DNA of 64,000 bases from contig JANWKT010000024.1 of the NCBI GenBank assembly GCA_025451235.1, positions 62,001-126,000 on the forward strand, read 5' to 3'. Shown here piece by piece: positions 1-64,000 of the stretch (the stretch's first letter is position 1; each line of letters starts with the position of its first letter). The stretch is from Flavobacteriales bacterium. GTDB taxonomy: Bacteria > Bacteroidota > Bacteroidia > CAIKAF01. Position numbers and translations under genes: made by a program. The notes beneath the pieces are model-generated. The model saw nothing but the letters and a program-made list of their open reading frames with translations. It did no database searches and had not been told where the DNA came from.

Positions 1-456
1 TCTGATCTTTACCTGCAAATGCCAGTTGAGCTTTGCATCGATTCCGCTTTTGAGCTTTGCATTCGACATGACGGCAAGGGCATGTATAGGAAAATGATAT
101 TCTGTAGTTAGATCGACCAATACATCAAAATCCTCTTCATAAAAACGCCTGGTTTTTTTGGAAGTGGGAAGATAGTTGGTGTCGAAATCAGTTCTATCGA
201 TAAAAACTACCTGGTCGATTTGCGGATGTGGTTTCTTTTTGGACGCTTTAAACCAGCAGATGATCTGCACATTTTTTCCTTCTAAAAAGGGGTTCTTCAA
301 TACTTTGTGTAAATGTTTGAGATTGGACGCATCATCCATATAGTACAAGATCCCTACAGAAGCAATTTTCTGGAAGGGAACCGGTGAAGCATTTTTTATC
401 TTGAGCTTTTTTAGTTTCTTCTTTCCGGATATCTTTCTGATAGAGGCTAAGACCAT
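1..456 (-). CDS. DUF6913 family protein, 3' end cut by window edge
   Basis: Reading the minus strand from an ATG at 456 gives 152 uninterrupted codons that run off the left edge. The product starts with a basic stretch (MVLASIRKISGKKKLKKLK), then has a VGILYYMDD segment, a second strand with QIICWF, and IDRTDFD further on. This order resembles the Bacteroidota-only DUF6913 family, small cytoplasmic proteins of unknown role. No signal peptide is evident. A TAnnTTTG match (467-460, minus strand) lies only a few bases before the ATG, so the transcript may be almost leaderless. The gene lies downstream of ligA on the same strand, separated by a structured 180-base spacer. Family assignment is from memory of the sequence pattern; function is unknown. 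Confidence 0.75.
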   Translation of the reverse strand, partial: MVLASIRKISGKKKLKKLKIKNASPVPFQKIASVGILYYMDDASNLKHLHKVLKNPFLEGKNVQIICWFKASKKKPHPQIDQVVFIDRTDFDTNYLPTSKKTRRFYEEDFDVLVDLTTEYHFPIHALAVMSNAKLKSGIDAKLNWHLQVKIR

Positions 457-486
457 GGGCAAATTTACGATTATTCGCATATATTT

Positions 487-627
487 TGCAGCCGGGATGG
501 AAGCGGCACCGCCCCCTATTTTTTGCATGGCGAATGTACGAAGCGGAGAGTGGCTGTAAAGAACTCCTATGCTGTGCTACAGGAGCATGCAAAAAAATAG
601 GGGGAGTAAAGCGAACAGCCCGATTGC
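487..627. repeat. Long imperfect inverted repeat between ligA and the DUF6913 gene
   Basis: The core arms are CCCCCTATTTTTTGCATG (512-529) and its complement at 586-604 with one extra A. Weaker pairing continues outward: GCAGC-CGGG at about 490-497 against the CCCG..GCTGC near 620-630. The loop contains a small CTCCT/AGGAG hairpin. The element could fold as one long stem in RNA read from either strand and may stop ligA transcription. The flanks (GGGATGGAAGCGGCA and AGCGAACAGCCC) recall intergenic elements seen in other Bacteroidota, but this is recollection, not a search. Confidence 0.7.
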
Positions 628-639
628 TGCCCTGATTAA

Positions 640-3575
<2,936 letters not shown>

Positions 3576-3629
3576 ATTTGAAATTGGTAGCTAATATACC
3601 AATCCTCTATTATATGGAATGAAAGTCAT

Positions 3630-3659
3630 AAAAAAAAGAGGTTGGCATTGCCAAACCTC
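3630..3659 (-). terminator. Rho-independent terminator of the DUF481-like gene
   Basis: On the minus strand a GAGGTTTGGC / GCCAACCTC stem with an AAT loop and one bulged base is followed at once by eight T residues. It lies 28 bases after the stop codon at 3687 and before prmC, and therefore ends the upstream minus-strand gene. Confidence 0.9.
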
Positions 3660-3686
3660 CCCTTTCATTTTTGGTGAAATAAAATT

Positions 3687-4460
3687 TTAAATATTACCCC
3701 ATGCCAGACCTATGGTCCAGATCAGGTCACCTTGTTTTTTATCCGCCGGAACTACATTTTGATAAGATCCTAAAACAGCTGTTTTTACCATCAGGTTTTT
3801 AATGATAGGCATTGCCAGTGTTACCCCTCCTGTAAATTTATAGTTGGTTGCAAAGAGTAAATCCTGCGTCCATTTATAGTTATGTACGATCAACAATTTT
3901 CCTTTAAAGAATTTATGTGAACCTGTCCATCCAAGGTTGACGATAGGTGTGTTTACGACATCCGTTGAATCTCCCTGGTAAAATACCGGGGTAGTATAAT
4001 TATTATGTTCGTAGTTGAAGGAAACAGCCGGTTCGAATACATGGTCATCTGTATTCAACACCTTGAATCCTGCACCTAATCCGGCCCAAGCTCTCAGATT
4101 AACCCCCCTGAGGAATGAAAACTCTACCCCACCGTTGGCAAATACATATACCTTGTTTTTGGGGAACAAGGAAACATCCACATTCGTATAAAACTCATTG
4201 TTGTTTACCACTCCCTCTAACGCTCCATATCTATACCTAACCAATAACTGGGTTCCAATTACCCGCTGTTCAACGGCTAGCTGACCTTGATTAACCGTAA
4301 TGAAACTATTTAGGTTTCCGAAGTTGAATGTCCAGTCAGAACTGATCAAATATTTTACAGTTAAGGTGGTATCTTTTACTTTTGGCTTAGTAGTTTGCGA
4401 AACGACGGAAACTCCGCAGCCAAGCATAAAAAAACCAACCAAGATTGTTCTTATTTTCAT
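3687..4460 (-). CDS. DUF481-like outer membrane beta-barrel protein
   Basis: The predicted product of 257 residues begins MKIRTILVGFFMLGCGVSVVSQ, a signal peptide with cleavage after SQ. An upstream in-frame ATG at 4481 adds seven residues before this signal and is less likely. The mature part alternates short hydrophobic and polar strands with many aromatic residues and ends in an aromatic-rich strand (LIWTIGLAWGNI), as in outer membrane barrels. The pattern (SDWTFNFGNLNSF; RYRYGALEG; AWAGLGAGFKV) fits the DUF481/YdiY-like group of putative salt-induced outer membrane proteins, whose role is not known. It is a single gene with its own terminator, divergent from ribD. Confidence 0.65.
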   Translation of the reverse strand: MKIRTILVGFFMLGCGVSVVSQTTKPKVKDTTLTVKYLISSDWTFNFGNLNSFITVNQGQLAVEQRVIGTQLLVRYRYGALEGVVNNNEFYTNVDVSLFPKNKVYVFANGGVEFSFLRGVNLRAWAGLGAGFKVLNTDDHVFEPAVSFNYEHNNYTTPVFYQGDSTDVVNTPIVNLGWTGSHKFFKGKLLIVHNYKWTQDLLFATNYKFTGGVTLAMPIIKNLMVKTAVLGSYQNVVPADKKQGDLIWTIGLAWGNI

Positions 4461-4578
4461 AACCGTAAAATTAAATAGCATAACAAAATTCGCATTAATG
4501 AATTATGTTATTAATTTGTAATAGAATTGATTTAAACAATGAATTGTTGATATAGCTTGTAATTGAGTGTTTTAGCCT

Positions 4579-5577
4579 ATGACGTACGATCATTATATGA
4601 ACCGTTGCCTTGAATTGGCCGCCAAAGGGATGGGCAAGGTAACTCCTAATCCATTGGTTGGCTGCGTAATCGTGCACCAAAATACCATTATTGGTGAAGG
4701 CTTTCATGAATTTTACGGAGGACCCCATGCGGAAGTGAATGCTGTGAATTCTGTAAAGGATAAAACTTTATTTGAAACATCTACTCTATATGTGAACCTT
4801 GAACCTTGTTCACACCATGGTAAAACACCCCCCTGTGCCGATCTGATCATTGAAAAGAAGATAAAGAAAGTAGTGATAGCAACTCAAGACCCATTTCCTG
4901 AAGTGGCAGGAAATGGGATTGAAAAACTAAGGTCAGCGGGAATTGAAGTGGTTACCGGTATCCTGGAGAAAGAGTCCAGGGAACTGAACCCTTATTTTTT
5001 TTATTTCTATGAGCATAGCAAGCCCTATGTCATTCTCAAATGGGCTCAATCAGCTGATGGTTTGATGGCACCTGCCAACCAGGAAAATAAAAATCCTCTC
5101 AAAATATCTAATTCAGAGGCGCAGAAGCTTGTTCATCAATGGAGAAGCGAAGTACAAGCTATTTTAGTAGGAAAAGAAACGGTATTAAAAGATGATCCTC
5201 AGCTCAATGTAAGGCTGGTGAAGGGCAAAGATCCAGTTCCTTTTATTTTAGGATCCGCCTCCGATATTCCCAAGGATTATCAAATATGGCGATCGAACCC
5301 TGTTTTTTTTGACAGGAAAGATCAAACAATCTCCGATATTCTCAATTACTGCCTTCAACATAAGATCATGTCAGTACTCGTAGAAGGAGGGGCCAAAACA
5401 CTACAATATTTTATGGATCGGAACTTCTGGAACGAAGCCCGTATTTTGACTAATATAAATATGCAAATAGGTGCTGGAATCAAAGCACCAGAAATGAACA
5501 TCGTTCCGTTTAAAGAATCTGTTATTGGAGACATTAACCAGGTCCGATACATCCTCAATCCTCTTTTCTATGATTGA
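4579..5577 (+). CDS. ribD: Bifunctional riboflavin biosynthesis protein RibD
   Basis: RibD carries out two successive steps of riboflavin synthesis: deamination of the diaminopyrimidine and NADPH-dependent reduction of the ribosyl side chain. The 332-residue product has the cytidine-deaminase-like zinc site in its first half: His50-Ala-Glu52 in GGPHAEVNA, then Cys77 and Cys86 in the PCSHHGKTPPC motif. The second half (about 150-332) is the reductase domain, with ILKWAQSADG and LVEGGAKT motifs. Length is slightly short but typical for this phylum. No FMN riboswitch structure was seen in the 100 bases upstream. The stop overlaps the start of the next gene. Confidence 0.97.
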   Translation: MTYDHYMNRCLELAAKGMGKVTPNPLVGCVIVHQNTIIGEGFHEFYGGPHAEVNAVNSVKDKTLFETSTLYVNLEPCSHHGKTPPCADLIIEKKIKKVVIATQDPFPEVAGNGIEKLRSAGIEVVTGILEKESRELNPYFFYFYEHSKPYVILKWAQSADGLMAPANQENKNPLKISNSEAQKLVHQWRSEVQAILVGKETVLKDDPQLNVRLVKGKDPVPFILGSASDIPKDYQIWRSNPVFFDRKDQTISDILNYCLQHKIMSVLVEGGAKTLQYFMDRNFWNEARILTNINMQIGAGIKAPEMNIVPFKESVIGDINQVRYILNPLFYD

Positions 5578-6430
5578 ACTGGTTCTTTGCATCGTAGCAT
5601 GTGCACTGTTGGTAGTTGGATTCAAGATCTTTGAAAAGCTAGGTATCTCTTCTTTTCAGGCTATCGTGATCAATTATGGGGTGGCAGGTTTAATTGGTTT
5701 TCTATATGAACCTGGTTCAAATACCATCCTAACAAAAATAGATGAACCCTGGTTTTTAAACGGCTGTATTTTAGGATGGGTTTTCATCATTAACTTTTAT
5801 ATCATGTCGCTCAGCACTCTTAAAATAGGGGCATCCGTTACCTCAGTGGCCAGTAAAATGAGTTTGGTGATCACCGTGCTTTTTGGGATCCTTTATTTTA
5901 AGGAAGACGTTGGTGCTTTCAAAATCGTGGGAATATTATTAGCGCTGATCTCGGTATTCCTGATCGTACAGATCAATACCAAAGAGATCAATAAAAAATA
6001 TATGCTACTTCCCATCATACTTTTTTTTGGGGGTGGGTTTATAGATATTTCACTCAACTTTAACCAGGTGATCCATATCAAGGAAGGAGAATCTGGTTTG
6101 TTCTCTATGGTAACTTTCAGTGCTGCATTCCTGGCCGGACTGGTCGTTCTCATATATAGAGTGATTGCGAAAAAAGAAAAACTGGGTCTCAAAAATTTTG
6201 CCGGTGGGATTGTTTTGGGAGTTGTGAATTGGTTCTCCATTTATTTTTTATTGATCACCTTAAAAGACCCACAATGGGATAGCAGCACTATCTATACCAT
6301 TATTAATATTGGAATATTATTGCTGGTGGTTATATGTGGAGTTCTCATTTTCAAAGAGAGGTTGAGCCAAAAACAATGGATAGGTGTGTTATTAGCGCTT
6401 TCTGCCATTATATTGATCAGTCTGGCATAG
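5570..6430 (+). CDS. EamA/DMT-family membrane transporter
   Basis: The 286-residue product has about ten hydrophobic helices and two internally similar halves, as in EamA (drug/metabolite transporter) permeases. Conserved-type signals are the glycine-rich helix pairs and ILYFKED near the end of the first half, mirrored by VLIFKERLSQKQWIGVLLALSAI at the end of the second. The ATG at 5570 was chosen because it lies eight bases inside ribD and gives a normal first helix (MIELVLCIVACALL). A longer reading from 5525 would add a soluble stretch that belongs to the ribD frame. The substrate cannot be told. It sits in an overlapping run ribD-EamA-yigZ-doxX, so it is probably co-transcribed. Confidence 0.88.
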   Translation: MIELVLCIVACALLVVGFKIFEKLGISSFQAIVINYGVAGLIGFLYEPGSNTILTKIDEPWFLNGCILGWVFIINFYIMSLSTLKIGASVTSVASKMSLVITVLFGILYFKEDVGAFKIVGILLALISVFLIVQINTKEINKKYMLLPIILFFGGGFIDISLNFNQVIHIKEGESGLFSMVTFSAAFLAGLVVLIYRVIAKKEKLGLKNFAGGIVLGVVNWFSIYFLLITLKDPQWDSSTIYTIINIGILLLVVICGVLIFKERLSQKQWIGVLLALSAIILISLA

Positions 6431-7023
6431 TGGAAAATCTATTTACATATACCACCATTGGTTCCCCTTCGGAAGGAATATTTACTGATAAGGGGAGTAA
6501 GTTTATTGGCTACCTGTATCCTATCAGTTCAGAAGAAGAATTCAAAAACGCACTAAAAGGATTGCGCACCAAACACGCCGGTGCCCGTCATTTTTGTTAT
6601 GCATATAGAATAGGAAAATCAACGATCATAGAACGAAGCAATGATGATGGGGAACCTTCAGGTACTGCGGGAAAACCCATCTTCAACCAATTGCTGAGCT
6701 ATCAACTTATGGAAGTGGGCTTGGTGGTTGTACGTTATTTCGGTGGGACCTTATTGGGTACAACCGGTTTGATACAAGCCTATAAAGGAGCATCCAAAGC
6801 AGCAATCGAACAAGCCACGATTATTGAAAAGCCCATCATTCTAAGCAAAGAAATGGAGATCCCCTACCCTCTTTATAACCAATTCATGGCCCTGGTAAAA
6901 AAGTATGAGATCAAATCAGAAATGATCCGATCTTCTGAACAGGAAACCTGTTTTACATTGGATATTCCGTTGAAATTTGAAGAAAAATTCATGGAAGAAT
7001 TGAAAAAAATCCGCTCTGTATGA
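6430..7023 (+). CDS. YigZ/IMPACT family protein
   Basis: The family (UPF0029/IMPACT N-terminal domain plus a DUF1949-type C-terminal domain) is related to a eukaryotic translation regulator; the bacterial role is unsettled. Visible hallmarks are KGSKFIGYLYPISSEEEF near the N-terminus, HxCYAYR (HFCYAYRIG), the DDGEPSGTAGKPI motif, and VVRYFGGTLLGTTGLIQAYKGA. I chose the GTG at 6430, giving 197 residues, the usual length. It overlaps the TAG stop of the previous gene by one base (TAGTG), consistent with coupled translation. The longer open frame from 6334 lies inside the transporter gene. Its last bases overlap the DoxX start (ATGA). Confidence 0.92.
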   Translation: MENLFTYTTIGSPSEGIFTDKGSKFIGYLYPISSEEEFKNALKGLRTKHAGARHFCYAYRIGKSTIIERSNDDGEPSGTAGKPIFNQLLSYQLMEVGLVVVRYFGGTLLGTTGLIQAYKGASKAAIEQATIIEKPIILSKEMEIPYPLYNQFMALVKKYEIKSEMIRSSEQETCFTLDIPLKFEEKFMEELKKIRSV

Positions 7024-7406
7024 ACTGGAAAAAAATATTTAAAAAGATCAGCATAGGGTTACAAGCAATTCTCTATACCGGTGCAGGGGTCAACCATTTC
7101 ATCAATTCCAACGCATACATAAAAATGATCCCACCTTATATTCCCTTGAAAGCGGAAGTGAATATTCTTGTAGGCATCATTGAAATAGTTTTGGGAACAT
7201 CATTGCTGCTTCTAAGTAAAAAAAGAAAATTAGTTGCGATCGGCATTATTTTATTTCTCATCGCCATGATCCCTACACATATTTATCATATCCAAATGGG
7301 GGGCAATATTCCTGGCTCATCATTTATTATGCCCCTGTGGGCTGCATGGGTAAGACTTGCCCTGCAATTTGTTGCCATGGCATGGGCCTGGAGCGTTAGA
7401 AAGTAA
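7020..7406 (+). CDS. DoxX-like integral membrane protein
   Basis: A 128-residue protein with four hydrophobic helices and the DoxX-type signature GAGVNHFINSNAYIKMIPPYIP near the start and THIYHIQMGGNIPGSS in the last loop. DoxX-like proteins are small inner membrane proteins; some relatives take part in quinone or thiosulfate redox reactions, but this subgroup has no assigned reaction. It overlaps yigZ by four bases and is the last gene of the ribD-EamA-yigZ-doxX run. The following gene converges on it with a five-base gap. Confidence 0.85.
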   Translation: MNWKKIFKKISIGLQAILYTGAGVNHFINSNAYIKMIPPYIPLKAEVNILVGIIEIVLGTSLLLLSKKRKLVAIGIILFLIAMIPTHIYHIQMGGNIPGSSFIMPLWAAWVRLALQFVAMAWAWSVRK

Positions 7407-7411
7407 TTGAA

Positions 7412-8956
7412 TTATTCCACGAAGAATTTCTTGGTAACCAGTTTTTCCTTCGTGTATAGATTGATAAAATAAACTCCGGCAGGATATGAAGTTAATTGGA
7501 GTTTGATCTCTCCGGCATTGATATCCACTTCGTACATCATTCCTCCCAATGCATTTACAACGGAAAGATGGTCAAAACCTTCTAACCCTACAATGGTTAC
7601 TTCTTCTAACGCAGGATTTGGGTATACATGGATCATTTCGGCAGATAAGGTAGATTCTACTCCGGCAGGAGAAATACAGCTAAACAAACCACTGCCGCCA
7701 TTATCAGCCACGCCTACACTATCAATGCCAACGCCGGTTCCAGCAGTTCCAAAAGTTGCTGACGTAGTAGCTAAAAGACCATTACTCACTGCAACTGAAG
7801 TGGCACAACAGGTATTGCCAATAGCATCCAACTGAATTAAGAAAATATCAGTACCATCTACGGCATCTGTATTGCCAGCAGAAATATAGGTCCCATTGTT
7901 TAGTTGAATAACTCCGTATGAATAGCTATTACCCGGAGTGGTGGACCTTGAATACCATACAGGAACTCCACTGCTATCGGTTTTGGTAATAAATGCGGCA
8001 GCAGTTGAACCAAAGTAAATTCCTGAAATAATAAAGCCACCATCGCTGGTTTTTTCCATGGAATAACCATTGTCGTTTCCTGGGGTGCCTATGATCCTGG
8101 TCCATTGATGATTTCCTGAAGTGGAGATCTTGGTAAGAAAACTGCCTTTATTACTCCCATTGGATGTATCCGTATATCCACTAATAACGTATCCTCCATT
8201 AGCCTCTACCATATCGCTTGGAACGAAAAAATCTGAATCGTCATGACTGGTAAAATATTTATTCCAAATCACATTACCATTGCTGTCATATTTTATCACA
8301 AATGGTTGTGCTCCACCAAAACCCAGCGGAAAACAACGACCTACCACTACGATGCTTCCATCTGAGGCAGCCAGAATCCCATACCCACTTTCCGGATTGA
8401 TGGTTCCAATGGGTGAACTCCATTGAACCGTTCCTGCAGAATTCAACTTAACGGTATACATATCCCCTCCACCTTGTCCATAGGTATCTGTTCCACCAAT
8501 TATTACGCATCCATTATCAGAAGTGGCGGATATTTCCCGGGCAATTTCAGTACCAAACCCTCCAATTGCTCTGTTCCATAAGAGATTCCCACTTGCATCT
8601 AATCTCACCACATACGCCTCGCCATTGGCCCCTACAGAATTTGTCTCGCCACAGATCACATAATCCCCATTGGAAGCAACATCAATACCATAGGCAATTT
8701 CATTACCTATACCCCCTACCACTCTTGTCCACTGTCCATTTCCAAACATGTCAAATTTCACCACATAAATATCGCTTCCTCCTTCGCCATAGGAAGTAGT
8801 GCTCCCTGCTACGATAAAACCACCATCACCGGTCGCCAATATATCATATCCGTTGTCAACCCCGCTTCCACCGAAAGTGGCACAAAAACTTTGGGAATAA
8901 ATAGTTGACGAACAAACGATCAGGGCACACCCAAGGATCAAGGTAATTCTTCTCAT
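7412..8956 (-). CDS. T9SS cargo with propeller-like repeats and type A sorting domain
   Basis: A 514-residue secreted protein when read from ATG 8956; another ATG two codons earlier, at 8962, is equally open. The signal peptide is MRRITLILGCALIVCSSTIYSQ. Residues 23-390 hold seven to eight repeats of about 52 residues with the pattern DNGYDI-x-DGGF-I-AG-T, followed by D-x-V-K-x-D-x-G-x-W. This is typical of Bacteroidota surface proteins forming a beta-propeller. The last 80 residues match the type A sorting domain (IHVYPNPALEEVTI ... LTSYPAGVYFINLY ... KLVTKKFFVE), the signal for export by T9SS and anchoring. Ligand and function are unknown. It diverges from another repeat cargo gene at 9353. 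Confidence 0.9.
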   Translation of the reverse strand: MRRITLILGCALIVCSSTIYSQSFCATFGGSGVDNGYDILATGDGGFIVAGSTTSYGEGGSDIYVVKFDMFGNGQWTRVVGGIGNEIAYGIDVASNGDYVICGETNSVGANGEAYVVRLDASGNLLWNRAIGGFGTEIAREISATSDNGCVIIGGTDTYGQGGGDMYTVKLNSAGTVQWSSPIGTINPESGYGILAASDGSIVVVGRCFPLGFGGAQPFVIKYDSNGNVIWNKYFTSHDDSDFFVPSDMVEANGGYVISGYTDTSNGSNKGSFLTKISTSGNHQWTRIIGTPGNDNGYSMEKTSDGGFIISGIYFGSTAAAFITKTDSSGVPVWYSRSTTPGNSYSYGVIQLNNGTYISAGNTDAVDGTDIFLIQLDAIGNTCCATSVAVSNGLLATTSATFGTAGTGVGIDSVGVADNGGSGLFSCISPAGVESTLSAEMIHVYPNPALEEVTIVGLEGFDHLSVVNALGGMMYEVDINAGEIKLQLTSYPAGVYFINLYTKEKLVTKKFFVE

Positions 8957-9352
8957 GAACATTCAATTGATTAATAGCTTACCAAAAATAAGAAATAATA
9001 ACCAATAACTTAAACTTAGTGTGCATTTTCGCCTATTGTGCCCGGTTCTTCCGCTCCGTCTAAGTCATATCAAAACGAACCATCTTAAACCCATGAAATG
9101 AAATGTAGAAAAATTTCCAAAAAAAGTAGATTTCTACCTCGGGGAGGCTAATTCGCCATACTTGGAAATAAACCTATTTTGTTAATAATATATTAATAAT
9201 CAAGTACTTAATGCCTAAAAAGGACCTGCTTTCCCCGACCCATTCGAAGATGTATTATTAGGATGTTAATAACCCTTATTCTATATTTAACGTAATAAGA
9301 TACATTATCTAAAAAACGAACAATTTAGAACCCCATAAAAGCATATAAAAGG
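8957..9352. other. Divergent intergenic region, 396 bases
   Basis: This region separates two divergently read T9SS cargo genes and should hold both promoters. A minus-strand match to the -7 consensus (TATTTTTG) is at 8991-8984, 28 bases before the ATG. On the plus strand the best match is TATATTTA at about 9292-9299, one base off consensus. I saw no RNA gene, terminator or strong repeat here, and no convincing open frame. Confidence 0.5.
8984..8991 (-). promoter_or_regulatory. Putative -7 promoter element (TATTTTTG)
   Basis: An exact match to the Bacteroidota TAnnTTTG consensus upstream of the T9SS gene ending at 7412. No TTG -33 box lies at the usual 17-23 base spacing, so this is tentative. 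Confidence 0.4.
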
Positions 9353-11110
9353 ATGAAAAAAACGATCTACTCTATCTCTCTAATTATCGGCGCTGTTTTT
9401 ACCATTGCAATTCCCTCTGCTATTTATGCCCAACCGGGTGCACTGGATGCCTCATTTGGTATTGGAGGTATAGTGAATACAGATATTGATACTGCAGATG
9501 ATAAAGGCTACTCTATTATCCAGCAAACCGACGGCAAATTAGTGCTTGCCGGACTTAGCAACAATGGAAGTAACAATGATTTTGCGGTGGTCCGTTATAA
9601 TCCAGATGGTAGTTTGGATGCCGGCTTTGGTACTGCAGGATCAGTAGTTACACCTATTGGCCTTGGCAACGAAGCAGGGCAGGCAGTTATCCTTCAGCCC
9701 AACGGAAAAATACTGGTAGCCGGATTTACCAGCACTGGTAGCTCCAACGATATTGCTTTGATCCGATATAACATAGATGGTACATTGGATATTGGTTTTG
9801 GAGTGGGTGGTATAGTTGCTACCCCAGTTGGAAGTGTCAATGACCAAGGACAGTCGGTAGTTCTGCAAACGGATGGTAAAATTGTGGTGGCGGGGTTTAC
9901 CAACAATGGTACAGATGATGATTTTGCCGTACTTCGATATGATACGAGTGGTGTTTTGGATCTTACCTTTGATATAGATGGAATTGTTACAACGGATTTC
10001 GGAAATGGTGCAGATGTTGGTCGTGCAGTTGCTGTGCAAACCGACGGTAGAATTGTGGTGGCAGGATGGAGTTCCAATGGTACCAACCTTGATTTTGCGG
10101 TAGCTCGTTATAATACAAATGGCTCCCTTGACAATACTTTTGATCTGGATGGAAAAGTAACATCGCCCATAGGTGGTGCAAATGACCAGGGTTATTCGAT
10201 CGCTATCCAAACCGATGGTAGAATACTCGTTTCTGGACTCAGCGATAATGGAACTAACCAGGATTTTGCCGTAGCCCGTTATAATACCAATGGAAGTTTG
10301 GACAATACATTCGATACGGATGGATTAGTTACCACAGATTTTAGCGGTGGAAATGATTTGGGTTATTCCATAGCCGTGCAAACCGATACCAAAATACTGG
10401 TGGCAGGTCAATGCCAAAATGCAGGAGACCAGGATTTCGGTTTGGTACGATACCTCAGTAATGGAAGTTTAGATAATACATTTGATACAGATGGAATCGT
10501 GATCACCGATATAGGAGGTAACAACGATGTAGGTTGGGCAGTAACCATTCAAGCCGACGACAGAGTGGTGGTTGCAGGCAGTAACAATCTATCCTCTACT
10601 TTTGATTTTAGCGTCGCCCGATATAAAGTATGCGAAATCATTGATACTTCGGTTCAATACTCAGGTTTGGTGCTTAACGCAAATGCCTTGGGAGCCAATT
10701 ACCAATGGGTTTATTGCGATAGCTCTTATGCACCTATTCCAGGAGCAACCAATCAATCCTATTTCATCATGAACAATGGAAGTTATGCCGTAGTTGTTTC
10801 GGTTGGCAATTGTGCCGATACCTCTGGCTGTTATGTAATGAATTCTATCGGTATCCAGGAAAATGATTTTACGAATAGTATAACAGTATATCCTAATCCT
10901 ACAAGCGGCCAGTTAATTTTGGCGGTTACCAGTCCATTTAAGAATGCAAGCATAGGCTTAATGAATATGACTGGACAAACCATCATTAAAAATGAGAACC
11001 TTAGCGGTAATCTGGTTGCATTTGATATTTCGGAACAGGCAGATGGAATTTATTTCTTGGAAATAAGGGATGGGGCAAATATTGCCAGGATAAAGATTGT
11101 AAAACGGTAA
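9353..11110 (+). CDS. T9SS cargo with seven delta-60 repeats, Ig-like segment and type A sorting domain
   Basis: The 585-residue product starts with a clear signal peptide (MKKTIYSISLIIGAVFTIAIPSAIYAQ). It then has seven successive delta-60 repeats of about 55 residues, each opening with LDxxFxxxG and carrying QxDGKxxVAG and DFAVxRYxxxGS, over residues 30-420. Such repeats are thought to form a beta-propeller. A shorter beta-rich segment (about 430-495) resembles an Ig-like module with two cysteines. The last 75 residues are a type A T9SS sorting domain (SITVYPNPTSGQLILAV ... DGIYFLEIRDGANIARIKIVKR). It is probably exported to the cell surface. The repeats are also similar at the DNA level, so recombination between them is possible. 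It ends in a strong terminator. Confidence 0.93.
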   Translation: MKKTIYSISLIIGAVFTIAIPSAIYAQPGALDASFGIGGIVNTDIDTADDKGYSIIQQTDGKLVLAGLSNNGSNNDFAVVRYNPDGSLDAGFGTAGSVVTPIGLGNEAGQAVILQPNGKILVAGFTSTGSSNDIALIRYNIDGTLDIGFGVGGIVATPVGSVNDQGQSVVLQTDGKIVVAGFTNNGTDDDFAVLRYDTSGVLDLTFDIDGIVTTDFGNGADVGRAVAVQTDGRIVVAGWSSNGTNLDFAVARYNTNGSLDNTFDLDGKVTSPIGGANDQGYSIAIQTDGRILVSGLSDNGTNQDFAVARYNTNGSLDNTFDTDGLVTTDFSGGNDLGYSIAVQTDTKILVAGQCQNAGDQDFGLVRYLSNGSLDNTFDTDGIVITDIGGNNDVGWAVTIQADDRVVVAGSNNLSSTFDFSVARYKVCEIIDTSVQYSGLVLNANALGANYQWVYCDSSYAPIPGATNQSYFIMNNGSYAVVVSVGNCADTSGCYVMNSIGIQENDFTNSITVYPNPTSGQLILAVTSPFKNASIGLMNMTGQTIIKNENLSGNLVAFDISEQADGIYFLEIRDGANIARIKIVKR

Positions 11111-11128
11111 GAGAAAAAATTCTGACGA

Positions 11129-11162
11129 ATGGGTTTACTTAAAACGTAAACCCATTTTTTTT
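11129..11162 (+). terminator. Rho-independent terminator after the delta-60 gene
   Basis: A perfect ten-base stem ATGGGTTTAC / GTAAACCCAT with a seven-base loop is followed by a run of eight T residues, 18 bases after the stop codon. Confidence 0.93.
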
Positions 11163-11198
11163 GAACTATAAGTCCTATGGTCTTCAAATTTTTTATTC

Positions 11199-11206
11199 TA
11201 TCTTCG
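11199..11206 (+). promoter_or_regulatory. Putative -7 element (TATCTTCG) of the TPR gene
   Basis: A seven-of-eight match to TAnnTTTG just downstream of the preceding terminator and 28 bases before the ATG at 11234. It lies inside the longer reading frame that begins at 11177 and so favours the later start. Confidence 0.4.
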
Positions 11207-11233
11207 GCTAGGAAAGTAAGAAACAACATTCGG

Positions 11234-12811
11234 ATGAAACCTGGTTTCCAAACAGAAAAATTTACAACTACCGATAGAAGATCGTCTATTGTTGTATTCA
11301 TTTTAGTGACCATGATGAGTTTAACTCAGGTCTTTTCGCAATCAAGCCCGCCTATTCCCCTTGCTGACTCCCTGAGTGCTTTACTTAAAACAGACCCCGA
11401 GGACACCAACAAGCTTAATCACCTGAATGATCTTGGATGGGAACTTATGTATCAAAATCCGGATACGGCCATATTGTTAGGCAAGCAAGCTCTTGAACTG
11501 GCCACCAAGATTGCCGGAAGCTCTTCGGCAATTAATAATCTTTCGATAAAAAAGGCTGCTGAAAAAGGAGCAGGAAAGGCCTATGGCAATTTGGGCGCTT
11601 ATTATTATTTAAAGGGAGAATATGCCACTTCCCTTGAACACCATTTTAAGTCACTCGAGATAAGAGAAGCAATTAATGATAAGGATGGCATTTCCAGGTC
11701 TCTTAACAACATAGGAGTGGTATATCGAAACCAAGGAGATCATACGCAGGCATTGGAATATTATTTTAAAGCATTGAAGTTGAATGTAGAATTAGGTAAT
11801 AAGACCAGGGTAGCTTTTAACCTCAACAATATAGGTCTGGTATATTATGACCAGTCGGATTATACCAAAGCCTTAGACTATTACCGCAAAGCCCTTAGCT
11901 TGAATGAGGAGATGGGAAATAAAAATACGGCAGCCACCAATCTTAACAATATCGGGATCGTTTATTATTCAAAAGGAGATTATCCCAAAGCATTGGAAAA
12001 CTATTTGAAGGCCTTGGAAGTGAATGAAGAATTAGAAAATAGCAATGAAGTTTCAAATAACCTTACCAATATTGGACTTACTTATTACAAAGAGAAAAAT
12101 TATACAATGGCTTTGGAATATCACCTAAAAGCATTGAAATTGAATGAAGAACTAGGAAATAAATATGGCATTGCATCTAATCTCGGAAATGCAGGTTCGG
12201 TTTTTGTGGAGGAGAAAAAATATAAAGAAGCGGAAGAATATTTGCTCCAGGCTTTGAATATTGCTGAAGAAATAGAAGCCTTAGAGCTCATCAAAGATAA
12301 TAATCAAACCCTAAGCACTTTATATTCGCAAACAAATCGTTATGAACTGGCGTTTAAACATTATCAGGGGTATACGGCCGCCAAAGACAGTCTATTTAAC
12401 GATGAAAAAAGTAAAGATATAGGTAGATTGGAAATGCAGCATGAAATAGAAAAAGTAGAGAGGGATAGAAAATTGGCGGAGGAAGAAAAAGCAAGAATTG
12501 CTATACAACAAAAGAACAGAAAAGATACACTTCAATACAGTGGTATTGTTGTACTTTTACTTATTATTGGATTATTGGTAGGAGTATTAGGTTTTGTAAA
12601 AGTAAAACCAGCAATGGCATCGGCAGTCACCTTTTTTGCATTCCTGCTTTTCTTTGAATTCTTATTGGTGCTTTTAGACCCAACCGTTGATCGATATAGT
12701 GGGGGTGAACCCGCTTATAAGCTTATGTTTAACGCAGGAATCGCCGCCTGCATCTTTCCGATCCACGCCTTCTTCGAAAGAATACTCAAGCATCGACTCG
12801 TGAAGAAATGA
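11234..12811 (+). CDS. TPR sensor-like protein with coiled coil and C-terminal membrane module
   Basis: From ATG 11234 the product has 525 residues; an open frame back to 11177 would add 19. A signal-like helix (RRSSIVVFILVTMMSLTQVFSQ) is followed by about seven TPR units with the repeated pattern ALEYYxKALxLNEExGNK and NNIGxVYYxxGDY. Next comes a charged coiled coil (RLEMQHEIEKVERDRKLAEEEKARIA), then a hydrophobic helix. The final 90 residues form a membrane module with the order helix, FFEFLLVLL, SGGEP, N, PIHAFFERILKHRLVKK. Bacteroidota proteins of this layout normally end in a histidine kinase or a LuxR/LytTR domain; none is present. The same C-terminal module ends the two propeller proteins at 19159 and 21802. 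Its stop overlaps the next start by four bases. Confidence 0.85.
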   Translation: MKPGFQTEKFTTTDRRSSIVVFILVTMMSLTQVFSQSSPPIPLADSLSALLKTDPEDTNKLNHLNDLGWELMYQNPDTAILLGKQALELATKIAGSSSAINNLSIKKAAEKGAGKAYGNLGAYYYLKGEYATSLEHHFKSLEIREAINDKDGISRSLNNIGVVYRNQGDHTQALEYYFKALKLNVELGNKTRVAFNLNNIGLVYYDQSDYTKALDYYRKALSLNEEMGNKNTAATNLNNIGIVYYSKGDYPKALENYLKALEVNEELENSNEVSNNLTNIGLTYYKEKNYTMALEYHLKALKLNEELGNKYGIASNLGNAGSVFVEEKKYKEAEEYLLQALNIAEEIEALELIKDNNQTLSTLYSQTNRYELAFKHYQGYTAAKDSLFNDEKSKDIGRLEMQHEIEKVERDRKLAEEEKARIAIQQKNRKDTLQYSGIVVLLLIIGLLVGVLGFVKVKPAMASAVTFFAFLLFFEFLLVLLDPTVDRYSGGEPAYKLMFNAGIAACIFPIHAFFERILKHRLVKK

Positions 12812-14250
12812 GAAAATACAAGTGGCTTCTTCTTATTGGAATTGCAATGATCAGCCTGTTGATGCATTTTCGACATTTCAATAAAGAACTGATTAGCTGG
12901 CATGTTTGGAGACAAACCCAAACCCAGTCAACCATCAATAACTTTTACGAGGAAGATTTTAATATTCTTCATCCCAAAAAAAACGATCGCGGCTCTGGTG
13001 ATGGTTTGTTTCAGATGGAATTTCCTCTTATGCAATGGTTAGTGGCCGGTCTGTACAAAATATTTGGCAGTCATTTGATCATTACCCGGATCTTTATGTT
13101 TATCGTAGGCTTGTTTTCGGTTCTGGGAATGTACCAACTATTAAACGCTGTTTTTAAAAAGAAAAAGCTGGCACTCATCGGCGCCTGGGCCTTTAATTTT
13201 TCGCCCTGCTTTTTTTATTATACGATCAATCCATTGCCCGATAATTTTGCTTTGTGTTGCTCCATTTGGGGATTGACTTTTTTCTTTACCTGGACCAACA
13301 ACCAAAAAAAAACAACCCTGTTATGGAGTGGCTTATTCTTGAGCATTGGGGCACTGTGTAAGCTCCCTTTTATTATCTATTATTTGGTTCCGTTTGTTTA
13401 TTTCTTGATGAAGATCAGAGAAAATAAGGGAATCAAAAAAGAACATATCATCAGCAGCATTTTGGTATTTGCAGCAGTCCTATTCCCATTATTATGGTAC
13501 ATTTCCGTTATTCCAACCTGGAAAGGGAACGGAATTACCAATGGGGTACTGGATAATCAGGTACCTTTTTCTACGGTTTTGGATTATTTACAACACAATC
13601 TTGTCTCCACCCTACCCGAGTCTTTATTAAATTATGGATCCGTTTTATTTTTCCTCGCAGGGTTTTATTTTCTTTTTAGAAATAAAGCATATCGGAATAA
13701 ATATTTTTTGGTTTTTCTGGTCCTTGGCTTAGGAGTTCTTGCCTATTTTCTTTTTGAGATCAATATGATCGCCAAGGTGCATGATTATTACTTATTCCCC
13801 TTCTATCCCTTTCTATTTATCCTGGTGGCCTATGGAGCATATTATTTGCTTGAGTCAAAAGCAAAGCTCCTGAAGTATGTTTCGATCATCGCATTATTGT
13901 CCTTACCTGTATTAACCGAGCTAAGAATGGCGGGTAGATGGAATCCGGAAAAACCAGGATTCAATAAGGACCTTCTGGTATACAAAGAAGAATTAAGGAA
14001 TGCGGTACCTAAAAATGCGCTATGCATTGCCGGTAACGATATTTCCCACTTTATTATGTTCTACTATATTGATAAAAAAGGTTGGTGTTTTCACGATAGT
14101 AACCCGGATATTCAAAAAATGATCAAAGAAGGAGCAGAATATTTATATTTGGACACGGCGAATATGGAGCCTACACCAGAAATGATCTCATATACAGAGA
14201 AAATGATCCTGGAACGTGGTTCTATAAAGGTGTATAAACTGATTAAGTAA
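12808..14250 (+). CDS. GT39-like (PMT/ArnT-type) membrane glycosyltransferase
   Basis: A 480-residue protein with about ten to twelve hydrophobic helices and a C-terminal soluble tail, the shape of GT-C glycosyltransferases that use polyprenyl-phosphate sugar donors. The first loop carries HVWRQTQTQSTINNFYEEDFN, a WRQxQT signature seen in a subgroup of bacterial PMT_2-type proteins. The acidic Asp-Glu pair that ArnT-type enzymes use is replaced here by a Glu-Glu-Asp group. A QMEFPLMQWLVAGLYKIFG segment follows, as in the family. The acceptor is unknown. The start overlaps the TPR gene (ATGA), so the two are coupled. A UbiA-like gene follows in the same direction. Confidence 0.8.
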   Translation: MRKYKWLLLIGIAMISLLMHFRHFNKELISWHVWRQTQTQSTINNFYEEDFNILHPKKNDRGSGDGLFQMEFPLMQWLVAGLYKIFGSHLIITRIFMFIVGLFSVLGMYQLLNAVFKKKKLALIGAWAFNFSPCFFYYTINPLPDNFALCCSIWGLTFFFTWTNNQKKTTLLWSGLFLSIGALCKLPFIIYYLVPFVYFLMKIRENKGIKKEHIISSILVFAAVLFPLLWYISVIPTWKGNGITNGVLDNQVPFSTVLDYLQHNLVSTLPESLLNYGSVLFFLAGFYFLFRNKAYRNKYFLVFLVLGLGVLAYFLFEINMIAKVHDYYLFPFYPFLFILVAYGAYYLLESKAKLLKYVSIIALLSLPVLTELRMAGRWNPEKPGFNKDLLVYKEELRNAVPKNALCIAGNDISHFIMFYYIDKKGWCFHDSNPDIQKMIKEGAEYLYLDTANMEPTPEMISYTEKMILERGSIKVYKLIK

Positions 14251-14265
14251 TAATTATTCAAGGTA

Positions 14266-15219
14266 GTGGTTGATCCTTCTAAAACCGGTGTGTTTCAAAA
14301 ACTCTTTATAGAATCAAAAGACAGGATCCTTAAATTTATTTTTTTTGGTAATTATTTTTATGGAACATGTATCATTGCTTTGTCGATTGAAGCATCGTTA
14401 CAACAACGAAAGGGTCTGAATGATCCCATCTACTATTTACTTGTATTTTCACTCACCACCATATATTATACCATCCCATACATAAGAAAGAAGGTGTCCA
14501 ACACCGCAAACAAAAGGGTACAATGGTATAACCAGCATCAAAAGATGCTCATGAGCAGTCAACTCATATTATCCCTTTCGGTTATTTGCATGAGTGCTAT
14601 ATGGTTGAATAAATATTGGAATGGAATCGGTTCGTTATCATTACACAGTTACTTTCTTTTATCTATCTTTCCATTGGCGGGTATTTTCTACTATGGATCC
14701 AGGTCAAAAGCCCTGAAAAAATTTTCCTTAAGGAGTATAGGTTGGTTAAAGCCTTTTGTTATTGGCTTTGTATGGGCTGGGTTGGCAACTGTGTACCCGG
14801 TTATATTTTATGGTATAGAAACCAATTCTGCTTACATACCAACAACCGTTGGCGCTTTTTTATTTCTTAAAAACTTTATGTTCGTATCGATGTTGGGAAT
14901 TATTTTCGATATCAAGGATTTTGAGGATGACCAGTTGAGGCAGCTGCAAACCATTGTGGTTATGACAGGTTTAAAAAAAACCCTGTTTTTGATCGTCATC
15001 CCTTTTTCTATTCTTGGATTAGGTACGTTTATATATTATGCACTTACCCATTCCTTTCACCTAGGCAAGATCCTATTCAATACCATTCCTTTCCTGCTGC
15101 TGATCCTCACCTCTTTTTCGCTTAAAAAGAACAGGTCTATTTTATACTATTTTATTATTATTGACGGATTAATGATGATCAAAGCTATTTGTGGTATCAT
15201 TGCGATTACCTATTTTTAA
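14266..15219 (+). CDS. UbiA-like polytopic membrane protein
   Basis: A 317-residue protein with eight or nine hydrophobic helices, starting at a GTG 15 bases after the glycosyltransferase stop. The clearest family hint is DIKDFEDD (residues 215-222) between helices, like the second Asp-rich motif of UbiA-type prenyltransferases (DxxD). The first motif, NDxxDxxxD, is not evident: the corresponding loop reads IRKKVSNTANKRVQWYNQ. So it may be a divergent or inactive member, or an unrelated membrane protein. A role in a polyprenyl lipid path next to a polyprenyl-sugar glycosyltransferase would be logical, but is inference. Confidence 0.55.
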   Translation: MVDPSKTGVFQKLFIESKDRILKFIFFGNYFYGTCIIALSIEASLQQRKGLNDPIYYLLVFSLTTIYYTIPYIRKKVSNTANKRVQWYNQHQKMLMSSQLILSLSVICMSAIWLNKYWNGIGSLSLHSYFLLSIFPLAGIFYYGSRSKALKKFSLRSIGWLKPFVIGFVWAGLATVYPVIFYGIETNSAYIPTTVGAFLFLKNFMFVSMLGIIFDIKDFEDDQLRQLQTIVVMTGLKKTLFLIVIPFSILGLGTFIYYALTHSFHLGKILFNTIPFLLLILTSFSLKKNRSILYYFIIIDGLMMIKAICGIIAITYF

Positions 15220-15256
15220 CTTCTAATACATCGTCAACTCATAAAAACTATAAACA

Positions 15257-15616
15257 ATGAAAATTACTGGATCAAATATTACCATTATGGTAAAAGACAT
15301 GGATAAATCCATTCAGTTTTATCAAAACATTGGATTAACCGTACAGCAGCGATGGGGTAATAACTACGCCATGCTGGTAACAGAAGGCATTACCTTAGGG
15401 ATCCATCCAGCAAGCGATAGCCAGCATGCAGGGTCTGCACTCAGCTCTGGAACTACTTCCGTTGGTTTTTTTATTGGGAAAGCTGAAGAAGCCAAGGCCT
15501 TATTAGATTTGCATAAAATTGCTTATCAGGTAGCTGAGGATGATAAAAGCGGCATCTATGTTCATTTTACTGACCCGGATGGTACTATCCTATACTTTGT
15601 GGAACCCAAGTGGTAA
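15257..15616 (+). CDS. VOC-superfamily (glyoxalase/bleomycin-resistance fold) protein
   Basis: This 119-residue protein has the two beta-alpha-beta-beta-beta units of the vicinal oxygen chelate fold. The first unit includes ITIMVKDMDKSIQFYQNIGLTV, and the last strand reads VHFTDPDGTILYFVEPKW, with the metal-ligand glutamate near the end (Glu116). The reaction is unknown; relatives include glyoxalase I, dioxygenases and drug-binding proteins. It is a stand-alone gene with 37 and 65 bases of spacer on its two sides. Confidence 0.88.
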   Translation: MKITGSNITIMVKDMDKSIQFYQNIGLTVQQRWGNNYAMLVTEGITLGIHPASDSQHAGSALSSGTTSVGFFIGKAEEAKALLDLHKIAYQVAEDDKSGIYVHFTDPDGTILYFVEPKW

Positions 15617-15687
15617 ACATGTTTTAACGAAGCATTCATAAAATATCCGAATGGGATATTGTATATTGCTTAGATTCCAACGTGAGC

Positions 15688-16959
15688 ATGGAGATTATTG
15701 TTATTTTTCTTTTGATCCTTCTGAACGGCATTTTTTCGATGGCCGAAATTGCGTTGGTTTCAGTTAGGAAGAATAGGCTGGAAAAATTAGTAAAACGGGG
15801 AAACAAAAATGCAAAGATTGCCCTGGACCTGGCGAATTCTCCTAACAAGTTTTTATCGACCGTGCAAATAGGCATTACGCTGATTGGCATTCTTACCGGT
15901 GTATTTAGTGCGGATAAGATTACTCACGATATGCAAACCACTGTTGAACGTGTTTATTTTTTCAGGCCGTATGCTTCTACTATTGCAATAGGTATTGTGG
16001 TCATCATTATTACTTTCTTTTCAATGGTATTAGGAGAATTGGTACCTAAACGTATCGGCCTGGCCAATCCGGAATTGATAGCACAAGTTACTGCAAGACC
16101 CATGAAGGTCATCTCGATCGTAACTGCTCCGTATGTTTGGCTACTTTCTAAAACTGCCAATTTGATCATCCGGATATTCAATATAAAACCAACATCGGAT
16201 AACAAGGTTACTGAAGAAGAAATTAAAGCTATGGTAGAGGAAGGGGCCCAGGGGGGAGAGGTACAGGAGATCGAGCAGGAGATTGTAGACCGTGTTTTTA
16301 GCATGGGCGACCGAAAGGTTAGCTCATTGATGACCCATAGAAGTGATCTCCTTACCATTAACATCCAGGATGGTGCAACAGAAATCATTAAAAAAGTAAC
16401 TGCCAAATTACACAGCGTTTATCCCGTTATCAAAGAACCAGATGAGTTAGTCGGTGTTATTCATTTAAAAGACCTATTTGCCCATGTATATTCCGACGGT
16501 TTTGATTTGCAACAACACGTAAAAAACCCCAATTATGTTCATGAAAATAAGCTGGCCTATGAGGTAATGGAGGAATTCAAAAAATCCAAAGTGCATTATG
16601 CCATCGTTATTGATGAGCATGGCCAAATGGAAGGGATGTTAACGTTGAACGATGTATTAGAAGCACTGGTAGGTGATGCTACTGAATTTCATTCGGACGA
16701 TTATTCCATTAAGCAACGAAGCGATGGATCATACCTGATTGACGGACAGCTTTCCTTCCATGATTTCCTGAACTATTTCGATATGGATGATTTTTCAGGG
16801 GAATACAACTACAATACTTTAAGTGGCCTGGTATTGGACAAGCTGGAAAAAATACCCGTTGAGGGTGATACCTTTCGCTGGATGAATTTTTCATTTGAAA
16901 TTATTGATATGGATGGAGCCAGGATCGACAAGATCCTGGTAAAGACCATTCCAATATAG
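15688..16959 (+). CDS. CNNM/HlyC-CorC family transporter (DUF21-CBS-CorC_HlyC)
   Basis: This family of inner membrane proteins is often called hemolysin C-like; some members export magnesium or sodium. The 423-residue product has a DUF21 transmembrane domain (about 1-190, with LNGIFSMAEIALVSVRKNRLEKL and NKFLSTVQIGITLIGILTGVFS). It is followed by two CBS domains (about 205-330, ending IDEHGQMEGMLTLNDVLEALVGD) and a C-terminal CorC_HlyC domain (about 345-423). An in-frame GTG two codons upstream (15682) is possible, but the ATG at 15688 gives the normal start. The order and length are complete. Confidence 0.93.
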   Translation: MEIIVIFLLILLNGIFSMAEIALVSVRKNRLEKLVKRGNKNAKIALDLANSPNKFLSTVQIGITLIGILTGVFSADKITHDMQTTVERVYFFRPYASTIAIGIVVIIITFFSMVLGELVPKRIGLANPELIAQVTARPMKVISIVTAPYVWLLSKTANLIIRIFNIKPTSDNKVTEEEIKAMVEEGAQGGEVQEIEQEIVDRVFSMGDRKVSSLMTHRSDLLTINIQDGATEIIKKVTAKLHSVYPVIKEPDELVGVIHLKDLFAHVYSDGFDLQQHVKNPNYVHENKLAYEVMEEFKKSKVHYAIVIDEHGQMEGMLTLNDVLEALVGDATEFHSDDYSIKQRSDGSYLIDGQLSFHDFLNYFDMDDFSGEYNYNTLSGLVLDKLEKIPVEGDTFRWMNFSFEIIDMDGARIDKILVKTIPI

Positions 16960-17183
16960 ATCTCATTCCATCTGCCAGGGGGCAGCAGGCACACCCCGCA
17001 GGCACCTTGTAAGGCGGCGAGGAGTATAGCCATGCACCCGGTCCTTTTTTATTTTTAGCATCCAAAGCCCCTTCTATTGGGCCTTGAACCATCGTTTAGT
17101 AGGAACTCAGCTACAATTGATAAAAAAGGAGGCTGCAAAATAAAAAAAATACATATTTTCACCACCTCAAAAAACCGAACACC

Positions 17184-19109
17184 ATGGCAAAAGCATCTTT
17201 AGGTCAGAAACTAAGATACAAGTTTGATAATTCGATGAGCAAGGGGCCCAGTGCTTTGATTGGCTGGCTTGCACTCGTTACACTCCTCATGATCATGGTC
17301 GCAGCCGCGGTGATTATTGTCTTTAGTATATTCCCCACTGCCGAGGAGGAAGGAAAAGTGGTAGTAAAAACCTTACAGCCCCATGAAGCTTTATGGGAGT
17401 CTTTTATGCGATCTATGGATCCTGGGACCTTGGCCGGCGATCAGGGATGGCCTTTTAAAATACTTATGTTGTTGGTTACGTTAGGTGGTATTTTTATTGT
17501 ATCCACTTTAGTGGGTGTTTTAAGTAATGTTATTAATGATAAACTCGAACAACTTAGAAAAGGAAGAAGTTTTGTTGTTGAAAGTGGGCATCAACTGGTA
17601 TTAGGTTGGAACTCAAAAGTGTTTACCATTATCAACGAATTGGTGATTGCGAATGAAAACCAGAAAAAACCGAGGATTGTTGTTCTTGCTACTGAAGAAA
17701 AAACAGTGATGGAGGATGAGATCAAGGATAAGTGCCCCAATCTGCGGAATACCAAAGTGGTTTGCAGAAGTGGAAATCCGAACGACATGGTGGATCTGGC
17801 CATCGTAAATCCACAAGAAGCCAAAAGCATTATTATATTGGCTCCGGAAGGTGGAGATGTGGATCCAGATGCTCAAACCATTAAAAATATATTGGCCATT
17901 ACCAATAATCCAAAACGAAAAGAAGGGGCCTATCATATCGTAGCGGAAATGAGAGATGAAAAAAATATCCAGATAGGAAAAATTGTTGGGAAGGATGAAG
18001 TAGAACTTTTATTAACCGACGATCTGGTATCCCGGATCATGGTGCAAACTTGCCGCCAGTCGGGTTTATCGGTGGTATATACAGGATTAACTGAATTTGA
18101 AGGGGCTGAGATCTATTTCAACGAAGAGGATGGATTGGTGGATAAAACTTTTGGGGAGGCCATTTTTATGTATAAAGATAGTGCTGTTTTAGGTATGCAG
18201 GCCAATGATGGATCCGTGATCATTAATCCAGCAATGGATACTAAATTTCAAAAAGGGAATAAAGTAATTGCGATCACCGAAGATGATGATACCTTGATCC
18301 TCGATAACTCCCCTAGCTTTGACATTGATGAATCTGTATTTACGGATGCAGTAGAAACTCCGAATAACGAGGAGCATACCTTGATCCTGGGATGGAATAA
18401 CCGGGGTTCTGCCATTATACGGGAAATGGATAATTATGTAAAGCAGGGATCTACTGTAAAGGTAATTGCCGGTTATGATGATTGTGAGGAAACCATCAAA
18501 GCATTGATCTCCACCACAAAAAATATGAAAGTTGAATTTGTTAGAGGCGATATTACCGATCGGCCTTTACTGGACTCGTTGAATGTGGAAAAATTTGACC
18601 ATATCATTGTATTGAGTTATATAGGTAAAATGGACCTTCAATCGGCCGATTCACAAACATTGATCACACTACTCCACTTACGTGATATTGCCGACATAAA
18701 AAATGAAGATCTCAGCATCGTTAGCGAAATTATGGATGTGGGGAATCGTGAGTTGGCCAGTGTAACCAAAGCTGATGACTTCGTAGTAAGTGATAAAATG
18801 ATCAGCCAGTTAATGAGCCAGGTAAGCGAAAATAAAGACCTGATGAGGGTGTTTGAATATTTGTTTGATTCTGAAGGATCGGAAATATACCTGAAGCCTG
18901 TTACCGATTATGTAAAATCAGGCGTGGAAGTAAATTTCTACACTCTTTTGGCCAGTGCTCAGCGTAAAGGCCAGGTGGTGTTAGGTTATCGAATTGTAGC
19001 TGATCAGTTTGATGCGGGTAAATCATATGGTGTTGTAGTTAATCCGGTAAAATCCAATAAAGTTGTTTTCCACAAGGAAGATAAATTGATCGTATTGGCT
19101 GAAGATTAA
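17184..19109 (+). CDS. CASTOR/POLLUX-type ion channel with tandem RCK-like domains
   Basis: The 641-residue protein starts with a basic cytoplasmic stretch, a first membrane helix (about 24-50) and a loop containing ALWESFMRSMDPGTLAGDQGW, which resembles the pore region of plant CASTOR and POLLUX channels. A second helix (about 93-115) and two TrkA/RCK-like regulatory halves follow. The first begins HQLVLGWNSKVFTIINELV (about 136), the second HTLILGWNNRGSAIIREMD (about 397); both have a Rossmann-type glycine segment. The family is found in many bacteria and in plant nuclear calcium signalling, where it conducts cations. The ion here is not known. It is an isolated gene, followed at 49 bases by the first propeller sensor. 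Confidence 0.88.
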   Translation: MAKASLGQKLRYKFDNSMSKGPSALIGWLALVTLLMIMVAAAVIIVFSIFPTAEEEGKVVVKTLQPHEALWESFMRSMDPGTLAGDQGWPFKILMLLVTLGGIFIVSTLVGVLSNVINDKLEQLRKGRSFVVESGHQLVLGWNSKVFTIINELVIANENQKKPRIVVLATEEKTVMEDEIKDKCPNLRNTKVVCRSGNPNDMVDLAIVNPQEAKSIIILAPEGGDVDPDAQTIKNILAITNNPKRKEGAYHIVAEMRDEKNIQIGKIVGKDEVELLLTDDLVSRIMVQTCRQSGLSVVYTGLTEFEGAEIYFNEEDGLVDKTFGEAIFMYKDSAVLGMQANDGSVIINPAMDTKFQKGNKVIAITEDDDTLILDNSPSFDIDESVFTDAVETPNNEEHTLILGWNNRGSAIIREMDNYVKQGSTVKVIAGYDDCEETIKALISTTKNMKVEFVRGDITDRPLLDSLNVEKFDHIIVLSYIGKMDLQSADSQTLITLLHLRDIADIKNEDLSIVSEIMDVGNRELASVTKADDFVVSDKMISQLMSQVSENKDLMRVFEYLFDSEGSEIYLKPVTDYVKSGVEVNFYTLLASAQRKGQVVLGYRIVADQFDAGKSYGVVVNPVKSNKVVFHKEDKLIVLAED

Positions 19110-19122
19110 TTTTTTCTTATCT

Positions 19123-19154
19123 TTTGATTATAAGGAAGAAAAATGATACTTTTC
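19123..19154 (+). promoter_or_regulatory. Putative promoter TTTTG-N20-TACTTTTC
   Basis: A TTG box at 19124-19126 is followed after 20 bases by a seven-of-eight -7 match at 19147-19154. This spacing is normal for the phylum. It lies almost on top of the GTG start of the propeller gene, so the message would have nearly no leader. Confidence 0.4.
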
Positions 19155-19158
19155 TTCT

Positions 19159-21717
19159 GTGAATTCCAAACCAATAACAAGTTCCGGTTCATTTCGCCTA
19201 TTGTATACATGGAGTGGGGCTTTTGCTTTTTTATTTCCGTTTTTTATTCTTACCTGTTTCTCTCAGCAGCTTCCCTATAAAACGATCGGGTTAAAGGACG
19301 GTTTGCCACAATCGATCGTTTACCGGATGGTGCAGGATCACCAGGGGTATATGTGGCTGGCAACTCCTGGAGGAGTTTGCAGATACGATGGAAGCCGGTT
19401 TGATGTGTATTCACAATACGATGGTATAGGAGCCTATTTCATCATCAACATGCAATTTGATGATAGAGGTCAACTATGGGTGGCCACCTATGGAAATGGG
19501 ATTGCTTGTTTTAATGGCCAGAAATTTACCAATTTCAATAGGTCTTCCGGATTAATTTCCAACCAGATCAGGTGTTTTATAGGAACCAGTTCCGGTGATT
19601 ACTTTGTGAGTACCATTGATACAGGAATTGTTTGGGTAGATAAATACCTGGAACAAAAAGTAATCCTCGACCCGGATGGAAAAAAGATCCTTTTCGCCAG
19701 AGATATCAGGGAATTACCCAATGGAAATATCTGGATTGGATGCAACCATGGTATCATCGAGTTAGACAAAAAAAATAACTATTCCCCTAAGTATATCTTA
19801 AAAGAAGAACATGAAATTATATGTTTTGAAACAGATCAGGAAGGTGATATTTGGGCAGGCGGTGATCAATCTCTTTGGGAATTCAAAAAAGGAGGCAAGG
19901 TCAACTGGTCTCACCTGATCCCTGAGTATACCGAAGTATGGGACTTACTGGAGGATAGATCCACTGGTAGTATGTATATCGCCACAACCACCGGCTTGAT
20001 TGAAAAAAATGGAACAAAGTATAACTTGATCACTTCTGCCAATGGTTTGACGGTGGATGATACAAAATCGCTGGTAAGGGATAGAAATGGCAATATATGG
20101 GTAGGAACTTTAGGAGGTGGGGCAGTTATTTTAGAGAACAAAGGCATTGATCATTTCACGAGTGGTGAAGAGGTAAGTGATTTTGCTGCAACCACAATGG
20201 TAGAAGATACAGAGGGCAATATATGGATAGGAACCAACAACCAAGGATTACTTATTTGCGATGGAAATGTTTTAAAAAAACCTTTATACGTTAGTCGCAA
20301 TGATATCAAGGATCCTTTTGTTTCGGTAAAGGACCCTGTAACCGGTGATGTTTTTTTTGCTGAGTATGAGGGCACACTTATTCGGATAAGAAATGGAAAA
20401 GTAGTTTGGAAATGGCAACCAAGAACTTCCGATCCGTTGAGGATCTTAGGTATACATTATTTCGAGGAGAAATTATTTATTACCACCTATCATGGGGTAT
20501 ACAGTATCTCAGAAAAAGACAACCAATTGAATCGGGTGGAAGGATTTGGGGATCTATATGCTTCGTATTCTTTTAGTGACCCTTTTGGATATTTATGGAT
20601 TTTATCGGATGGGGGAAAGATCATGAAGTGGAAAGATGGTCGTGTGGAAGATTTGACCGAATTGATCAACCCTACCCGATCCTCAGTTGTTCAAGGCTTG
20701 TACGACCCAGTTCACCAATTATATTGGTTCTGCTCCTATTCAGGATTAATTGCTTTTAACGGTAAACAAACCTATAAACTTCATTCTAAAAATGGTATTC
20801 ACTCCGATTCTCCCTGGTCAATGATACTGGATCATTCCGGAAATATATGGCTTGGACTTCCTAACGGGGTCGAATGCATTGATTTCGAAAAAAAGACTTC
20901 CCAGTTTTTGGGATACGACCAGGGATTTACACCCATTGAAACAAATTCATGTGTGATAGAATGTGATAAAGAAGGAAATGTTTGGTTCGGTACCATTTGC
21001 TCGGCAACCAGGATAAGGGTAAATGATATTAAGCCTAAAAAATCGATTGTTGATCTATGGATCCAACACATCACCGTAAATGAGGTCCCTGTTTTTATTC
21101 AAGATGTACTGCATGATAAAAAGGAAACACTCATTCTTCCCTATTATAAAAACAACCTGGTCATTGACCTGAATGGGATCTGTTTCGACAATGCAAAAGA
21201 TGTCAAGTACTCCTGGCATTTATCAGGGTTAGATGAAAAGTGGACCGTCTTTCATAATGAACGAAAGGCGATTTACTCCAACCTGCCACCAGGAACTTAT
21301 CAATTCAAGGCCAGGGCCATGGACCCTAATGGTTTTGAAGCAAAAGAAGTAGACCTCAAAATTATTATAAAAAAACCTGTTTGGAACCGTTGGTGGTTTT
21401 ATACGGCAGAGGTTTTGGTGATGATCTTTTTAATATTTCTCAGCTTCAGGTTTACCAGCAATCCCTCTCAAAATAAGCTGGGAAATTTACTTACCCTTGT
21501 TTCCATCCTTATTATCTTTGAAGCGGTACTGATCTATGTTTCTGGCTATGTAAATAAGTTTACGGGTGGGGTACCCATTTTCCAACTGATCATGAATGTA
21601 ATCCTTGCGGGCACTTTGCATCCGCTGGAACAAGGCATCCGTAAATTGATGCGAAAATGGGCATTCAAGAAGAAAAAGAAAAAAATGGGTGAAACCTCCA
21701 CTCATTCAAGCGACTAA
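19159..21717 (+). CDS. reg_prop/Y_Y_Y propeller sensor ending in a membrane module, no kinase
   Basis: This 852-residue protein reads from a GTG start. A signal-anchor (FLFPFFILTCFSQ) leads into a two-component-regulator propeller. It starts IGLKDGLPQSIVYRMVQDHQGYMWLAT and contains about a dozen blades with the motif D-x-x-G-N-I-W-x-G. A Y_Y_Y beta-sandwich (about 640-745; YSWHLSGLDEKW and YSNLPPGTYQFKARAMD) follows, then a membrane helix (about 752-770). Hybrid sensors of this type continue into a histidine kinase or LytTR domain. Here the chain instead ends within 90 residues in the module IIFEAVLIYVSG, TGGVP, N, HPLEQGIRKLMRKW, with a Lys-rich tail. It is a tandem paralog of the gene at 21802. 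Confidence 0.9.
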   Translation: MNSKPITSSGSFRLLYTWSGAFAFLFPFFILTCFSQQLPYKTIGLKDGLPQSIVYRMVQDHQGYMWLATPGGVCRYDGSRFDVYSQYDGIGAYFIINMQFDDRGQLWVATYGNGIACFNGQKFTNFNRSSGLISNQIRCFIGTSSGDYFVSTIDTGIVWVDKYLEQKVILDPDGKKILFARDIRELPNGNIWIGCNHGIIELDKKNNYSPKYILKEEHEIICFETDQEGDIWAGGDQSLWEFKKGGKVNWSHLIPEYTEVWDLLEDRSTGSMYIATTTGLIEKNGTKYNLITSANGLTVDDTKSLVRDRNGNIWVGTLGGGAVILENKGIDHFTSGEEVSDFAATTMVEDTEGNIWIGTNNQGLLICDGNVLKKPLYVSRNDIKDPFVSVKDPVTGDVFFAEYEGTLIRIRNGKVVWKWQPRTSDPLRILGIHYFEEKLFITTYHGVYSISEKDNQLNRVEGFGDLYASYSFSDPFGYLWILSDGGKIMKWKDGRVEDLTELINPTRSSVVQGLYDPVHQLYWFCSYSGLIAFNGKQTYKLHSKNGIHSDSPWSMILDHSGNIWLGLPNGVECIDFEKKTSQFLGYDQGFTPIETNSCVIECDKEGNVWFGTICSATRIRVNDIKPKKSIVDLWIQHITVNEVPVFIQDVLHDKKETLILPYYKNNLVIDLNGICFDNAKDVKYSWHLSGLDEKWTVFHNERKAIYSNLPPGTYQFKARAMDPNGFEAKEVDLKIIIKKPVWNRWWFYTAEVLVMIFLIFLSFRFTSNPSQNKLGNLLTLVSILIIFEAVLIYVSGYVNKFTGGVPIFQLIMNVILAGTLHPLEQGIRKLMRKWAFKKKKKKMGETSTHSSD

Positions 21718-21758
21718 TTAATTTTCGCAGGTGAGCATATATTGAATCCAAATTTGAG

Positions 21759-21766
21759 TACTTTTG
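21759..21766 (+). promoter_or_regulatory. Putative -7 element (TACTTTTG) of the second propeller gene
   Basis: An exact TAnnTTTG match lies 36 bases before the ATG at 21802 and downstream of the TTG at 21742 that opens the longest frame. It supports the ATG as the true start. A TTG box with proper spacing was not found. Confidence 0.5.
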
Positions 21767-21801
21767 CAAAGTTAGCCCCATTCAAATTGACAAGACGAAG
21801 C

Positions 21802-24318
21802 ATGGTCCATTTCTTTTTAAGAAATAGCATATACGCTGTTTTGTTGTTGGCTCTATTCGTTACTACCATAAATGCGCAACGGTTTCCTTTTACCACTATT
21901 AGCGTAAAGGATGGATTACCCCAATCATCTGTATTCAAAATAGTTCAGGATAAACAAGGTTATATCTGGATGGCAACGGAGGCCGGATTATGCAGGTACG
22001 ATGGCTATAAATTTATTACCTATTCCATTCACAATGGGTTAGGATCTAAATTTGTATCGGATATTAAGATTGATCCACAAGGACGTTTATGGATATCAAC
22101 CATGGGAAAAGGAATTTCATGGTTTGATGGAACCAGTTTTCATCGGTTCGATAAATCAAATGGCCTTCCTTCCAACCAGATCAGGAGCCTTGAATTCACC
22201 AACACCGGAGAACTTTTTATTTGCACCTTGGACACGGGTGTGGTTAAATTGTCGAAAAATAAAAAACCGGAAATTTTTTACTTGCCAAATGGATCTGATT
22301 TTACCAATACATGGAAATTAAACAAGCTAAGAAATGGAGATATTATTTCCGTTGGAAAAGATGGGGCAGTGCGGTTCAAAAAAGACGAAAATTATGCTTA
22401 TGAAATCATCTGTACATCCAATAGCACTTTATTGAACTCTTACGAAACTCAAAACGGGGATATTTGGGTAGGGGGTATTAACCAATTAACGCAAATTAAA
22501 GGGAAACAAGTGATCGATCGATCTGATCTGTTGTTGTTTCGCGATGGGTCTGTGGCCGGTGTTTGGGATATATTTGAACCAGAAGATGCTTCAGCATTAT
22601 ATTTTTCTACTTCCAAAGGTGTCCTGATTCTAAAGGATACTACTATCAAATGGCTAACAACCGCCAATGGATTGCCCTATGAGCATATCATGGATACTTA
22701 CCAGGACAGGTATGGAAACTTTTGGGTGGGCAGTTACGGTGGAGGTGCAGCGATCCTCGACAGCAAAGGTTTGGATCATTTTGATTTTTCCGATGATGTA
22801 CTTCCACTTTCAACAACGGCTTTGCTGGACGATAATGATGGAAGGATATGGCTAGCCACCGATAATTATGGAATATTTACTTTTGATGGAAAGACGGTAC
22901 ACCACCATCCTGATCCCAACCTCCGTGAAGGTATTCTTGCACTAGCCATTGCTAAAAATCCGGTGAGCAATGAAGTTTGGATAGGCAGTTTATTTGGACA
23001 GATCGTCAAGACCAAAAATGGTAAAGTAACTTCGGTAAGGCATACCAAAGGCAATGAAAGACTGCCGATCCTTTACCTTACCTTCTTACCCGATGGAACT
23101 GGAATATTTTGCACCCAACATGGGGCTTATCGAATGGGAGTGAATGACAAGGATCCCCAACTCATGGAAGAATTACCCCAGATATATTTTCGTTCGTCCT
23201 TTATGGATAGTGATGGATTCATGTGGTTCCTGGCGGATGAAGGAGAACTCTACCAGTGGAAAGACGGAAAAGTAAAAGATTATACCACCATCGTTAATCC
23301 TGAAGTGAATGGCCTTGATCATGGATTGTATGATGCCAAGCATCATTTATGGTGGTTTTGCAGCAATACAGGATTGATTGTTTGGAATGGCAGCGGAACC
23401 TATCTTTTTCATTCAGGAAATGGTTTAAAGTCAGATTCACCATGGTCTATTACTCAAGACAGTGCTGGAAGAGTTTGGGTAGGTCATGAAAAGGGTGTTG
23501 AATGCATTGATGTGGACAATAAGAAAATATCATTCATTGGTTATGATCAGGGATTCACTCCGGTAGAAACCAATTCTTGCGTGGCCATGACGGACAGCAA
23601 AGGAGATGTTTGGTTTGGAACTATTTCTTCAGCCAGTCGCGTTCGTATTCACGATATGAAACCCGATGATAGGACCGGAGTTTTAAGAGTACAAAAAGTA
23701 TTGGTAGGAAAAAAAGAAGTATATAAGGAGTTATATGGGGATACCGCCTGCCCTCCTATTACTTTAAAATATAACCAGAATACCATCAATATCGAAATGG
23801 CGGCTTTGTGTTATAGTAACTCCCGGGACGTAAGATATTCGTGGTACCTGGAGAATTATGACAATGAGTGGATCGTGGATAATGAACATAGAGAAGCTTT
23901 ATATACCAACCTACCTCCGGGTTATTATGTTTTTCATGCCAAAGCAATTGAACCCAATGGTTACCATACCAATGAGATCATTTTAAAAATAACCATTCGC
24001 CGTCCTTTCTGGAACCGACCCTGGTTTTATTTGGCCGAATTTTTCATACTTGGCATGTTCATTTTCTTTAGTTTCAGGTGGTCGTCTAATCCACACCAAA
24101 ATAAACTGGGTAGTTTTATGACTCTTTTATCCATCCTTATCATTTTCGAATCCGTATTGATCTATCTATCCACTTATATCAATCAATTTACTGCCGGCAT
24201 ACCTGTTTTTCAGCTGGTCATGAATGTAATTCTGGCTGCTACGCTTCATCCACTGGAGGAATTGATCAGGAAGGTCATGAAAAAATGGGCATTGAAAAAG
24301 GCCAGAAAGAATAGATAG
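21802..24318 (+). CDS. Second reg_prop/Y_Y_Y propeller sensor ending in the same membrane module
   Basis: From ATG 21802 the product has 838 residues and begins with a signal peptide (MVHFFLRNSIYAVLLLALFVTTINAQ). The longer frame from a TTG at 21742 would place 20 residues before it and contains the likely promoter. The propeller opens ISVKDGLPQSSVFKIVQDKQGYIWMAT. Blades run to about residue 610, followed by a Y_Y_Y domain (YSWYLENYDNEW, YTNLPPGYYVFHAKAIEPNG) and a helix (about 740-757). The chain ends in the module IIFESVLIYLST, TAGIP, N, HPLEELIRKVMKKW. It aligns with its upstream neighbour along the whole length, so the pair arose by tandem duplication. No kinase, receiver or DNA-binding domain is present. 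Confidence 0.9.
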   Translation: MVHFFLRNSIYAVLLLALFVTTINAQRFPFTTISVKDGLPQSSVFKIVQDKQGYIWMATEAGLCRYDGYKFITYSIHNGLGSKFVSDIKIDPQGRLWISTMGKGISWFDGTSFHRFDKSNGLPSNQIRSLEFTNTGELFICTLDTGVVKLSKNKKPEIFYLPNGSDFTNTWKLNKLRNGDIISVGKDGAVRFKKDENYAYEIICTSNSTLLNSYETQNGDIWVGGINQLTQIKGKQVIDRSDLLLFRDGSVAGVWDIFEPEDASALYFSTSKGVLILKDTTIKWLTTANGLPYEHIMDTYQDRYGNFWVGSYGGGAAILDSKGLDHFDFSDDVLPLSTTALLDDNDGRIWLATDNYGIFTFDGKTVHHHPDPNLREGILALAIAKNPVSNEVWIGSLFGQIVKTKNGKVTSVRHTKGNERLPILYLTFLPDGTGIFCTQHGAYRMGVNDKDPQLMEELPQIYFRSSFMDSDGFMWFLADEGELYQWKDGKVKDYTTIVNPEVNGLDHGLYDAKHHLWWFCSNTGLIVWNGSGTYLFHSGNGLKSDSPWSITQDSAGRVWVGHEKGVECIDVDNKKISFIGYDQGFTPVETNSCVAMTDSKGDVWFGTISSASRVRIHDMKPDDRTGVLRVQKVLVGKKEVYKELYGDTACPPITLKYNQNTINIEMAALCYSNSRDVRYSWYLENYDNEWIVDNEHREALYTNLPPGYYVFHAKAIEPNGYHTNEIILKITIRRPFWNRPWFYLAEFFILGMFIFFSFRWSSNPHQNKLGSFMTLLSILIIFESVLIYLSTYINQFTAGIPVFQLVMNVILAATLHPLEELIRKVMKKWALKKARKNR

Positions 24319-24349
24319 CAGTCGCAATTCTTGATTTAACTGATAGATC

Positions 24350-24363
24350 CCTAAATATTTAGG
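24350..24363. promoter_or_regulatory. Perfect 14-base palindrome CCTAAATATTTAGG
   Basis: A perfect palindrome immediately upstream of the TTG box of the next promoter. It could be an operator for a dimeric regulator; no such regulator is identified. Confidence 0.45.
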
Positions 24364-24364
24364 A

Positions 24365-24393
24365 TTGTTTTCTGAAAAAAAATTCTAAATTTG
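24365..24393 (+). promoter_or_regulatory. Promoter TTG-N18-TAAATTTG
   Basis: Both elements of the Bacteroidota housekeeping promoter are present with correct spacing: TTG at 24365-24367 and an exact TAAATTTG at 24386-24393. It would drive the glycine-rich T9SS gene at 24455 with a leader of about 55 bases. Confidence 0.65.
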
Positions 24394-24454
24394 TTACAAC
24401 AGGATTCTTAAATGCATCTTGTTATTAAGTAGCCCCAAGCTGTAAACAGACTAG

Positions 24455-26362
24455 ATGAGAAAATATTATTTTTCAATGCTGGTTATTATTCTATTCAGGC
24501 ATATCTCCTATGCCCAAACCACCAATATTTCGGGTACTATTAATACTTATATCGATGTGATGACCTTCGGCCCTTGCCCTAACCAGCTTGATGTAAGTAA
24601 TTCCGCAGGATTTGCCGGCGGAGATGTGGTCCTGATCATTCAAATGAAAGGGGCAACTATTGATGAAACCAATACAGCCGCTTTTGGGACCGTTACCGCC
24701 TATAATGGATCCGGTAGATTTGAAAAAGCTACCATTGCATCTATTGCCGGTAATACTATCTATTTTGTCAATGACCTTGTAAATACCTATAATGCTCCAG
24801 CTGGTAAAGTTCAAATGATCTCTATTCCTCAATATGTGGATGTGGATGTGAATGGTGTTTTGAGCTCATCTGACTGGAATGGAACCACTGGAGGAGTATT
24901 GGTTTTTGAAGCAACCGGGAATGTGGTCTTGAACGCCAATATAGATCTAACAGGAAGAGGATTTCTGGGTGGAAATAATTTACAAGTATGCCCCAATAGC
25001 TGCAATTTTACCACCAACGAAGCTAACTACTACTATCCCATTGGAAATTATCGGGGAGCACCCAAAGGGGAAGGCATTGCTGCCTTTATTATAAACAAAG
25101 AACATGGACGTGGAGCCCAGGCCAATGGCGGGGGCGGTGGAAATGATCATAACAACGGTGGGGCCGGTGGTGGAAATTATGCCGCAGGAGGAGTGGGTGG
25201 AAACAATGCCGAGCCTGGAGCTTTTAATTGCAAAGGTCAAAACAATTATGGCCGGTCGGGTTGGGCCCTTGGATTTGGAGCTGGCCCTGGCAGAGTATTC
25301 CTGGGTGGAGGTGGTGGTGCAGGGCAAGGAAATAATGGGGCCACCGGAGGCTGTCCAAACAATGGAAATTCCGGATCTGGAGGAGATGGTGGCGGCATAG
25401 TGATCATCGGTTGTAATACCTTTAATGGGAATGGATATCAGATCATATCAAGAGGGAATAATGGAGGTGGCTCGAATGCAGACGGAGCTGGAGGAGGCGG
25501 ATCAGGCGGAGTGGTTTGCTTAAACATTGCCGGCTCATTTTCAGTACCTGCTTTAACCATTGATGTAAGAGGTGGGATTGGTGGCAATGCCAATGGAAGT
25601 GCTGCGAATCGATGCTATGGACCCGGTGGAGGAGGTGGTGGTGGAGTGGTATATTCTAGTATTGCCCTACCCGGTAGCTTTACTGTAAATGCTGTTGGTG
25701 GGGCCGCAGGAATTGTGGTAGCAAGCACAAATGCCTGTAATGGTACATCCACGACGGCGTTGGCAGGATCCAATGGAAATGGTATTATCGGATTCACTTT
25801 ACCCGCCGGTACTATTCCTGCCGGACCTGGTTGTTTGCCTTTACCTATTGAACTATTGTCTTTTTATGGGGATCATATTGAACAGGCAAATGTTCTGCAT
25901 TGGACCACTGCAAGCGAAACCAATAACCTGGGTTTTTATGTGGAACATAGTTTAGATTGCATCACATTTCAATCCAGAGGTTTTGTAGAGGGTGCCGGAA
26001 ACTCAAATACCCAGCAATATTATTCATTTGCCGACGCATATCCGGAAAAAGGAATCCACTATTACAGGCTTAAGCAAATGGATATCAATGGAAGCCATTC
26101 CTACTCTCCTATTTTAAGTATTCAGGTAAACGATGACCCCGAAACCATCCTTTATCCCAATCCTACTCATGGAATCATATATTTCAAAGGTCAAAGCCTG
26201 GAAAATATGCTGGTAATGATCACAAATAACACCGGAGCCACTGTAAAATCAATAGAAATCCTAAACGGAAGCATTGATCTTTCGGACCTTAGCCCGGGCA
26301 TCTATCATCTTTTGATACCCATTAAAGGATATACGATCAGAAAATTAATCACGTTGATATAA
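24455..26362 (+). CDS. Glycine-rich T9SS cargo with type A sorting domain
   Basis: The 635-residue product has a signal peptide (MRKYYFSMLVIILFRHISYAQ). An N-terminal beta-rich domain follows (about 22-190; GGDVVLIIQMKGATID and NTIYFVNDLVNTYNAPAGKVQMI). The centre (about 200-440) is a glycine- and asparagine-rich region with many GGGGG and GGxGGN runs, like filamentous or adhesive proteins. Then comes the common linker PLPIELLSFYG...LHWTTASETNNLGFYVEHS...YYRLKQMDINGSHSYS, and last the type A sorting domain (ILYPNPTHGIIYF ... IRKLITLI). Export by T9SS is predicted. The function is unknown; an extracellular adhesive or matrix role is a guess. It follows the propeller sensors but has its own promoter. 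Confidence 0.88.
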   Translation: MRKYYFSMLVIILFRHISYAQTTNISGTINTYIDVMTFGPCPNQLDVSNSAGFAGGDVVLIIQMKGATIDETNTAAFGTVTAYNGSGRFEKATIASIAGNTIYFVNDLVNTYNAPAGKVQMISIPQYVDVDVNGVLSSSDWNGTTGGVLVFEATGNVVLNANIDLTGRGFLGGNNLQVCPNSCNFTTNEANYYYPIGNYRGAPKGEGIAAFIINKEHGRGAQANGGGGGNDHNNGGAGGGNYAAGGVGGNNAEPGAFNCKGQNNYGRSGWALGFGAGPGRVFLGGGGGAGQGNNGATGGCPNNGNSGSGGDGGGIVIIGCNTFNGNGYQIISRGNNGGGSNADGAGGGGSGGVVCLNIAGSFSVPALTIDVRGGIGGNANGSAANRCYGPGGGGGGGVVYSSIALPGSFTVNAVGGAAGIVVASTNACNGTSTTALAGSNGNGIIGFTLPAGTIPAGPGCLPLPIELLSFYGDHIEQANVLHWTTASETNNLGFYVEHSLDCITFQSRGFVEGAGNSNTQQYYSFADAYPEKGIHYYRLKQMDINGSHSYSPILSIQVNDDPETILYPNPTHGIIYFKGQSLENMLVMITNNTGATVKSIEILNGSIDLSDLSPGIYHLLIPIKGYTIRKLITLI

Positions 26363-26384
26363 TACATGTTGGGATTTCATCCTG

Positions 26385-26392
26385 TATCTTTG
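26385..26392 (+). promoter_or_regulatory. Putative -7 element (TATCTTTG)
   Basis: An exact TAnnTTTG match 23 bases after the previous stop and 37 before the ATG at 26429. No TTG box lies at normal spacing. Confidence 0.45.
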
Positions 26393-26428
26393 AAGTGATT
26401 TGAACCAAATATGTACGAAAGGTTAATA

Positions 26429-27259
26429 ATGAAAATAACACCTGTTTTGAAAATAATTACCTGGTCCATCTTATTCTTTGTTGTAACATCAGTGAATGCA
26501 CAAACAGTGAGTACGGAATATGCGGACAAACTCGTTGGCAAATATTATTCCCATGCCAACATCTACTTTACAGATTTGTATGGTGGTGAAGGATTTAATT
26601 TCCCCATTTCAATCGATCCCCATTTAATTGAGGGGGCCAATACAACTTATTTTGTGAGTTTGCCGCTGGGAAGTTATGTGGTTATGGAGTTTACCAATAA
26701 TAAGATCATTGATTATCCGGGGCAGGATGATATTTATGTAACTGAAAACGGCTGCAACAATGAAAGAGCCGAAGTATACGTAAGTTCAGATGGCAAAAAA
26801 TTCATTCAGTTGGGAGTGGTGGATGATTGTTATGAAAGTTCACTCGATCTCGGCTCTATCGGATTTAAGGGAGAAGTACGCTTTGTAAAAGTGGTAGGTC
26901 TTGACCTGAATGGGGGCTCACCGGGATTCGATCTGGTGAATATAAAAGGGCTGCCAAAATCTAGCGTTGAGGTGGTAGAAGATGCGGTTGCTGATTCATT
27001 GGATAATTTATCCGCTTATGGATTTAATGCGTTCAATAACCAAAATGCTTCCGGGAATGAATGGACCATTGAATCCGAAAAAATCAATGAGGCTCAGATC
27101 TTTCTTTACGGACCTGATAAATCCATCATCCCTATTGATTATAAACTCATTGAACCTCATAAGATTGTTATTGATGCTGCAGGTTTTAAAAAAGGGGTAT
27201 ATACCATCGAGATCAAACTAAAAAATGAGGTGATCACCCAAAAGATCAATATCGTTTAA
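26429..27259 (+). CDS. Small secreted protein with short sorting-like C-terminal domain
   Basis: Read from the ATG at 26429 this is a 276-residue secreted protein with signal peptide MKITPVLKIITWSILFFVVTSVNAQ. An ATG six codons earlier (26411) is also open. The middle part (about 40-180) is beta-rich, with SLPLGSYVVMEFTNN and VRFVKVVGLDLNGGSPGFDLVNIKGL. This pattern recalls carbohydrate-binding or F5/8-like sandwich modules but is not a certain match. The last 65 residues (WTIESEKINEAQIFLYGP ... HKIVIDAAGFKKGVYTIEIKLKN ... QKINIV) align with the ends of the proteins at 32976 and 33849. This end looks like a reduced T9SS type A domain without the YPNP opening. Confidence 0.7.
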   Translation: MKITPVLKIITWSILFFVVTSVNAQTVSTEYADKLVGKYYSHANIYFTDLYGGEGFNFPISIDPHLIEGANTTYFVSLPLGSYVVMEFTNNKIIDYPGQDDIYVTENGCNNERAEVYVSSDGKKFIQLGVVDDCYESSLDLGSIGFKGEVRFVKVVGLDLNGGSPGFDLVNIKGLPKSSVEVVEDAVADSLDNLSAYGFNAFNNQNASGNEWTIESEKINEAQIFLYGPDKSIIPIDYKLIEPHKIVIDAAGFKKGVYTIEIKLKNEVITQKINIV

Positions 27260-27465
27260 CAGCTTACTTCCGACAATTTTATTGGGTTATCAGCCGGGAT
27301 AACGACCTATGCTCTCCCCTACTCTTTCCTTCTCCTTTTAAAATCAATATTTACAGGATTAAATGAAATGTTCGTTTATCAACCTTGTTTATATGTTGGA
27401 TAGATAAGTGATATAATTTAAGCAATCAATCTGCCGTTTTACCCTAAACAAAAAAAAACAGTCAA

Positions 27466-28068
27466 ATGGCAGAATTGAATAACAACGACAACCGATCCAA
27501 AAAAGGAAAACCACAATCGAAAAAACATTCCACACGGATGGATATGACCCCTATGGTCGACCTTGCATTTCTTTTACTTACCTTTTTTATGCTCACCACT
27601 ACTTTTAACCAGCCTAAGACCATGGAAGTAAACATGCCGGTTCCAGGAAAACCAAGGGATGTTCCTCCAAATACCGTTACCATTTTAATTGGTGGACAAA
27701 ACGAGTTGGTTTATTACCAGGGTATTTTTGATGCCAACAACAGTTCTAATTTTCATTCATCAGCTTTTGGGAAAAACGGGATTCGAAAATCACTGCTAGA
27801 CCTGAATCAAAAACTCATCGACAGGATCTCTCAAATCGAACAGGAATACCTGCAAGGGAAAATGGATGAGAAAAAGTACCATTCCATGATCAATGAAGCA
27901 AAAAAGAACAAGGACAATGAGGGGGTGTTTGTGATCATCAAACCTACAGATGAAGCCAAATACGAGCATTTGGTATTATTGCTCGATGAAATGAAAATAT
28001 GTAATGTGGTGAACTATTCCATCGTGGATATTACAAAGGAAGAGGAAAAAATAATCGCAGCCCTCTAG
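27466..28068 (+). CDS. ExbD-family biopolymer transport protein, stand-alone
   Basis: ExbD works with ExbB and TonB to pass proton-motive force to outer membrane receptors. The 200-residue product has a basic N-terminal tail, the membrane segment MDMTPMVDLAFLLLTFFML with the conserved Asp, and a periplasmic domain that ends VFVIIKPTDEAKYEHLVLLLDEMKICNVVNYSIV. A charged insertion of about 60 residues (LLDLNQKLIDRISQIEQEY and onward) makes it longer than the usual 130-150. No exbB or tonB gene is adjacent: upstream is a secreted protein and downstream a glycosyltransferase. It may serve a system encoded elsewhere. Confidence 0.9.
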   Translation: MAELNNNDNRSKKGKPQSKKHSTRMDMTPMVDLAFLLLTFFMLTTTFNQPKTMEVNMPVPGKPRDVPPNTVTILIGGQNELVYYQGIFDANNSSNFHSSAFGKNGIRKSLLDLNQKLIDRISQIEQEYLQGKMDEKKYHSMINEAKKNKDNEGVFVIIKPTDEAKYEHLVLLLDEMKICNVVNYSIVDITKEEEKIIAAL

Positions 28069-28123
28069 CAATTAATGATAGAATTGGGATCTTTGGCTAT
28101 ATTTAGCACATCAATTCTATACC

Positions 28124-29689
28124 ATGCCATTGAGCAGAAGGAATATTCTACTTCTTTTTTTAATCATACTTGCGGTGGGAGGCTTCTTTCGGTTTTATCA
28201 ACTGGGATCCATTCCTGCGGGTATTTTTAATGACGAAGCCTATTATGCAAATGATGGATTGGCCTCCCTCCAAACAGGCCATTATCGAATATTTTATCCT
28301 GATAACAACGGCAGGGAAGGATTGTTCATCTGGATCATGGCAGGTATCCAATCCTTCATGGATCCTTCTGCTTTTTCATTAAGGCTAGCGCCGGCTTTCA
28401 TAGGCCTGCTTACTTTATTGGTTTGTCCTTTCATGGTATATAATTTTCTACGGTCACAGCAAAAAGAGTTTGATGCAGGATCGAAAAAATATCTTTGGGT
28501 GGCTGCCTTTGCCACCATGTTTTTTTTAGCTACCAGTTATTGGCATATTAATTTTTCGAGGGTTGCGTTCAGGGCCATATTAGATCCACTTTTTTCCAGC
28601 CTTTCGATTCTTTTCATTTCTATTGCATTCATATATCCTAAAAAATATCTTTGGGCAAGTATGGCGGGTTTATTTTGCGGAATGGGCATTCTCGGATACG
28701 GCTCATATAAGTTCATGGTATTTCCCATTACAATATTCCTGATCATTGGCCTCTTAAAATCCCGAAAAAACCTGGTCGCTATTATTTGTATCGTAACAGG
28801 TGCCATCCTCTCCGCCTTACCCATGTTATTGTTCATATCAGGATCACCTGACGTTTATTTCTCAAGACTGTCACAAGTTTCAGTCTTTGCTACGGACTCA
28901 CCTGCTGCTGCTTTCTGGAATTCCTTTACCAAACAGATCACCATGCTATTTTGGGAGGGAGATAAAAATTTTCGGCATAATTTCAATGCACACCCTCAAT
29001 TGCACCCAATGGTGGCCATATTTTTTGTGATCGGATGGATACAGATGATCTGCATCCTCGTTCGACCTTCTTATAAACTCTCCACCTTGAATTCGATACT
29101 TTCCAAAAGAGCAGCTTGGGTATTATTGATATGGTGGTTAAGCATGGTGATCCCAGGTTCCCTTACTTTCGAAGGTCAACCTCATGCACTCAGGGCGATC
29201 GGCATGATCATTCCAACCTTCACCATTGCCGGAATTGGATTGTCCTCCTGCATGGCTCTTTCCGGAAACCTGTTCAAAAAAACCAAACTAGCCTGGGCTA
29301 CCATACTTTCTGTTCTCGCCTGCATACTTGTATTCAGCACAACCAGAAATTATTTCTACCGGTTTGCAAAAAATCCTGATACAGCCTATTTCTTTCATAA
29401 CAACAGGTACAAACTTTATCAGGACCTCATTGGTCAACCTGAATTACATAAGATCATTGTTGTGGATCAAGATCATCCTGTGCAAACCATATGGGATATC
29501 CAACCCTATATCTTTCTAATAGACCACAACTTTCCTGAGCACAATACGTCCATTGTAGACATAGAAGATCTGATCAACCAACCACAATTCAATACGGCAG
29601 TTTTCTTAACCATCGACAAGATGGAAGCGAAAGTAAAAGAATATGTAAAAGATGAGAGTCGAATTATCCTATATCAAAAATATGAATAG
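28124..29689 (+). CDS. GT39-family (ArnT-like) membrane glycosyltransferase
   Basis: A 521-residue GT-C enzyme predicted to move a sugar from a polyprenyl-phosphate carrier to a lipid or protein in the periplasm. The first periplasmic loop has the acidic catalytic pair Asp-Glu in GIFNDEAYYANDG, followed by GREGLFIWIMAGIQSF. About twelve hydrophobic helices follow, then a soluble C-terminal tail of about 100 residues (from YFFHNNRYKLYQDL). In contrast to the glycosyltransferase at 12808, the Asp-Glu motif is intact. The acceptor is unknown. A TATATTTA near-promoter lies at 28098-28105, 19 bases before the ATG. Confidence 0.85.
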   Translation: MPLSRRNILLLFLIILAVGGFFRFYQLGSIPAGIFNDEAYYANDGLASLQTGHYRIFYPDNNGREGLFIWIMAGIQSFMDPSAFSLRLAPAFIGLLTLLVCPFMVYNFLRSQQKEFDAGSKKYLWVAAFATMFFLATSYWHINFSRVAFRAILDPLFSSLSILFISIAFIYPKKYLWASMAGLFCGMGILGYGSYKFMVFPITIFLIIGLLKSRKNLVAIICIVTGAILSALPMLLFISGSPDVYFSRLSQVSVFATDSPAAAFWNSFTKQITMLFWEGDKNFRHNFNAHPQLHPMVAIFFVIGWIQMICILVRPSYKLSTLNSILSKRAAWVLLIWWLSMVIPGSLTFEGQPHALRAIGMIIPTFTIAGIGLSSCMALSGNLFKKTKLAWATILSVLACILVFSTTRNYFYRFAKNPDTAYFFHNNRYKLYQDLIGQPELHKIIVVDQDHPVQTIWDIQPYIFLIDHNFPEHNTSIVDIEDLINQPQFNTAVFLTIDKMEAKVKEYVKDESRIILYQKYE

Positions 29690-29755
29690 GTAATAACGAA
29701 GATGGGCGTCGGATAACCTAAAACTTTTGTACATTCAACCATTATTTTTTCAATC

Positions 29756-31366
29756 ATGAAAACAGCATTTACCTTATTACAAGATCCTCGTCAAAACAAA
29801 GGAACCGCTTTCAGCAAAGAAGAAAGAGATAAATATGGTTTGAATGGCTTATTACCCAATGTAATTGAGAACCTTGATACCCAGGTATTGCGGGTACTTG
29901 GTCAGGTGGACGAATTTGAAAAACCTATCAATAAATACATCTATTTAATGGGATTGCTCGAAAACAACGAGACCTTGTTCTTTAAAACAGTGATGAGCAA
30001 TCCTGCCAAGTATTTGCCCCTGGTCTATACACCTACAGTAGGCGAAGCTTGTGAGACCTTTGGGCATATCATGCGCAGCCCTCGTGGAATTTATATCTCC
30101 ATTAAAGAGAAACACAGGATCAGAGAAATTTTGAGGAATTGGTACGACAAAGATGTAAGATTTGCGGTAGTAACAGATGGTGAACGCATTTTAGGTTTAG
30201 GCGATCTGGGTGTTTGTGGAATGGGAATTCCCATTGGCAAGCTATGCTTGTATACCACTTGCGCCGGTGTACCACCTGAATATACTTTGCCCATCACATT
30301 GGACGTAGGCACCAACAATAAGAAGTTTTTAAACGATCCTCTATATCCGGGTTTACGACAAAAGCGTGTTGGTGGAGAGGAGTATGATGATTTTGTGTTG
30401 GAGTTTGTGAATGCCATCAAAGATGTATTTCCAAAGATATGTATCCAATGGGAAGATTTTGCAGGAGCTGAGGCAGTAGAGATCATGGGTAAATACCGGG
30501 ACAAAATATGTTCCTTCAATGATGATATCCAGGGTACAGCCGCTGTGGCAACAGGTGGTTTGCTGGCAGCCTGCTATTATTCAGGTAAAGCATTAACCGA
30601 CCAAAGGTTTTTGTTTTTAGGTGCTGGTGCAGCTGCAACAGGTATCGCAAATCTATTAGCACTAAAGATGCAAATGAATGGGGCGAGTAAAGAAGAAGCC
30701 TATGATCGCTTCTATATGTTCGATGTAAATGGATTATTAGTAAAGTCCAGAAAGGATATTCTTGACTTCCAGGAACCGTTTGTGCATGACATGGAACCCA
30801 ATAATAATTTTGCAGATGCTATTTTAAAGATAAAACCAACAGCTATCATTGGGGTAAGTACTGTAGGAGGGGCTTTTAACGAGCAGGTAGTAAGCAATAT
30901 GGCCAGATTGAACGAAAATCCGATCATCTTCCCGTATTCAAATCCTACTTCTCATGCCGAATGTACTGCCGAACAAGCCATTACCTGGACCAAAGGCAAG
31001 TGTATATTCGCCAGCGGAAGTCCCTTTGCTCCTGTTACCTATAAGGGTAAAACCTATACTCCTGGTCAGGGAAACAATGTATATATATTCCCAGCCATGG
31101 GTTTGGCCATATTTGCCACAGAAGCTACCAGGGTCACCGATAAAATGTTCATCACTGCTTCGGAGGCATTGGCTTCGCAGGTAAGTCGCTCCGATTTTGA
31201 AAAAGGACTTATTTATCCTCCTATCAATTCAATTCTCGAAGTGTCGGTGAATATTGCTATTCGCATTGCAGAAGAGATTTTCGACAGTGGCTTGGCTGGA
31301 ATAGAAAAGCCGACAAATCTGGAACAATACATTCGGAGTAAAATGTACCAACCTGTGTACAAATAA
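29756..31366 (+). CDS. NAD-dependent malic enzyme
   Basis: This enzyme oxidises and decarboxylates L-malate to pyruvate with reduction of NAD(P)+. The 536-residue product has all main motifs: the catalytic tyrosine in VYTPTVGEAC (Tyr91), GIPIGKLCLYTTCAG with the catalytic lysine (Lys162), the metal-binding group in QWEDFAGAEA (Glu233, Asp234) and FNDDIQGTA (Asp256). The Rossmann nucleotide site FLFLGAGAAATGIANLL follows at about 285-300. It is the large form of the enzyme (SfcA/MaeA type), so NAD is the likely cofactor; the choice between NAD and NADP cannot be read with certainty. A plausible promoter is the seven-of-eight match AACTTTTG at 29722-29729. Confidence 0.95.
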   Translation: MKTAFTLLQDPRQNKGTAFSKEERDKYGLNGLLPNVIENLDTQVLRVLGQVDEFEKPINKYIYLMGLLENNETLFFKTVMSNPAKYLPLVYTPTVGEACETFGHIMRSPRGIYISIKEKHRIREILRNWYDKDVRFAVVTDGERILGLGDLGVCGMGIPIGKLCLYTTCAGVPPEYTLPITLDVGTNNKKFLNDPLYPGLRQKRVGGEEYDDFVLEFVNAIKDVFPKICIQWEDFAGAEAVEIMGKYRDKICSFNDDIQGTAAVATGGLLAACYYSGKALTDQRFLFLGAGAAATGIANLLALKMQMNGASKEEAYDRFYMFDVNGLLVKSRKDILDFQEPFVHDMEPNNNFADAILKIKPTAIIGVSTVGGAFNEQVVSNMARLNENPIIFPYSNPTSHAECTAEQAITWTKGKCIFASGSPFAPVTYKGKTYTPGQGNNVYIFPAMGLAIFATEATRVTDKMFITASEALASQVSRSDFEKGLIYPPINSILEVSVNIAIRIAEEIFDSGLAGIEKPTNLEQYIRSKMYQPVYK

Positions 31367-31425
31367 AATTTGTTTTTTTGCTACTTTTACTAGGATATAA
31401 GATCAGACTCTATACCTGCTGCTAA

Positions 31426-32712
31426 ATGATGATCAACATTTTAATTATAGTTTTTATCCTTGGTTATTTTCTTATTGCTTTTGAACATACAACCAAAATC
31501 AATAAAGCTGCGATTGCTCTTTTAACTGGAGGCATCTGCTGGACAATTTATATCATGTTTTCGCCGGAAAAAGAACTGGTGAATGAACATCTAACACATC
31601 ATCTCGGAAATTTATCCGGTATTCTCTTCTTTTTGCTGGCGGCCATGACCATTGTAGAACTAATCGATGCACATGATGGATTTGATCTAATAACATCAAG
31701 GATCAAACAAACGGATAAAAGAAAATTGTTATGGATGATTTCCTTTATCACATTTTTTCTTTCTGCAATTTTAGATAATCTTACTACCACTATTGTGGTT
31801 GTATCCCTTTTAAGAAAACTCATCAAAGATCCTAAAGACCGGTTATTTTTTGCTGGGATAGTGATTATTGCCGCAAATGCTGGAGGTGCATGGTCACCCA
31901 TTGGCGATGTAACTACTACCATGCTTTGGATTAACGGGCAAATTAGCGCCTCTGCAGTTATCCAACAGCTTTTCATCCCCAGCTTGGTATGTATGTTGGT
32001 TCCCTTGATCATATTATCATTTATATTAAAGGGAAAAGTAATTAAGCCAGAGGTAAATGATCAGAACCTCAAGAAAGATGTTTCAACAAAACATAAGACC
32101 ATCGTTCTTGCTTCTGGGTTGGCTGTTTTAATGCTGGTCCCTGTTTTTAAAACCATTACACATTTGCCTCCCTATATTGGCATTTTGATAGGGCTGGGTG
32201 TTTTATGGTTCATAACAGAACTCATACACAGCGGAAAAGATGAAGCGGATAGATCCAACTTATCGGTGAGTTATGCATTGAGAAAAATTGACAGCCCAAG
32301 CATTCTGTTTTTCCTTGGAATTCTGATCAGTATTGCTGCCTTGGAATCAACTGGGATTCTGACCAATTTTGCTAAATGGATGACAGCAACCCTTGGCAAC
32401 GAAAATACCATTGTAGTCTCGTTAGGGGTGCTTTCCTCCATTGTTGATAATGTGCCACTGGTAGCGGCTGCCCAGGGAATGTATGATTTAAACCATTATC
32501 CTACCGATCATTCATTCTGGATATTCCTTGCTTATTGCACTGGAACGGGGGGTAGCATGTTGATCATAGGTTCAGCCGCCGGAGTGGCAGCCATGGGTAT
32601 GGAAAATATCAGTTTCTTTTGGTACCTTAAACGAATCAGCCTCCTGGCCTTGTTAGGCTATATAGGTGGAGTCGGGGCGTTCCTGCTTCAGCAATATATC
32701 ATTAGAGGATAG
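31426..32712 (+). CDS. nhaD: Sodium:proton antiporter, NhaD type
   Basis: A 428-residue membrane protein of the ion transporter superfamily with about twelve helices. Typical NhaD segments are FEHTTKINKAAIALLTGG near the start, IVELIDAHDGFDLI, FFLSAILDNLTTTIVVVSLLRKL, and IIAANAGGAWSPIGDVTTTMLWINGQI. In the second half come VSLGVLSSIVDNVPLVAAAQGMYDL and GTGGSMLIIGSAAGVAAMG. The two DN-containing re-entrant segments are the expected ion path. It exchanges Na+ (or Li+) for protons and helps in salt and pH balance. It follows the malic enzyme at 60 bases, possibly in one transcript. Confidence 0.93.
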   Translation: MMINILIIVFILGYFLIAFEHTTKINKAAIALLTGGICWTIYIMFSPEKELVNEHLTHHLGNLSGILFFLLAAMTIVELIDAHDGFDLITSRIKQTDKRKLLWMISFITFFLSAILDNLTTTIVVVSLLRKLIKDPKDRLFFAGIVIIAANAGGAWSPIGDVTTTMLWINGQISASAVIQQLFIPSLVCMLVPLIILSFILKGKVIKPEVNDQNLKKDVSTKHKTIVLASGLAVLMLVPVFKTITHLPPYIGILIGLGVLWFITELIHSGKDEADRSNLSVSYALRKIDSPSILFFLGILISIAALESTGILTNFAKWMTATLGNENTIVVSLGVLSSIVDNVPLVAAAQGMYDLNHYPTDHSFWIFLAYCTGTGGSMLIIGSAAGVAAMGMENISFFWYLKRISLLALLGYIGGVGAFLLQQYIIRG

Positions 32713-32748
32713 ATCATTTAATATTTTTTATGGCGCCAAACCCTACCT

Positions 32749-32855
32749 ACCTGCCTACCGGCAGGCAGGTGCTACGGGGTCCGCTTCGCTACCACCTTTA
32801 CCAATTGGTAAAGGGCCAAGCCCTTCGCCCGTCCGAACGGCATTCGGCCGGACGG
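32749..32855. repeat. Cluster of three intergenic palindromes
   Basis: Three hairpins lie in a row. ACCTGCCT (32749-32756) pairs with AGGCAGGT (32763-32770). A perfect 20-base palindrome CCTTTACCAATTGGTAAAGG is at 32795-32814. CCGTCCG (32829-32835) pairs with CGGACGG (32849-32855). The stretch is richer in G+C than its surroundings. Such palindromes are often mobile-type repeats in Bacteroidota genomes; the first unit is echoed near 51263. Function is not known, but they may also end the nhaD message. Confidence 0.7.
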
Positions 32856-32887
32856 ATAGCGGTTGCGCATAACTGCCTTCGTTCAGC

Positions 32888-32922
32888 TTTGCACAAAACT
32901 GAACCTTTTTCGTTTATATTTG
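32888..32922 (+). promoter_or_regulatory. Putative promoter TTTG-N23-TATATTTG
   Basis: An exact -7 match (32915-32922) with a TTTG box (32888-32891) at the long end of the normal spacing range, 53 bases before the ATG at 32976. Confidence 0.5.
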
Positions 32923-32975
32923 TATACAGTATAGTTTCCTGCCAGCGTTAAAGGAATGGAAATAAAAACAACCAC

Positions 32976-33818
32976 ATGTTAAAACCTATTACAACAGTTA
33001 CTTCTTTTGGCCTGGCCCTTATTCTTCTAACATTCCTATCCCCTATCCATGCCCAAAGTCTGCAACAGATTACACATTTAAGAGGGGTCAAAGATTATAA
33101 TGGTGTGAAAGTAACCGTTACCTCAGCAGGTAAAACGGATAGCCTTCAATATTGTGGTACAGATACCTGGCCTTATTATGTTGGCTACAATTCTATCAAC
33201 TCAGGTTGTGCGGATGGGAGCTTTACGTTTAGCTTTTCAACTCCGGTAAAAGAGGTGGTACTTAACCTGTCTGCCTTATCTCATAGCGACGGTACATATA
33301 ACGAAGAAGCAAGGATATTTGTAAATGGAAGGCATTATATGGTAAAAACGTTGGGTAAGTCCAATAGCTGTGGTGAAGGTGAATGCGTGGTTACTCCTGA
33401 AGGAAATATAAGACCCTGCAACAATTGTACGGGATCAGGATCGAACGGAATAAAGATCAAAGGACCCATTAATAGCATTACCATTGAATGTAATATTATT
33501 TTAGGTGAACCTATGGGATTTGTGGCCTCCGTATTTATGGGACCAAAAGCCAAGGATGAAATTACCCTCAACAGTTATACGGCGTCTTTTGTAGAAAGTG
33601 CGGCAGGCGATGGCAGAGAATTGGTCATCGAATCACCCGAACTCCAAAATGCAGAGATCAGCATAAAAGATGCATCGGGTAATCCTGTTACAATCAGGTA
33701 CAGAAGTATAGAGCCCACCAAGATCATTATTGATGCCTCAGAATTCAATGCCGGGGAATACTGGCTTGAGATCAAGCTGAATGGTGTGGTTGAAAAACAA
33801 AAGCTTTTTATTCAATAA
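32976..33818 (+). CDS. Small secreted protein, tandem paralog 1
   Basis: A 280-residue protein with a signal peptide (ending SPIHAQ). Residues about 28-205 form a beta-rich domain with WPYYVGYNSINSGCADGSFTFSFSTPVKEVVLNLSAL, FVNGRHYMV and a cysteine pair in VTPEGNIRPCNNC. This domain aligns with that of the next gene, including the NIRPCxxC motif, so the two arose by duplication. The last 65 residues (LVIESPELQNAEISIKDASG ... KIIIDASEFNAGEYWLEIKLNG ... KQKLFIQ) match the ends of the genes at 26429 and 33849. I do not recognise the middle domain. Cell-surface or secreted location is inferred from the signal peptide and sorting-like end. Confidence 0.75.
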   Translation: MLKPITTVTSFGLALILLTFLSPIHAQSLQQITHLRGVKDYNGVKVTVTSAGKTDSLQYCGTDTWPYYVGYNSINSGCADGSFTFSFSTPVKEVVLNLSALSHSDGTYNEEARIFVNGRHYMVKTLGKSNSCGEGECVVTPEGNIRPCNNCTGSGSNGIKIKGPINSITIECNIILGEPMGFVASVFMGPKAKDEITLNSYTASFVESAAGDGRELVIESPELQNAEISIKDASGNPVTIRYRSIEPTKIIIDASEFNAGEYWLEIKLNGVVEKQKLFIQ

Positions 33819-33848
33819 AAGATTTCCTAACTTCAGGTTTTAATCCTG

Positions 33849-34685
33849 ATGGTAAGTATGCATGCATTTTCATCCCGGATCGTCTTCATCGCCTTTTTTC
33901 TATTGGCGGGATTTCAATATTTGCAGGCTCAAAAAACTTTTCAGGTAACCCATATCGAAGGGAGTCGGAAAATAAATGGGATACAGATCACTGTTCTGCA
34001 CCATGGTAAAATAGCCATCCTGGAAGATTTAAGTTATTGCAAAGGTGAAACAGGTCCCTATTATTTCGGCTATAGTTATGTAGACTATATCAGCGAAGAC
34101 GGGGGGTATACCTTCCTCTTTGATCCACCTGCCAAAGAAATTATTGTAAATGTTACCGGCTTATCAAGTGATGCTGAAAATATGGAAGAAGTAAAGTTCT
34201 ATGTAAATGGATTGCATTATGCTATTCCTTCGGCAGGATCAAAAATAGATTGTGAGGAAATGGCCATTTTAACCCCGAAGGGAAATATACGTCCATGTCG
34301 CGAATGTTCTATTTCCGGTTGGAAAGGAACCAAGATTTCAGGTCCCATTAGTAAATTTATGGTTACAGACAGCGTGATATCGGGTCAACCTGCCGGAGCG
34401 TTAATTGCTTTGTATATAAGTGAACCACCTTTGGAACTATCCATTACCAATAAGATCCCATTCCGCGATATTGCAGCGGGCTATGGCATCAAAATCACCT
34501 CTAAGAATTTTGATGCATCCGGCATCACATTAACCGATCTAAATGGCAGAAAACTCGATTTTTATTTTGACCGAATTGACTTCGAACATATCTTTCTTTC
34601 ATCTCCACAGTTAATTAAAGGAGAATACATACTGGAAATATCGAGAGATGGTTTTTCAGAAAAACAAAAGATCATTGTGGAGTAA
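33849..34685 (+). CDS. Small secreted protein, tandem paralog 2
   Basis: A 278-residue secreted protein starting 30 bases after its paralog, probably in one transcript. The signal peptide is SSRIVFIAFFLLAGFQYLQAQ; an ATG three codons inside is also possible. The central domain repeats the paralog's layout: GPYYFGYSYVDYISEDGGYTFLFDPPAKEIIVNVTGL, FYVNGLHYAIP, and LTPKGNIRPCREC. The same short C-terminal domain closes the protein (IKITSKNFDASGITLTDLNG ... GEYILEISRDGFSEKQKIIVE). Function unknown. It converges with trxB across 64 bases without a clear terminator. Confidence 0.75.
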   Translation: MVSMHAFSSRIVFIAFFLLAGFQYLQAQKTFQVTHIEGSRKINGIQITVLHHGKIAILEDLSYCKGETGPYYFGYSYVDYISEDGGYTFLFDPPAKEIIVNVTGLSSDAENMEEVKFYVNGLHYAIPSAGSKIDCEEMAILTPKGNIRPCRECSISGWKGTKISGPISKFMVTDSVISGQPAGALIALYISEPPLELSITNKIPFRDIAAGYGIKITSKNFDASGITLTDLNGRKLDFYFDRIDFEHIFLSSPQLIKGEYILEISRDGFSEKQKIIVE

Positions 34686-34749
34686 GTCTCAAGGTCTAAG
34701 CGAAGCCGCCCAGGTGCCCAACTAAGAAAGCTAATAAATTTACGCATCG

Positions 34750-35703
34750 TTAATGTACAGCAGCTTCCGACTCCACGGCTGCCAAAAATCTTTCGGCTTC
34801 AAGGGCAGCCATACAACCGGTGCCGGCTGCAGTAACTGCCTGGCGGTATATTTTGTCCTGTGCATCACCTGCTGCAAACACTCCCTCAATATTGGTTTGA
34901 GTAGTTCCGGGTTTGGTGATCAGGTAACCTTGTTCATCCATGGTGATCCACCCTTTAAAAATAGCGGTATTGGGTTCATGACCGATCGCTACAAAAAATC
35001 CGGTAGCTGAAATGATGCTGGTTTCTTGGGTTTTATTGTTGATCACTTTTACCCCTTCTACCACCTTCTCACCCATCACCTCAACCGCTTCTGTATTAAA
35101 AAATATCTCAATATTCGGTGTATTTTTTACCCTGTTGGCCATTATTTTTGAAGCTCTGAATTCATCTCTTCTCACCAGCATCGTTACTTTTTTGCAAAGC
35201 TTAGATAGATAATGTGCCTCTTCACAAGCGGTATCTCCTGCTCCAACGATCACTACATCCTGCCCTTTATAAAAGAACCCATCGCATACGGCACAAGCCG
35301 ACACGCCATGTCCATTGAGGCGCTGTTCAGATTCCATTCCAAGCCATTTAGCGGAGGCACCTGTACTAATGATCACTGTTTCGGCTAACACTTCTACGCT
35401 TTCATCAATAGTGATCTTAAAAGGTCTTTTCGAAAAATCTACCTTTGTAGCTAACCCAAACCTAACATCTGTACCAAATCTTTCAGCCTGGTTTTTAAAA
35501 TCTTCCATCATTTGCGGACCCATGATCCCTTCTGGATAACCTGGATAGTTTTCCACGTCATTGGTGATCATTAACTGACCGCCTGGCTGAAGCCCTGTAT
35601 ACATGACCGGTTTTAGTCCTGCCCTGGCTGCATAAATAGCCGCTGTATAGCCTGCCGGGCCGGCTCCAATAATCAAACATTGAATGATTTGCTGATCGCT
35701 CAT
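34750..35703 (-). CDS. trxB: Thioredoxin-disulfide reductase
   Basis: TrxB passes electrons from NADPH through FAD to the disulfide of thioredoxin. The 317-residue product has the FAD-binding GAGPAG (13-18), the redox-active pair Cys137-Ala-Val-Cys140 in SACAVCDG, the NADPH site GAGDTACEEA (154-163) and the C-terminal FAD motif VFAAGDAQDKIYRQAVTAAGTG. Length is typical for the low-molecular-weight class. It is a single gene on the minus strand. A TAAATTTA near-promoter is found about 35 bases before the ATG. Confidence 0.97.
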   Translation of the reverse strand: MSDQQIIQCLIIGAGPAGYTAAIYAARAGLKPVMYTGLQPGGQLMITNDVENYPGYPEGIMGPQMMEDFKNQAERFGTDVRFGLATKVDFSKRPFKITIDESVEVLAETVIISTGASAKWLGMESEQRLNGHGVSACAVCDGFFYKGQDVVIVGAGDTACEEAHYLSKLCKKVTMLVRRDEFRASKIMANRVKNTPNIEIFFNTEAVEVMGEKVVEGVKVINNKTQETSIISATGFFVAIGHEPNTAIFKGWITMDEQGYLITKPGTTQTNIEGVFAAGDAQDKIYRQAVTAAGTGCMAALEAERFLAAVESEAAVH

Positions 35704-35755
35704 AACGAAATAAGGTAGTTAAAGTAAAAAGAGGGTAAATTTACGAAGAAAATTC

Positions 35756-36646
35756 CTAGGGAACGATATAGGTCTTATAACTGACCCCTATCCCAACGAA
35801 ACCACCTAGCCCTCCGTTGATGTTGCTAGCCACAAATGTAGGCGCAGAAAAAGGATTTCCGAATGAAGAAGCAGCATCGTCATATGTTCGTAAAAATTCA
35901 TAAGAATGGAAATCTATGCTGCAGAATTTTACCGAAATGGTATCCCCCCTTCTCCATCTCACCCCATCTTCGTCGGGTATAGTATCGCCGGTAGCTGTAT
36001 TGAACCATGAAGGAGTTGGGCTAGGGCGACCGAAAACAAATTCTATATATTGCCCATTGGCCAACTGGTCATTCGAAATGGACTGACCTGGTACCGGAAC
36101 GAAAAATGGATACCCCTGCCTTTTACACAAGAGGTTATAGAAGTTTCCGAGGGTATCAGGTTCCTTAAAGTAGATCCAGCCTAAACCCAATGAATCATCC
36201 GTCCCAAATTGCTCCCATTTGATAGAATCCACTGGAACTGCTCCAGGTATGGTAGTGCTCGAGGTTAACGTATCCCCTAAGGCATATACAGTAAGATAAT
36301 ATTTCTTCCATTCCTGTCCAATTAATGCAGGATTTGTTCCCTTATAAAATATAGGAGGAAACTGTGCAGCATCAATGGTTAATTGAAGTGTATCGTAATT
36401 GATCCCGTCGCTTAAAATTACGGTGGCATTATTAATGAAGATTGCACTAAGTGCCGAAATGCTGATCACATCAAAATAGGGAGCTGTTTTGGTCACTGCT
36501 ACTTTCGCATATTGACCATTTTCTATGGTAGCATCCACTACCACCAAGGTTTCAGGGGTAGGTAGATCAATATCGATTTCCGATTCACAGGAGAGAAGGC
36601 CTGCAAGCAGCAAAACAGAAAAAATAATATGCCAGCGTTTCTTCAT
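35756..36646 (-). CDS. DUF4249 lipoprotein
   Basis: The 296-residue product has a lipoprotein signal with the lipobox LLSC (Cys20; LLAGLLSCESEIDIDLP), so it is anchored to a membrane after lipidation. The rest matches the DUF4249 pattern: TLVVVDATIENGQYAKVAVTKTAPYFD, a NATVILSDG strand, and later strands with a conserved tyrosine (HSYEFLRTYDDAASSFGNPFSAP). The family is common in Bacteroidota and usually lies directly after a TonB-dependent receptor. Here the spacing to the receptor stop is three bases, so the two are one operon. It may act as a surface partner of that receptor, in a way similar to SusD, but this is inference. Confidence 0.9.
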   Translation of the reverse strand: MKKRWHIIFSVLLLAGLLSCESEIDIDLPTPETLVVVDATIENGQYAKVAVTKTAPYFDVISISALSAIFINNATVILSDGINYDTLQLTIDAAQFPPIFYKGTNPALIGQEWKKYYLTVYALGDTLTSSTTIPGAVPVDSIKWEQFGTDDSLGLGWIYFKEPDTLGNFYNLLCKRQGYPFFVPVPGQSISNDQLANGQYIEFVFGRPSPTPSWFNTATGDTIPDEDGVRWRRGDTISVKFCSIDFHSYEFLRTYDDAASSFGNPFSAPTFVASNINGGLGGFVGIGVSYKTYIVP

Positions 36647-36649
36647 CTT

Positions 36650-39046
36650 CTAAAATTTAAAGTTCCAGGTTAACGAAGGAATGATGGGGAACAAGGATAT
36701 CTGCTTACCTGTAAACTGAACCGTATTATTGGAGGCATCTGGCTTCAGGTCAAAATAAACAAAGAATGGGTTCATCCTGCTATATACATTGTACACCGAA
36801 AGATTAAGACTATGTTCCCATTTTTTGCCTTTATGCAATAAAAAAGTGGCACCTAGGTCCAACCTATGGTAAGGTTCCATACGATAGTTATCCCTGTCCT
36901 GGTAATAGGGAACTAAATTGGCGCCCACCAGATAATAAGAAGAGGGTACAGCAAGTGCATTTCCTGTGCTATACACATAAACGGCAGAAACCGTCCATCG
37001 TTTTCCTATCTCCCAACTGAAAACAAAAGAAAGATCATGTCGTCTATCGTATCTAGGATAGAAGAACTCTCCATCATAATGTATTTCATTTTTATTGAAT
37101 CCGAAGCGTTGGGTCCAGGCAAGTGTATATCCAACCCATCCGGAAATTCTTTGTTTATGTCCTTTGATCTTGAAGTCCACTCCTCCCCTTATAAAGACCT
37201 CCGCACCAAACGAACGGCCCTGACCAAGGGTAAGCACATTATCAGGATTATCGTTCACCAGCTGACTGAAAGAAGTATTGTCTTTATACTCCACTACATT
37301 AAACATATGTTTATAATACCCCTCAACAGATATTTCTAACCGGTTGTCGAACAGGTTTTGAAAATAACCCAGGTTCACCTGGTGGGCTTCTTGCGGTTTT
37401 ATGATAGATGTACTAGGCAACCAAACATCCGTAGGCAACGAAACAGTGGCCAGGTTGGCCAAGTGCATATTCTGAAAATTAAGGGTATATGCCATCTTGA
37501 TGGAAGATGAGTTCGTCAATTTGATCCTGATATTGATCCGGGGTTCCAGCCTGGCATAATCCTGTATATTTTCAAGTGTACCATAAGGTATGGTATCGGT
37601 AATTACTCCCAGATCCGTTTTTACATATCTGTCGAATGGGCCAAAATGCTGGTAATAGTTAAACCTCACCCCAGCGTTGATCCTTACCCTTTTCCCCAGG
37701 TTGAATTCGTCCAGAATAAATAAAGAGAAATCATGTGAATATAATTCCTGTTTTTTCGGGTTGAATTGGGTGCTATCGCCAAACCTGGCACTTGCTGAGT
37801 TAGGAATGAAGGTATGAAAAGTATAGTCCGCCCCGAATTTGATATTATGGTTAGGGTTGGGAATCCAATCTACGGAACTTTTTAATGTAAAATCTCTGAT
37901 CCCTGAACTGAGGGAAATCCCAAAGCTGGTACTTCCGGCATTCATAGAAAAATCATAGTTGGTAAAAGAAAAGGTAGTATTCATAAATACCTTTGAGCCG
38001 AACTGGTGATTCCATCTCAAGGCAGCCATGGCATTTCCCCATGGAATATCAATTTTAAGGTCGCTGGTGGATGATTTAAAGTTAAATACATCCTGCCCGA
38101 AATATCCGCTTAAGAACAGCCGGTCCTTTTTACCTACCTGCCAATTTATTTTGGCATTCAGGTCATAAAAATAATATCCGTTCCCTCTGGATTCTGGTGG
38201 TAGAAATAAAGGAGCAAAAAGATCCGCATAGGTTCGGCGACCGGATACCAGGAAGGATACTTTATTCTTCACAATGGGGCCTTCCAAGGTAAACCTGGAA
38301 GCGATGATACCAATACCCCCTTCACCATGGAACTTCTGCATATTTCCTTCTTTCATCGAAATATCCAGCACAGAACTCAGCCGTCCTCCGTAATTGGCCG
38401 GCATTCCACCCTTGATGAGTATTACGTTTTTAATGGCATCTGAATTGAAAATGGAAAAGAATCCAAAAAGATGGGATGCATTATAAACAATGGTATTATC
38501 CAATAGTATCAGGTTCTGGTCAGGTCCGCCTCCTCTTACATAAAACCCTGAATTACCCTCACCCGAACTTTTTACACCCGGTAATAATTGTATGGTTTTT
38601 AAAACATCCACTTCTCCAAGCAATGCAGGAATTTTTTTAATATCCTCCACTTTCAATTCAATTTGCCCCATTTTGGTGCTTTCGTAATTCTGGTTGGTCC
38701 TTTGATCAGTGACTACATATTCGTTGATCTCAACACTGCTATAAAGCAATGGGAAATCCATGGGCATATTCTTGGTAAGGTGAATAGGAATTTCTTCGGT
38801 TTTATAACCCGCGTAAGAAAACACTAAGGTGTACTTACCCGTGTCAACGGTTAATGAATAGAATCCATAATTGTTGGTGGAGGCCCCCACTTTATTTTCT
38901 TTAAGATATACGGAGGCACCTATTAACGTTTCGCTGGTTTCTTTATCCCTGATGTAGCCACTAATAGTTGCTTTTGTCTGAGCATGCAGGACCGATGAGA
39001 ATAATACGATGAAAACAAGGGTTAAAAATGGGCTGCCGAACTTCAT
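36650..39046 (-). CDS. TonB-dependent outer membrane receptor with carboxypeptidase-like N-terminal domain
   Basis: A 798-residue outer membrane protein with signal peptide MKFGSPFLTLVFIVLFSSVLHAQ. Residues about 25-110 are the carboxypeptidase-regulatory-like domain (TISGYIRDKETSETLIGASVYLKE ... GFYSLTVDTGKYTLVFSYAGY). The plug domain follows (LLGEVDVLKTIQLLPGVKSSGEGNSGFYVRGGGPDQNLILLDNTIVYNASHLFGFFSIFN), then a beta barrel to an aromatic end (LTWNFKF). The barrel has about 22 aromatic-ended strands by eye. The ligand is unknown; the DUF4249 partner gene follows at once. Confidence 0.93.
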   Translation of the reverse strand: MKFGSPFLTLVFIVLFSSVLHAQTKATISGYIRDKETSETLIGASVYLKENKVGASTNNYGFYSLTVDTGKYTLVFSYAGYKTEEIPIHLTKNMPMDFPLLYSSVEINEYVVTDQRTNQNYESTKMGQIELKVEDIKKIPALLGEVDVLKTIQLLPGVKSSGEGNSGFYVRGGGPDQNLILLDNTIVYNASHLFGFFSIFNSDAIKNVILIKGGMPANYGGRLSSVLDISMKEGNMQKFHGEGGIGIIASRFTLEGPIVKNKVSFLVSGRRTYADLFAPLFLPPESRGNGYYFYDLNAKINWQVGKKDRLFLSGYFGQDVFNFKSSTSDLKIDIPWGNAMAALRWNHQFGSKVFMNTTFSFTNYDFSMNAGSTSFGISLSSGIRDFTLKSSVDWIPNPNHNIKFGADYTFHTFIPNSASARFGDSTQFNPKKQELYSHDFSLFILDEFNLGKRVRINAGVRFNYYQHFGPFDRYVKTDLGVITDTIPYGTLENIQDYARLEPRINIRIKLTNSSSIKMAYTLNFQNMHLANLATVSLPTDVWLPSTSIIKPQEAHQVNLGYFQNLFDNRLEISVEGYYKHMFNVVEYKDNTSFSQLVNDNPDNVLTLGQGRSFGAEVFIRGGVDFKIKGHKQRISGWVGYTLAWTQRFGFNKNEIHYDGEFFYPRYDRRHDLSFVFSWEIGKRWTVSAVYVYSTGNALAVPSSYYLVGANLVPYYQDRDNYRMEPYHRLDLGATFLLHKGKKWEHSLNLSVYNVYSRMNPFFVYFDLKPDASNNTVQFTGKQISLFPIIPSLTWNFKF

Positions 39047-39088
39047 TGTTCTTAATTAACTCTATAACTCATGATTAGCAAATTATTG

Positions 39089-39096
39089 TATTTTTG
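39089..39096 (+). promoter_or_regulatory. Putative -7 element (TATTTTTG) of the tRNA gene
   Basis: An exact TAnnTTTG match on the plus strand 75 bases before the tRNA-Pro gene, in the spacer that also holds the divergent receptor promoter. Confidence 0.45.
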
Positions 39097-39170
39097 CCGC
39101 CGTAAATGTACTACAAGCCGTTGACATAGGCTAATAGTTACGTTAAAATTGTATAATTAAAAATCAAGAT

Positions 39171-39244
39171 CGGGGTGTAGCGCAGCCTGGTAGCGTACAC
39201 GTCTGGGGGGCGTGTGGTCGCGGGTTCAAATCCCGCCACCCCGA
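39171..39244 (+). tRNA. tRNA-Pro (GGG)
   Basis: A 74-base cloverleaf: acceptor stem CGGGGTG / CACCCCG, D arm GCGC...GCGT, anticodon stem CACGT / GCGTG with loop CTGGGGG (anticodon GGG), and T arm GCGGG-TTCAAAT-CCCGC, discriminator A. The 3' CCA is not encoded. It reads proline codons CCC and CCU. It is followed by strong hairpins that can end transcription. Confidence 0.97.
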
Positions 39245-39252
39245 CAGAACAT

Positions 39253-39290
39253 AAAAATGCTCATCCGCCTTTGGCGAGATGAGCATTTTT
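39253..39290 (+). terminator. Terminator hairpin of the tRNA gene
   Basis: A 13-base perfect stem AAAAATGCTCATC / GATGAGCATTTTT encloses CGCC-TTT-GGCG, so nearly the whole element pairs. The T-run within the right arm makes it work as a terminator, in either direction. Confidence 0.88.
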
Positions 39291-39338
39291 ATTGTCTATG
39301 ACTGAGCCAAGCTCTGCTTGAGCTCAGTCATAGACAAT
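39291..39338. repeat. Perfect 17-base inverted repeat with nested stem
   Basis: ATTGTCTATGACTGAGC (39291-39307) pairs fully with its complement at 39322-39338, and the loop itself pairs (CAAGC-TCT-GCTTG). It directly abuts the terminator hairpin and has no T-tract of its own. Confidence 0.8.
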
Positions 39339-39367
39339 AAAAACAGCCAATTTCATTGGCTGTTTTT
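39339..39367. terminator. Second bidirectional terminator-like hairpin
   Basis: A perfect 13-base stem AAAAACAGCCAAT / ATTGGCTGTTTTT with a TTC loop. It has A-run and T-run ends like the first hairpin and overlaps the start of the direct repeat. Confidence 0.75.
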
Positions 39368-39429
39368 ATGTTACGGACGTCGCCCTTCAGGGATCATGAG
39401 GCGCAGCGAAGCGCAGCCGAATAATCCCC
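39351..39429. repeat. Direct repeat unit, copy 1 (79 bases)
   Basis: This copy begins TTTCATTGGCTGTTTTT and continues GTTACGGACGTCGCCC, then CCCTTCAGGG and GAGGCGCAGCGAAGCG, ending CCGAATAATCCCC. It differs from copy 2 at only a few positions, several in the GCGCAGCGAAGCGC part. Confidence 0.85.
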
Positions 39430-39464
39430 ATTATTCGTTTTAAGAATAAGATAAAATATCTACA

Positions 39465-39543
39465 TTTCATTGGCTATTTTTCTGTTACGGACGTCGCCCT
39501 TCAGGGATCATGAGGCGTAGCGAAGTGAAGCCGAATAATCCCC
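39465..39543. repeat. Direct repeat unit, copy 2 (79 bases)
   Basis: The same unit as copy 1, 114 bases downstream, equal in length, with GCGTAGCGAAGTGA in place of GCGCAGCGAAGCGC. The spacing between copies is 35 bases of A+T-rich DNA. Confidence 0.85.
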
Positions 39544-39689
39544 TTCCCTCATTCAATTGTAAAATATCCCAGAAAAATTATTGGTTATTTTTCTGTAACG
39601 ACTTACCCTAATCCACCGATCCAAAATTGTACAAAACCCACTATCTGTTGGCATTTTAAATAAACCTTCCTATTTAATACTAAAATGTT

Positions 39690-39697
39690 TAAATTTG
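39690..39697 (+). promoter_or_regulatory. Putative -7 element (TAAATTTG)
   Basis: An exact consensus match 32 bases before the ATG at 39729, after the direct repeats. Confidence 0.5.
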
Positions 39698-39728
39698 GAA
39701 TAAGGAATCCACTATTTAAAAAATTCAT

Positions 39729-40514
39729 ATGAAAAAAATTGTACTTGCAACCGGCTGTATCATAAGTTCACTAACGCTTACAACAGCCCAGGTATCAACC
39801 GCCATGGACTTTACGATGACAGATTGCAACTCCACAACCCATCACCTTTTTGCCGATTATCTGGATAACGAGGAAGTAGTGATCATGGAATTTTTTATGA
39901 CCTGTCCCTCATGTGGAACTGCTGGTCAGAAATTGGACCCCATGTTTATGGGTTTAACAACTGAGTTTCCTGGTATGGTTAACTTTTTCGCAGTTGCCTA
40001 TACCAATAGCTATTCATGCACTACCGTCAATAACTGGAGAAATACGTATACTCCCAATGCAATTGCACTCGACTCAGGTGCTGCACAGGTAAGTTATTAT
40101 GGAGGAATGGGAATGCCAACGGTGGTGGTGGTGGGAGGTAGTAATCATCAGGTGATTTATAACAGTCAATATGATGGAGCACCCGGTGATACTGCCGCCA
40201 TACATGCAGCTATAACAAATTTCTTTATGACCATGGGGACCGAGAATGCTTCTGACCCTATCAAATTTTCGGCTTACCCTAATCCGGTTGCCAGCAATCT
40301 TCATTTGGAATTAACCATCACTCATCCTGCCCCGACGAATATTCAGATGATCGATATGACAGGTAAGGTAGTTCGGGAAATTTCAAATAAGGAATTATCA
40401 TCTGGTATGCACCAGTTTGAGGTCCCAACTTCCGATCTTTCTAATGGAATTTATTTCATAAGAATAAATTCAAATGAAAAATCATCGCAGTATAAAATAA
40501 GTGTGAAGCACTAA
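39729..40514 (+). CDS. Secreted thioredoxin-fold protein with T9SS type A sorting domain
   Basis: A 261-residue protein with signal peptide MKKIVLATGCIISSLTLTTAQ. The first domain (about 25-170) is a thioredoxin-like fold with a Cys59-Pro-Ser-Cys62 active site in EFFMTCPSCGTAGQ and the cis-proline region GMGMPTVVVVGG. The C-terminal 75 residues are a type A sorting domain (FSAYPNPVASNLHLEL ... LSNGIYFIRINSNEKSSQYKISVKH). A redox-active thioredoxin exported to the cell surface is unusual compared with the periplasmic TlpA/ResA type. The CxxC site suggests disulfide chemistry, but the substrate is unknown. Confidence 0.88.
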   Translation: MKKIVLATGCIISSLTLTTAQVSTAMDFTMTDCNSTTHHLFADYLDNEEVVIMEFFMTCPSCGTAGQKLDPMFMGLTTEFPGMVNFFAVAYTNSYSCTTVNNWRNTYTPNAIALDSGAAQVSYYGGMGMPTVVVVGGSNHQVIYNSQYDGAPGDTAAIHAAITNFFMTMGTENASDPIKFSAYPNPVASNLHLELTITHPAPTNIQMIDMTGKVVREISNKELSSGMHQFEVPTSDLSNGIYFIRINSNEKSSQYKISVKH

Positions 40515-40515
40515 G

Positions 40516-40866
40516 CTATGCACTTGTATCCTTGAATACAAATACCAATAACGCCACAAATCCACTTAAAACAAAGATGGCATGGATAAAGGCAAGTGGA
40601 ATAGGTCGTCTTTTACCTTCTGAATATCTAAAAAACATATACAGACCTCCAGCGGCACCTATTGGAAATAGTATCAGGCTGATCAATGGAAAGTGATCAG
40701 GGTGCATGATAGAATAAGCAACCAAAATGACGAGGGCCATTACCGCAATTCCTCCATGTGAATAAACAATACCATTCGGAGCGTCCTTATGTCTTAACCA
40801 GCTAATTAAAATGGTGAGCCCTAATATTGCTGCAATACTAAAAAGGGCTATGCTAATGTAAATCAT
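40516..40866 (-). CDS. Small four-helix membrane protein
   Basis: The 116-residue product consists of four hydrophobic helices joined by short loops. One loop has a His-rich part (YSIMHPDHFPLISL), and a basic loop follows the third helix (RYSEGKRRPIPLAF). I do not recognise a named family. The start MIYISIALFSIAAILG has a normal first helix. It converges with the thioredoxin-fold gene with one base between stops. Function unknown. Confidence 0.65.
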   Translation of the reverse strand: MIYISIALFSIAAILGLTILISWLRHKDAPNGIVYSHGGIAVMALVILVAYSIMHPDHFPLISLILFPIGAAGGLYMFFRYSEGKRRPIPLAFIHAIFVLSGFVALLVFVFKDTSA

Positions 40867-41333
40867 GATGGATATTTTTAGAAAGTATATGATTATTTGA
40901 ACTCTTGAAACTAAATAAGTGGTAGAATCGATGCAGTCCTATTAGATAAATAAAAGTGGAAAAGACAATTCTGATAAACTCTGTAACAGGATTATCAGCT
41001 GGTGAGGTCTTTGGTTGATTAGATGTTGGTTCAAAAAGAAGTATACTTGAATGCATTGAATATCTGTTTTTGGTGGATTGATTAAAACAAACCACATACC
41101 ATGGCCAGAAAAGAATATAATGGTCTATAAAAGGTGGTAAAAGAACGATTGATAATGAAGGGCTTGGGAATGAGATTAAAATTCCCTTAATTATTTATCC
41201 TCTGTCTACTGGCAAAAATATCTGCACTTTTTGACCCTCTTTTTCTCAAATTGAAGCTAAAACCGGCATCTGGCAGGGCATTAGCGATTCCAAGTAAAAT
41301 GAATAATTTTGTACCTGTCTCATAAAAACATCC
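40867..41333. other. 467-base intergenic region, no gene seen
   Basis: This stretch is A+T-rich and separates a minus-strand membrane gene from a plus-strand racemase gene. The only clear signal is the -7 match at 41304-41311. Short minus-strand frames here (40853-41095 and 41187-41435) lack family likeness and start signals. No RNA gene or strong hairpin was found. Confidence 0.55.
41304..41311 (+). promoter_or_regulatory. Putative -7 element (TAATTTTG)
   Basis: An exact TAnnTTTG match 22 bases before the ATG of the racemase gene. Confidence 0.5.
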
Positions 41334-42032
41334 ATGAAAACCATAGGACTTATAGGCGGCTCCACCTGGGTTAGTACCGCAGATTATTATAAAATTATCA
41401 ATCAATTGACGAATCAATTGTTGGGAGGATCTCATTCCGCTTCTATTCTTATGTATTCCTTAAAGTTCCATGAGTTCAGGGTTTTGATTGAAGAGGGGAA
41501 ATTTGATGAAGTAGAAAAATTGTTGATCAGCATAGCTCAAAATCTTGAAAAAGCAGGTGCCGAATGTTTGCTCATTTGTGCAAATACTCCTCATATGTTT
41601 GCCAGCGCCATCCAGGAAAGTATCAAGATTCCCTTGATCCATATTGCGGATGCTACCGCCCGGGAGATCAACAAGGCCAGGATAAAAACAATTGCATTAC
41701 TAGGTACCAAGCCTACCATGGAACAGGCTTTTTACAAAGATAAATTGGCCCAACACGGAATTGAAACCCTGATTCCTGATGAGGAGGACAGGCTCTTTAT
41801 CAATGAAACTATTTTTAATGAGTTCAGCAAAGAAATATTCAGTTCGGCCACCAAAAAAAGATATTTGGAGATCATTCAAAAAATAAAGGGAAAAGGTGCT
41901 GAAGGAGTCATCTTAGGGTGTACTGAAATCCCGCTATTAATTCAACAGGAGGATTGTGATATTCCGGTCTTTGACACCATGAGGATCCATTCAACAGCAG
42001 CTGTAAAGTTCGCGAATGAAAGGGGAGAATAG
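41334..42032 (+). CDS. Aspartate/glutamate racemase family protein
   Basis: The 232-residue product belongs to the PLP-independent Asp/Glu racemase superfamily, which uses two cysteines to invert amino acids. The first is Cys82 in CLLICANTPH and the second Cys196 in GVILGCTEIPLL; both are intact. The N-terminal IGLIGGSTWVSTADYYKIIN matches the aspartate racemase subgroup, as does the internal TIALLGTKPTMEQAFYKDKL. The likely reaction is L-/D-aspartate exchange, though related broad-specificity enzymes exist. It is a single gene. Confidence 0.92.
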   Translation: MKTIGLIGGSTWVSTADYYKIINQLTNQLLGGSHSASILMYSLKFHEFRVLIEEGKFDEVEKLLISIAQNLEKAGAECLLICANTPHMFASAIQESIKIPLIHIADATAREINKARIKTIALLGTKPTMEQAFYKDKLAQHGIETLIPDEEDRLFINETIFNEFSKEIFSSATKKRYLEIIQKIKGKGAEGVILGCTEIPLLIQQEDCDIPVFDTMRIHSTAAVKFANERGE

Positions 42033-42042
42033 AATTCTTTAG

Positions 42043-44481
42043 CTATCGGATGAGATTTACATGGCCCATGAATTCATGTTGCTTTCCTTGGGCATCTTCT
42101 ATCACAATTTTATATACATACACTCCCTGAGGAGCCAGAAGATCAGTTCCCTTAACATGTCCGTTCCAAACATCATCCGCTTTGCCTGAGGTATAGATCT
42201 CATCACCCCAACGATCGAAAATAACCATGCTGTATCCCTTTATTCCTGATGCTACCGGGTAAAACACTTCGTTCAATTCATCTCCATTTGGGGTGAATGT
42301 ATTGGGTATGTAAAAATACGATTCACCCTGAATGAGGATACAATGCGTAACGGTGTCAGCACATCCCAAGGAAGAAGAAGCGATCAGTTCAATACAATAA
42401 ACCCCACTGTCAACATAAGTATGCTGGAAACTGATAAGATCAATATAGTTGGTTCCATCGTCCATATCCCAATAGAGGTGTGAAGCGTTGTATGATTGGT
42501 CAATCACCTGTACCTGGGCATCGGATAATAGATAGACATTTTTATCTGTAATAAAATCAGCTACCGGATAATCCTGAACGCTTATATAAGCAGGTTTTAA
42601 AACGGTATTGATGCATCCCAGGGTATCTGTAACTGTTAAAGAAACATCATAAGAACCTGCAGAGCTAAAACAATAATTCGTGGCGGAAGAATTTCCCGCA
42701 GATGAACCGTTGATCATCCATTGATAGGTCTGTAAGTTAGCCGTAGGTATAGCCACTGGAATACTAAAATTAACGCAATGGGTTACACAACCGCTAAGAA
42801 TATCTCCTTGCAAATCTATCAACGGTAAGTTCGCCCCAGGGTTTACGGTATAGGTGCCAGATACCGTGCAACCTGCATTGTCAGTAACCACCACTGTATA
42901 ATTTCCGGCTGCTAAATTGTTCGCAGTGCTTGAACCACTTCCTGATGACCAGGTATAGCTATAAGGTGCAACCCCTCCTCCAGCAGTCACAGACGCTGAA
43001 CCATCCGAACCTCCCAGACAAGTAACATCCACAACAGAACTGCTATTGATGGTGACTGCTGAGGTGCTGGAAACAACCACGGTGGCTGTTTGCGTACATG
43101 AATTAGCATCGGTAACGGTAACTGTATAAGTTCCAGCACCTATATTGGATGCAGTAGCTGCAGCTCCTCCTGATGGTGCCCAACTATAACTATAAGCTCC
43201 AGTGCCTCCGTTGGCCACTACTGTGGCCGAGCCATCAGATGCTCCACATAAGGCAGGCGTAGAACTTGTATTCAACGTAATGGCTGAGGGTGGTTGCGTT
43301 AATGTATAGGAAGCTGTAACTGTACACCCACTATTATCGGTAACACTTACCGTATAGGTGCCTGCGGGTAAACCTGATGGATCTTCCATCGTTCCACCGG
43401 TATTCCATAAATAAGTATAAGGATTAGCTCCATTCGATGAAGTTACATCGATGGATCCAGTGCTAGCCCCATAGCATAAAATATTGGTTGTAATGGCGTT
43501 TACCGTAATTCCTCCCGTTTGAGTTACCACGCAAGTTGCAGTAGCAGAGTTGGTGCAACCGCTCGAAGAAGTAACCGTTACAGTATAAGTGCCCGGCTGG
43601 TTAACGGTTGGGTTGGCAGTATTACCTCCGGAAACGATCCCTGGTCCGGCCCAACTCCATGTTGGACTTGATAAGGAAGTGGATGCGCTGATGACCGTTG
43701 TTGGAGAAGCACAAGTAAGAGATGCCGGGGTAAGAATATTGATCAACAAAGGAGGAAACTCACAGTTGGCATAATCACTTGCTCCACCCCCCAAAGTCAA
43801 GCTTCCCTGATAGGTGATCGTATTTCCACTAATGTTCCCATAACAAGGGGTTGATCCAATTGTACAATAGAGCGTATTGTTGACGATCGCATATCCGCCT
43901 CCTGCAGAAGAGGTAGGAAACCCAACTAGGTTATAAACACATATAACTACTCCATTCGGATCATACATAGTTAATGTATAAGGTGGAGCATTTGTTTTTA
44001 AAATATAAAAATTACCCGATGCATCCCCAATACAGTCATATGGGCCACCCCATCCGGCCAAACTCAATACCAAAACACCCGTTCCTGTACCATCATACCG
44101 GTAAACCTGCTGACCTATTCCATTCAAATTATAGATATAAGGACCTGCTCCACCTATGTTAACTGCTGAAGCATTCCCAGTGCCATGACCAGTACTTACC
44201 CAAGTTGCTCCATTGTAATAATAATAAATACCTCCCACGGTGGTATAAAAAGTCACGGCAGGGGATCCACCATTGAGGTTGTTGCTTACTGCCAGACCAC
44301 CCGCTCCTGCCGGCATGGTAATTGAATTGACGGAAGTAGCATTGTTGGTTGTATTGTATTGATAAATCGTAGAGCCTGAATGGTGATAAAAATAACTACA
44401 ATTCGGAAGCTGAGCCTGAATTGGAATAATTACTACCAATACACTAAGCAAGAGAGAATATTTTTTGAATGCGTTATACAT
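42043..44481 (-). CDS. Large surface protein: SprB-like repeats, PKD, type B (CHU_C) sorting domain
   Basis: An 812-residue secreted protein with signal peptide ending LVVIIPIQAQ. The N-terminal part (about 25-245) is beta-rich with YYYNGATWVSTGHGTG, perhaps a propeller-like domain. Residues about 330-550 hold three SprB-like repeats with the motif GSIDVTSSNGANPYTYLWNTGG...GTYTVSVTDNSGCT. A PKD domain follows (about 560-690; NFSIPVAIPTANLQTYQWMINGSSAG, DVSLTVTDTLGC), and the last 90 residues are the gliding-associated CHU_C type B sorting domain (NTFTPNGDELNEVFYP ... SMVIFDRWGDEIY ... YVYKIVIEDAQGK). It is likely a cell-surface adhesin or gliding-related cargo. It follows a small secreted gene by eleven bases. 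Confidence 0.92.
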   Translation of the reverse strand: MYNAFKKYSLLLSVLVVIIPIQAQLPNCSYFYHHSGSTIYQYNTTNNATSVNSITMPAGAGGLAVSNNLNGGSPAVTFYTTVGGIYYYYNGATWVSTGHGTGNASAVNIGGAGPYIYNLNGIGQQVYRYDGTGTGVLVLSLAGWGGPYDCIGDASGNFYILKTNAPPYTLTMYDPNGVVICVYNLVGFPTSSAGGGYAIVNNTLYCTIGSTPCYGNISGNTITYQGSLTLGGGASDYANCEFPPLLINILTPASLTCASPTTVISASTSLSSPTWSWAGPGIVSGGNTANPTVNQPGTYTVTVTSSSGCTNSATATCVVTQTGGITVNAITTNILCYGASTGSIDVTSSNGANPYTYLWNTGGTMEDPSGLPAGTYTVSVTDNSGCTVTASYTLTQPPSAITLNTSSTPALCGASDGSATVVANGGTGAYSYSWAPSGGAAATASNIGAGTYTVTVTDANSCTQTATVVVSSTSAVTINSSSVVDVTCLGGSDGSASVTAGGGVAPYSYTWSSGSGSSTANNLAAGNYTVVVTDNAGCTVSGTYTVNPGANLPLIDLQGDILSGCVTHCVNFSIPVAIPTANLQTYQWMINGSSAGNSSATNYCFSSAGSYDVSLTVTDTLGCINTVLKPAYISVQDYPVADFITDKNVYLLSDAQVQVIDQSYNASHLYWDMDDGTNYIDLISFQHTYVDSGVYCIELIASSSLGCADTVTHCILIQGESYFYIPNTFTPNGDELNEVFYPVASGIKGYSMVIFDRWGDEIYTSGKADDVWNGHVKGTDLLAPQGVYVYKIVIEDAQGKQHEFMGHVNLIR

Positions 44482-44492
44482 TCATAACGGAT

Positions 44493-44870
44493 TTAGTTGA
44501 ATTTATATTTAGTAACAGCTGATCCATTCACAGGGTTTAAAGGGTAAAATGCGAACTCTTGGGCAGTGTGATTTACTTTCAATGTCATAGAACCTGCTTC
44601 TGTATTTGATATTCTATAATTCCAATAGGGGCTTTCATATTGTTTCGACTCGATGGTATATGCCACATTGGAACCATTCACCTGATGTACCATTGAAAAA
44701 AGGTTCTCATTAATCGTTAAAGTAGAAGCCAGGGTCTCATCAATACATCCCTGCAAGTTGTTTTCCTGAAAGGTGCAATTTGATTTTTGGTTGGTGTTGA
44801 TCACCTGCTGTGCAAATGAAAGTTGACAGCATAAAAATAAAATGGAAAAAATAATAAATGCTTTTTTCAT
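44493..44870 (-). CDS. Small secreted protein upstream of the CHU_C gene
   Basis: Read from ATG 44870 the product has 125 residues with signal peptide MKKAFIIFSILFLCCQLSFAQ; an ATG seven codons earlier (44891) is possible but lies before a normal signal. The mature chain of about 100 residues has one cysteine pair (CTFQENNLQGC) and a beta-rich end. I do not recognise a family. Eleven bases separate its stop from the CHU_C gene, so it is likely the first gene of that operon. Confidence 0.7.
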   Translation of the reverse strand: MKKAFIIFSILFLCCQLSFAQQVINTNQKSNCTFQENNLQGCIDETLASTLTINENLFSMVHQVNGSNVAYTIESKQYESPYWNYRISNTEAGSMTLKVNHTAQEFAFYPLNPVNGSAVTKYKFN

Positions 44871-45030
44871 CTTACAAGAATTTTGGGTCAATAATGAGTA
44901 AAGTTAATAAATTATCCTATCTAATAAAACATTCAAATAGCATTTTTGAATGAATATGAGTGAAAAACACACCAACCCATGTTTTCAACAGCAAATGAGT
45001 TAATAAACAGGTAATTGTTAATATGGTTTT

Positions 45031-45038
45031 TATCTTTG
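45031..45038 (+). promoter_or_regulatory. Putative -7 element (TATCTTTG) of cinA
   Basis: An exact consensus match 25 bases before the cinA ATG. Confidence 0.5.
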
Positions 45039-45063
45039 AACCATTCATATTGAACATAAGATC

Positions 45064-46335
45064 ATGAAGGCAGAGATCATCAACATAGGCGACGAGATTC
45101 TTATCGGACAGATCAGCAATACCAATGCGGTCTGGATAGCAGAGCAATTCAATCTATTGGGCATTCCTATTGCAAGAATGACCACGGTTGCCGACAAGGA
45201 GCAGGATATACTCGATGCGGTTGAAGCCGCATTTGAAAAACATGACCTCATCATCATGACAGGGGGATTGGGGCCGACCAAAGATGATATTACCAAGAAA
45301 ACACTGGTGGATTACTTTCAAACCGAACTCATATTTAACCAGGAGGTATATGATCGGTTGAATGGCTGGTTTACTTCCAGGGGACGGGTTTTTAGTGAAG
45401 TAAACCAAACCCAATGTTATGTCCCGGCTAATTGTAAAGTATTGATGAACAATTGGGGAACCGCTCCTGGTATGTTATTCGAAAAAAAAGGGAAATTCCT
45501 GGCCTCCCTTCCTGGGGTTCCTTATGAAATGATAAACCTGATGAGCCATCATATGATCCCCTTTATCAAAGCTCATTTCAACTTGCCCCCCCTGGTTCAT
45601 CGCTCCTTTAATATCGAAGGGATCCCGGAATCAGATCTGATGAAGACTATTGAATCATGGGAAGATCAACTCCCCCCTACCGTCAAATTGGCTTATCTCC
45701 CTTCCGCCGGGATCGTCAAACTCAGAATGAGCTCCCTGAATGAAGACGGTCAAGCCGAAAAACTTATACTGGCAGAAGCGGAAAAGCTGCATACCATTAT
45801 TGGGGATGAAATTTTCGGCTATGAAGAAGAAACTTTAGAGTCGACCATTAAAGAACTACTCGTAAACCGCAACCTGACTTTAACGGCTGCAGAAAGTTGT
45901 ACGGGAGGGTACCTGGCACATAAACTTACCTCTATACCTGGAATAAGCAGCGTGTTCCCCGGCAGTTTTGTTACCTATGATTATTGGGTAAAGACCGATA
46001 TTTTAGGTGTAAAGAAAACAACCCTTGAAAAATATGGAGCAGTAAGCAGGGAGGTAGTGATAGAAATGGCGTTAGCCGCTAAAGCAAAATTAAAAACCGA
46101 TTATGCCATTGCATTGAGTGGAATTGCGGGTCCTGGTGGTGGAACCCCGGAAAAGCCTGTTGGCACCGTTTGGATAGCATGGGCAACACCCACTGAAGTG
46201 CTGGCCAAGAGGTTTGAATTTCCTGCTGACCGGGCGGGAAATATTCATAGAAGTTATCAAAAATCATTAAGTATTTTGAGAAAACTTATCTTAGGGCTGC
46301 CTTTGAAAAAAGAACTTTGGGAAAAAGATGAGTAA
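45064..46335 (+). CDS. cinA: CinA family protein (nicotinamide-nucleotide amidase/competence-damage)
   Basis: The 423-residue product has two domains. The first (about 1-170) is the molybdopterin-binding-like COG1058 domain with EIINIGDEILIGQISNTNAVWIAEQF and IIMTGGLGPTKDDITKK. The second (about 265-415) is the CinA C-terminal amidase domain: TLTAAESCTGGYLAHKL (around residue 276), SGIAGPGGGTPEKPVGTVW. CinA enzymes hydrolyse nicotinamide mononucleotide to recycle NAD, and some hydrolyse ADP-ribose. Motifs for both domains are intact. Confidence 0.96.
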   Translation: MKAEIINIGDEILIGQISNTNAVWIAEQFNLLGIPIARMTTVADKEQDILDAVEAAFEKHDLIIMTGGLGPTKDDITKKTLVDYFQTELIFNQEVYDRLNGWFTSRGRVFSEVNQTQCYVPANCKVLMNNWGTAPGMLFEKKGKFLASLPGVPYEMINLMSHHMIPFIKAHFNLPPLVHRSFNIEGIPESDLMKTIESWEDQLPPTVKLAYLPSAGIVKLRMSSLNEDGQAEKLILAEAEKLHTIIGDEIFGYEEETLESTIKELLVNRNLTLTAAESCTGGYLAHKLTSIPGISSVFPGSFVTYDYWVKTDILGVKKTTLEKYGAVSREVVIEMALAAKAKLKTDYAIALSGIAGPGGGTPEKPVGTVWIAWATPTEVLAKRFEFPADRAGNIHRSYQKSLSILRKLILGLPLKKELWEKDE

Positions 46336-46342
46336 GTAGAAT

Positions 46343-47110
46343 ATGAAAGCATTTTTTACATTTCTTTTTATTTTTATTTTGGCAAATAGCTGGAGCCAGC
46401 AGATTACTTATTATGATCATTGCATGTCAAAAACAACCAATGCTGAGGACTACGAAAACCATGACGTTATTTTCAAAAACCCCATTGACACCAACATAGC
46501 AACCGTTCTTAGGTACAATAAAAGCGATCGATTAATCGATAGCAGTTATTATAGCGATTATAGCAAGCGCCGATTGGATAGTATTCACAAAACATGGTTC
46601 TCAGGAGGCCAACTGAAGTCTAAAGCCGGCTATAATGATGGAAAAAAGAACGGTGAGTTAAATACTTTTTACAGAAATGGTATCATGCGCAGAAAAGAGG
46701 TGTATCAAATGGACAGTATGATCTTGGGTGTTTGTTACGACTCTACCGGAAAAGAAATCCCATTTTTTAAATATGAGGTGATGCCAAATTATCCTGGTTG
46801 CAAAACAGAAATAACAAAAGACGGGATACGATGCTCAGGTGAACAATTTTTGACGGTTTTTTTAAATGAGAGATTGACTTATCCTAATAAGGCAAAAGAG
46901 CAAGGCATACAAGGTAAAGTATGGCTGTCGTTTGTGGTTGAAAAAAGTGGAGAAGTTGCCTGTGAAAAAATTGAAAGGGATATTGGTGGAGGTTGCGGGG
47001 AAGAAGCTTTGAGAGTGATTAAATTGTTTCCTGATTGGACCCCTGGCACAATGGATGGAGAACCTGTAAGGGTAAAATATAGATTTCCAATAAATTTTAC
47101 TTTAAGATAA
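46343..47110 (+). CDS. Secreted protein with MORN-like repeats and TonB C-terminal domain
   Basis: This 255-residue protein has a signal peptide (MKAFFTFLFIFILANSWSQ). A segment with toxin-antitoxin/MORN-like repeats follows (about 80-125; TWFSGGQLKSKAGYNDGKKNGELNTFYRNGIMRRKEVYQ). The last 90 residues are a TonB C-terminal domain (LNERLTYPNKAKEQGIQGKVWLSFVVEKSGEVACEKIERDIGGGCGEEALRVIKLFPDWTPGTMDGEPVRVKYRFPINFTL). A classical TonB has an N-terminal membrane anchor and a Pro-rich linker; this protein lacks both. So it is probably a periplasmic protein that uses the domain for binding, not for energy transfer. It is seven bases after cinA and converges with the LacI gene. Confidence 0.88.
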   Translation: MKAFFTFLFIFILANSWSQQITYYDHCMSKTTNAEDYENHDVIFKNPIDTNIATVLRYNKSDRLIDSSYYSDYSKRRLDSIHKTWFSGGQLKSKAGYNDGKKNGELNTFYRNGIMRRKEVYQMDSMILGVCYDSTGKEIPFFKYEVMPNYPGCKTEITKDGIRCSGEQFLTVFLNERLTYPNKAKEQGIQGKVWLSFVVEKSGEVACEKIERDIGGGCGEEALRVIKLFPDWTPGTMDGEPVRVKYRFPINFTLR

Positions 47111-47116
47111 AGTTTT

Positions 47117-48163
47117 TTACCCGCAGCTGTTTCTCACCATGAGCTCAACAGGTAAAACAACCCTATGACCATTGGTAGAGGTTCCATTCTCCACTCCTTC
47201 TTTATCCTTATTGTTCATCAGGCCGAACAGCATTTCCATGGCATGTTCACCCAATTGTTCCAATGGCTGTGAGATAGCCGTAATGGGTGGAGAAGTAAAT
47301 CTAAACAATTCAATATCATCGAAGCTAACCAGGGCAACATCTTGTGGGATCTTTAGTCCTTTATGGTGAATAGCCTCTAATGCATACAAGGCTACCAGGT
47401 TATTCAATGCAAAAATGGCCCTTACTTTATGAGGGGCAGATAATAAAAAATCAACCTCCTTGATAATATCCTCTCTTAAGTTTTCAAAGGAAACCTCCCT
47501 TAATAGGGCATCCTTCAATTCGATCTTATTCTTTTTAAGGGCATCTTTATACCCCGTGATCCGGTCTTTTAAGGTGCTCAAGTGAGAAGGTGACAAGGTG
47601 ATGAGTCCAATATTATTCACTCCCTTGTCCAATAGGTGTTGCACCAGCATCTCTGCTCCTTTTCGGTTATCAACCGTAACCGATGGGAACAAACCACTGG
47701 CAAATTCCCGGTCGAGCAATAAAAAAGGGGTTTTCTGCAGGGTAAGTTTATCAAACATTTGTGGATCATCCAAAGTGGATGAAACGATCAATCCATCTAC
47801 CTGGTGCTGGTCCGCCAATATGGAAATGAGGTCAGCTTCTCGTTTGGGGTTTTCATCAGAACTGCAAATGAGCATATGATAACCCTTCTTATTAGCCGCG
47901 TCTTCAACGCTTCGGGCAATCTTAGCATAAAAGGGATTCGAAATGTCAGCCACGATCAGACCTAAAACATTAGATTTTCCTGTGCGAAGCTTACGGGCAG
48001 TGGCGTTGGGCTTAAATCCCATCTCCTCCACCATTTTCCAAACCCTCTCCTCCGTTTTCTTGCTGATCCCATATTGGGTTGCCTTTCCATTTAATACCAT
48101 GGATACAAGGGTTTTGGACACACCCAAGGCTTTTGCCACATCTTCTAGCGAGCTTTTCTTCAT
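47117..48163 (-). CDS. LacI-family transcriptional regulator
   Basis: A 348-residue regulator. The N-terminal helix-turn-helix (LEDVAKALGVSKTLVSMVLNGKATQYGISKKTEERVWKMVEEMGF) and the hinge (NATARKLRTGKSNVLGLIVADISNPFYAKIARSVEDAA) lead to a periplasmic-binding-protein-like sugar sensor domain. This fold ends with VALVSFDDIELFRFTSPPITAISQP, as in CcpA- and GalR-type members. LacI proteins usually repress sugar-use genes, and their operators contain a central CG. No sugar operon is next to this gene. A perfect palindrome AAACCGGTTT lies 56 bases upstream of its ATG and may be its own operator. Confidence 0.94.
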   Translation of the reverse strand: MKKSSLEDVAKALGVSKTLVSMVLNGKATQYGISKKTEERVWKMVEEMGFKPNATARKLRTGKSNVLGLIVADISNPFYAKIARSVEDAANKKGYHMLICSSDENPKREADLISILADQHQVDGLIVSSTLDDPQMFDKLTLQKTPFLLLDREFASGLFPSVTVDNRKGAEMLVQHLLDKGVNNIGLITLSPSHLSTLKDRITGYKDALKKNKIELKDALLREVSFENLREDIIKEVDFLLSAPHKVRAIFALNNLVALYALEAIHHKGLKIPQDVALVSFDDIELFRFTSPPITAISQPLEQLGEHAMEMLFGLMNNKDKEGVENGTSTNGHRVVLPVELMVRNSCG

Positions 48164-48612
48164 GTAAGCTGGTAAATTGAAATCGAAAGTTACGTCAATT
48201 TTTATAAAAACAAAATCTAAACCGGTTTTGTTTACTTTTTTTTCTCTACATTTTTTAAAAAAATCGGTGTGCCTCTCTTTGATTCACTCAGGCCCAAGCT
48301 AAATCCACTCAGGACAGGGTTTTCCACTGTATCTCTACCTTGATAGATGACCAGTATAACTTAAACATATAGATGGGTGCCAATCTCCCCACAACAAATA
48401 ATGGATAACTGCAAGCCTTGAACCTTGAATTTTTGGGTAGATCCGCCAGGAAACCCTCACCCCTAAGGATGACAAACCGTTTTAGGCACTCCTAAAAATC
48501 CTTAAAATAGAGAGATTGTTAATACTATTGATGGGTCCATTTGCGTTTGGCATAAGTTTTGAATTAGATCATCTGCACGCTTGTTCATCATTAATTTAAC
48601 AAAGCCCATTTT
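48164..48612. other. 449-base divergent intergenic region
   Basis: It holds the LacI promoter and operator-like palindrome (48219-48228), a short repeat TTTTAGG-CACT-CCTAAAA (about 48480-48497), and the near-consensus AAGTTTTG (48554-48561) before the N/S-rich gene. The middle part (48240-48470) holds nothing I can name. Confidence 0.55.
48219..48228 (-). promoter_or_regulatory. Operator-like palindrome AAACCGGTTT
   Basis: A perfect ten-base palindrome with a central CCGG, next to a minus-strand near-promoter (TTTAGATTTTG), 56 bases before the LacI-family ATG. It fits the usual CG-centred shape of LacI-family operators, so self-repression is likely. Confidence 0.5.
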
Positions 48613-50007
48613 ATGAAAACACTCCTCATTACCACCACATGTCTTTGTACCGCAATGGTAACCTTTGGTCAAACAAAGTCTTCCACCGCAGGGGTCAGCT
48701 CTAACTCCAGCAATATTCAGGTTGGATCCACTACCACTACCACCACAACTAGTACCAGTACTCATAGAGATAATGGTATAAGCAACTACAACTATAGCAG
48801 CAATGATTACGGTAGCACCAATTCAAATTCAAACAGCAACTCAAACAGTAATTGGAATACCAACTCGAATACCAACTCGAATAGCAACTCCAACAGTAAC
48901 TGGGGCAGCAATAATAATAACAACTCCTATAATTCAAACTACAACAGCAATTATAACAATGGTTATTCGAACAACAACTACAATAATAATAACAGCAATT
49001 CCAACTATTCTACCTACTCCAACCAGAGTTATAAAGTAAAAGATGATAACTATGGTTCGAAATTGGTAACAGAAGATGAAGGAGCTAAAGTGAAAAATAT
49101 TTACAATACTACCGAAAGAGTAAGCATCTATAAAACCAACAATCCCATCAATCGACTATTTACTGACAACCAGAAAGCCAGCCAGAAATTTACCATTGAT
49201 GCACAAACCCAACAAAATCTTAAAGCGGCTGACGGTACCATTATTAAAATTGCTCCCAATAGCTTTGTTACCAAAAACGGTGAAGTGGTGCAAGGAGAAG
49301 TCGACTTCGAAGTAAAAGAAGTATATAAAAGGTCTGATATGGTATTGTCGAATGCCCATACTGTGGCCAACGACCAGATCCTGATATCAGGAGGAGAAAT
49401 GTACATGGGTGCTACCAGAAATGGAGAAGCTTTAATGCTGGCCAATAACAAACCTATCTCAGTTGAAATGCCAGTGGCTACGGATGGCCCAACCAACCAA
49501 AATACCAATATGCAATTGTTCTATGGAAGACCTAATGGCAATACGGTGAACTGGAATCTGGGCAGCACCAACTCTACAACCCCTACCAGCAATTCAAATG
49601 TTAACTCGGGTCAATCATATAATTTTAATGTAGGTGCCATGGGCTGGATGAATTGCGACCAGTTTATGAGGACCCAAGGTAACAATACAAAAGTAATTGT
49701 AAATGTTCCCCGCCAGTTTGATACCACCAATACCGCAGTGTTTGTGGTTTTTAAAGGCCAAAATACGGTTACCAGGTTCGATAATTTTAGCGCCGCCAGT
49801 AATACGTATAATGTAGGCTCTTTTTATACACGTTGGTATTCATTGCCCGTTGGATCAGAAGTTACCATTGTGGCGATCGCTGAAATTGATGGCCAACATT
49901 ATTCATCCATGAGCAGAACGGTTCTTGCAAACAACCATGTTGAAAACCTGATGTTTGAACCAACCACCATGGATATATTTAAAAAAGAAATGGAAAAGCT
50001 TCCATAA
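48613..50007 (+). CDS. N/S-rich secreted protein with ZU5-like C-terminal region
   Basis: The 464-residue protein has a signal peptide (MKTLLITTTCLCTAMVTFGQ). Residues about 40-145 are highly repetitive: a threonine run, then long stretches of Asn, Ser and Tyr (SNSNSNSN and YNSNYNN types). This composition is like prion-like domains. The remaining part (about 165-464) has an ordered domain with LKAADGTIIKIAPNSFVTKNGEVVQGEVDFEVKEVYKRSDMVLSNAHTVANDQILISGGEMYMGATRNG, which resembles ZU5-like beta sandwiches of Bacteroidota surface proteins. A T9SS sorting domain is not seen. The gene at 50231 has a matching layout. Function unknown; an assembly or matrix role is conjecture. Confidence 0.8.
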   Translation: MKTLLITTTCLCTAMVTFGQTKSSTAGVSSNSSNIQVGSTTTTTTTSTSTHRDNGISNYNYSSNDYGSTNSNSNSNSNSNWNTNSNTNSNSNSNSNWGSNNNNNSYNSNYNSNYNNGYSNNNYNNNNSNSNYSTYSNQSYKVKDDNYGSKLVTEDEGAKVKNIYNTTERVSIYKTNNPINRLFTDNQKASQKFTIDAQTQQNLKAADGTIIKIAPNSFVTKNGEVVQGEVDFEVKEVYKRSDMVLSNAHTVANDQILISGGEMYMGATRNGEALMLANNKPISVEMPVATDGPTNQNTNMQLFYGRPNGNTVNWNLGSTNSTTPTSNSNVNSGQSYNFNVGAMGWMNCDQFMRTQGNNTKVIVNVPRQFDTTNTAVFVVFKGQNTVTRFDNFSAASNTYNVGSFYTRWYSLPVGSEVTIVAIAEIDGQHYSSMSRTVLANNHVENLMFEPTTMDIFKKEMEKLP

Positions 50008-50030
50008 GCTCCCTAGGTTAAACCTATTGG

Positions 50031-50058
50031 AAAGACCCCTTGATGGGGTCTTTTTTTT
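50031..50058 (+). terminator. Rho-independent terminator
   Basis: A nine-base perfect stem AAAGACCCC / GGGGTCTTT with a five-base loop is followed by T residues to 50058. It stands 24 bases after the N/S-rich gene. Confidence 0.93.
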
Positions 50059-50230
50059 GCCCAGATAGCTTCGGAGTTGAACCTGTTAAATCCTCAAGTG
50101 TAATATAAAGGGTAGTTAAAATCGAAAAGGTTTATAATCATTTAAAATTTTGCTCGTTAAATGGTACGGGATTTGCCTATCTTTATCAAAGAATTGATCC
50201 TTTTTATTTTCAACAAGTAAAACAGTCAAT

Positions 50231-51175
50231 ATGAAAAACTCTTTATTCCTCCTGGTAATAGCAGCCCTTGGTTCAATGGCAACTGCTCAAAATCTTATCA
50301 TCACTCCGAATGTAGGTGTAAGCACTGGGGTTGGCACCATTACCACCACCACTACTACCACTACCACCAACTCGCCTTTTGGCAGTACCACCAACACCTC
50401 CTATGATCGTAATGTTGGAAACAATACCTATACCATCACCAATTCCAACTCACCTGGAGGAGGAGTTTCCAATACCAACTACTCGAACAACAACGGGTAT
50501 AATAACAATACCTATAACAACAATAGCTATACGAATGGTTATAACAACGGGTATGGAAATGGCTACAACAATGGATACGGAAATTCAAATAATTACAACA
50601 ACGGGTACAATAACCAGTCGAATTACACCTATAGCAATGATGGTTATGGCAGCACGGTTGAAATTGAAGATGACAAAGGAAACAGGACCATTATTGAAAC
50701 TACCACAGATTCAACTGCCGCCCTTGAAAGAAAGTCGGTACTGGAAAATATCAGTAAACATATTGTTCACTTTACAGGTTTGGTCATGTCGGACGCCTTT
50801 GATGATGGTGACCTTTCCAAAGCATATGTAATGGATAAATACTCTGAGTTTTTAAAGCCGGGTAAGTATGGCAACATCAGTTCAACCCTGCCTAATTCAG
50901 TAAAATACACTTTCGATGGGATAGCCATCCCACCTAAAACCAGGCTGATCATTTATAGCGGTTCAAATTTTACCGGTGATAAACTGGTGGATATTACTGG
51001 TCCAGCCATTATTAACAATAGTAAATGGCAAACGGACGACCGTTATATGACCGCTAATACCAAAACGTACTGCACTGAATTACAAACTACTTTCCCGCAA
51101 AGTACCCGGCAGTGGAGTATAAACGACATGCATAACTGGCAAAACGGTTCTATAGAGATCATTGAGATCCCCTAA
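50231..51175 (+). CDS. N/Y/G-rich secreted protein with beta/gamma-crystallin-like end
   Basis: A 314-residue protein with signal peptide MKNSLFLLVIAALGSMATAQ. It has a Thr run and then a low-complexity segment (about 75-140) of repeated NGYNNGYGNGY units. An acidic linker follows (EIEDDKGNRTIIETTTDS). The C-terminal part (about 155-314) has TRLIIYSGSNFTGDKLVDITGPAIINN and STRQWSINDMHNWQNGSIEIIEI, which resembles beta/gamma-crystallin-like motifs. No T9SS domain is apparent. The same combination of signal peptide, Thr-run and Asn-rich tract is found in the gene before it, so they are probably related in role. Confidence 0.78.
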   Translation: MKNSLFLLVIAALGSMATAQNLIITPNVGVSTGVGTITTTTTTTTTNSPFGSTTNTSYDRNVGNNTYTITNSNSPGGGVSNTNYSNNNGYNNNTYNNNSYTNGYNNGYGNGYNNGYGNSNNYNNGYNNQSNYTYSNDGYGSTVEIEDDKGNRTIIETTTDSTAALERKSVLENISKHIVHFTGLVMSDAFDDGDLSKAYVMDKYSEFLKPGKYGNISSTLPNSVKYTFDGIAIPPKTRLIIYSGSNFTGDKLVDITGPAIINNSKWQTDDRYMTANTKTYCTELQTTFPQSTRQWSINDMHNWQNGSIEIIEIP

Positions 51176-51196
51176 AGGAAAAAATTCTTGTGTAGA

Positions 51197-51229
51197 AAGC
51201 CTGTTAGCTATAGCCAACAGGCTTTTTTT
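51197..51229 (+). terminator. Rho-independent terminator
   Basis: Nine-base stem AAGCCTGTT / AACAGGCTT with a ten-base loop, followed by a run of seven T residues, 21 bases after the N/Y/G-rich gene. Confidence 0.93.
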
Positions 51230-51252
51230 ATGTTTTTTAACCCAGGGAGATC

Positions 51253-51322
51253 CTAATGGAAGCCTGCCTGCCGTGGTGCAGACCTTTACTTTGGCAGGTG
51301 GGCATTAGCTGGCCGGTCTGCA
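51253..51322. repeat. Interlocked inverted repeats upstream of valS (possible pseudoknot)
   Basis: CTAATG (51253-51258) pairs with CATTAG (51303-51308) and CCTGCC (51263-51268) with GGCAGG (51293-51298), forming one stem. TGCAGACC (51277-51284), inside its loop, pairs with GGTCTGCA (51315-51322) outside it. This gives a crossed, pseudoknot-like topology. The CCTGCC/GGCAGG part resembles the palindrome at 32749-32770. Confidence 0.6.
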
Positions 51323-51374
51323 GGAATAGCTCTAAAAAAAATGCTATTTTTACACCCTTGAAAAATGGCAAATA

Positions 51375-54059
51375 ATGACGGAAATAGCTAAAATATACGA
51401 TCCTAAACTCACCGAAGATAAATGGTACCAGCAATGGCTGGCACATAAATGTTTTGCAAGTAAACCTGATGAACGCACCCCTTTTACTATCGTGATCCCT
51501 CCCCCGAATGTGACGGGAGTTTTACACATGGGGCATATGTTGAACAACACCATTCAGGATGTATTGATACGTAAAGCACGGATGGAAGGCAAAAATGCCT
51601 GCTGGGTACCAGGAACCGACCATGCCAGCATTGCCACCGAAGCAAAAGTGGTACAAATGCTGCGTGACCAGGGAATTAAAAAATCTGACCTAAGCAGAGA
51701 TGAATTTATAAAACATGCTCATATTTGGAAAGATAAGTATGGCGGAATTATATTAGACCAATTAAAAAAATTAGGCGCCAGTTGCGATTGGGACAGAACC
51801 GACTTTACCATGAATGATCATTATACCGAGGCGGTAATTGATGTATTCATCGATCTCTACAATAAAGGTTTAATATATCGTGGGCTAAGGATGATCAACT
51901 GGGACCCGGTTGGCAAAACGGCCCTGAGCGATGAAGAAGTATTACATACGGCCGAAAATTCAAAACTTTATTTTGTAAAATATAAACTGGTAGGATCTGG
52001 CGACTTTATTACGATCGCCACTACCCGTCCGGAAACCATATTAGCAGATACGGCGATTTGTATCAATCCGAAAGATGAAAGATATCTCCATCTACATGGT
52101 AAGAAAGCATTGGTGCCCTTGATCAATAGAGAGATCCCGGTTATTCTCGACGAATATGTTTCGATTGAATTCGGTACAGGTTGTTTAAAAGTAACTCCTG
52201 CTCATGATGCCAATGATTATGCACTCGGAGAAAAACATGGGTTGGAGGTAATTGATATCCTGAATGAAGATGGTACCTTGAATCTGAAAGCCCAACTATA
52301 TATTGGGCAAGACAGGTTCGAAGTACGTAAGCAAATTGCCAAAGATCTGGAGGCTGCCGGGCATATTACCAAAATTGATGATTACCAGAACCAGGTAGGA
52401 CGTAGCGAAAGGACCAATGCCATTATTGAACCTAGACTTTCCTTACAATGGTTTGTGGACATGAAAAAATTCGTGCAGAAAAATCCACAGGTAGTGAGTG
52501 ATGTGATGGAAGACAAAATAAAATTCCATCCAGCTAAATATAAAAACACCTACAAGCATTGGATGGACAATATCCGCGACTGGTGCATCAGTCGTCAACT
52601 TTGGTGGGGACAACGGATCCCGGCTTGGTATGATGACAAGGGAAATTGTTATGTTGCTAAAACACTCGAAGAGGCAAAGAAGTTGGCGGCCTATGATAAA
52701 ACCCCCATCAAGGAACATGACCAGAAAAAAATGATGAAGGATACGGAGGGTATTGTTCTCACCCAGGATGAAGATGTAGTGGATACCTGGTTCAGTTCAT
52801 GGTTATGGCCACTGGAAGTTTTTGGCTGGAATAAGGACAAAAACAACAAAGAGCTTGCGTATTATTATCCAACCAACGACCTAGTGACGGCTCCGGAGAT
52901 CATGTTCTTCTGGGTGATGAGGATGATCATGGCTGGGTACGAATACAAAGGGGAAAAACCTTTTTCAAATGTATATTTTACAGGGATCGTAAGGGATAAG
53001 ATTGGCAGAAAAATGAGTAAACAGTTCGGCAATTCGCCTGATCCTTTAGAATTAATGGGGAAATACAGTGCCGATGGAGTTAGAGTAGGTATGCTCCTCT
53101 CCTCTCCAGCCGGAAACGATCTGTTGTTCGATGAAAGTTTATGTGAGCAAGGAAGAAACTTTGCTAACAAGGTTTGGAATGCATTCAGGTTGGTGCAAGG
53201 ATGGCAGATTGATGTGGTAGCCAAGCCTTCTGAAGGTAACCAGCAAGCCATGGACTGGTTCGAAAGCAGGTTCAACGAAGTGTTAACTGAGTTGAACGAT
53301 CTATATGGAAAATTCAGGATGAACGAGGCGTTACATGCCACTTATAAATTGGTATGGGATGATTTTTGTGCCTGGTATTTGGAAATGATCAAACCGGAGT
53401 ATGTGGATGGAAAGTCGCTGCCGATAGACTTGAAAACCTATGAAACCACCTTGAAGTTTTTCGAGGGGATCTTAAAACTCATGCATCCCTTTATGCCATT
53501 TATTACGGAAGAAATATGGCATTTGATCAAGGAGAGAAAAGAGAATGAATTTATCATGCTGACTTCCTGGCCTGTGATTGGGTCTATCGATACCGGTTTA
53601 TTGAATCAGTTTAAGACAACCGAAGGGCTCATTACGGAGATCCGTAATTTTAGGAAATCAAAAAATATTTCACCGAAAGAAGGTCTACAATTATTTATAA
53701 GAGGTGAAAAAAATATTGATCAAAAACTCTTTACACCCATTGTAAAAAAATTAGGTAACCTGATTGGAATGGATGCAATAGATAACAAAGCAGATAATGC
53801 CTATGGATTTATTGCGGATAATGTAGAATATTTTATTCCTTTTACCGCTTCTATCGACATGGAAGCGGAGTTAGCACGGATCCAAAAGGAGATTGAATAT
53901 AACAAAGGGTTTTTAAAATCCGTTATGGCAAAATTGGGCAACGAGAAATTTATAACCAATGCAAAACCAGAGGTAGTGGCCGTTGAGACCAAGAAAAAAG
54001 AGGATGCGGAAGCCAAGATCAAGGCACTCGAGGATCAATTGGTAAGCCTGAGCAAATAG
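51375..54059 (+). CDS. valS: Valyl-tRNA synthetase
   Basis: ValRS loads valine on its tRNA and edits wrongly charged threonine. The 894-residue class I enzyme has the HIGH signature as HMGH (51-54, after IPPPNVTGVL) and the KMSKS loop as KMSKQFGNSPDP (about residue 546). The editing domain lies between them (about 190-345; TIATTRPETILADTAICINP). The helical anticodon domain (about 630-780) and a C-terminal coiled coil (about 835-894; EAELARIQKEIEYNKGFLKSVMAKLGNEKFITNAKPEVV) complete the normal order. It begins 145 bases after a terminator and is followed by a small membrane gene at one base. Confidence 0.98.
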   Translation: MTEIAKIYDPKLTEDKWYQQWLAHKCFASKPDERTPFTIVIPPPNVTGVLHMGHMLNNTIQDVLIRKARMEGKNACWVPGTDHASIATEAKVVQMLRDQGIKKSDLSRDEFIKHAHIWKDKYGGIILDQLKKLGASCDWDRTDFTMNDHYTEAVIDVFIDLYNKGLIYRGLRMINWDPVGKTALSDEEVLHTAENSKLYFVKYKLVGSGDFITIATTRPETILADTAICINPKDERYLHLHGKKALVPLINREIPVILDEYVSIEFGTGCLKVTPAHDANDYALGEKHGLEVIDILNEDGTLNLKAQLYIGQDRFEVRKQIAKDLEAAGHITKIDDYQNQVGRSERTNAIIEPRLSLQWFVDMKKFVQKNPQVVSDVMEDKIKFHPAKYKNTYKHWMDNIRDWCISRQLWWGQRIPAWYDDKGNCYVAKTLEEAKKLAAYDKTPIKEHDQKKMMKDTEGIVLTQDEDVVDTWFSSWLWPLEVFGWNKDKNNKELAYYYPTNDLVTAPEIMFFWVMRMIMAGYEYKGEKPFSNVYFTGIVRDKIGRKMSKQFGNSPDPLELMGKYSADGVRVGMLLSSPAGNDLLFDESLCEQGRNFANKVWNAFRLVQGWQIDVVAKPSEGNQQAMDWFESRFNEVLTELNDLYGKFRMNEALHATYKLVWDDFCAWYLEMIKPEYVDGKSLPIDLKTYETTLKFFEGILKLMHPFMPFITEEIWHLIKERKENEFIMLTSWPVIGSIDTGLLNQFKTTEGLITEIRNFRKSKNISPKEGLQLFIRGEKNIDQKLFTPIVKKLGNLIGMDAIDNKADNAYGFIADNVEYFIPFTASIDMEAELARIQKEIEYNKGFLKSVMAKLGNEKFITNAKPEVVAVETKKKEDAEAKIKALEDQLVSLSK

Positions 54060-54060
54060 G

Positions 54061-54570
54061 ATGAAACTAGCTGAAACTCTGGTTTTCGATATTGTTACGA
54101 TGGCATTGACCCGGGCCAGAAGAAATCTATATGTGGTGATCCTATTTGTGGGTTTTATGGCTTTGTCGGCTATGTTCAAGGTAATGCTTCATTCCAGTTT
54201 AGCGGGTTTGATTGCTTTCATTCCTTTTATTTTTATCGTGATGTTTGTTTCCAATATCGCCCTTAAACTCAAAAGAATTGGGTCCATCAGCTTGTTAAAT
54301 GATTCTATTCACTTACACAATGAAGTGTTACCATTGGAAAGGATCATTGCTGTGAATGAAATTAAAACCCTATTGATAAAAGGGGGTGCTCAAGCCGACT
54401 TAAGAGGAAGAATCATTACCAAACGTAAAACTTTATTTCTCGATTTTACCCTCAAGAATGACGAATTGATCACCGTTCATATCGCTGTACCAGAGGATGA
54501 TGAAATCACCTGTGACCAGATCACAGTATATTGCAGGGCACAAGGTATTTCCTGTAGCAGGAAAATATAG
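54061..54570 (+). CDS. Small membrane protein downstream of valS
   Basis: The 169-residue product has a basic N-terminal region, two close hydrophobic helices (about 22-40 and 45-67) and a soluble domain with LNDSIHLHNEVLPLERIIAVNEIKTLLIKGG and KTLFLDFTLKNDELITVHIAV. Its strand pattern is like a PH-like or bPH domain, but I do not claim this. It is one base after the valS stop and is probably co-transcribed. Function unknown. Confidence 0.7.
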   Translation: MKLAETLVFDIVTMALTRARRNLYVVILFVGFMALSAMFKVMLHSSLAGLIAFIPFIFIVMFVSNIALKLKRIGSISLLNDSIHLHNEVLPLERIIAVNEIKTLLIKGGAQADLRGRIITKRKTLFLDFTLKNDELITVHIAVPEDDEITCDQITVYCRAQGISCSRKI

Positions 54571-54575
54571 GAGCG

Positions 54576-55073
54576 CTAACACATCGTGTGTAAATACGCT
54601 CTTCTGAGTTTCCCCTCAGTAAACTCAAATCTCATCGTTTGGGGAAGCTGAATGGAACCCTTATTGTGATCTAAAAAAACCTCATAGCAAAAGAATTGCT
54701 CGCCATTACCCAAGTCCATATATTCTCCATAGGGAAATATTTTTTTTAAGTCGGATAAGGTTGATTGAGAGTCGAGCTTTTGCTTCCTAACTGTTAATGA
54801 TCCATTCGAATTAAAATTACAGTTGACTATTTCATAATTTCCTATGGAGTCAACATATACAGAGAAATTTTCAAAAAACATCCAATTCATCCACTCGTCC
54901 TTGCCCACCTGCTTGTTTTTGTATACTGCTGTATCCAGGTCCTGGTTAATTGCACCTTCGAAAGGGATACCATTGAAGGAAAAATCATTTAAACCTACAT
55001 GTTTGAGTGGTTGAGCAGAAACAACACCCCAACCTGTGGTCAAGGATAAAAGGAAGACAAAAAATTTATTCAT
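54576..55073 (-). CDS. Small secreted protein of unknown function
   Basis: The 165-residue protein has signal peptide MNKFFVFLLSLTTGWGVVSAQ. The mature part has LNDFSFNGIPFEGAINQDLDTAVYKN and LGNGEQFFCYEVFLDHNKGSIQLPQTMRFEFTEGKLRRAYLHTMC, a beta-rich single domain. I do not recognise a family. It converges with the valS-linked gene with five bases between stops. It is probably a periplasmic or surface protein. Confidence 0.7.
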   Translation of the reverse strand: MNKFFVFLLSLTTGWGVVSAQPLKHVGLNDFSFNGIPFEGAINQDLDTAVYKNKQVGKDEWMNWMFFENFSVYVDSIGNYEIVNCNFNSNGSLTVRKQKLDSQSTLSDLKKIFPYGEYMDLGNGEQFFCYEVFLDHNKGSIQLPQTMRFEFTEGKLRRAYLHTMC

Positions 55074-55239
55074 GATAAGATTTAACTGTTGATATAAAAT
55101 TACAACAGAAGCTCCTGACCATCAAGATAAACCTCTAAAACCTATTAATTGATAGGTAGAACCGAGTTTTTGATCCAAATTCAGCCGTTATATAAAAGCA
55201 TTTGGCTTAAATACACATTTAACATCTCTGAAAATTCCT

Positions 55240-55247
55240 TAAATTTG
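55240..55247 (+). promoter_or_regulatory. Putative -7 element (TAAATTTG)
   Basis: An exact consensus match 16 bases before the ATG at 55264; a very short leader would result. Confidence 0.5.
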
Positions 55248-55263
55248 GGTAAATATCCGCTAT

Positions 55264-57942
55264 ATGCCCATTAGAATTCAATCCACCGCTCTGCTACTTT
55301 TTGCATGTCTTTGTCATTCGTTGTATTCCCAGGAATTTATAAAATTTAAATCAGGAGATCAGGTTTCCTTTCGTGAGATGCAAAGGGATTTCAATGAATG
55401 GAAATCCAAGAATGATCTGTCTACCAAGAAATACTGGAAACATTATAAGCGATTTGAAATGGAAATGCAGATGCATACCGACGGACATGGCGAGCCAGGA
55501 GATCCAACGGAGTATTTCCAGGCGGCCATTCAACATGCTGAAAAAAAGAGCATAGAAGGATTTCAAGCCAAGAACATCGGGGTTTGGACACCGGCAGGTC
55601 CGCAAAATCTTCCCATCAATTATACAGGATACATGGAGAACGGGATGGGCAGAGTAAATTGTGTAGCATTTCATCCAACAGATGCGAACACCTATTTTGT
55701 AGGGGTGGCACAGGGAGGATTATGGAAAACAACTGATAATGGAGTAACTTATGTTCCTTTAACGGATGATCTTCCGATCACCCGGATCAGCGATATTTGT
55801 ATTGATCCCAACAACCCCAATACCATTTATATTTCTGTTTGCGATTTTGAATACATCGATTTTGGATTGCTTCAATACGGCAGAAAAAGAAATACCTATT
55901 TTGGGATTGGTGTATATAAAACCACTGACGGTGGAATTAACTGGAATCCTACAGGCCTCTCCTATCAACTTACGGATGGTGAAACCTCTCTGATCCGCGA
56001 AATAGCCATCGACCCAACGAATAGCAACAATCTGGTGGCTTGTGGGGTTAATGGTATGTTCAAATCTACCAATGCGGGCACTTCATGGAATACAGTTTCA
56101 GATTCTCTTTTCTGGGATATGATCCAGGACCCTGTCACACCGAATACCTTATATGCCGCAAGTGGATGGATACAAAATGGAAATATCGGTAGTGCCGGCA
56201 TTTATAAATCTACCAACTTTGGGACCAGCTGGAATTTATTAACCACAGGAATTCCCCCCAGGGGATCTGTTCAAAGAATTAAACTGGCTCAATCTGCCAG
56301 CAGTCCCAACACTATTTACGCCGCAGCAGTGGATGATGCCGGTGGATTATATGGTATATATAAGACCACCAATGCAGGAACTAACTGGAATATGCAATTC
56401 AACTCATTGAATCTTTTGTCGTATGATGATGGCTCTTCAGGAGGCGGACAAGGAACTTATGACCTTGGTTTTTTGGTGAACCCAACCGACCCCAACCATC
56501 TATTTATTGGCGGAATTAACCTGTGGAGCTCAACGGATGGTGGAAGTAATTTTGACCCTTGCGGGTATTGGACCTATCAATTTGGAGCATCCGTTCATGC
56601 AGATATACATTCCCTGGCGCACCAACCTTTAACCAATAAATATTTTTTATGTTGTGATGGAGGTATATATAGAACCACCGCTATTATATCCGAAACCTGG
56701 ACCAATGTTAATAATGGTTCTCAATGGCCAACCGTTTGGGAAAATGTTAGTAGCGGCATGCAGATCACTTCCTTTTATCGAATATCAAGCTCCAGATCCA
56801 CCACCAATGAATTAGTAGGAGGTGCCCAGGACAATGCCACTTATTATTATGATGGTACCGATTGGTATACTATATTCGGTGGCGACGGTATGGATTGCCA
56901 TCTTGATCCAAGCAGTGCCGGTAACATGATCGGAAGTTCGCAGTATGGAAACTTTTACGGAACCAACGATGGAGGTTTCAATAGTTATAGCGTAGATGCC
57001 AATTTCATGGGTGAAAATGCTGAATGGACAAGCCCATTCGTAGCTGATTACAACAATTTGGGAACCCTTTATGCCGGATTTGAAAACGTGATCAAATCAA
57101 CCGATAATGGATCTAATTGGTTTCCCATTTCTTCTTTTCCACCTTCACCAAGTTTTTACAACAGCGAACTGTCGGCATTGGCTGTTTCAAATTCCAATCC
57201 CAACGTGATCTATGCGTGCCGCAGGGTACGCTATGAGTATGGGAATCCGGGAAATGTCTTCAGGACCACCAATGGAGGATCCAACTGGGCCAATGTCACC
57301 CCAGGTTTACCGGATACACTTTTTTATACTTCTGTTGAAATTAATAATACAGATGCCAATACTGCCTATGTAACCATGGCGGGATTTACAGGGGGGCAAA
57401 AAGTGTATCAAACAACCAACGGAGGTACCAACTGGACCAATATTTCATATGATCTTCCCAACATTCCTGTGAATTGTGTTAAACATATAACAGCTTCCAA
57501 TGATTTGATTGTAGCTACGGATATTGGTGTATATGTTCTCTATGATGGGACCACCAACTGGGTAAATATGAGTTCAGGTTTACCCAATGTAATTATATCG
57601 GATATCGAGATCAACGAATCTGGAAATAAAATTTACGTGGGTACATTTGGAAGAGGAATATGGTCAACAGATCTGGATATCGGAGTATCGGTGGAAAACA
57701 CGGAAAATACGAATGATGCTTTTAAACTTTATCCAAGTATTCATTCCGGTAATTTCACGATTGAAACCACTTCCGACCAAGACTTTTCAGTGGATATTTA
57801 TGATCTTCATGGAAAATTAGTGTATTCGAAAAACATCAATCATTTCAATACTCATATTTCCTTACAGGTAGCTTCCGGTCTATATTTTGCCAAAATGAGG
57901 ATGGGAAAAAAACTAGAGGTGAAAAGGTTCGTTGTACAGTAA
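55264..57942 (+). CDS. T9SS cargo with BNR/sortilin-like propeller and type A sorting domain
   Basis: An 892-residue secreted protein (signal ending CLCHSLYSQ). After a charged segment (about 25-110) it has a large beta-propeller built of BNR/Asp-box motifs. Repeated motifs are GGLWKTTDNGVTY, GVYKTTDGGINWN, GMFKSTNAGTSWN, GIYKSTNFGTSWN and NVFRTTNGGSNWA. They are like the ten-bladed VPS10/sortilin or xyloglucanase-type propellers. The C-terminal 75 residues are a type A sorting domain (FKLYPSIHSGNFTIETT ... ASGLYFAKMRMGKKLEVKRFVVQ), in which YPSI stands in place of YPNP. Catalytic residues cannot be assigned, so binding or glycan processing is open. Confidence 0.9.
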   Translation: MPIRIQSTALLLFACLCHSLYSQEFIKFKSGDQVSFREMQRDFNEWKSKNDLSTKKYWKHYKRFEMEMQMHTDGHGEPGDPTEYFQAAIQHAEKKSIEGFQAKNIGVWTPAGPQNLPINYTGYMENGMGRVNCVAFHPTDANTYFVGVAQGGLWKTTDNGVTYVPLTDDLPITRISDICIDPNNPNTIYISVCDFEYIDFGLLQYGRKRNTYFGIGVYKTTDGGINWNPTGLSYQLTDGETSLIREIAIDPTNSNNLVACGVNGMFKSTNAGTSWNTVSDSLFWDMIQDPVTPNTLYAASGWIQNGNIGSAGIYKSTNFGTSWNLLTTGIPPRGSVQRIKLAQSASSPNTIYAAAVDDAGGLYGIYKTTNAGTNWNMQFNSLNLLSYDDGSSGGGQGTYDLGFLVNPTDPNHLFIGGINLWSSTDGGSNFDPCGYWTYQFGASVHADIHSLAHQPLTNKYFLCCDGGIYRTTAIISETWTNVNNGSQWPTVWENVSSGMQITSFYRISSSRSTTNELVGGAQDNATYYYDGTDWYTIFGGDGMDCHLDPSSAGNMIGSSQYGNFYGTNDGGFNSYSVDANFMGENAEWTSPFVADYNNLGTLYAGFENVIKSTDNGSNWFPISSFPPSPSFYNSELSALAVSNSNPNVIYACRRVRYEYGNPGNVFRTTNGGSNWANVTPGLPDTLFYTSVEINNTDANTAYVTMAGFTGGQKVYQTTNGGTNWTNISYDLPNIPVNCVKHITASNDLIVATDIGVYVLYDGTTNWVNMSSGLPNVIISDIEINESGNKIYVGTFGRGIWSTDLDIGVSVENTENTNDAFKLYPSIHSGNFTIETTSDQDFSVDIYDLHGKLVYSKNINHFNTHISLQVASGLYFAKMRMGKKLEVKRFVVQ

Positions 57943-57955
57943 AACAAGAAGTCTT

Positions 57956-58321
57956 TTATTTTACACCGGTAAAGCTTGTTTGAGTTCCACTTGTATCAAA
58001 CAGAGTGAAATTGATTTCATTTCCGCTAACACCTCCATATAAATTACCGCTTGCATCGGAATAAGAAAGAGAATATGGGTTTTCTACCCCGGCAACAGAT
58101 ACATTATTATATACGTTAGGTGGATTTGCACCGATCGTAAAGGTTAAGTTCACCACGTTATCTGAAACTTTTGAAAGCGCCACGGTTCCGCTGCCAGCAG
58201 GTGATGAATTAATGATCACAGAGCCGCTATAAAGTCCCTCTATTACATCAGCAGGTTTTTTGCACGAAAAAATCAGTGTCAGGGCTGTTACCATGATAAA
58301 AAATAGCCTGTTCTTTTTCAT
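57956..58321 (-). CDS. Small lipoprotein
   Basis: Read from ATG 58321 this gives 121 residues with a lipoprotein signal MKKNRLFFIMVTALTLIFSCKK (lipobox IFSC). A frame opening ten codons earlier (58351) would put an unlikely tail before it. The mature part (about 100 residues) is beta-rich, with IEGLYSGSVIINSSPAGSGTVALSKVSDNVVNLTF and VSGNEINFTLFDTSGTQTSF, similar to lipocalin-like or DUF-type small barrels, but I cannot name a family. Function unknown. Confidence 0.72.
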   Translation of the reverse strand: MKKNRLFFIMVTALTLIFSCKKPADVIEGLYSGSVIINSSPAGSGTVALSKVSDNVVNLTFTIGANPPNVYNNVSVAGVENPYSLSYSDASGNLYGGVSGNEINFTLFDTSGTQTSFTGVK

Positions 58322-58470
58322 ATTTCTCAAATTTGCAACATCAATATACAAAACCGTTATGAATTATTAGCAAATAAGTTCCAACATATCAAGCCTATGG
58401 TTGGGTAAATCAGCTACAGCCCCCTGGAAAACCTTGGATGATAAGTATCCCGAATGTGTCTCTCTGCCAT

Positions 58471-58501
58471 TTGTATAATTCCCGTATTTTCAGTATCTTC
58501 G
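58471..58501 (+). promoter_or_regulatory. Promoter TTG-N20-TATCTTCG
   Basis: A TTG box at 58471-58473 and a seven-of-eight -7 match at 58494-58501 with 20 bases between. It supports the ATG at 58526 as the start of the next gene. Confidence 0.55.
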
Positions 58502-58525
58502 TATAAATGCGGACTTCAATTAGTT

Positions 58526-58942
58526 ATGATATCCACTGAATGGTTTTATATAAAGTTCGAAGATTTCTTTCTGCATCCGGTTAAATCCATTGCGCTGGCG
58601 GTTGCTGTATTCATCATTACCATACTCATAAAATCCACCATATTTGCCATGAGTAAATATAAGAGATTCGATGGCTCTTTATTGGTGGCCAGTATTAATA
58701 CCTTGTTAAGTGGGACCGGATTGTTTATGTTATTTTTTGAAACCATCCATTTTACAGACGATTTGCTGCTATTCGTGGCCGCTATTTTCGGAGGTATTTA
58801 TGTGATTGAATTAATTTTCACCTTACTACTCAAAGGGAAGAATTCGTTTGTTGATGGAGTAGTAGGTTCCCTGCTGGGCAATACATTTTTGTTTATGGTG
58901 ATTATGCTCGGTATTATCCTTACCTCCTACCCTCTTCTATAA
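58526..58942 (+). CDS. Small polytopic membrane protein upstream of rsgA
   Basis: From ATG 58526 the product has 138 residues; the open frame from 58454 would add 24 and contains the likely promoter. It has four hydrophobic helices (about 20-38, 50-68, 73-92, 112-134) with a conserved-looking GGIYVIELIFTLLLKGKN loop. I do not recognise a family. It ends one base before the rsgA ATG, so the two are almost certainly co-transcribed. Confidence 0.75.
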   Translation: MISTEWFYIKFEDFFLHPVKSIALAVAVFIITILIKSTIFAMSKYKRFDGSLLVASINTLLSGTGLFMLFFETIHFTDDLLLFVAAIFGGIYVIELIFTLLLKGKNSFVDGVVGSLLGNTFLFMVIMLGIILTSYPLL

Positions 58943-58943
58943 A

Positions 58944-59843
58944 ATGAAAGGTCTTGTATTAAAATCAACAGGCAGTCATTATAAAGTCTCCACTGATCAA
59001 GGTGTTATGGAATGTAAATTGGGTGGAAGGCTTCGGCTGGAAGAACTTAAACATACCAATCCGGTGTCGGTGGGCGATGAGGTAATACTTTCCCTGGAAG
59101 AAGGGGCTATCATTGTCGATCTGGTACCCAGAAAAAATTACCTGATCCGTAAGGCTACCAACCTTTCTAAACAAACACATATAGTAGCTGCCAATATAGA
59201 TCAACTCATTGTGTTGGCTTCCTATAAACTTCCACGTACTTCCACAGGTTTTATCGATCGTGTATTGGCTACAGCTGAAGCATACAATATCCCGGCAGCC
59301 GTTATTTTCAATAAAACCGATCTCCTGAATCAACCGGAGTTGGAAAAGCTCATGTTTTATATCAATGTTTACGCTTCCATAGGCTATCCTTGCTTCGGTA
59401 TTTCTGCAGAAGATCCTGAAAGCATTGAGATGCTGAAGTTACTTGTAAAAAATAAGACCAACCTATTTACAGGACATTCGGGTGTTGGTAAATCTACCTT
59501 AGCAAATAAAATAGACCCGAATCTTCATTTACGAACAGGAACTATTTCCGATAAATTCAATAAAGGGAAACATACCACCACTTTTGCAGAGATGATCCCC
59601 ATCAGTATTGGTGGGTACATCATTGATACACCCGGCATCAAAGAGTTCGGAATGGCCAATATGGATAAATATGAAGTAACACATTATTTCAGGGAATTGT
59701 TCAAACTAAAAAGTGAATGTAAGTTTAACAATTGCCTGCATGTAAATGAACCCGGATGCGCTGTTTTAAAAGCACTGGAAGAAAATAAAATAGCGGACTT
59801 CAGGTACAATAATTATTTGAATATCCTGGATACTTTGGAGTAA
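58944..59843 (+). CDS. rsgA: Ribosome small subunit-dependent GTPase RsgA
   Basis: RsgA (YjeQ/EngC) is a circularly permuted GTPase that helps the late maturation of the 30S ribosomal subunit. The 299-residue product has an N-terminal OB-fold (about 1-60), then the G motifs in permuted order: NKTD (G4, 123-126), GHSGVGKS (G1, 177-184), TTTFAEM (G2, about 211-217) and DTPG (G3, 228-231). A C-terminal zinc site follows: Cys259, Cys264, His266, Cys272. All motifs are intact. It follows a small membrane gene at one base. Confidence 0.97.
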   Translation: MKGLVLKSTGSHYKVSTDQGVMECKLGGRLRLEELKHTNPVSVGDEVILSLEEGAIIVDLVPRKNYLIRKATNLSKQTHIVAANIDQLIVLASYKLPRTSTGFIDRVLATAEAYNIPAAVIFNKTDLLNQPELEKLMFYINVYASIGYPCFGISAEDPESIEMLKLLVKNKTNLFTGHSGVGKSTLANKIDPNLHLRTGTISDKFNKGKHTTTFAEMIPISIGGYIIDTPGIKEFGMANMDKYEVTHYFRELFKLKSECKFNNCLHVNEPGCAVLKALEENKIADFRYNNYLNILDTLE

Positions 59844-59846
59844 GCT

Positions 59847-59937
59847 TTTAAAAAGACGGAAACCCGGAGCTGGAAGTCCGAAGTAATTCTTTTTTTTCGG
59901 CCCTCGTCTTCGGTCTTCTAGCTTCTGTCTTTTTAAA
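59847..59937. repeat. Imperfect inverted repeat between rsgA and the next gene
   Basis: TTTAAAAAGAC (59847-59857) pairs perfectly with GTCTTTTTAAA (59927-59937). Within it GCTGGAAG and CCGAAG match TTCTAGC and CTTCGG of the other arm in the same order, with short mismatches. The centre has a run of T residues. It may work as a terminator for rsgA; the GAAG/CCGAAG repetition is of the kind seen in intergenic repeats. Confidence 0.65.
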
Positions 59938-59953
59938 TTTATATCTTCAACCC

Positions 59954-60580
59954 ATGGTTCAGCCCATCAATTCAACTCAGTTTAAAACGGGGATCATTCA
60001 GACCTATGTATTGATCGCAGTTCATATATGCCTGGCCATTGTAAATGTCATCCCCTCTTTCTATTTTGAGTATAGTATCCTCATTGATCTCCTGTTCCAG
60101 GTGGTATATGTATTCACGTATGTTTCTGTGCTTAAATTGGTCGGGAAGATCCTTTCGTCTAACCACGATATTTCAAATTATCTGAATATTATTATCGGGC
60201 TGGAGTTGTTGAATTCTGCGTTGAAGATCCTTGGCATACTGGGTATTCGTTTTGCTGATTCAGCTTCTACTGTGATCACTTTACTTTTATTTGTATTCTA
60301 TATCATCTTTATCGTAAAAACGCTACACCCGCAGTACGATAAAAAACTGGAAATACTATATCTCCGCTCATTTCTGATCGTATTTATTATCGCTTTACTG
60401 GTTTCTATCTGTGCCATGTTCTGGGCTGGATTCTTAGGATTTCCATATTTATTTTGTCTTACTTTTATCATCTCAGCACTTCCCTATATATGGATCGTAC
60501 GATACTTTCAACAAATAAAAGGGATTTATGCGGATATGCCTTCACCTTATCAGGGGCAAGGCCCTCCTCCTATCAATTAA
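59954..60580 (+). CDS. Polytopic membrane protein of unknown function
   Basis: The 208-residue product has about six hydrophobic helices and a Pro/Gly/Gln-rich C-terminal tail (MPSPYQGQGPPPIN). Typical segments are TGIIQTYVLIAVHICLAIVNVIPSFYFEYSILIDLLFQVVYVFTY and PYLFCLTFIISALPYIWIVRYFQQIK. I do not recognise a family. The start ATG at 59954 is within 17 bases of the inverted repeat. It converges with kup. Confidence 0.7.
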   Translation: MVQPINSTQFKTGIIQTYVLIAVHICLAIVNVIPSFYFEYSILIDLLFQVVYVFTYVSVLKLVGKILSSNHDISNYLNIIIGLELLNSALKILGILGIRFADSASTVITLLLFVFYIIFIVKTLHPQYDKKLEILYLRSFLIVFIIALLVSICAMFWAGFLGFPYLFCLTFIISALPYIWIVRYFQQIKGIYADMPSPYQGQGPPPIN

Positions 60581-60587
60581 AATCACT

Positions 60588-62588
60588 TTACTCAATTCTG
60601 CGAAGTTGAATGGGCTTTACATTGGAGATTACTAAAGGGAATTTCTCCACCAATACATTGCTCGAGTCCAATCCATAGGCTTTAGGCTCAGATAAACTAA
60701 ATCTTTTGATAAAGAAATAAGCATTCAGAATGATCTTCTGGAACCAGGGGAGTTCATTATCATTGGAAAGATATTTTTGGATCACGATAAACCGGAAGTC
60801 ACCCACGAAATTATTTTTACTTAAGGATGCATACCGGCTGGTAATATCAATCTCTTTATTTTTCACCATATCCTCTACCACTTGCCTGAACATCTGGCTG
60901 ATCCTTGGCTCCACCCTGAACCCTAAAATAAAGTCTATCCTAACCACATCTTCGTCGTAAAAATGGGTTACCTTATACTGGGCCTTATAAGGTTCATCAA
61001 CAGTGTTTACGTGTATGAACCAATAAATATCGGCCCTTTTGGGTTGTTTCTGCAAAATGGAATAGATCACTTTTTCTTCCACCTCATCATTTTTTTCTGC
61101 AGCTGTCATATACACTAAGTGGGTAGCATATTTAGGGATGGTTTCATCTACCGAAAGTTGTTTAACCAACTCACCATAATTTTTCAATTTTACGAACTCT
61201 ATGTACTTTCTGTTAATGATCTTCGATTTTACCATAATGTACATAACACCTACCAGTATCGCTCCTATCCCTAAGGTTATATACCCCCCATGCGGGAATT
61301 TATCCAGATTAGCAATCAAGAAGGCTGATTCCACAGTCATAAAGACCAAGGCCAGAGCAACAATTAATATTGAATTCCATCTTTTTCTAATCATGTAAAA
61401 CATTAATAAAACAGTAGTACTTAACATACAAAGAATAATAGAAAGTCCATATGCTGCCTCCATATTTGCCGATCTGCCAAAAAAGATCACTACACCGATA
61501 CATCCAATCAATAGGGACCAGTTAACCGACGGAATATATAACTGACCTTTAATATTGGACGGGTAGTTGATTTTTACTTTGGGCCATAATCCCAGGCGCA
61601 TCGCCTCATTTATCAAGGTAAAGGACCCACTAATTAAAGCCTGCGATGCAACTATGGCAGCAGCCGTTGCAATAATAACCGACGGCAACAAAAACCAATC
61701 CGGGATGATTAGGAAAAAAGGCTTAAGCTCTTTCACGATTTCTTCAACTGGGCCCGTTCTGTCAACAATTTTTATAAAATCCCCGTTTGAAGCTATAAAC
61801 TTAGGACTTAATAGTTTGGCACCTTGACCAAAATAGCTGACCAACAAGGCTACTTTTACAAACATCCAACTGATCCGAATATTGGGTCTGCCACAATGTC
61901 CAAGATCGCTATACAAAGCCTCCGCACCTGTTGTACACAAAAATACCGATCCTAACAGCCAAAAACCCTTGGGATAGGTAGCTAAAAGATCAATCGCATA
62001 ATACGGATTAATTGCCTTTAAAACAGAAGGGTTTTGAATGAGAGCTATAGAACCAAATACTCCAAGCATCAAAAACCAAATAAGCATGACGGGTCCAAAT
62101 GCTTTACCTATAAACTTCGTACCGAATTGTTGAATAGTAAACAATACAAACAAAATTCCGATAACAATGGGTACAGTTGGAATATCAATTCCCTTCTCTT
62201 TATCCTCAAGTCCCTCAATAGCCGAAGTAATTGAGATCGGTGGAGTAATAATTCCATCTGCAAGCAGGGCGGCACCTCCGATTATAGCTGGGACAATTAA
62301 CCATTTCTTATACCTTCTAACCAGTGTATAAAGAGAGAATATTCCACCTTCGCCCTTATTGTCGGCACGGAGAGTTATAATTACATACTTAACGGTCGTT
62401 TGTAAGGTAAGAGTCCAAAAAATGCACGATAAGGCACCCAGTATCAGCTTTTCGCTAATTTTATTTTCGCCAACGATGGCTCCCATTACATAAAGAGGAG
62501 AAGTTCCAATGTCCCCAAAAATAATTCCTATAGTAATTAATACACCCGCTAGTCCAAGCTTATGGCTAGTATTATCGTGATTTCCCAT
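60588..62588 (-). CDS. kup: KUP-type potassium uptake protein
   Basis: Kup (TrkD) is a K+/H+ symporter in the inner membrane. The 666-residue product has the family opening KLGLAGVLITIGIIFGDIGTSPLYVMGAIV and a second conserved block NKGEGGIFSLYTLVRRYKKW, then GAALLADGIITPPISITSAIEGL. About twelve helices run to residue about 440. The cytoplasmic C-terminal region (about 470-666) has LSVDETIPKYATHLVYMT. Length and order are typical. Only 57 bases separate its ATG from the divergent lipoprotein gene, and no c-di-AMP riboswitch is seen. Confidence 0.95.
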   Translation of the reverse strand: MGNHDNTSHKLGLAGVLITIGIIFGDIGTSPLYVMGAIVGENKISEKLILGALSCIFWTLTLQTTVKYVIITLRADNKGEGGIFSLYTLVRRYKKWLIVPAIIGGAALLADGIITPPISITSAIEGLEDKEKGIDIPTVPIVIGILFVLFTIQQFGTKFIGKAFGPVMLIWFLMLGVFGSIALIQNPSVLKAINPYYAIDLLATYPKGFWLLGSVFLCTTGAEALYSDLGHCGRPNIRISWMFVKVALLVSYFGQGAKLLSPKFIASNGDFIKIVDRTGPVEEIVKELKPFFLIIPDWFLLPSVIIATAAAIVASQALISGSFTLINEAMRLGLWPKVKINYPSNIKGQLYIPSVNWSLLIGCIGVVIFFGRSANMEAAYGLSIILCMLSTTVLLMFYMIRKRWNSILIVALALVFMTVESAFLIANLDKFPHGGYITLGIGAILVGVMYIMVKSKIINRKYIEFVKLKNYGELVKQLSVDETIPKYATHLVYMTAAEKNDEVEEKVIYSILQKQPKRADIYWFIHVNTVDEPYKAQYKVTHFYDEDVVRIDFILGFRVEPRISQMFRQVVEDMVKNKEIDITSRYASLSKNNFVGDFRFIVIQKYLSNDNELPWFQKIILNAYFFIKRFSLSEPKAYGLDSSNVLVEKFPLVISNVKPIQLRRIE

Positions 62589-62620
62589 TAATTATACCGG
62601 TAAGGTTCAATTCTATTTAC

Positions 62621-62628
62621 TAGATTTG
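62621..62628 (+). promoter_or_regulatory. Putative -7 element (TAGATTTG)
   Basis: An exact consensus match 17 bases before the ATG at 62646, just upstream of the TTG at 62631 that opens the longest frame. Confidence 0.5.
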
Positions 62629-62645
62629 TATTGGAAATCAAATGT

Positions 62646-63689
62646 ATGACTTTTCGCAATATTGTATTATTATTTTTAACTTTTTTATTCTTAACGGGTT
62701 GTAAGGGCTTAAGCTATTATAACAATGCGACCAATCCTGCTCGGCTCTCGGTGATATTCAAAAGCCCAACTCACTTCTATACCAATATCAACCAGCAGGA
62801 TTCACTTGCCTTTTACCTGGTGAATCACAATAGCCAAACCTATATAGCTCCACACTGGTGGACCGATCTATGGCTCATCGGCCAGTCAAGGTTCTACCCC
62901 AAAGAGATTCTGATTCGGCCACAACCCAATGATTTGAGAATGAAAGCACTTATCATTGAACCAAATGATACAGTGCTGCTCATTAAGATTCCGGTTTCTC
63001 AGGTGCTGGGTAAAGAAAAGAACTGGCTGTATAAATCGAAAAATGTATATCCACCTCATTTGATCACCTCCAAAAAATTTTACTCCTATATTTATTTTAC
63101 AGCTGAGTATACCACCAAAATACCTAATCAGGAGGAAGTCATTAAAATAAGATCTGGAAAGCAAAAACTAACGATCAACCAGTTCAAAGAGGCGGAGCTC
63201 AAAAGCAAAAAAACCATCCTTGGTCTTTCTGCAGATATATCATCGTATAGCCTGAAGGAAAAAAAAGGGACCCTGATTTGCTCTATCGAGAACATCAGTG
63301 AATATCCTATTCAACTTTTTAATGATCCCGGATCTGTTAGATTTAAATTATATGCATATAATCCTAACAGGACCACCATGATGTTTACCCAAATGGTACT
63401 GGACAATGGAAAACTGCCAATAAATCCCATGGTGATCAACAGCAAGGCCACTAGCACCCTTACCATACCATTGGAACAAGTATTGTTTCAAACTGCACCA
63501 GAAAACCCTATCTATTATTGGTCATGGAACAAAAAAGCACCTCCTGTTTCACCCTTGGTATATGGTAAAAAGGACTTAGCAGTAGAAGTTGAATTTTGGT
63601 TCGGAATAGTAGTAGATGGCAAAGAATACTTCTCGAATATCATTAAGTTGCCAATTATGCCAACTAAGAAAAACTCATCAAAAAAATAA
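62646..63689 (+). CDS. Lipoprotein of unknown function
   Basis: From ATG 62646 the product has 347 residues with a lipoprotein signal (MTFRNIVLLFLTFLFLTGCKG, lipobox LTGC). The TTG-start reading from 62631 adds five residues and is less likely. The mature chain is beta-rich, with SLAFYLVNHNSQTYIAPHWWTDLWL and LICSIENISEYPIQLFNDPGSVRFKLYAYNP; two similar halves suggest paired Ig-like domains. I do not recognise a family. The adjacent gene starts five bases after the stop. Confidence 0.78.
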   Translation: MTFRNIVLLFLTFLFLTGCKGLSYYNNATNPARLSVIFKSPTHFYTNINQQDSLAFYLVNHNSQTYIAPHWWTDLWLIGQSRFYPKEILIRPQPNDLRMKALIIEPNDTVLLIKIPVSQVLGKEKNWLYKSKNVYPPHLITSKKFYSYIYFTAEYTTKIPNQEEVIKIRSGKQKLTINQFKEAELKSKKTILGLSADISSYSLKEKKGTLICSIENISEYPIQLFNDPGSVRFKLYAYNPNRTTMMFTQMVLDNGKLPINPMVINSKATSTLTIPLEQVLFQTAPENPIYYWSWNKKAPPVSPLVYGKKDLAVEVEFWFGIVVDGKEYFSNIIKLPIMPTKKNSSKK

Positions 63690-63694
63690 ACGTT

Positions 63695-64000
63695 TTGGAC
63701 CTTCAGTTAATCCCCAACAGACCTGAGCCGTTGTACGTTTTGCTTTGCAGTCCCGAACATTTTAAGATCGTGGATGTTAAAAATGTGCATATGCAAGGCA
63801 ATTCAGGCAAGGAGGACCATCAGAAAGCATTGGAACAATGGCAGGCCATTTATAATATTTATTTATCTGAACATAAATCAGGAAATATTCTGGGAACAAA
63901 ATTCATTATTGGTGCAAGCAATTGTGAAGACATGGTGTTTTGTGCCAACCAAAGTTTTCCCTGGATCGATGTAAATGGAAAACCAATGGTGATTATGAGT
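63695..64000 (+). CDS. Dimethylarginine dimethylaminohydrolase/arginine deiminase-like protein, 3' end cut
   Basis: A reading frame from TTG 63695 runs 102 codons to the window edge without a stop. The peptide has NRPEPLYVLLCSPEHFKIVDVKNVHMQG, QWQAIYNIYL and CEDMVFCANQSFPWIDVNGKPMVIMS. This fits the start of the amidinotransferase/DDAH/arginine-deiminase superfamily: the CxP..FxV opening and the DxVFxAN motif, whose Asp lies in the substrate site. The active-site Cys and His lie beyond the window. A TTG start is weak; the next ATG is too far inside. It may be in one operon with the lipoprotein gene. Confidence 0.72.
   Translation, partial: MDLQLIPNRPEPLYVLLCSPEHFKIVDVKNVHMQGNSGKEDHQKALEQWQAIYNIYLSEHKSGNILGTKFIIGASNCEDMVFCANQSFPWIDVNGKPMVIMS

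Follow-up and report, generated by a model that had tools for sequence, protein, structure and literature searches.

The P1 and P2 gene pair

The window, meaning the whole 64,000-nucleotide stretch of Flavobacteriales DNA that was analysed, carries a pair of genes whose products are here called P1 and P2 (Table 1). A sequence-only reading of this DNA had described each product as a signal peptide and a Thr-run followed by an Asn-rich tract and a distinct ordered part, and that two-part layout is found in both proteins, whose ORFs are uninterrupted in the ORF list of the window. The signal peptides were called by eye and from the mean hydropathy over residues 3-18, without SignalP. Since terminator-like hairpins with T-runs follow both genes, P1 and P2 are each probably transcribed alone. 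The stretch 50014-50050 between the genes folds at -14.2 kcal/mol (z -2.44), with a second small hairpin included in the minimum structure. Neither of the two folded hairpins was listed by a consensus terminator scan. A Bacteroidetes-type promoter pattern gave no site at either gene, and a consensus scan returned fewer sigma-70-like sites than in shuffled sequence.

Table 1. Features of the P1 and P2 genes, in positions of the window
Feature	Coordinates	Strand	Basis or comparison
Gene 1 (P1), 464 aa	48613..50007	+	ORF; G001 orthologue of ordered part at 57% identity
P1 signal peptide, residues 1-20	48613..48672	+	Called by eye; mean hydropathy 1.71
P1 low-complexity tract, 122 aa, Thr-run then Asn/Ser-rich	48673..49038	+	120 aa in G001
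P1 ordered part, unnamed Bacteroidota family	49039..50004	+	Match in 31/60 genomes
Hairpin plus T-run, terminator-like, between P1 and P2 genes	50031..50058	+	Folding; T-run read from sequence
Gene 2 (P2), 314 aa	50231..51175	+	ORF; orthologue of equal length (314 aa) in G001
P2 signal peptide, residues 1-20	50231..50290	+	Called by eye; mean hydropathy 1.74
P2 low-complexity tract, 118 aa, Thr-run then Asn/Tyr/Gly-rich	50291..50644	+	117, 136, 120 and 118 aa in G001, G008, G004 and G012
P2 segment linking tract to crystallin domain (beta hairpin plus helix in model, low confidence)	50645..50752	+	
P2 predicted divergent beta-gamma crystallin domain	50753..51172	+	Foldseek, profile, VIA-align; signatures in 11/11 rows
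Terminator-like hairpin 3' of gene 2	51194..51229	+	Folding: -17.4 kcal/mol, z -4.53

The description of the pair as secreted proteins holds in part, as both carry an export signal but neither has a T9SS sorting domain. Searches with TIGR04183 and TIGR04131 gave no match in P1, P2 or their orthologues in G001, the second species of the genus, and three neighbours in the window matched a T9SS sorting domain in the same search. We infer that both products leave the cytoplasm by the Sec route and reside in the envelope or at the surface. Elsewhere in the window, positions 24455-26362 encode a Gly/Asn-rich protein that ranks below the cut-off for an AgmC-like match but has a type A sorting domain of the T9SS.

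Composition of the low-complexity tracts

The P1 tract (residues 21-142) consists of 34% Asn, 27% Ser, 12% Thr, 9% Tyr and 5% Gly, and the P2 tract (residues 21-138) of 30% Asn, 19% Thr, 14% Gly, 12% Tyr and 10% Ser. The tracts hold five and three charged residues and 7 and 11 residues of the ILVMFW set, respectively. When the window's 48 non-overlapping ORFs that are 100 aa or longer are ranked by the Asn fraction of any 80-residue stretch, P1 and P2 come first and second (0.47 and 0.39), and the next ORF reaches 0.19. The two proteins are likewise first and second, at 0.17 and 0.18, among the 28 ORFs of the window that yield a PAPA-type score, which was calculated outside the PAPA program and is read against the threshold of 0.05 as used in PMC12322145. 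By this PAPA-type calculation, both tracts would have the prion-like composition that the sequence-only reading had ascribed to them. Bacteroidetes are one of the two phyla for which PMC6400439 reports the highest fraction of prion-like predictions.

The same reading had stated that codons in the tracts are mixed, and the counts agree with it. AAC and AAT are used 22 and 19 times in the P1 tract and 17 and 18 times in the P2 tract, a usage that departs from the average AAC fraction of the window (0.34), and Ser is encoded by six different codons in the P1 tract and five in the P2 tract. Tandem Repeats Finder detected only weak arrays of 3-24 bases with scores of 34-78, so slippage of the DNA does not fully account for the tracts. 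In the core of the P2 tract, a Tyr is met every 4-6 residues. Just one of seven tracts had its aromatic residues spaced more evenly than chance would give (5% level), and aromatic patterning was dropped as an argument for phase separation.

Apart from the query, a search of seven genomes with the N-terminal region of P1 gave two matches below E 1e-3, the P2 region at 6.3e-5 and the orthologue in G001 at 7.4e-5, making the P2 arm the sole other match of the P1 arm in its own genome. Evidence of a relation between the two arms is weak, since P1 was absent from the matches up to E 1 when the P2 arm served as query. When the P1 and P2 tracts were aligned against shuffles that hold the Thr zone and the Asn zone apart, 0, 16, 0 and 3 of 500 shuffles reached the real alignment in four pairings. 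The P1 arm is possibly a copy of the P2 arm, or the two may have converged.

Asn-rich stretches also occur in other proteins of these genomes. They were hand-picked from pattern matches, of which 15 were fetched and 10 contained such an ORF. In the genome of the window, a Glucosaminidase and a LysM domain are joined by a near-pure poly-Asn linker (L075:1373-2338), and a lipoprotein-like product consists mostly of sequence rich in Asn, Tyr, Ser, Gly and Trp (L078:649-1944). G001 encodes a papain-like/DUF1036 protein with a poly-Asn tract between its domains (L081:684-2294) and a secreted-looking protein with a poly-Asn tract before a caspase-like domain (L080:1247-2641). Trp/Asn tracts of the NPNWNNN type, in which Asn makes up as much as 63% of a 60-residue stretch, precede DUF4476 in two other genera (L083:1620-2660 and L084:1273-2040, the latter by eye), and L076 and L082 are a similar pair with an Asn-rich stretch. 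In a genome of genus g5, DNA repeats of six bases that are almost identical to one another form a long array (G013:C14:717-875).

Conservation of the tracts

The same-genus comparison rests on one second species, G001, whose assembly is 77% complete. The P1 and P2 orthologues adjoin each other there, and in G001 as in the window the pair precedes the same valyl-tRNA synthetase gene (named by eye). The ordered parts are about 57-58% (P1) and 75% (P2) identical between the two species. The P1 tract measures 122 aa in the window and 120 aa in G001, and the P2 tract 118 and 117 aa, respectively. The P1 tract stays rich in Asn and Ser (Asn 34 and 33%, Ser 27 and 22%, Tyr 9 and 12%), and the P2 tract in Asn, Gly and Tyr (Asn 30 and 27%, Gly 14 and 17%, Tyr 12 and 12%). 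Alignments of the orthologous tracts beat those of shuffled tracts with z values of 5.8 (P1) and 10.4 (P2), and the DNA 15-mers that the orthologous tracts have in common number 1/346 and 0/337. Synonymous differences at identical residues affect 32/58 codons in the tract versus 89/175 in the ordered part of P1, and 34/65 versus 66/126 in P2; the corresponding figures within g4 are 39/70 and 78/139. Because lengths and composition are kept while codon turnover is as high as in the ordered parts, a protein property rather than a DNA repeat seems to persist in the tracts. Alignment of low-complexity sequence can pair non-homologous residues, and as shuffled tracts already align at 43-44% identity the codon turnover is consistent with selection on amino acids rather than proof of it. 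Conservation at the amino acid level, which the sequence-only reading had proposed, is borne out between the two species of the genus.

That reading had also named conservation of tract length among strains as a check, with free variation or loss in close relatives counting against it, and the outcome depends on distance. The lengths in G001 agree, but further out the tract is dispensable, being absent or replaced outside the genera g1 and g4. Three g4 genomes have a P2 ordered part that is about 60% identical to that of the window, preceded by an arm of 120 aa in G004, 136 aa in G008 and 118 aa in G012, and a fourth, G010, gave no P2 match. Asn makes up 17, 21 and 15% of these arms, which contain more Gln and, in two of the three genomes, more Ser; aromatic residues are fewer in two of the three. 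Arm length in g4 is thus better kept than composition. A Pfam match of the g4 tract to Mucin was below the cut-off and was regarded as noise.

The ordered part of P2

Sequence libraries gave nothing useful for the ordered part of P2, and PHROGs had no match. Pfam Crystall (PF00030, cut-off 25 bits) matched in none of five genomes, with the control positive in 2 of 14 genomes. A phmmer search gave a weak pointer to Protein S (E 0.059), and a profile built from 11 relatives reached Protein S (1prr) at E 6.5e-4 as its best match. The structural model, predicted from a five-row alignment, has a pLDDT of 65.8 and a pTM of 0.63, a middling confidence that limits the fold assignment. At that confidence the model agrees with the superfamily's fold, which is a beta sandwich of about 85 residues with two Greek-key motifs, and differs by extra residues inserted ahead of the final strands (region 127-150). 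The best 12 Foldseek matches of the model are all beta-gamma crystallins, among them 1nps at E 1.3e-4 (TMt 0.66, TMq 0.36). VIA-align, the list of which served for the crystallin fold only, gave nitrollin (Z 8.0, 97 residues, 3.7 A), the C-terminal region of a GH29 fucosidase (Z 7.5) and 1nps (Z 7.3, 81 residues, rmsd 2.2 A). Weak Pfam matches of single P2-family domains to a toxin domain and to transglutaminase were rejected as noise.

The signatures of beta-gamma crystallins are YxxxxY/FxG and the Tyr corner GxY (PMC3551895). YxxxxFxG and GxY are present in all 11 family rows (P2 of the window and 10 relatives), with one YxxxxFxG per domain rather than one per Greek key, and L108 has GxY only. 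Judging from the predicted model together with the profile and signatures, the ordered part of P2 is a divergent beta-gamma crystallin with the Protein S fold. The canonical calcium motif N/D-N/D-X-X-S/T-S is found in none of the 11 rows, nor in L108, so the claim made for P2 is one of fold membership without calcium binding. The calcium motif is not universal in the beta-gamma crystallin superfamily, the lens members being an exception.

The P2 ordered part is a rare family. It occurs in 11 of the 16 genomes of the taxonomic family, which is the whole order in the genome collection used, in 12 of 395 genomes in a sample of the class, and in 1 of 395 in a sample of the phylum, that one being the window's own; scans of viruses and of plasmids returned no match. 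The N-terminal partner of the domain is exchanged. In g4 the crystallin domain carries an Asn/Ser/Thr arm, and in six g5 genomes an OmpA-like domain precedes it in place of the arm (L036 and L041, the two proteins scanned with Pfam, both exceed the cut-off, and the other four were judged by eye). In G317, which belongs to another family, a TPR-like region with Pfam matches below the cut-off precedes a domain of 46% identity.

The ordered part of P1

An initial scan of genome contigs with P1 gave no match. Relatives of its ordered part are widespread in Bacteroidota, being found in 31 of 60 genomes, and two distant matches lie on plasmids. No Pfam, NCBIfam or PHROGs family was found for it. The homologues were surveyed at 30 loci, one each from 30 of the 31 matching genomes. 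A tract is present in two of the 30, namely P1 of the window and the orthologue in G001, and none of the 30 loci holds a tract-bearing relative outside the genus. A strict lipobox pattern occurs in 13 of the 30. Inspection by eye adds further lipoprotein-like homologues and some with a transmembrane segment inside the protein. Genes for P1-type domains adjoin ECF-type sigma factor genes at L042:8183-10273 and L044:5043-7900, and the homologues at L021, L027, L028 and L030 look by eye like anti-sigma-type proteins with an inner transmembrane segment. The sigma factor neighbours and the anti-sigma-type homologues suggest a periplasmic sensing role for the P1-type domain.

A model of the P1 ordered part from a two-row alignment had a pLDDT of 38. 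Candidate relationships were set aside. A P1 profile matched a designed repeat protein in the PDB at E 8e-4 (none of the individual stretches reaching significance) and, at E 0.019 and worse, antibody light chains; both were taken as noise from beta-rich composition. The third domain of GldM was the best Pfam match of P1-family members, at E 0.014, below the cut-off.

What the N-terminal arm may do

The most probable explanation, held tentatively, is that the arm is a selected low-complexity segment that substitutes for an anchor and holds P1 and P2 by weak Tyr/Asn contacts. After the signal peptide, each protein would have an uncharged, probably disordered arm of about 120 residues, made of a Thr-run and then of Asn with recurring Tyr, and under constraint at the amino acid level. 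This arm would sit where homologues have an envelope anchor. Relatives of P1 have a lipobox or a transmembrane segment in that place, and relatives of P2 an OmpA domain of the peptidoglycan-binding type. The arm may hold P1 and P2 at their site through many weak contacts with itself and with the other arm, with Tyr as stickers and Asn, Gly and Ser as spacers, and so display the C-terminal domains, the putative divergent beta-gamma crystallin of P2 and the unnamed domain of P1. Weak multivalent holding is favoured because the arm lies at the anchor's place, is nearly uncharged and combines Asn with recurrent Tyr, and because CsgF offers a precedent. The lengths and gene-specific compositions kept in G001, the arm of P2 that persists in g4, the exchange of N-terminal partners and the match between the P1 and P2 arms also count in its favour. 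Weighing against it are the Asn-rich linkers elsewhere, the drift of composition in g4, aromatic residues that in six of seven tracts are not spaced more evenly than random at the 5% level, the failed reverse search, the lack of a T9SS domain and, among the 30 loci fetched, the lack of a tract-bearing P1 relative beyond the genus. A more specific form, in which the arm is an exchangeable envelope anchor that replaces a lipid or peptidoglycan anchor and gathers P1 and P2 in a shared surface or periplasmic condensate via their matched Asn/Tyr arms, is doubtful.

That the arm is a plain spacer is nearly as likely as the holding arm, since these genomes encode a number of unrelated exported proteins that have Asn-rich linkers. 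It would then be a flexible, uncharged, protease-tolerant and perhaps O-glycosylated tether that sets the distance from membrane or wall to the domain, in a lineage that builds its tethers from Asn, Ser, Thr and Gly. Such stretches lie between or before folded domains in L075, L080, L081, L083, L084 and L076/L082, and the better conservation of length than of composition in g4 speaks for a spacer. However, the P1 and P2 tracts are N-terminal with no folded domain ahead of them and would separate nothing unless the signal peptide stays uncleaved, the two arms are alike in residue order and not in composition alone, and the Tyr spacing in the P2 core also speaks against a mere tether.

Functional amyloid, in which the tracts would form cross-beta fibres in an extracellular matrix, is improbable. 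The prion-like composition and the PAPA-type scores agree with it, but high composition scores are frequent in Bacteroidetes according to PMC6400439, the tracts have few hydrophobic residues, and no repeat of the curli beta type was seen by eye. In addition, a relative of CsgF (PF10614) was found in none of five genomes, with the E. coli control positive. Amyloid, matrix and spore roles of P1 and P2, the latter two conjectured in the sequence-only reading, are unsupported. Protein S of Myxococcus coats spores, and spore-like assembly receives oblique support in that the fold predicted for P2 is that of Protein S. Least probable of all is a functionless, neutral expansion through DNA slippage, as the short imperfect arrays of 3-24 bases and the many P1 homologues that lack a tract are outweighed by tract lengths kept within two residues while the ordered parts are 58-75% identical, and by gene-specific compositions kept with almost no 15-mers in common.

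Relation to known systems and significance

To our knowledge, bacterial condensates outside the cytoplasm are hardly known. One reported extracytoplasmic case is CsgF from the curli system of E. coli. PMC10133297 describes this exported protein, whose N-terminal region is prion-like, as forming functional surface condensates driven by aromatic residues. Like CsgF as described there, P1 and P2 have an export signal and, ahead of the folded domain, an N-terminal region that contains Asn and is putatively prion-like, and the stickers of CsgF are aromatic. Unlike that of CsgF, the arm of P1 and P2 is about three times longer and Tyr-based, and no curli context was seen. An Asn-rich, disordered-looking tract on a modular protein is also a feature of candidate bacterial prion-like domains such as that of Clostridium botulinum Rho. 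Rho is described as cytoplasmic and RNA-binding, whereas P1 and P2 are predicted to be exported envelope proteins. The Asn/Ser/Thr-rich linkers of cell-wall hydrolases, exemplified by the glucosaminidase-LysM protein, are likewise Asn-rich, but the arms of P1 and P2 are N-terminal, longer and rich in Tyr.

The C-terminal part of P2 has the same predicted fold and the same signatures as the microbial beta-gamma crystallins, which include Protein S, clostrillin, flavollin of Flavobacterium johnsoniae and spherulin 3a. The P2 family differs from these in having neither a Pfam Crystall match nor the canonical calcium motif, in the insertion before the last strands, and in the N-terminal partner of its domain, which is a putatively prion-like arm, OmpA or a region resembling TPRs. 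Among the open-licence papers searched, none was found on prion-like asparagine-rich tracts in Bacteroidetes or on a prion-like tract combined with a gamma-crystallin in bacteria. The new content is the crystallin domain, as predicted, together with the exchange of N-terminal modules. The P2 family would add to the crystallins a sub-family that the Pfam model misses, and related bacteria that bear one crystallin domain on three kinds of N-terminal partner (arm, OmpA or TPR-like) offer a natural experiment, so that the work done by the arm can be tested by exchange.
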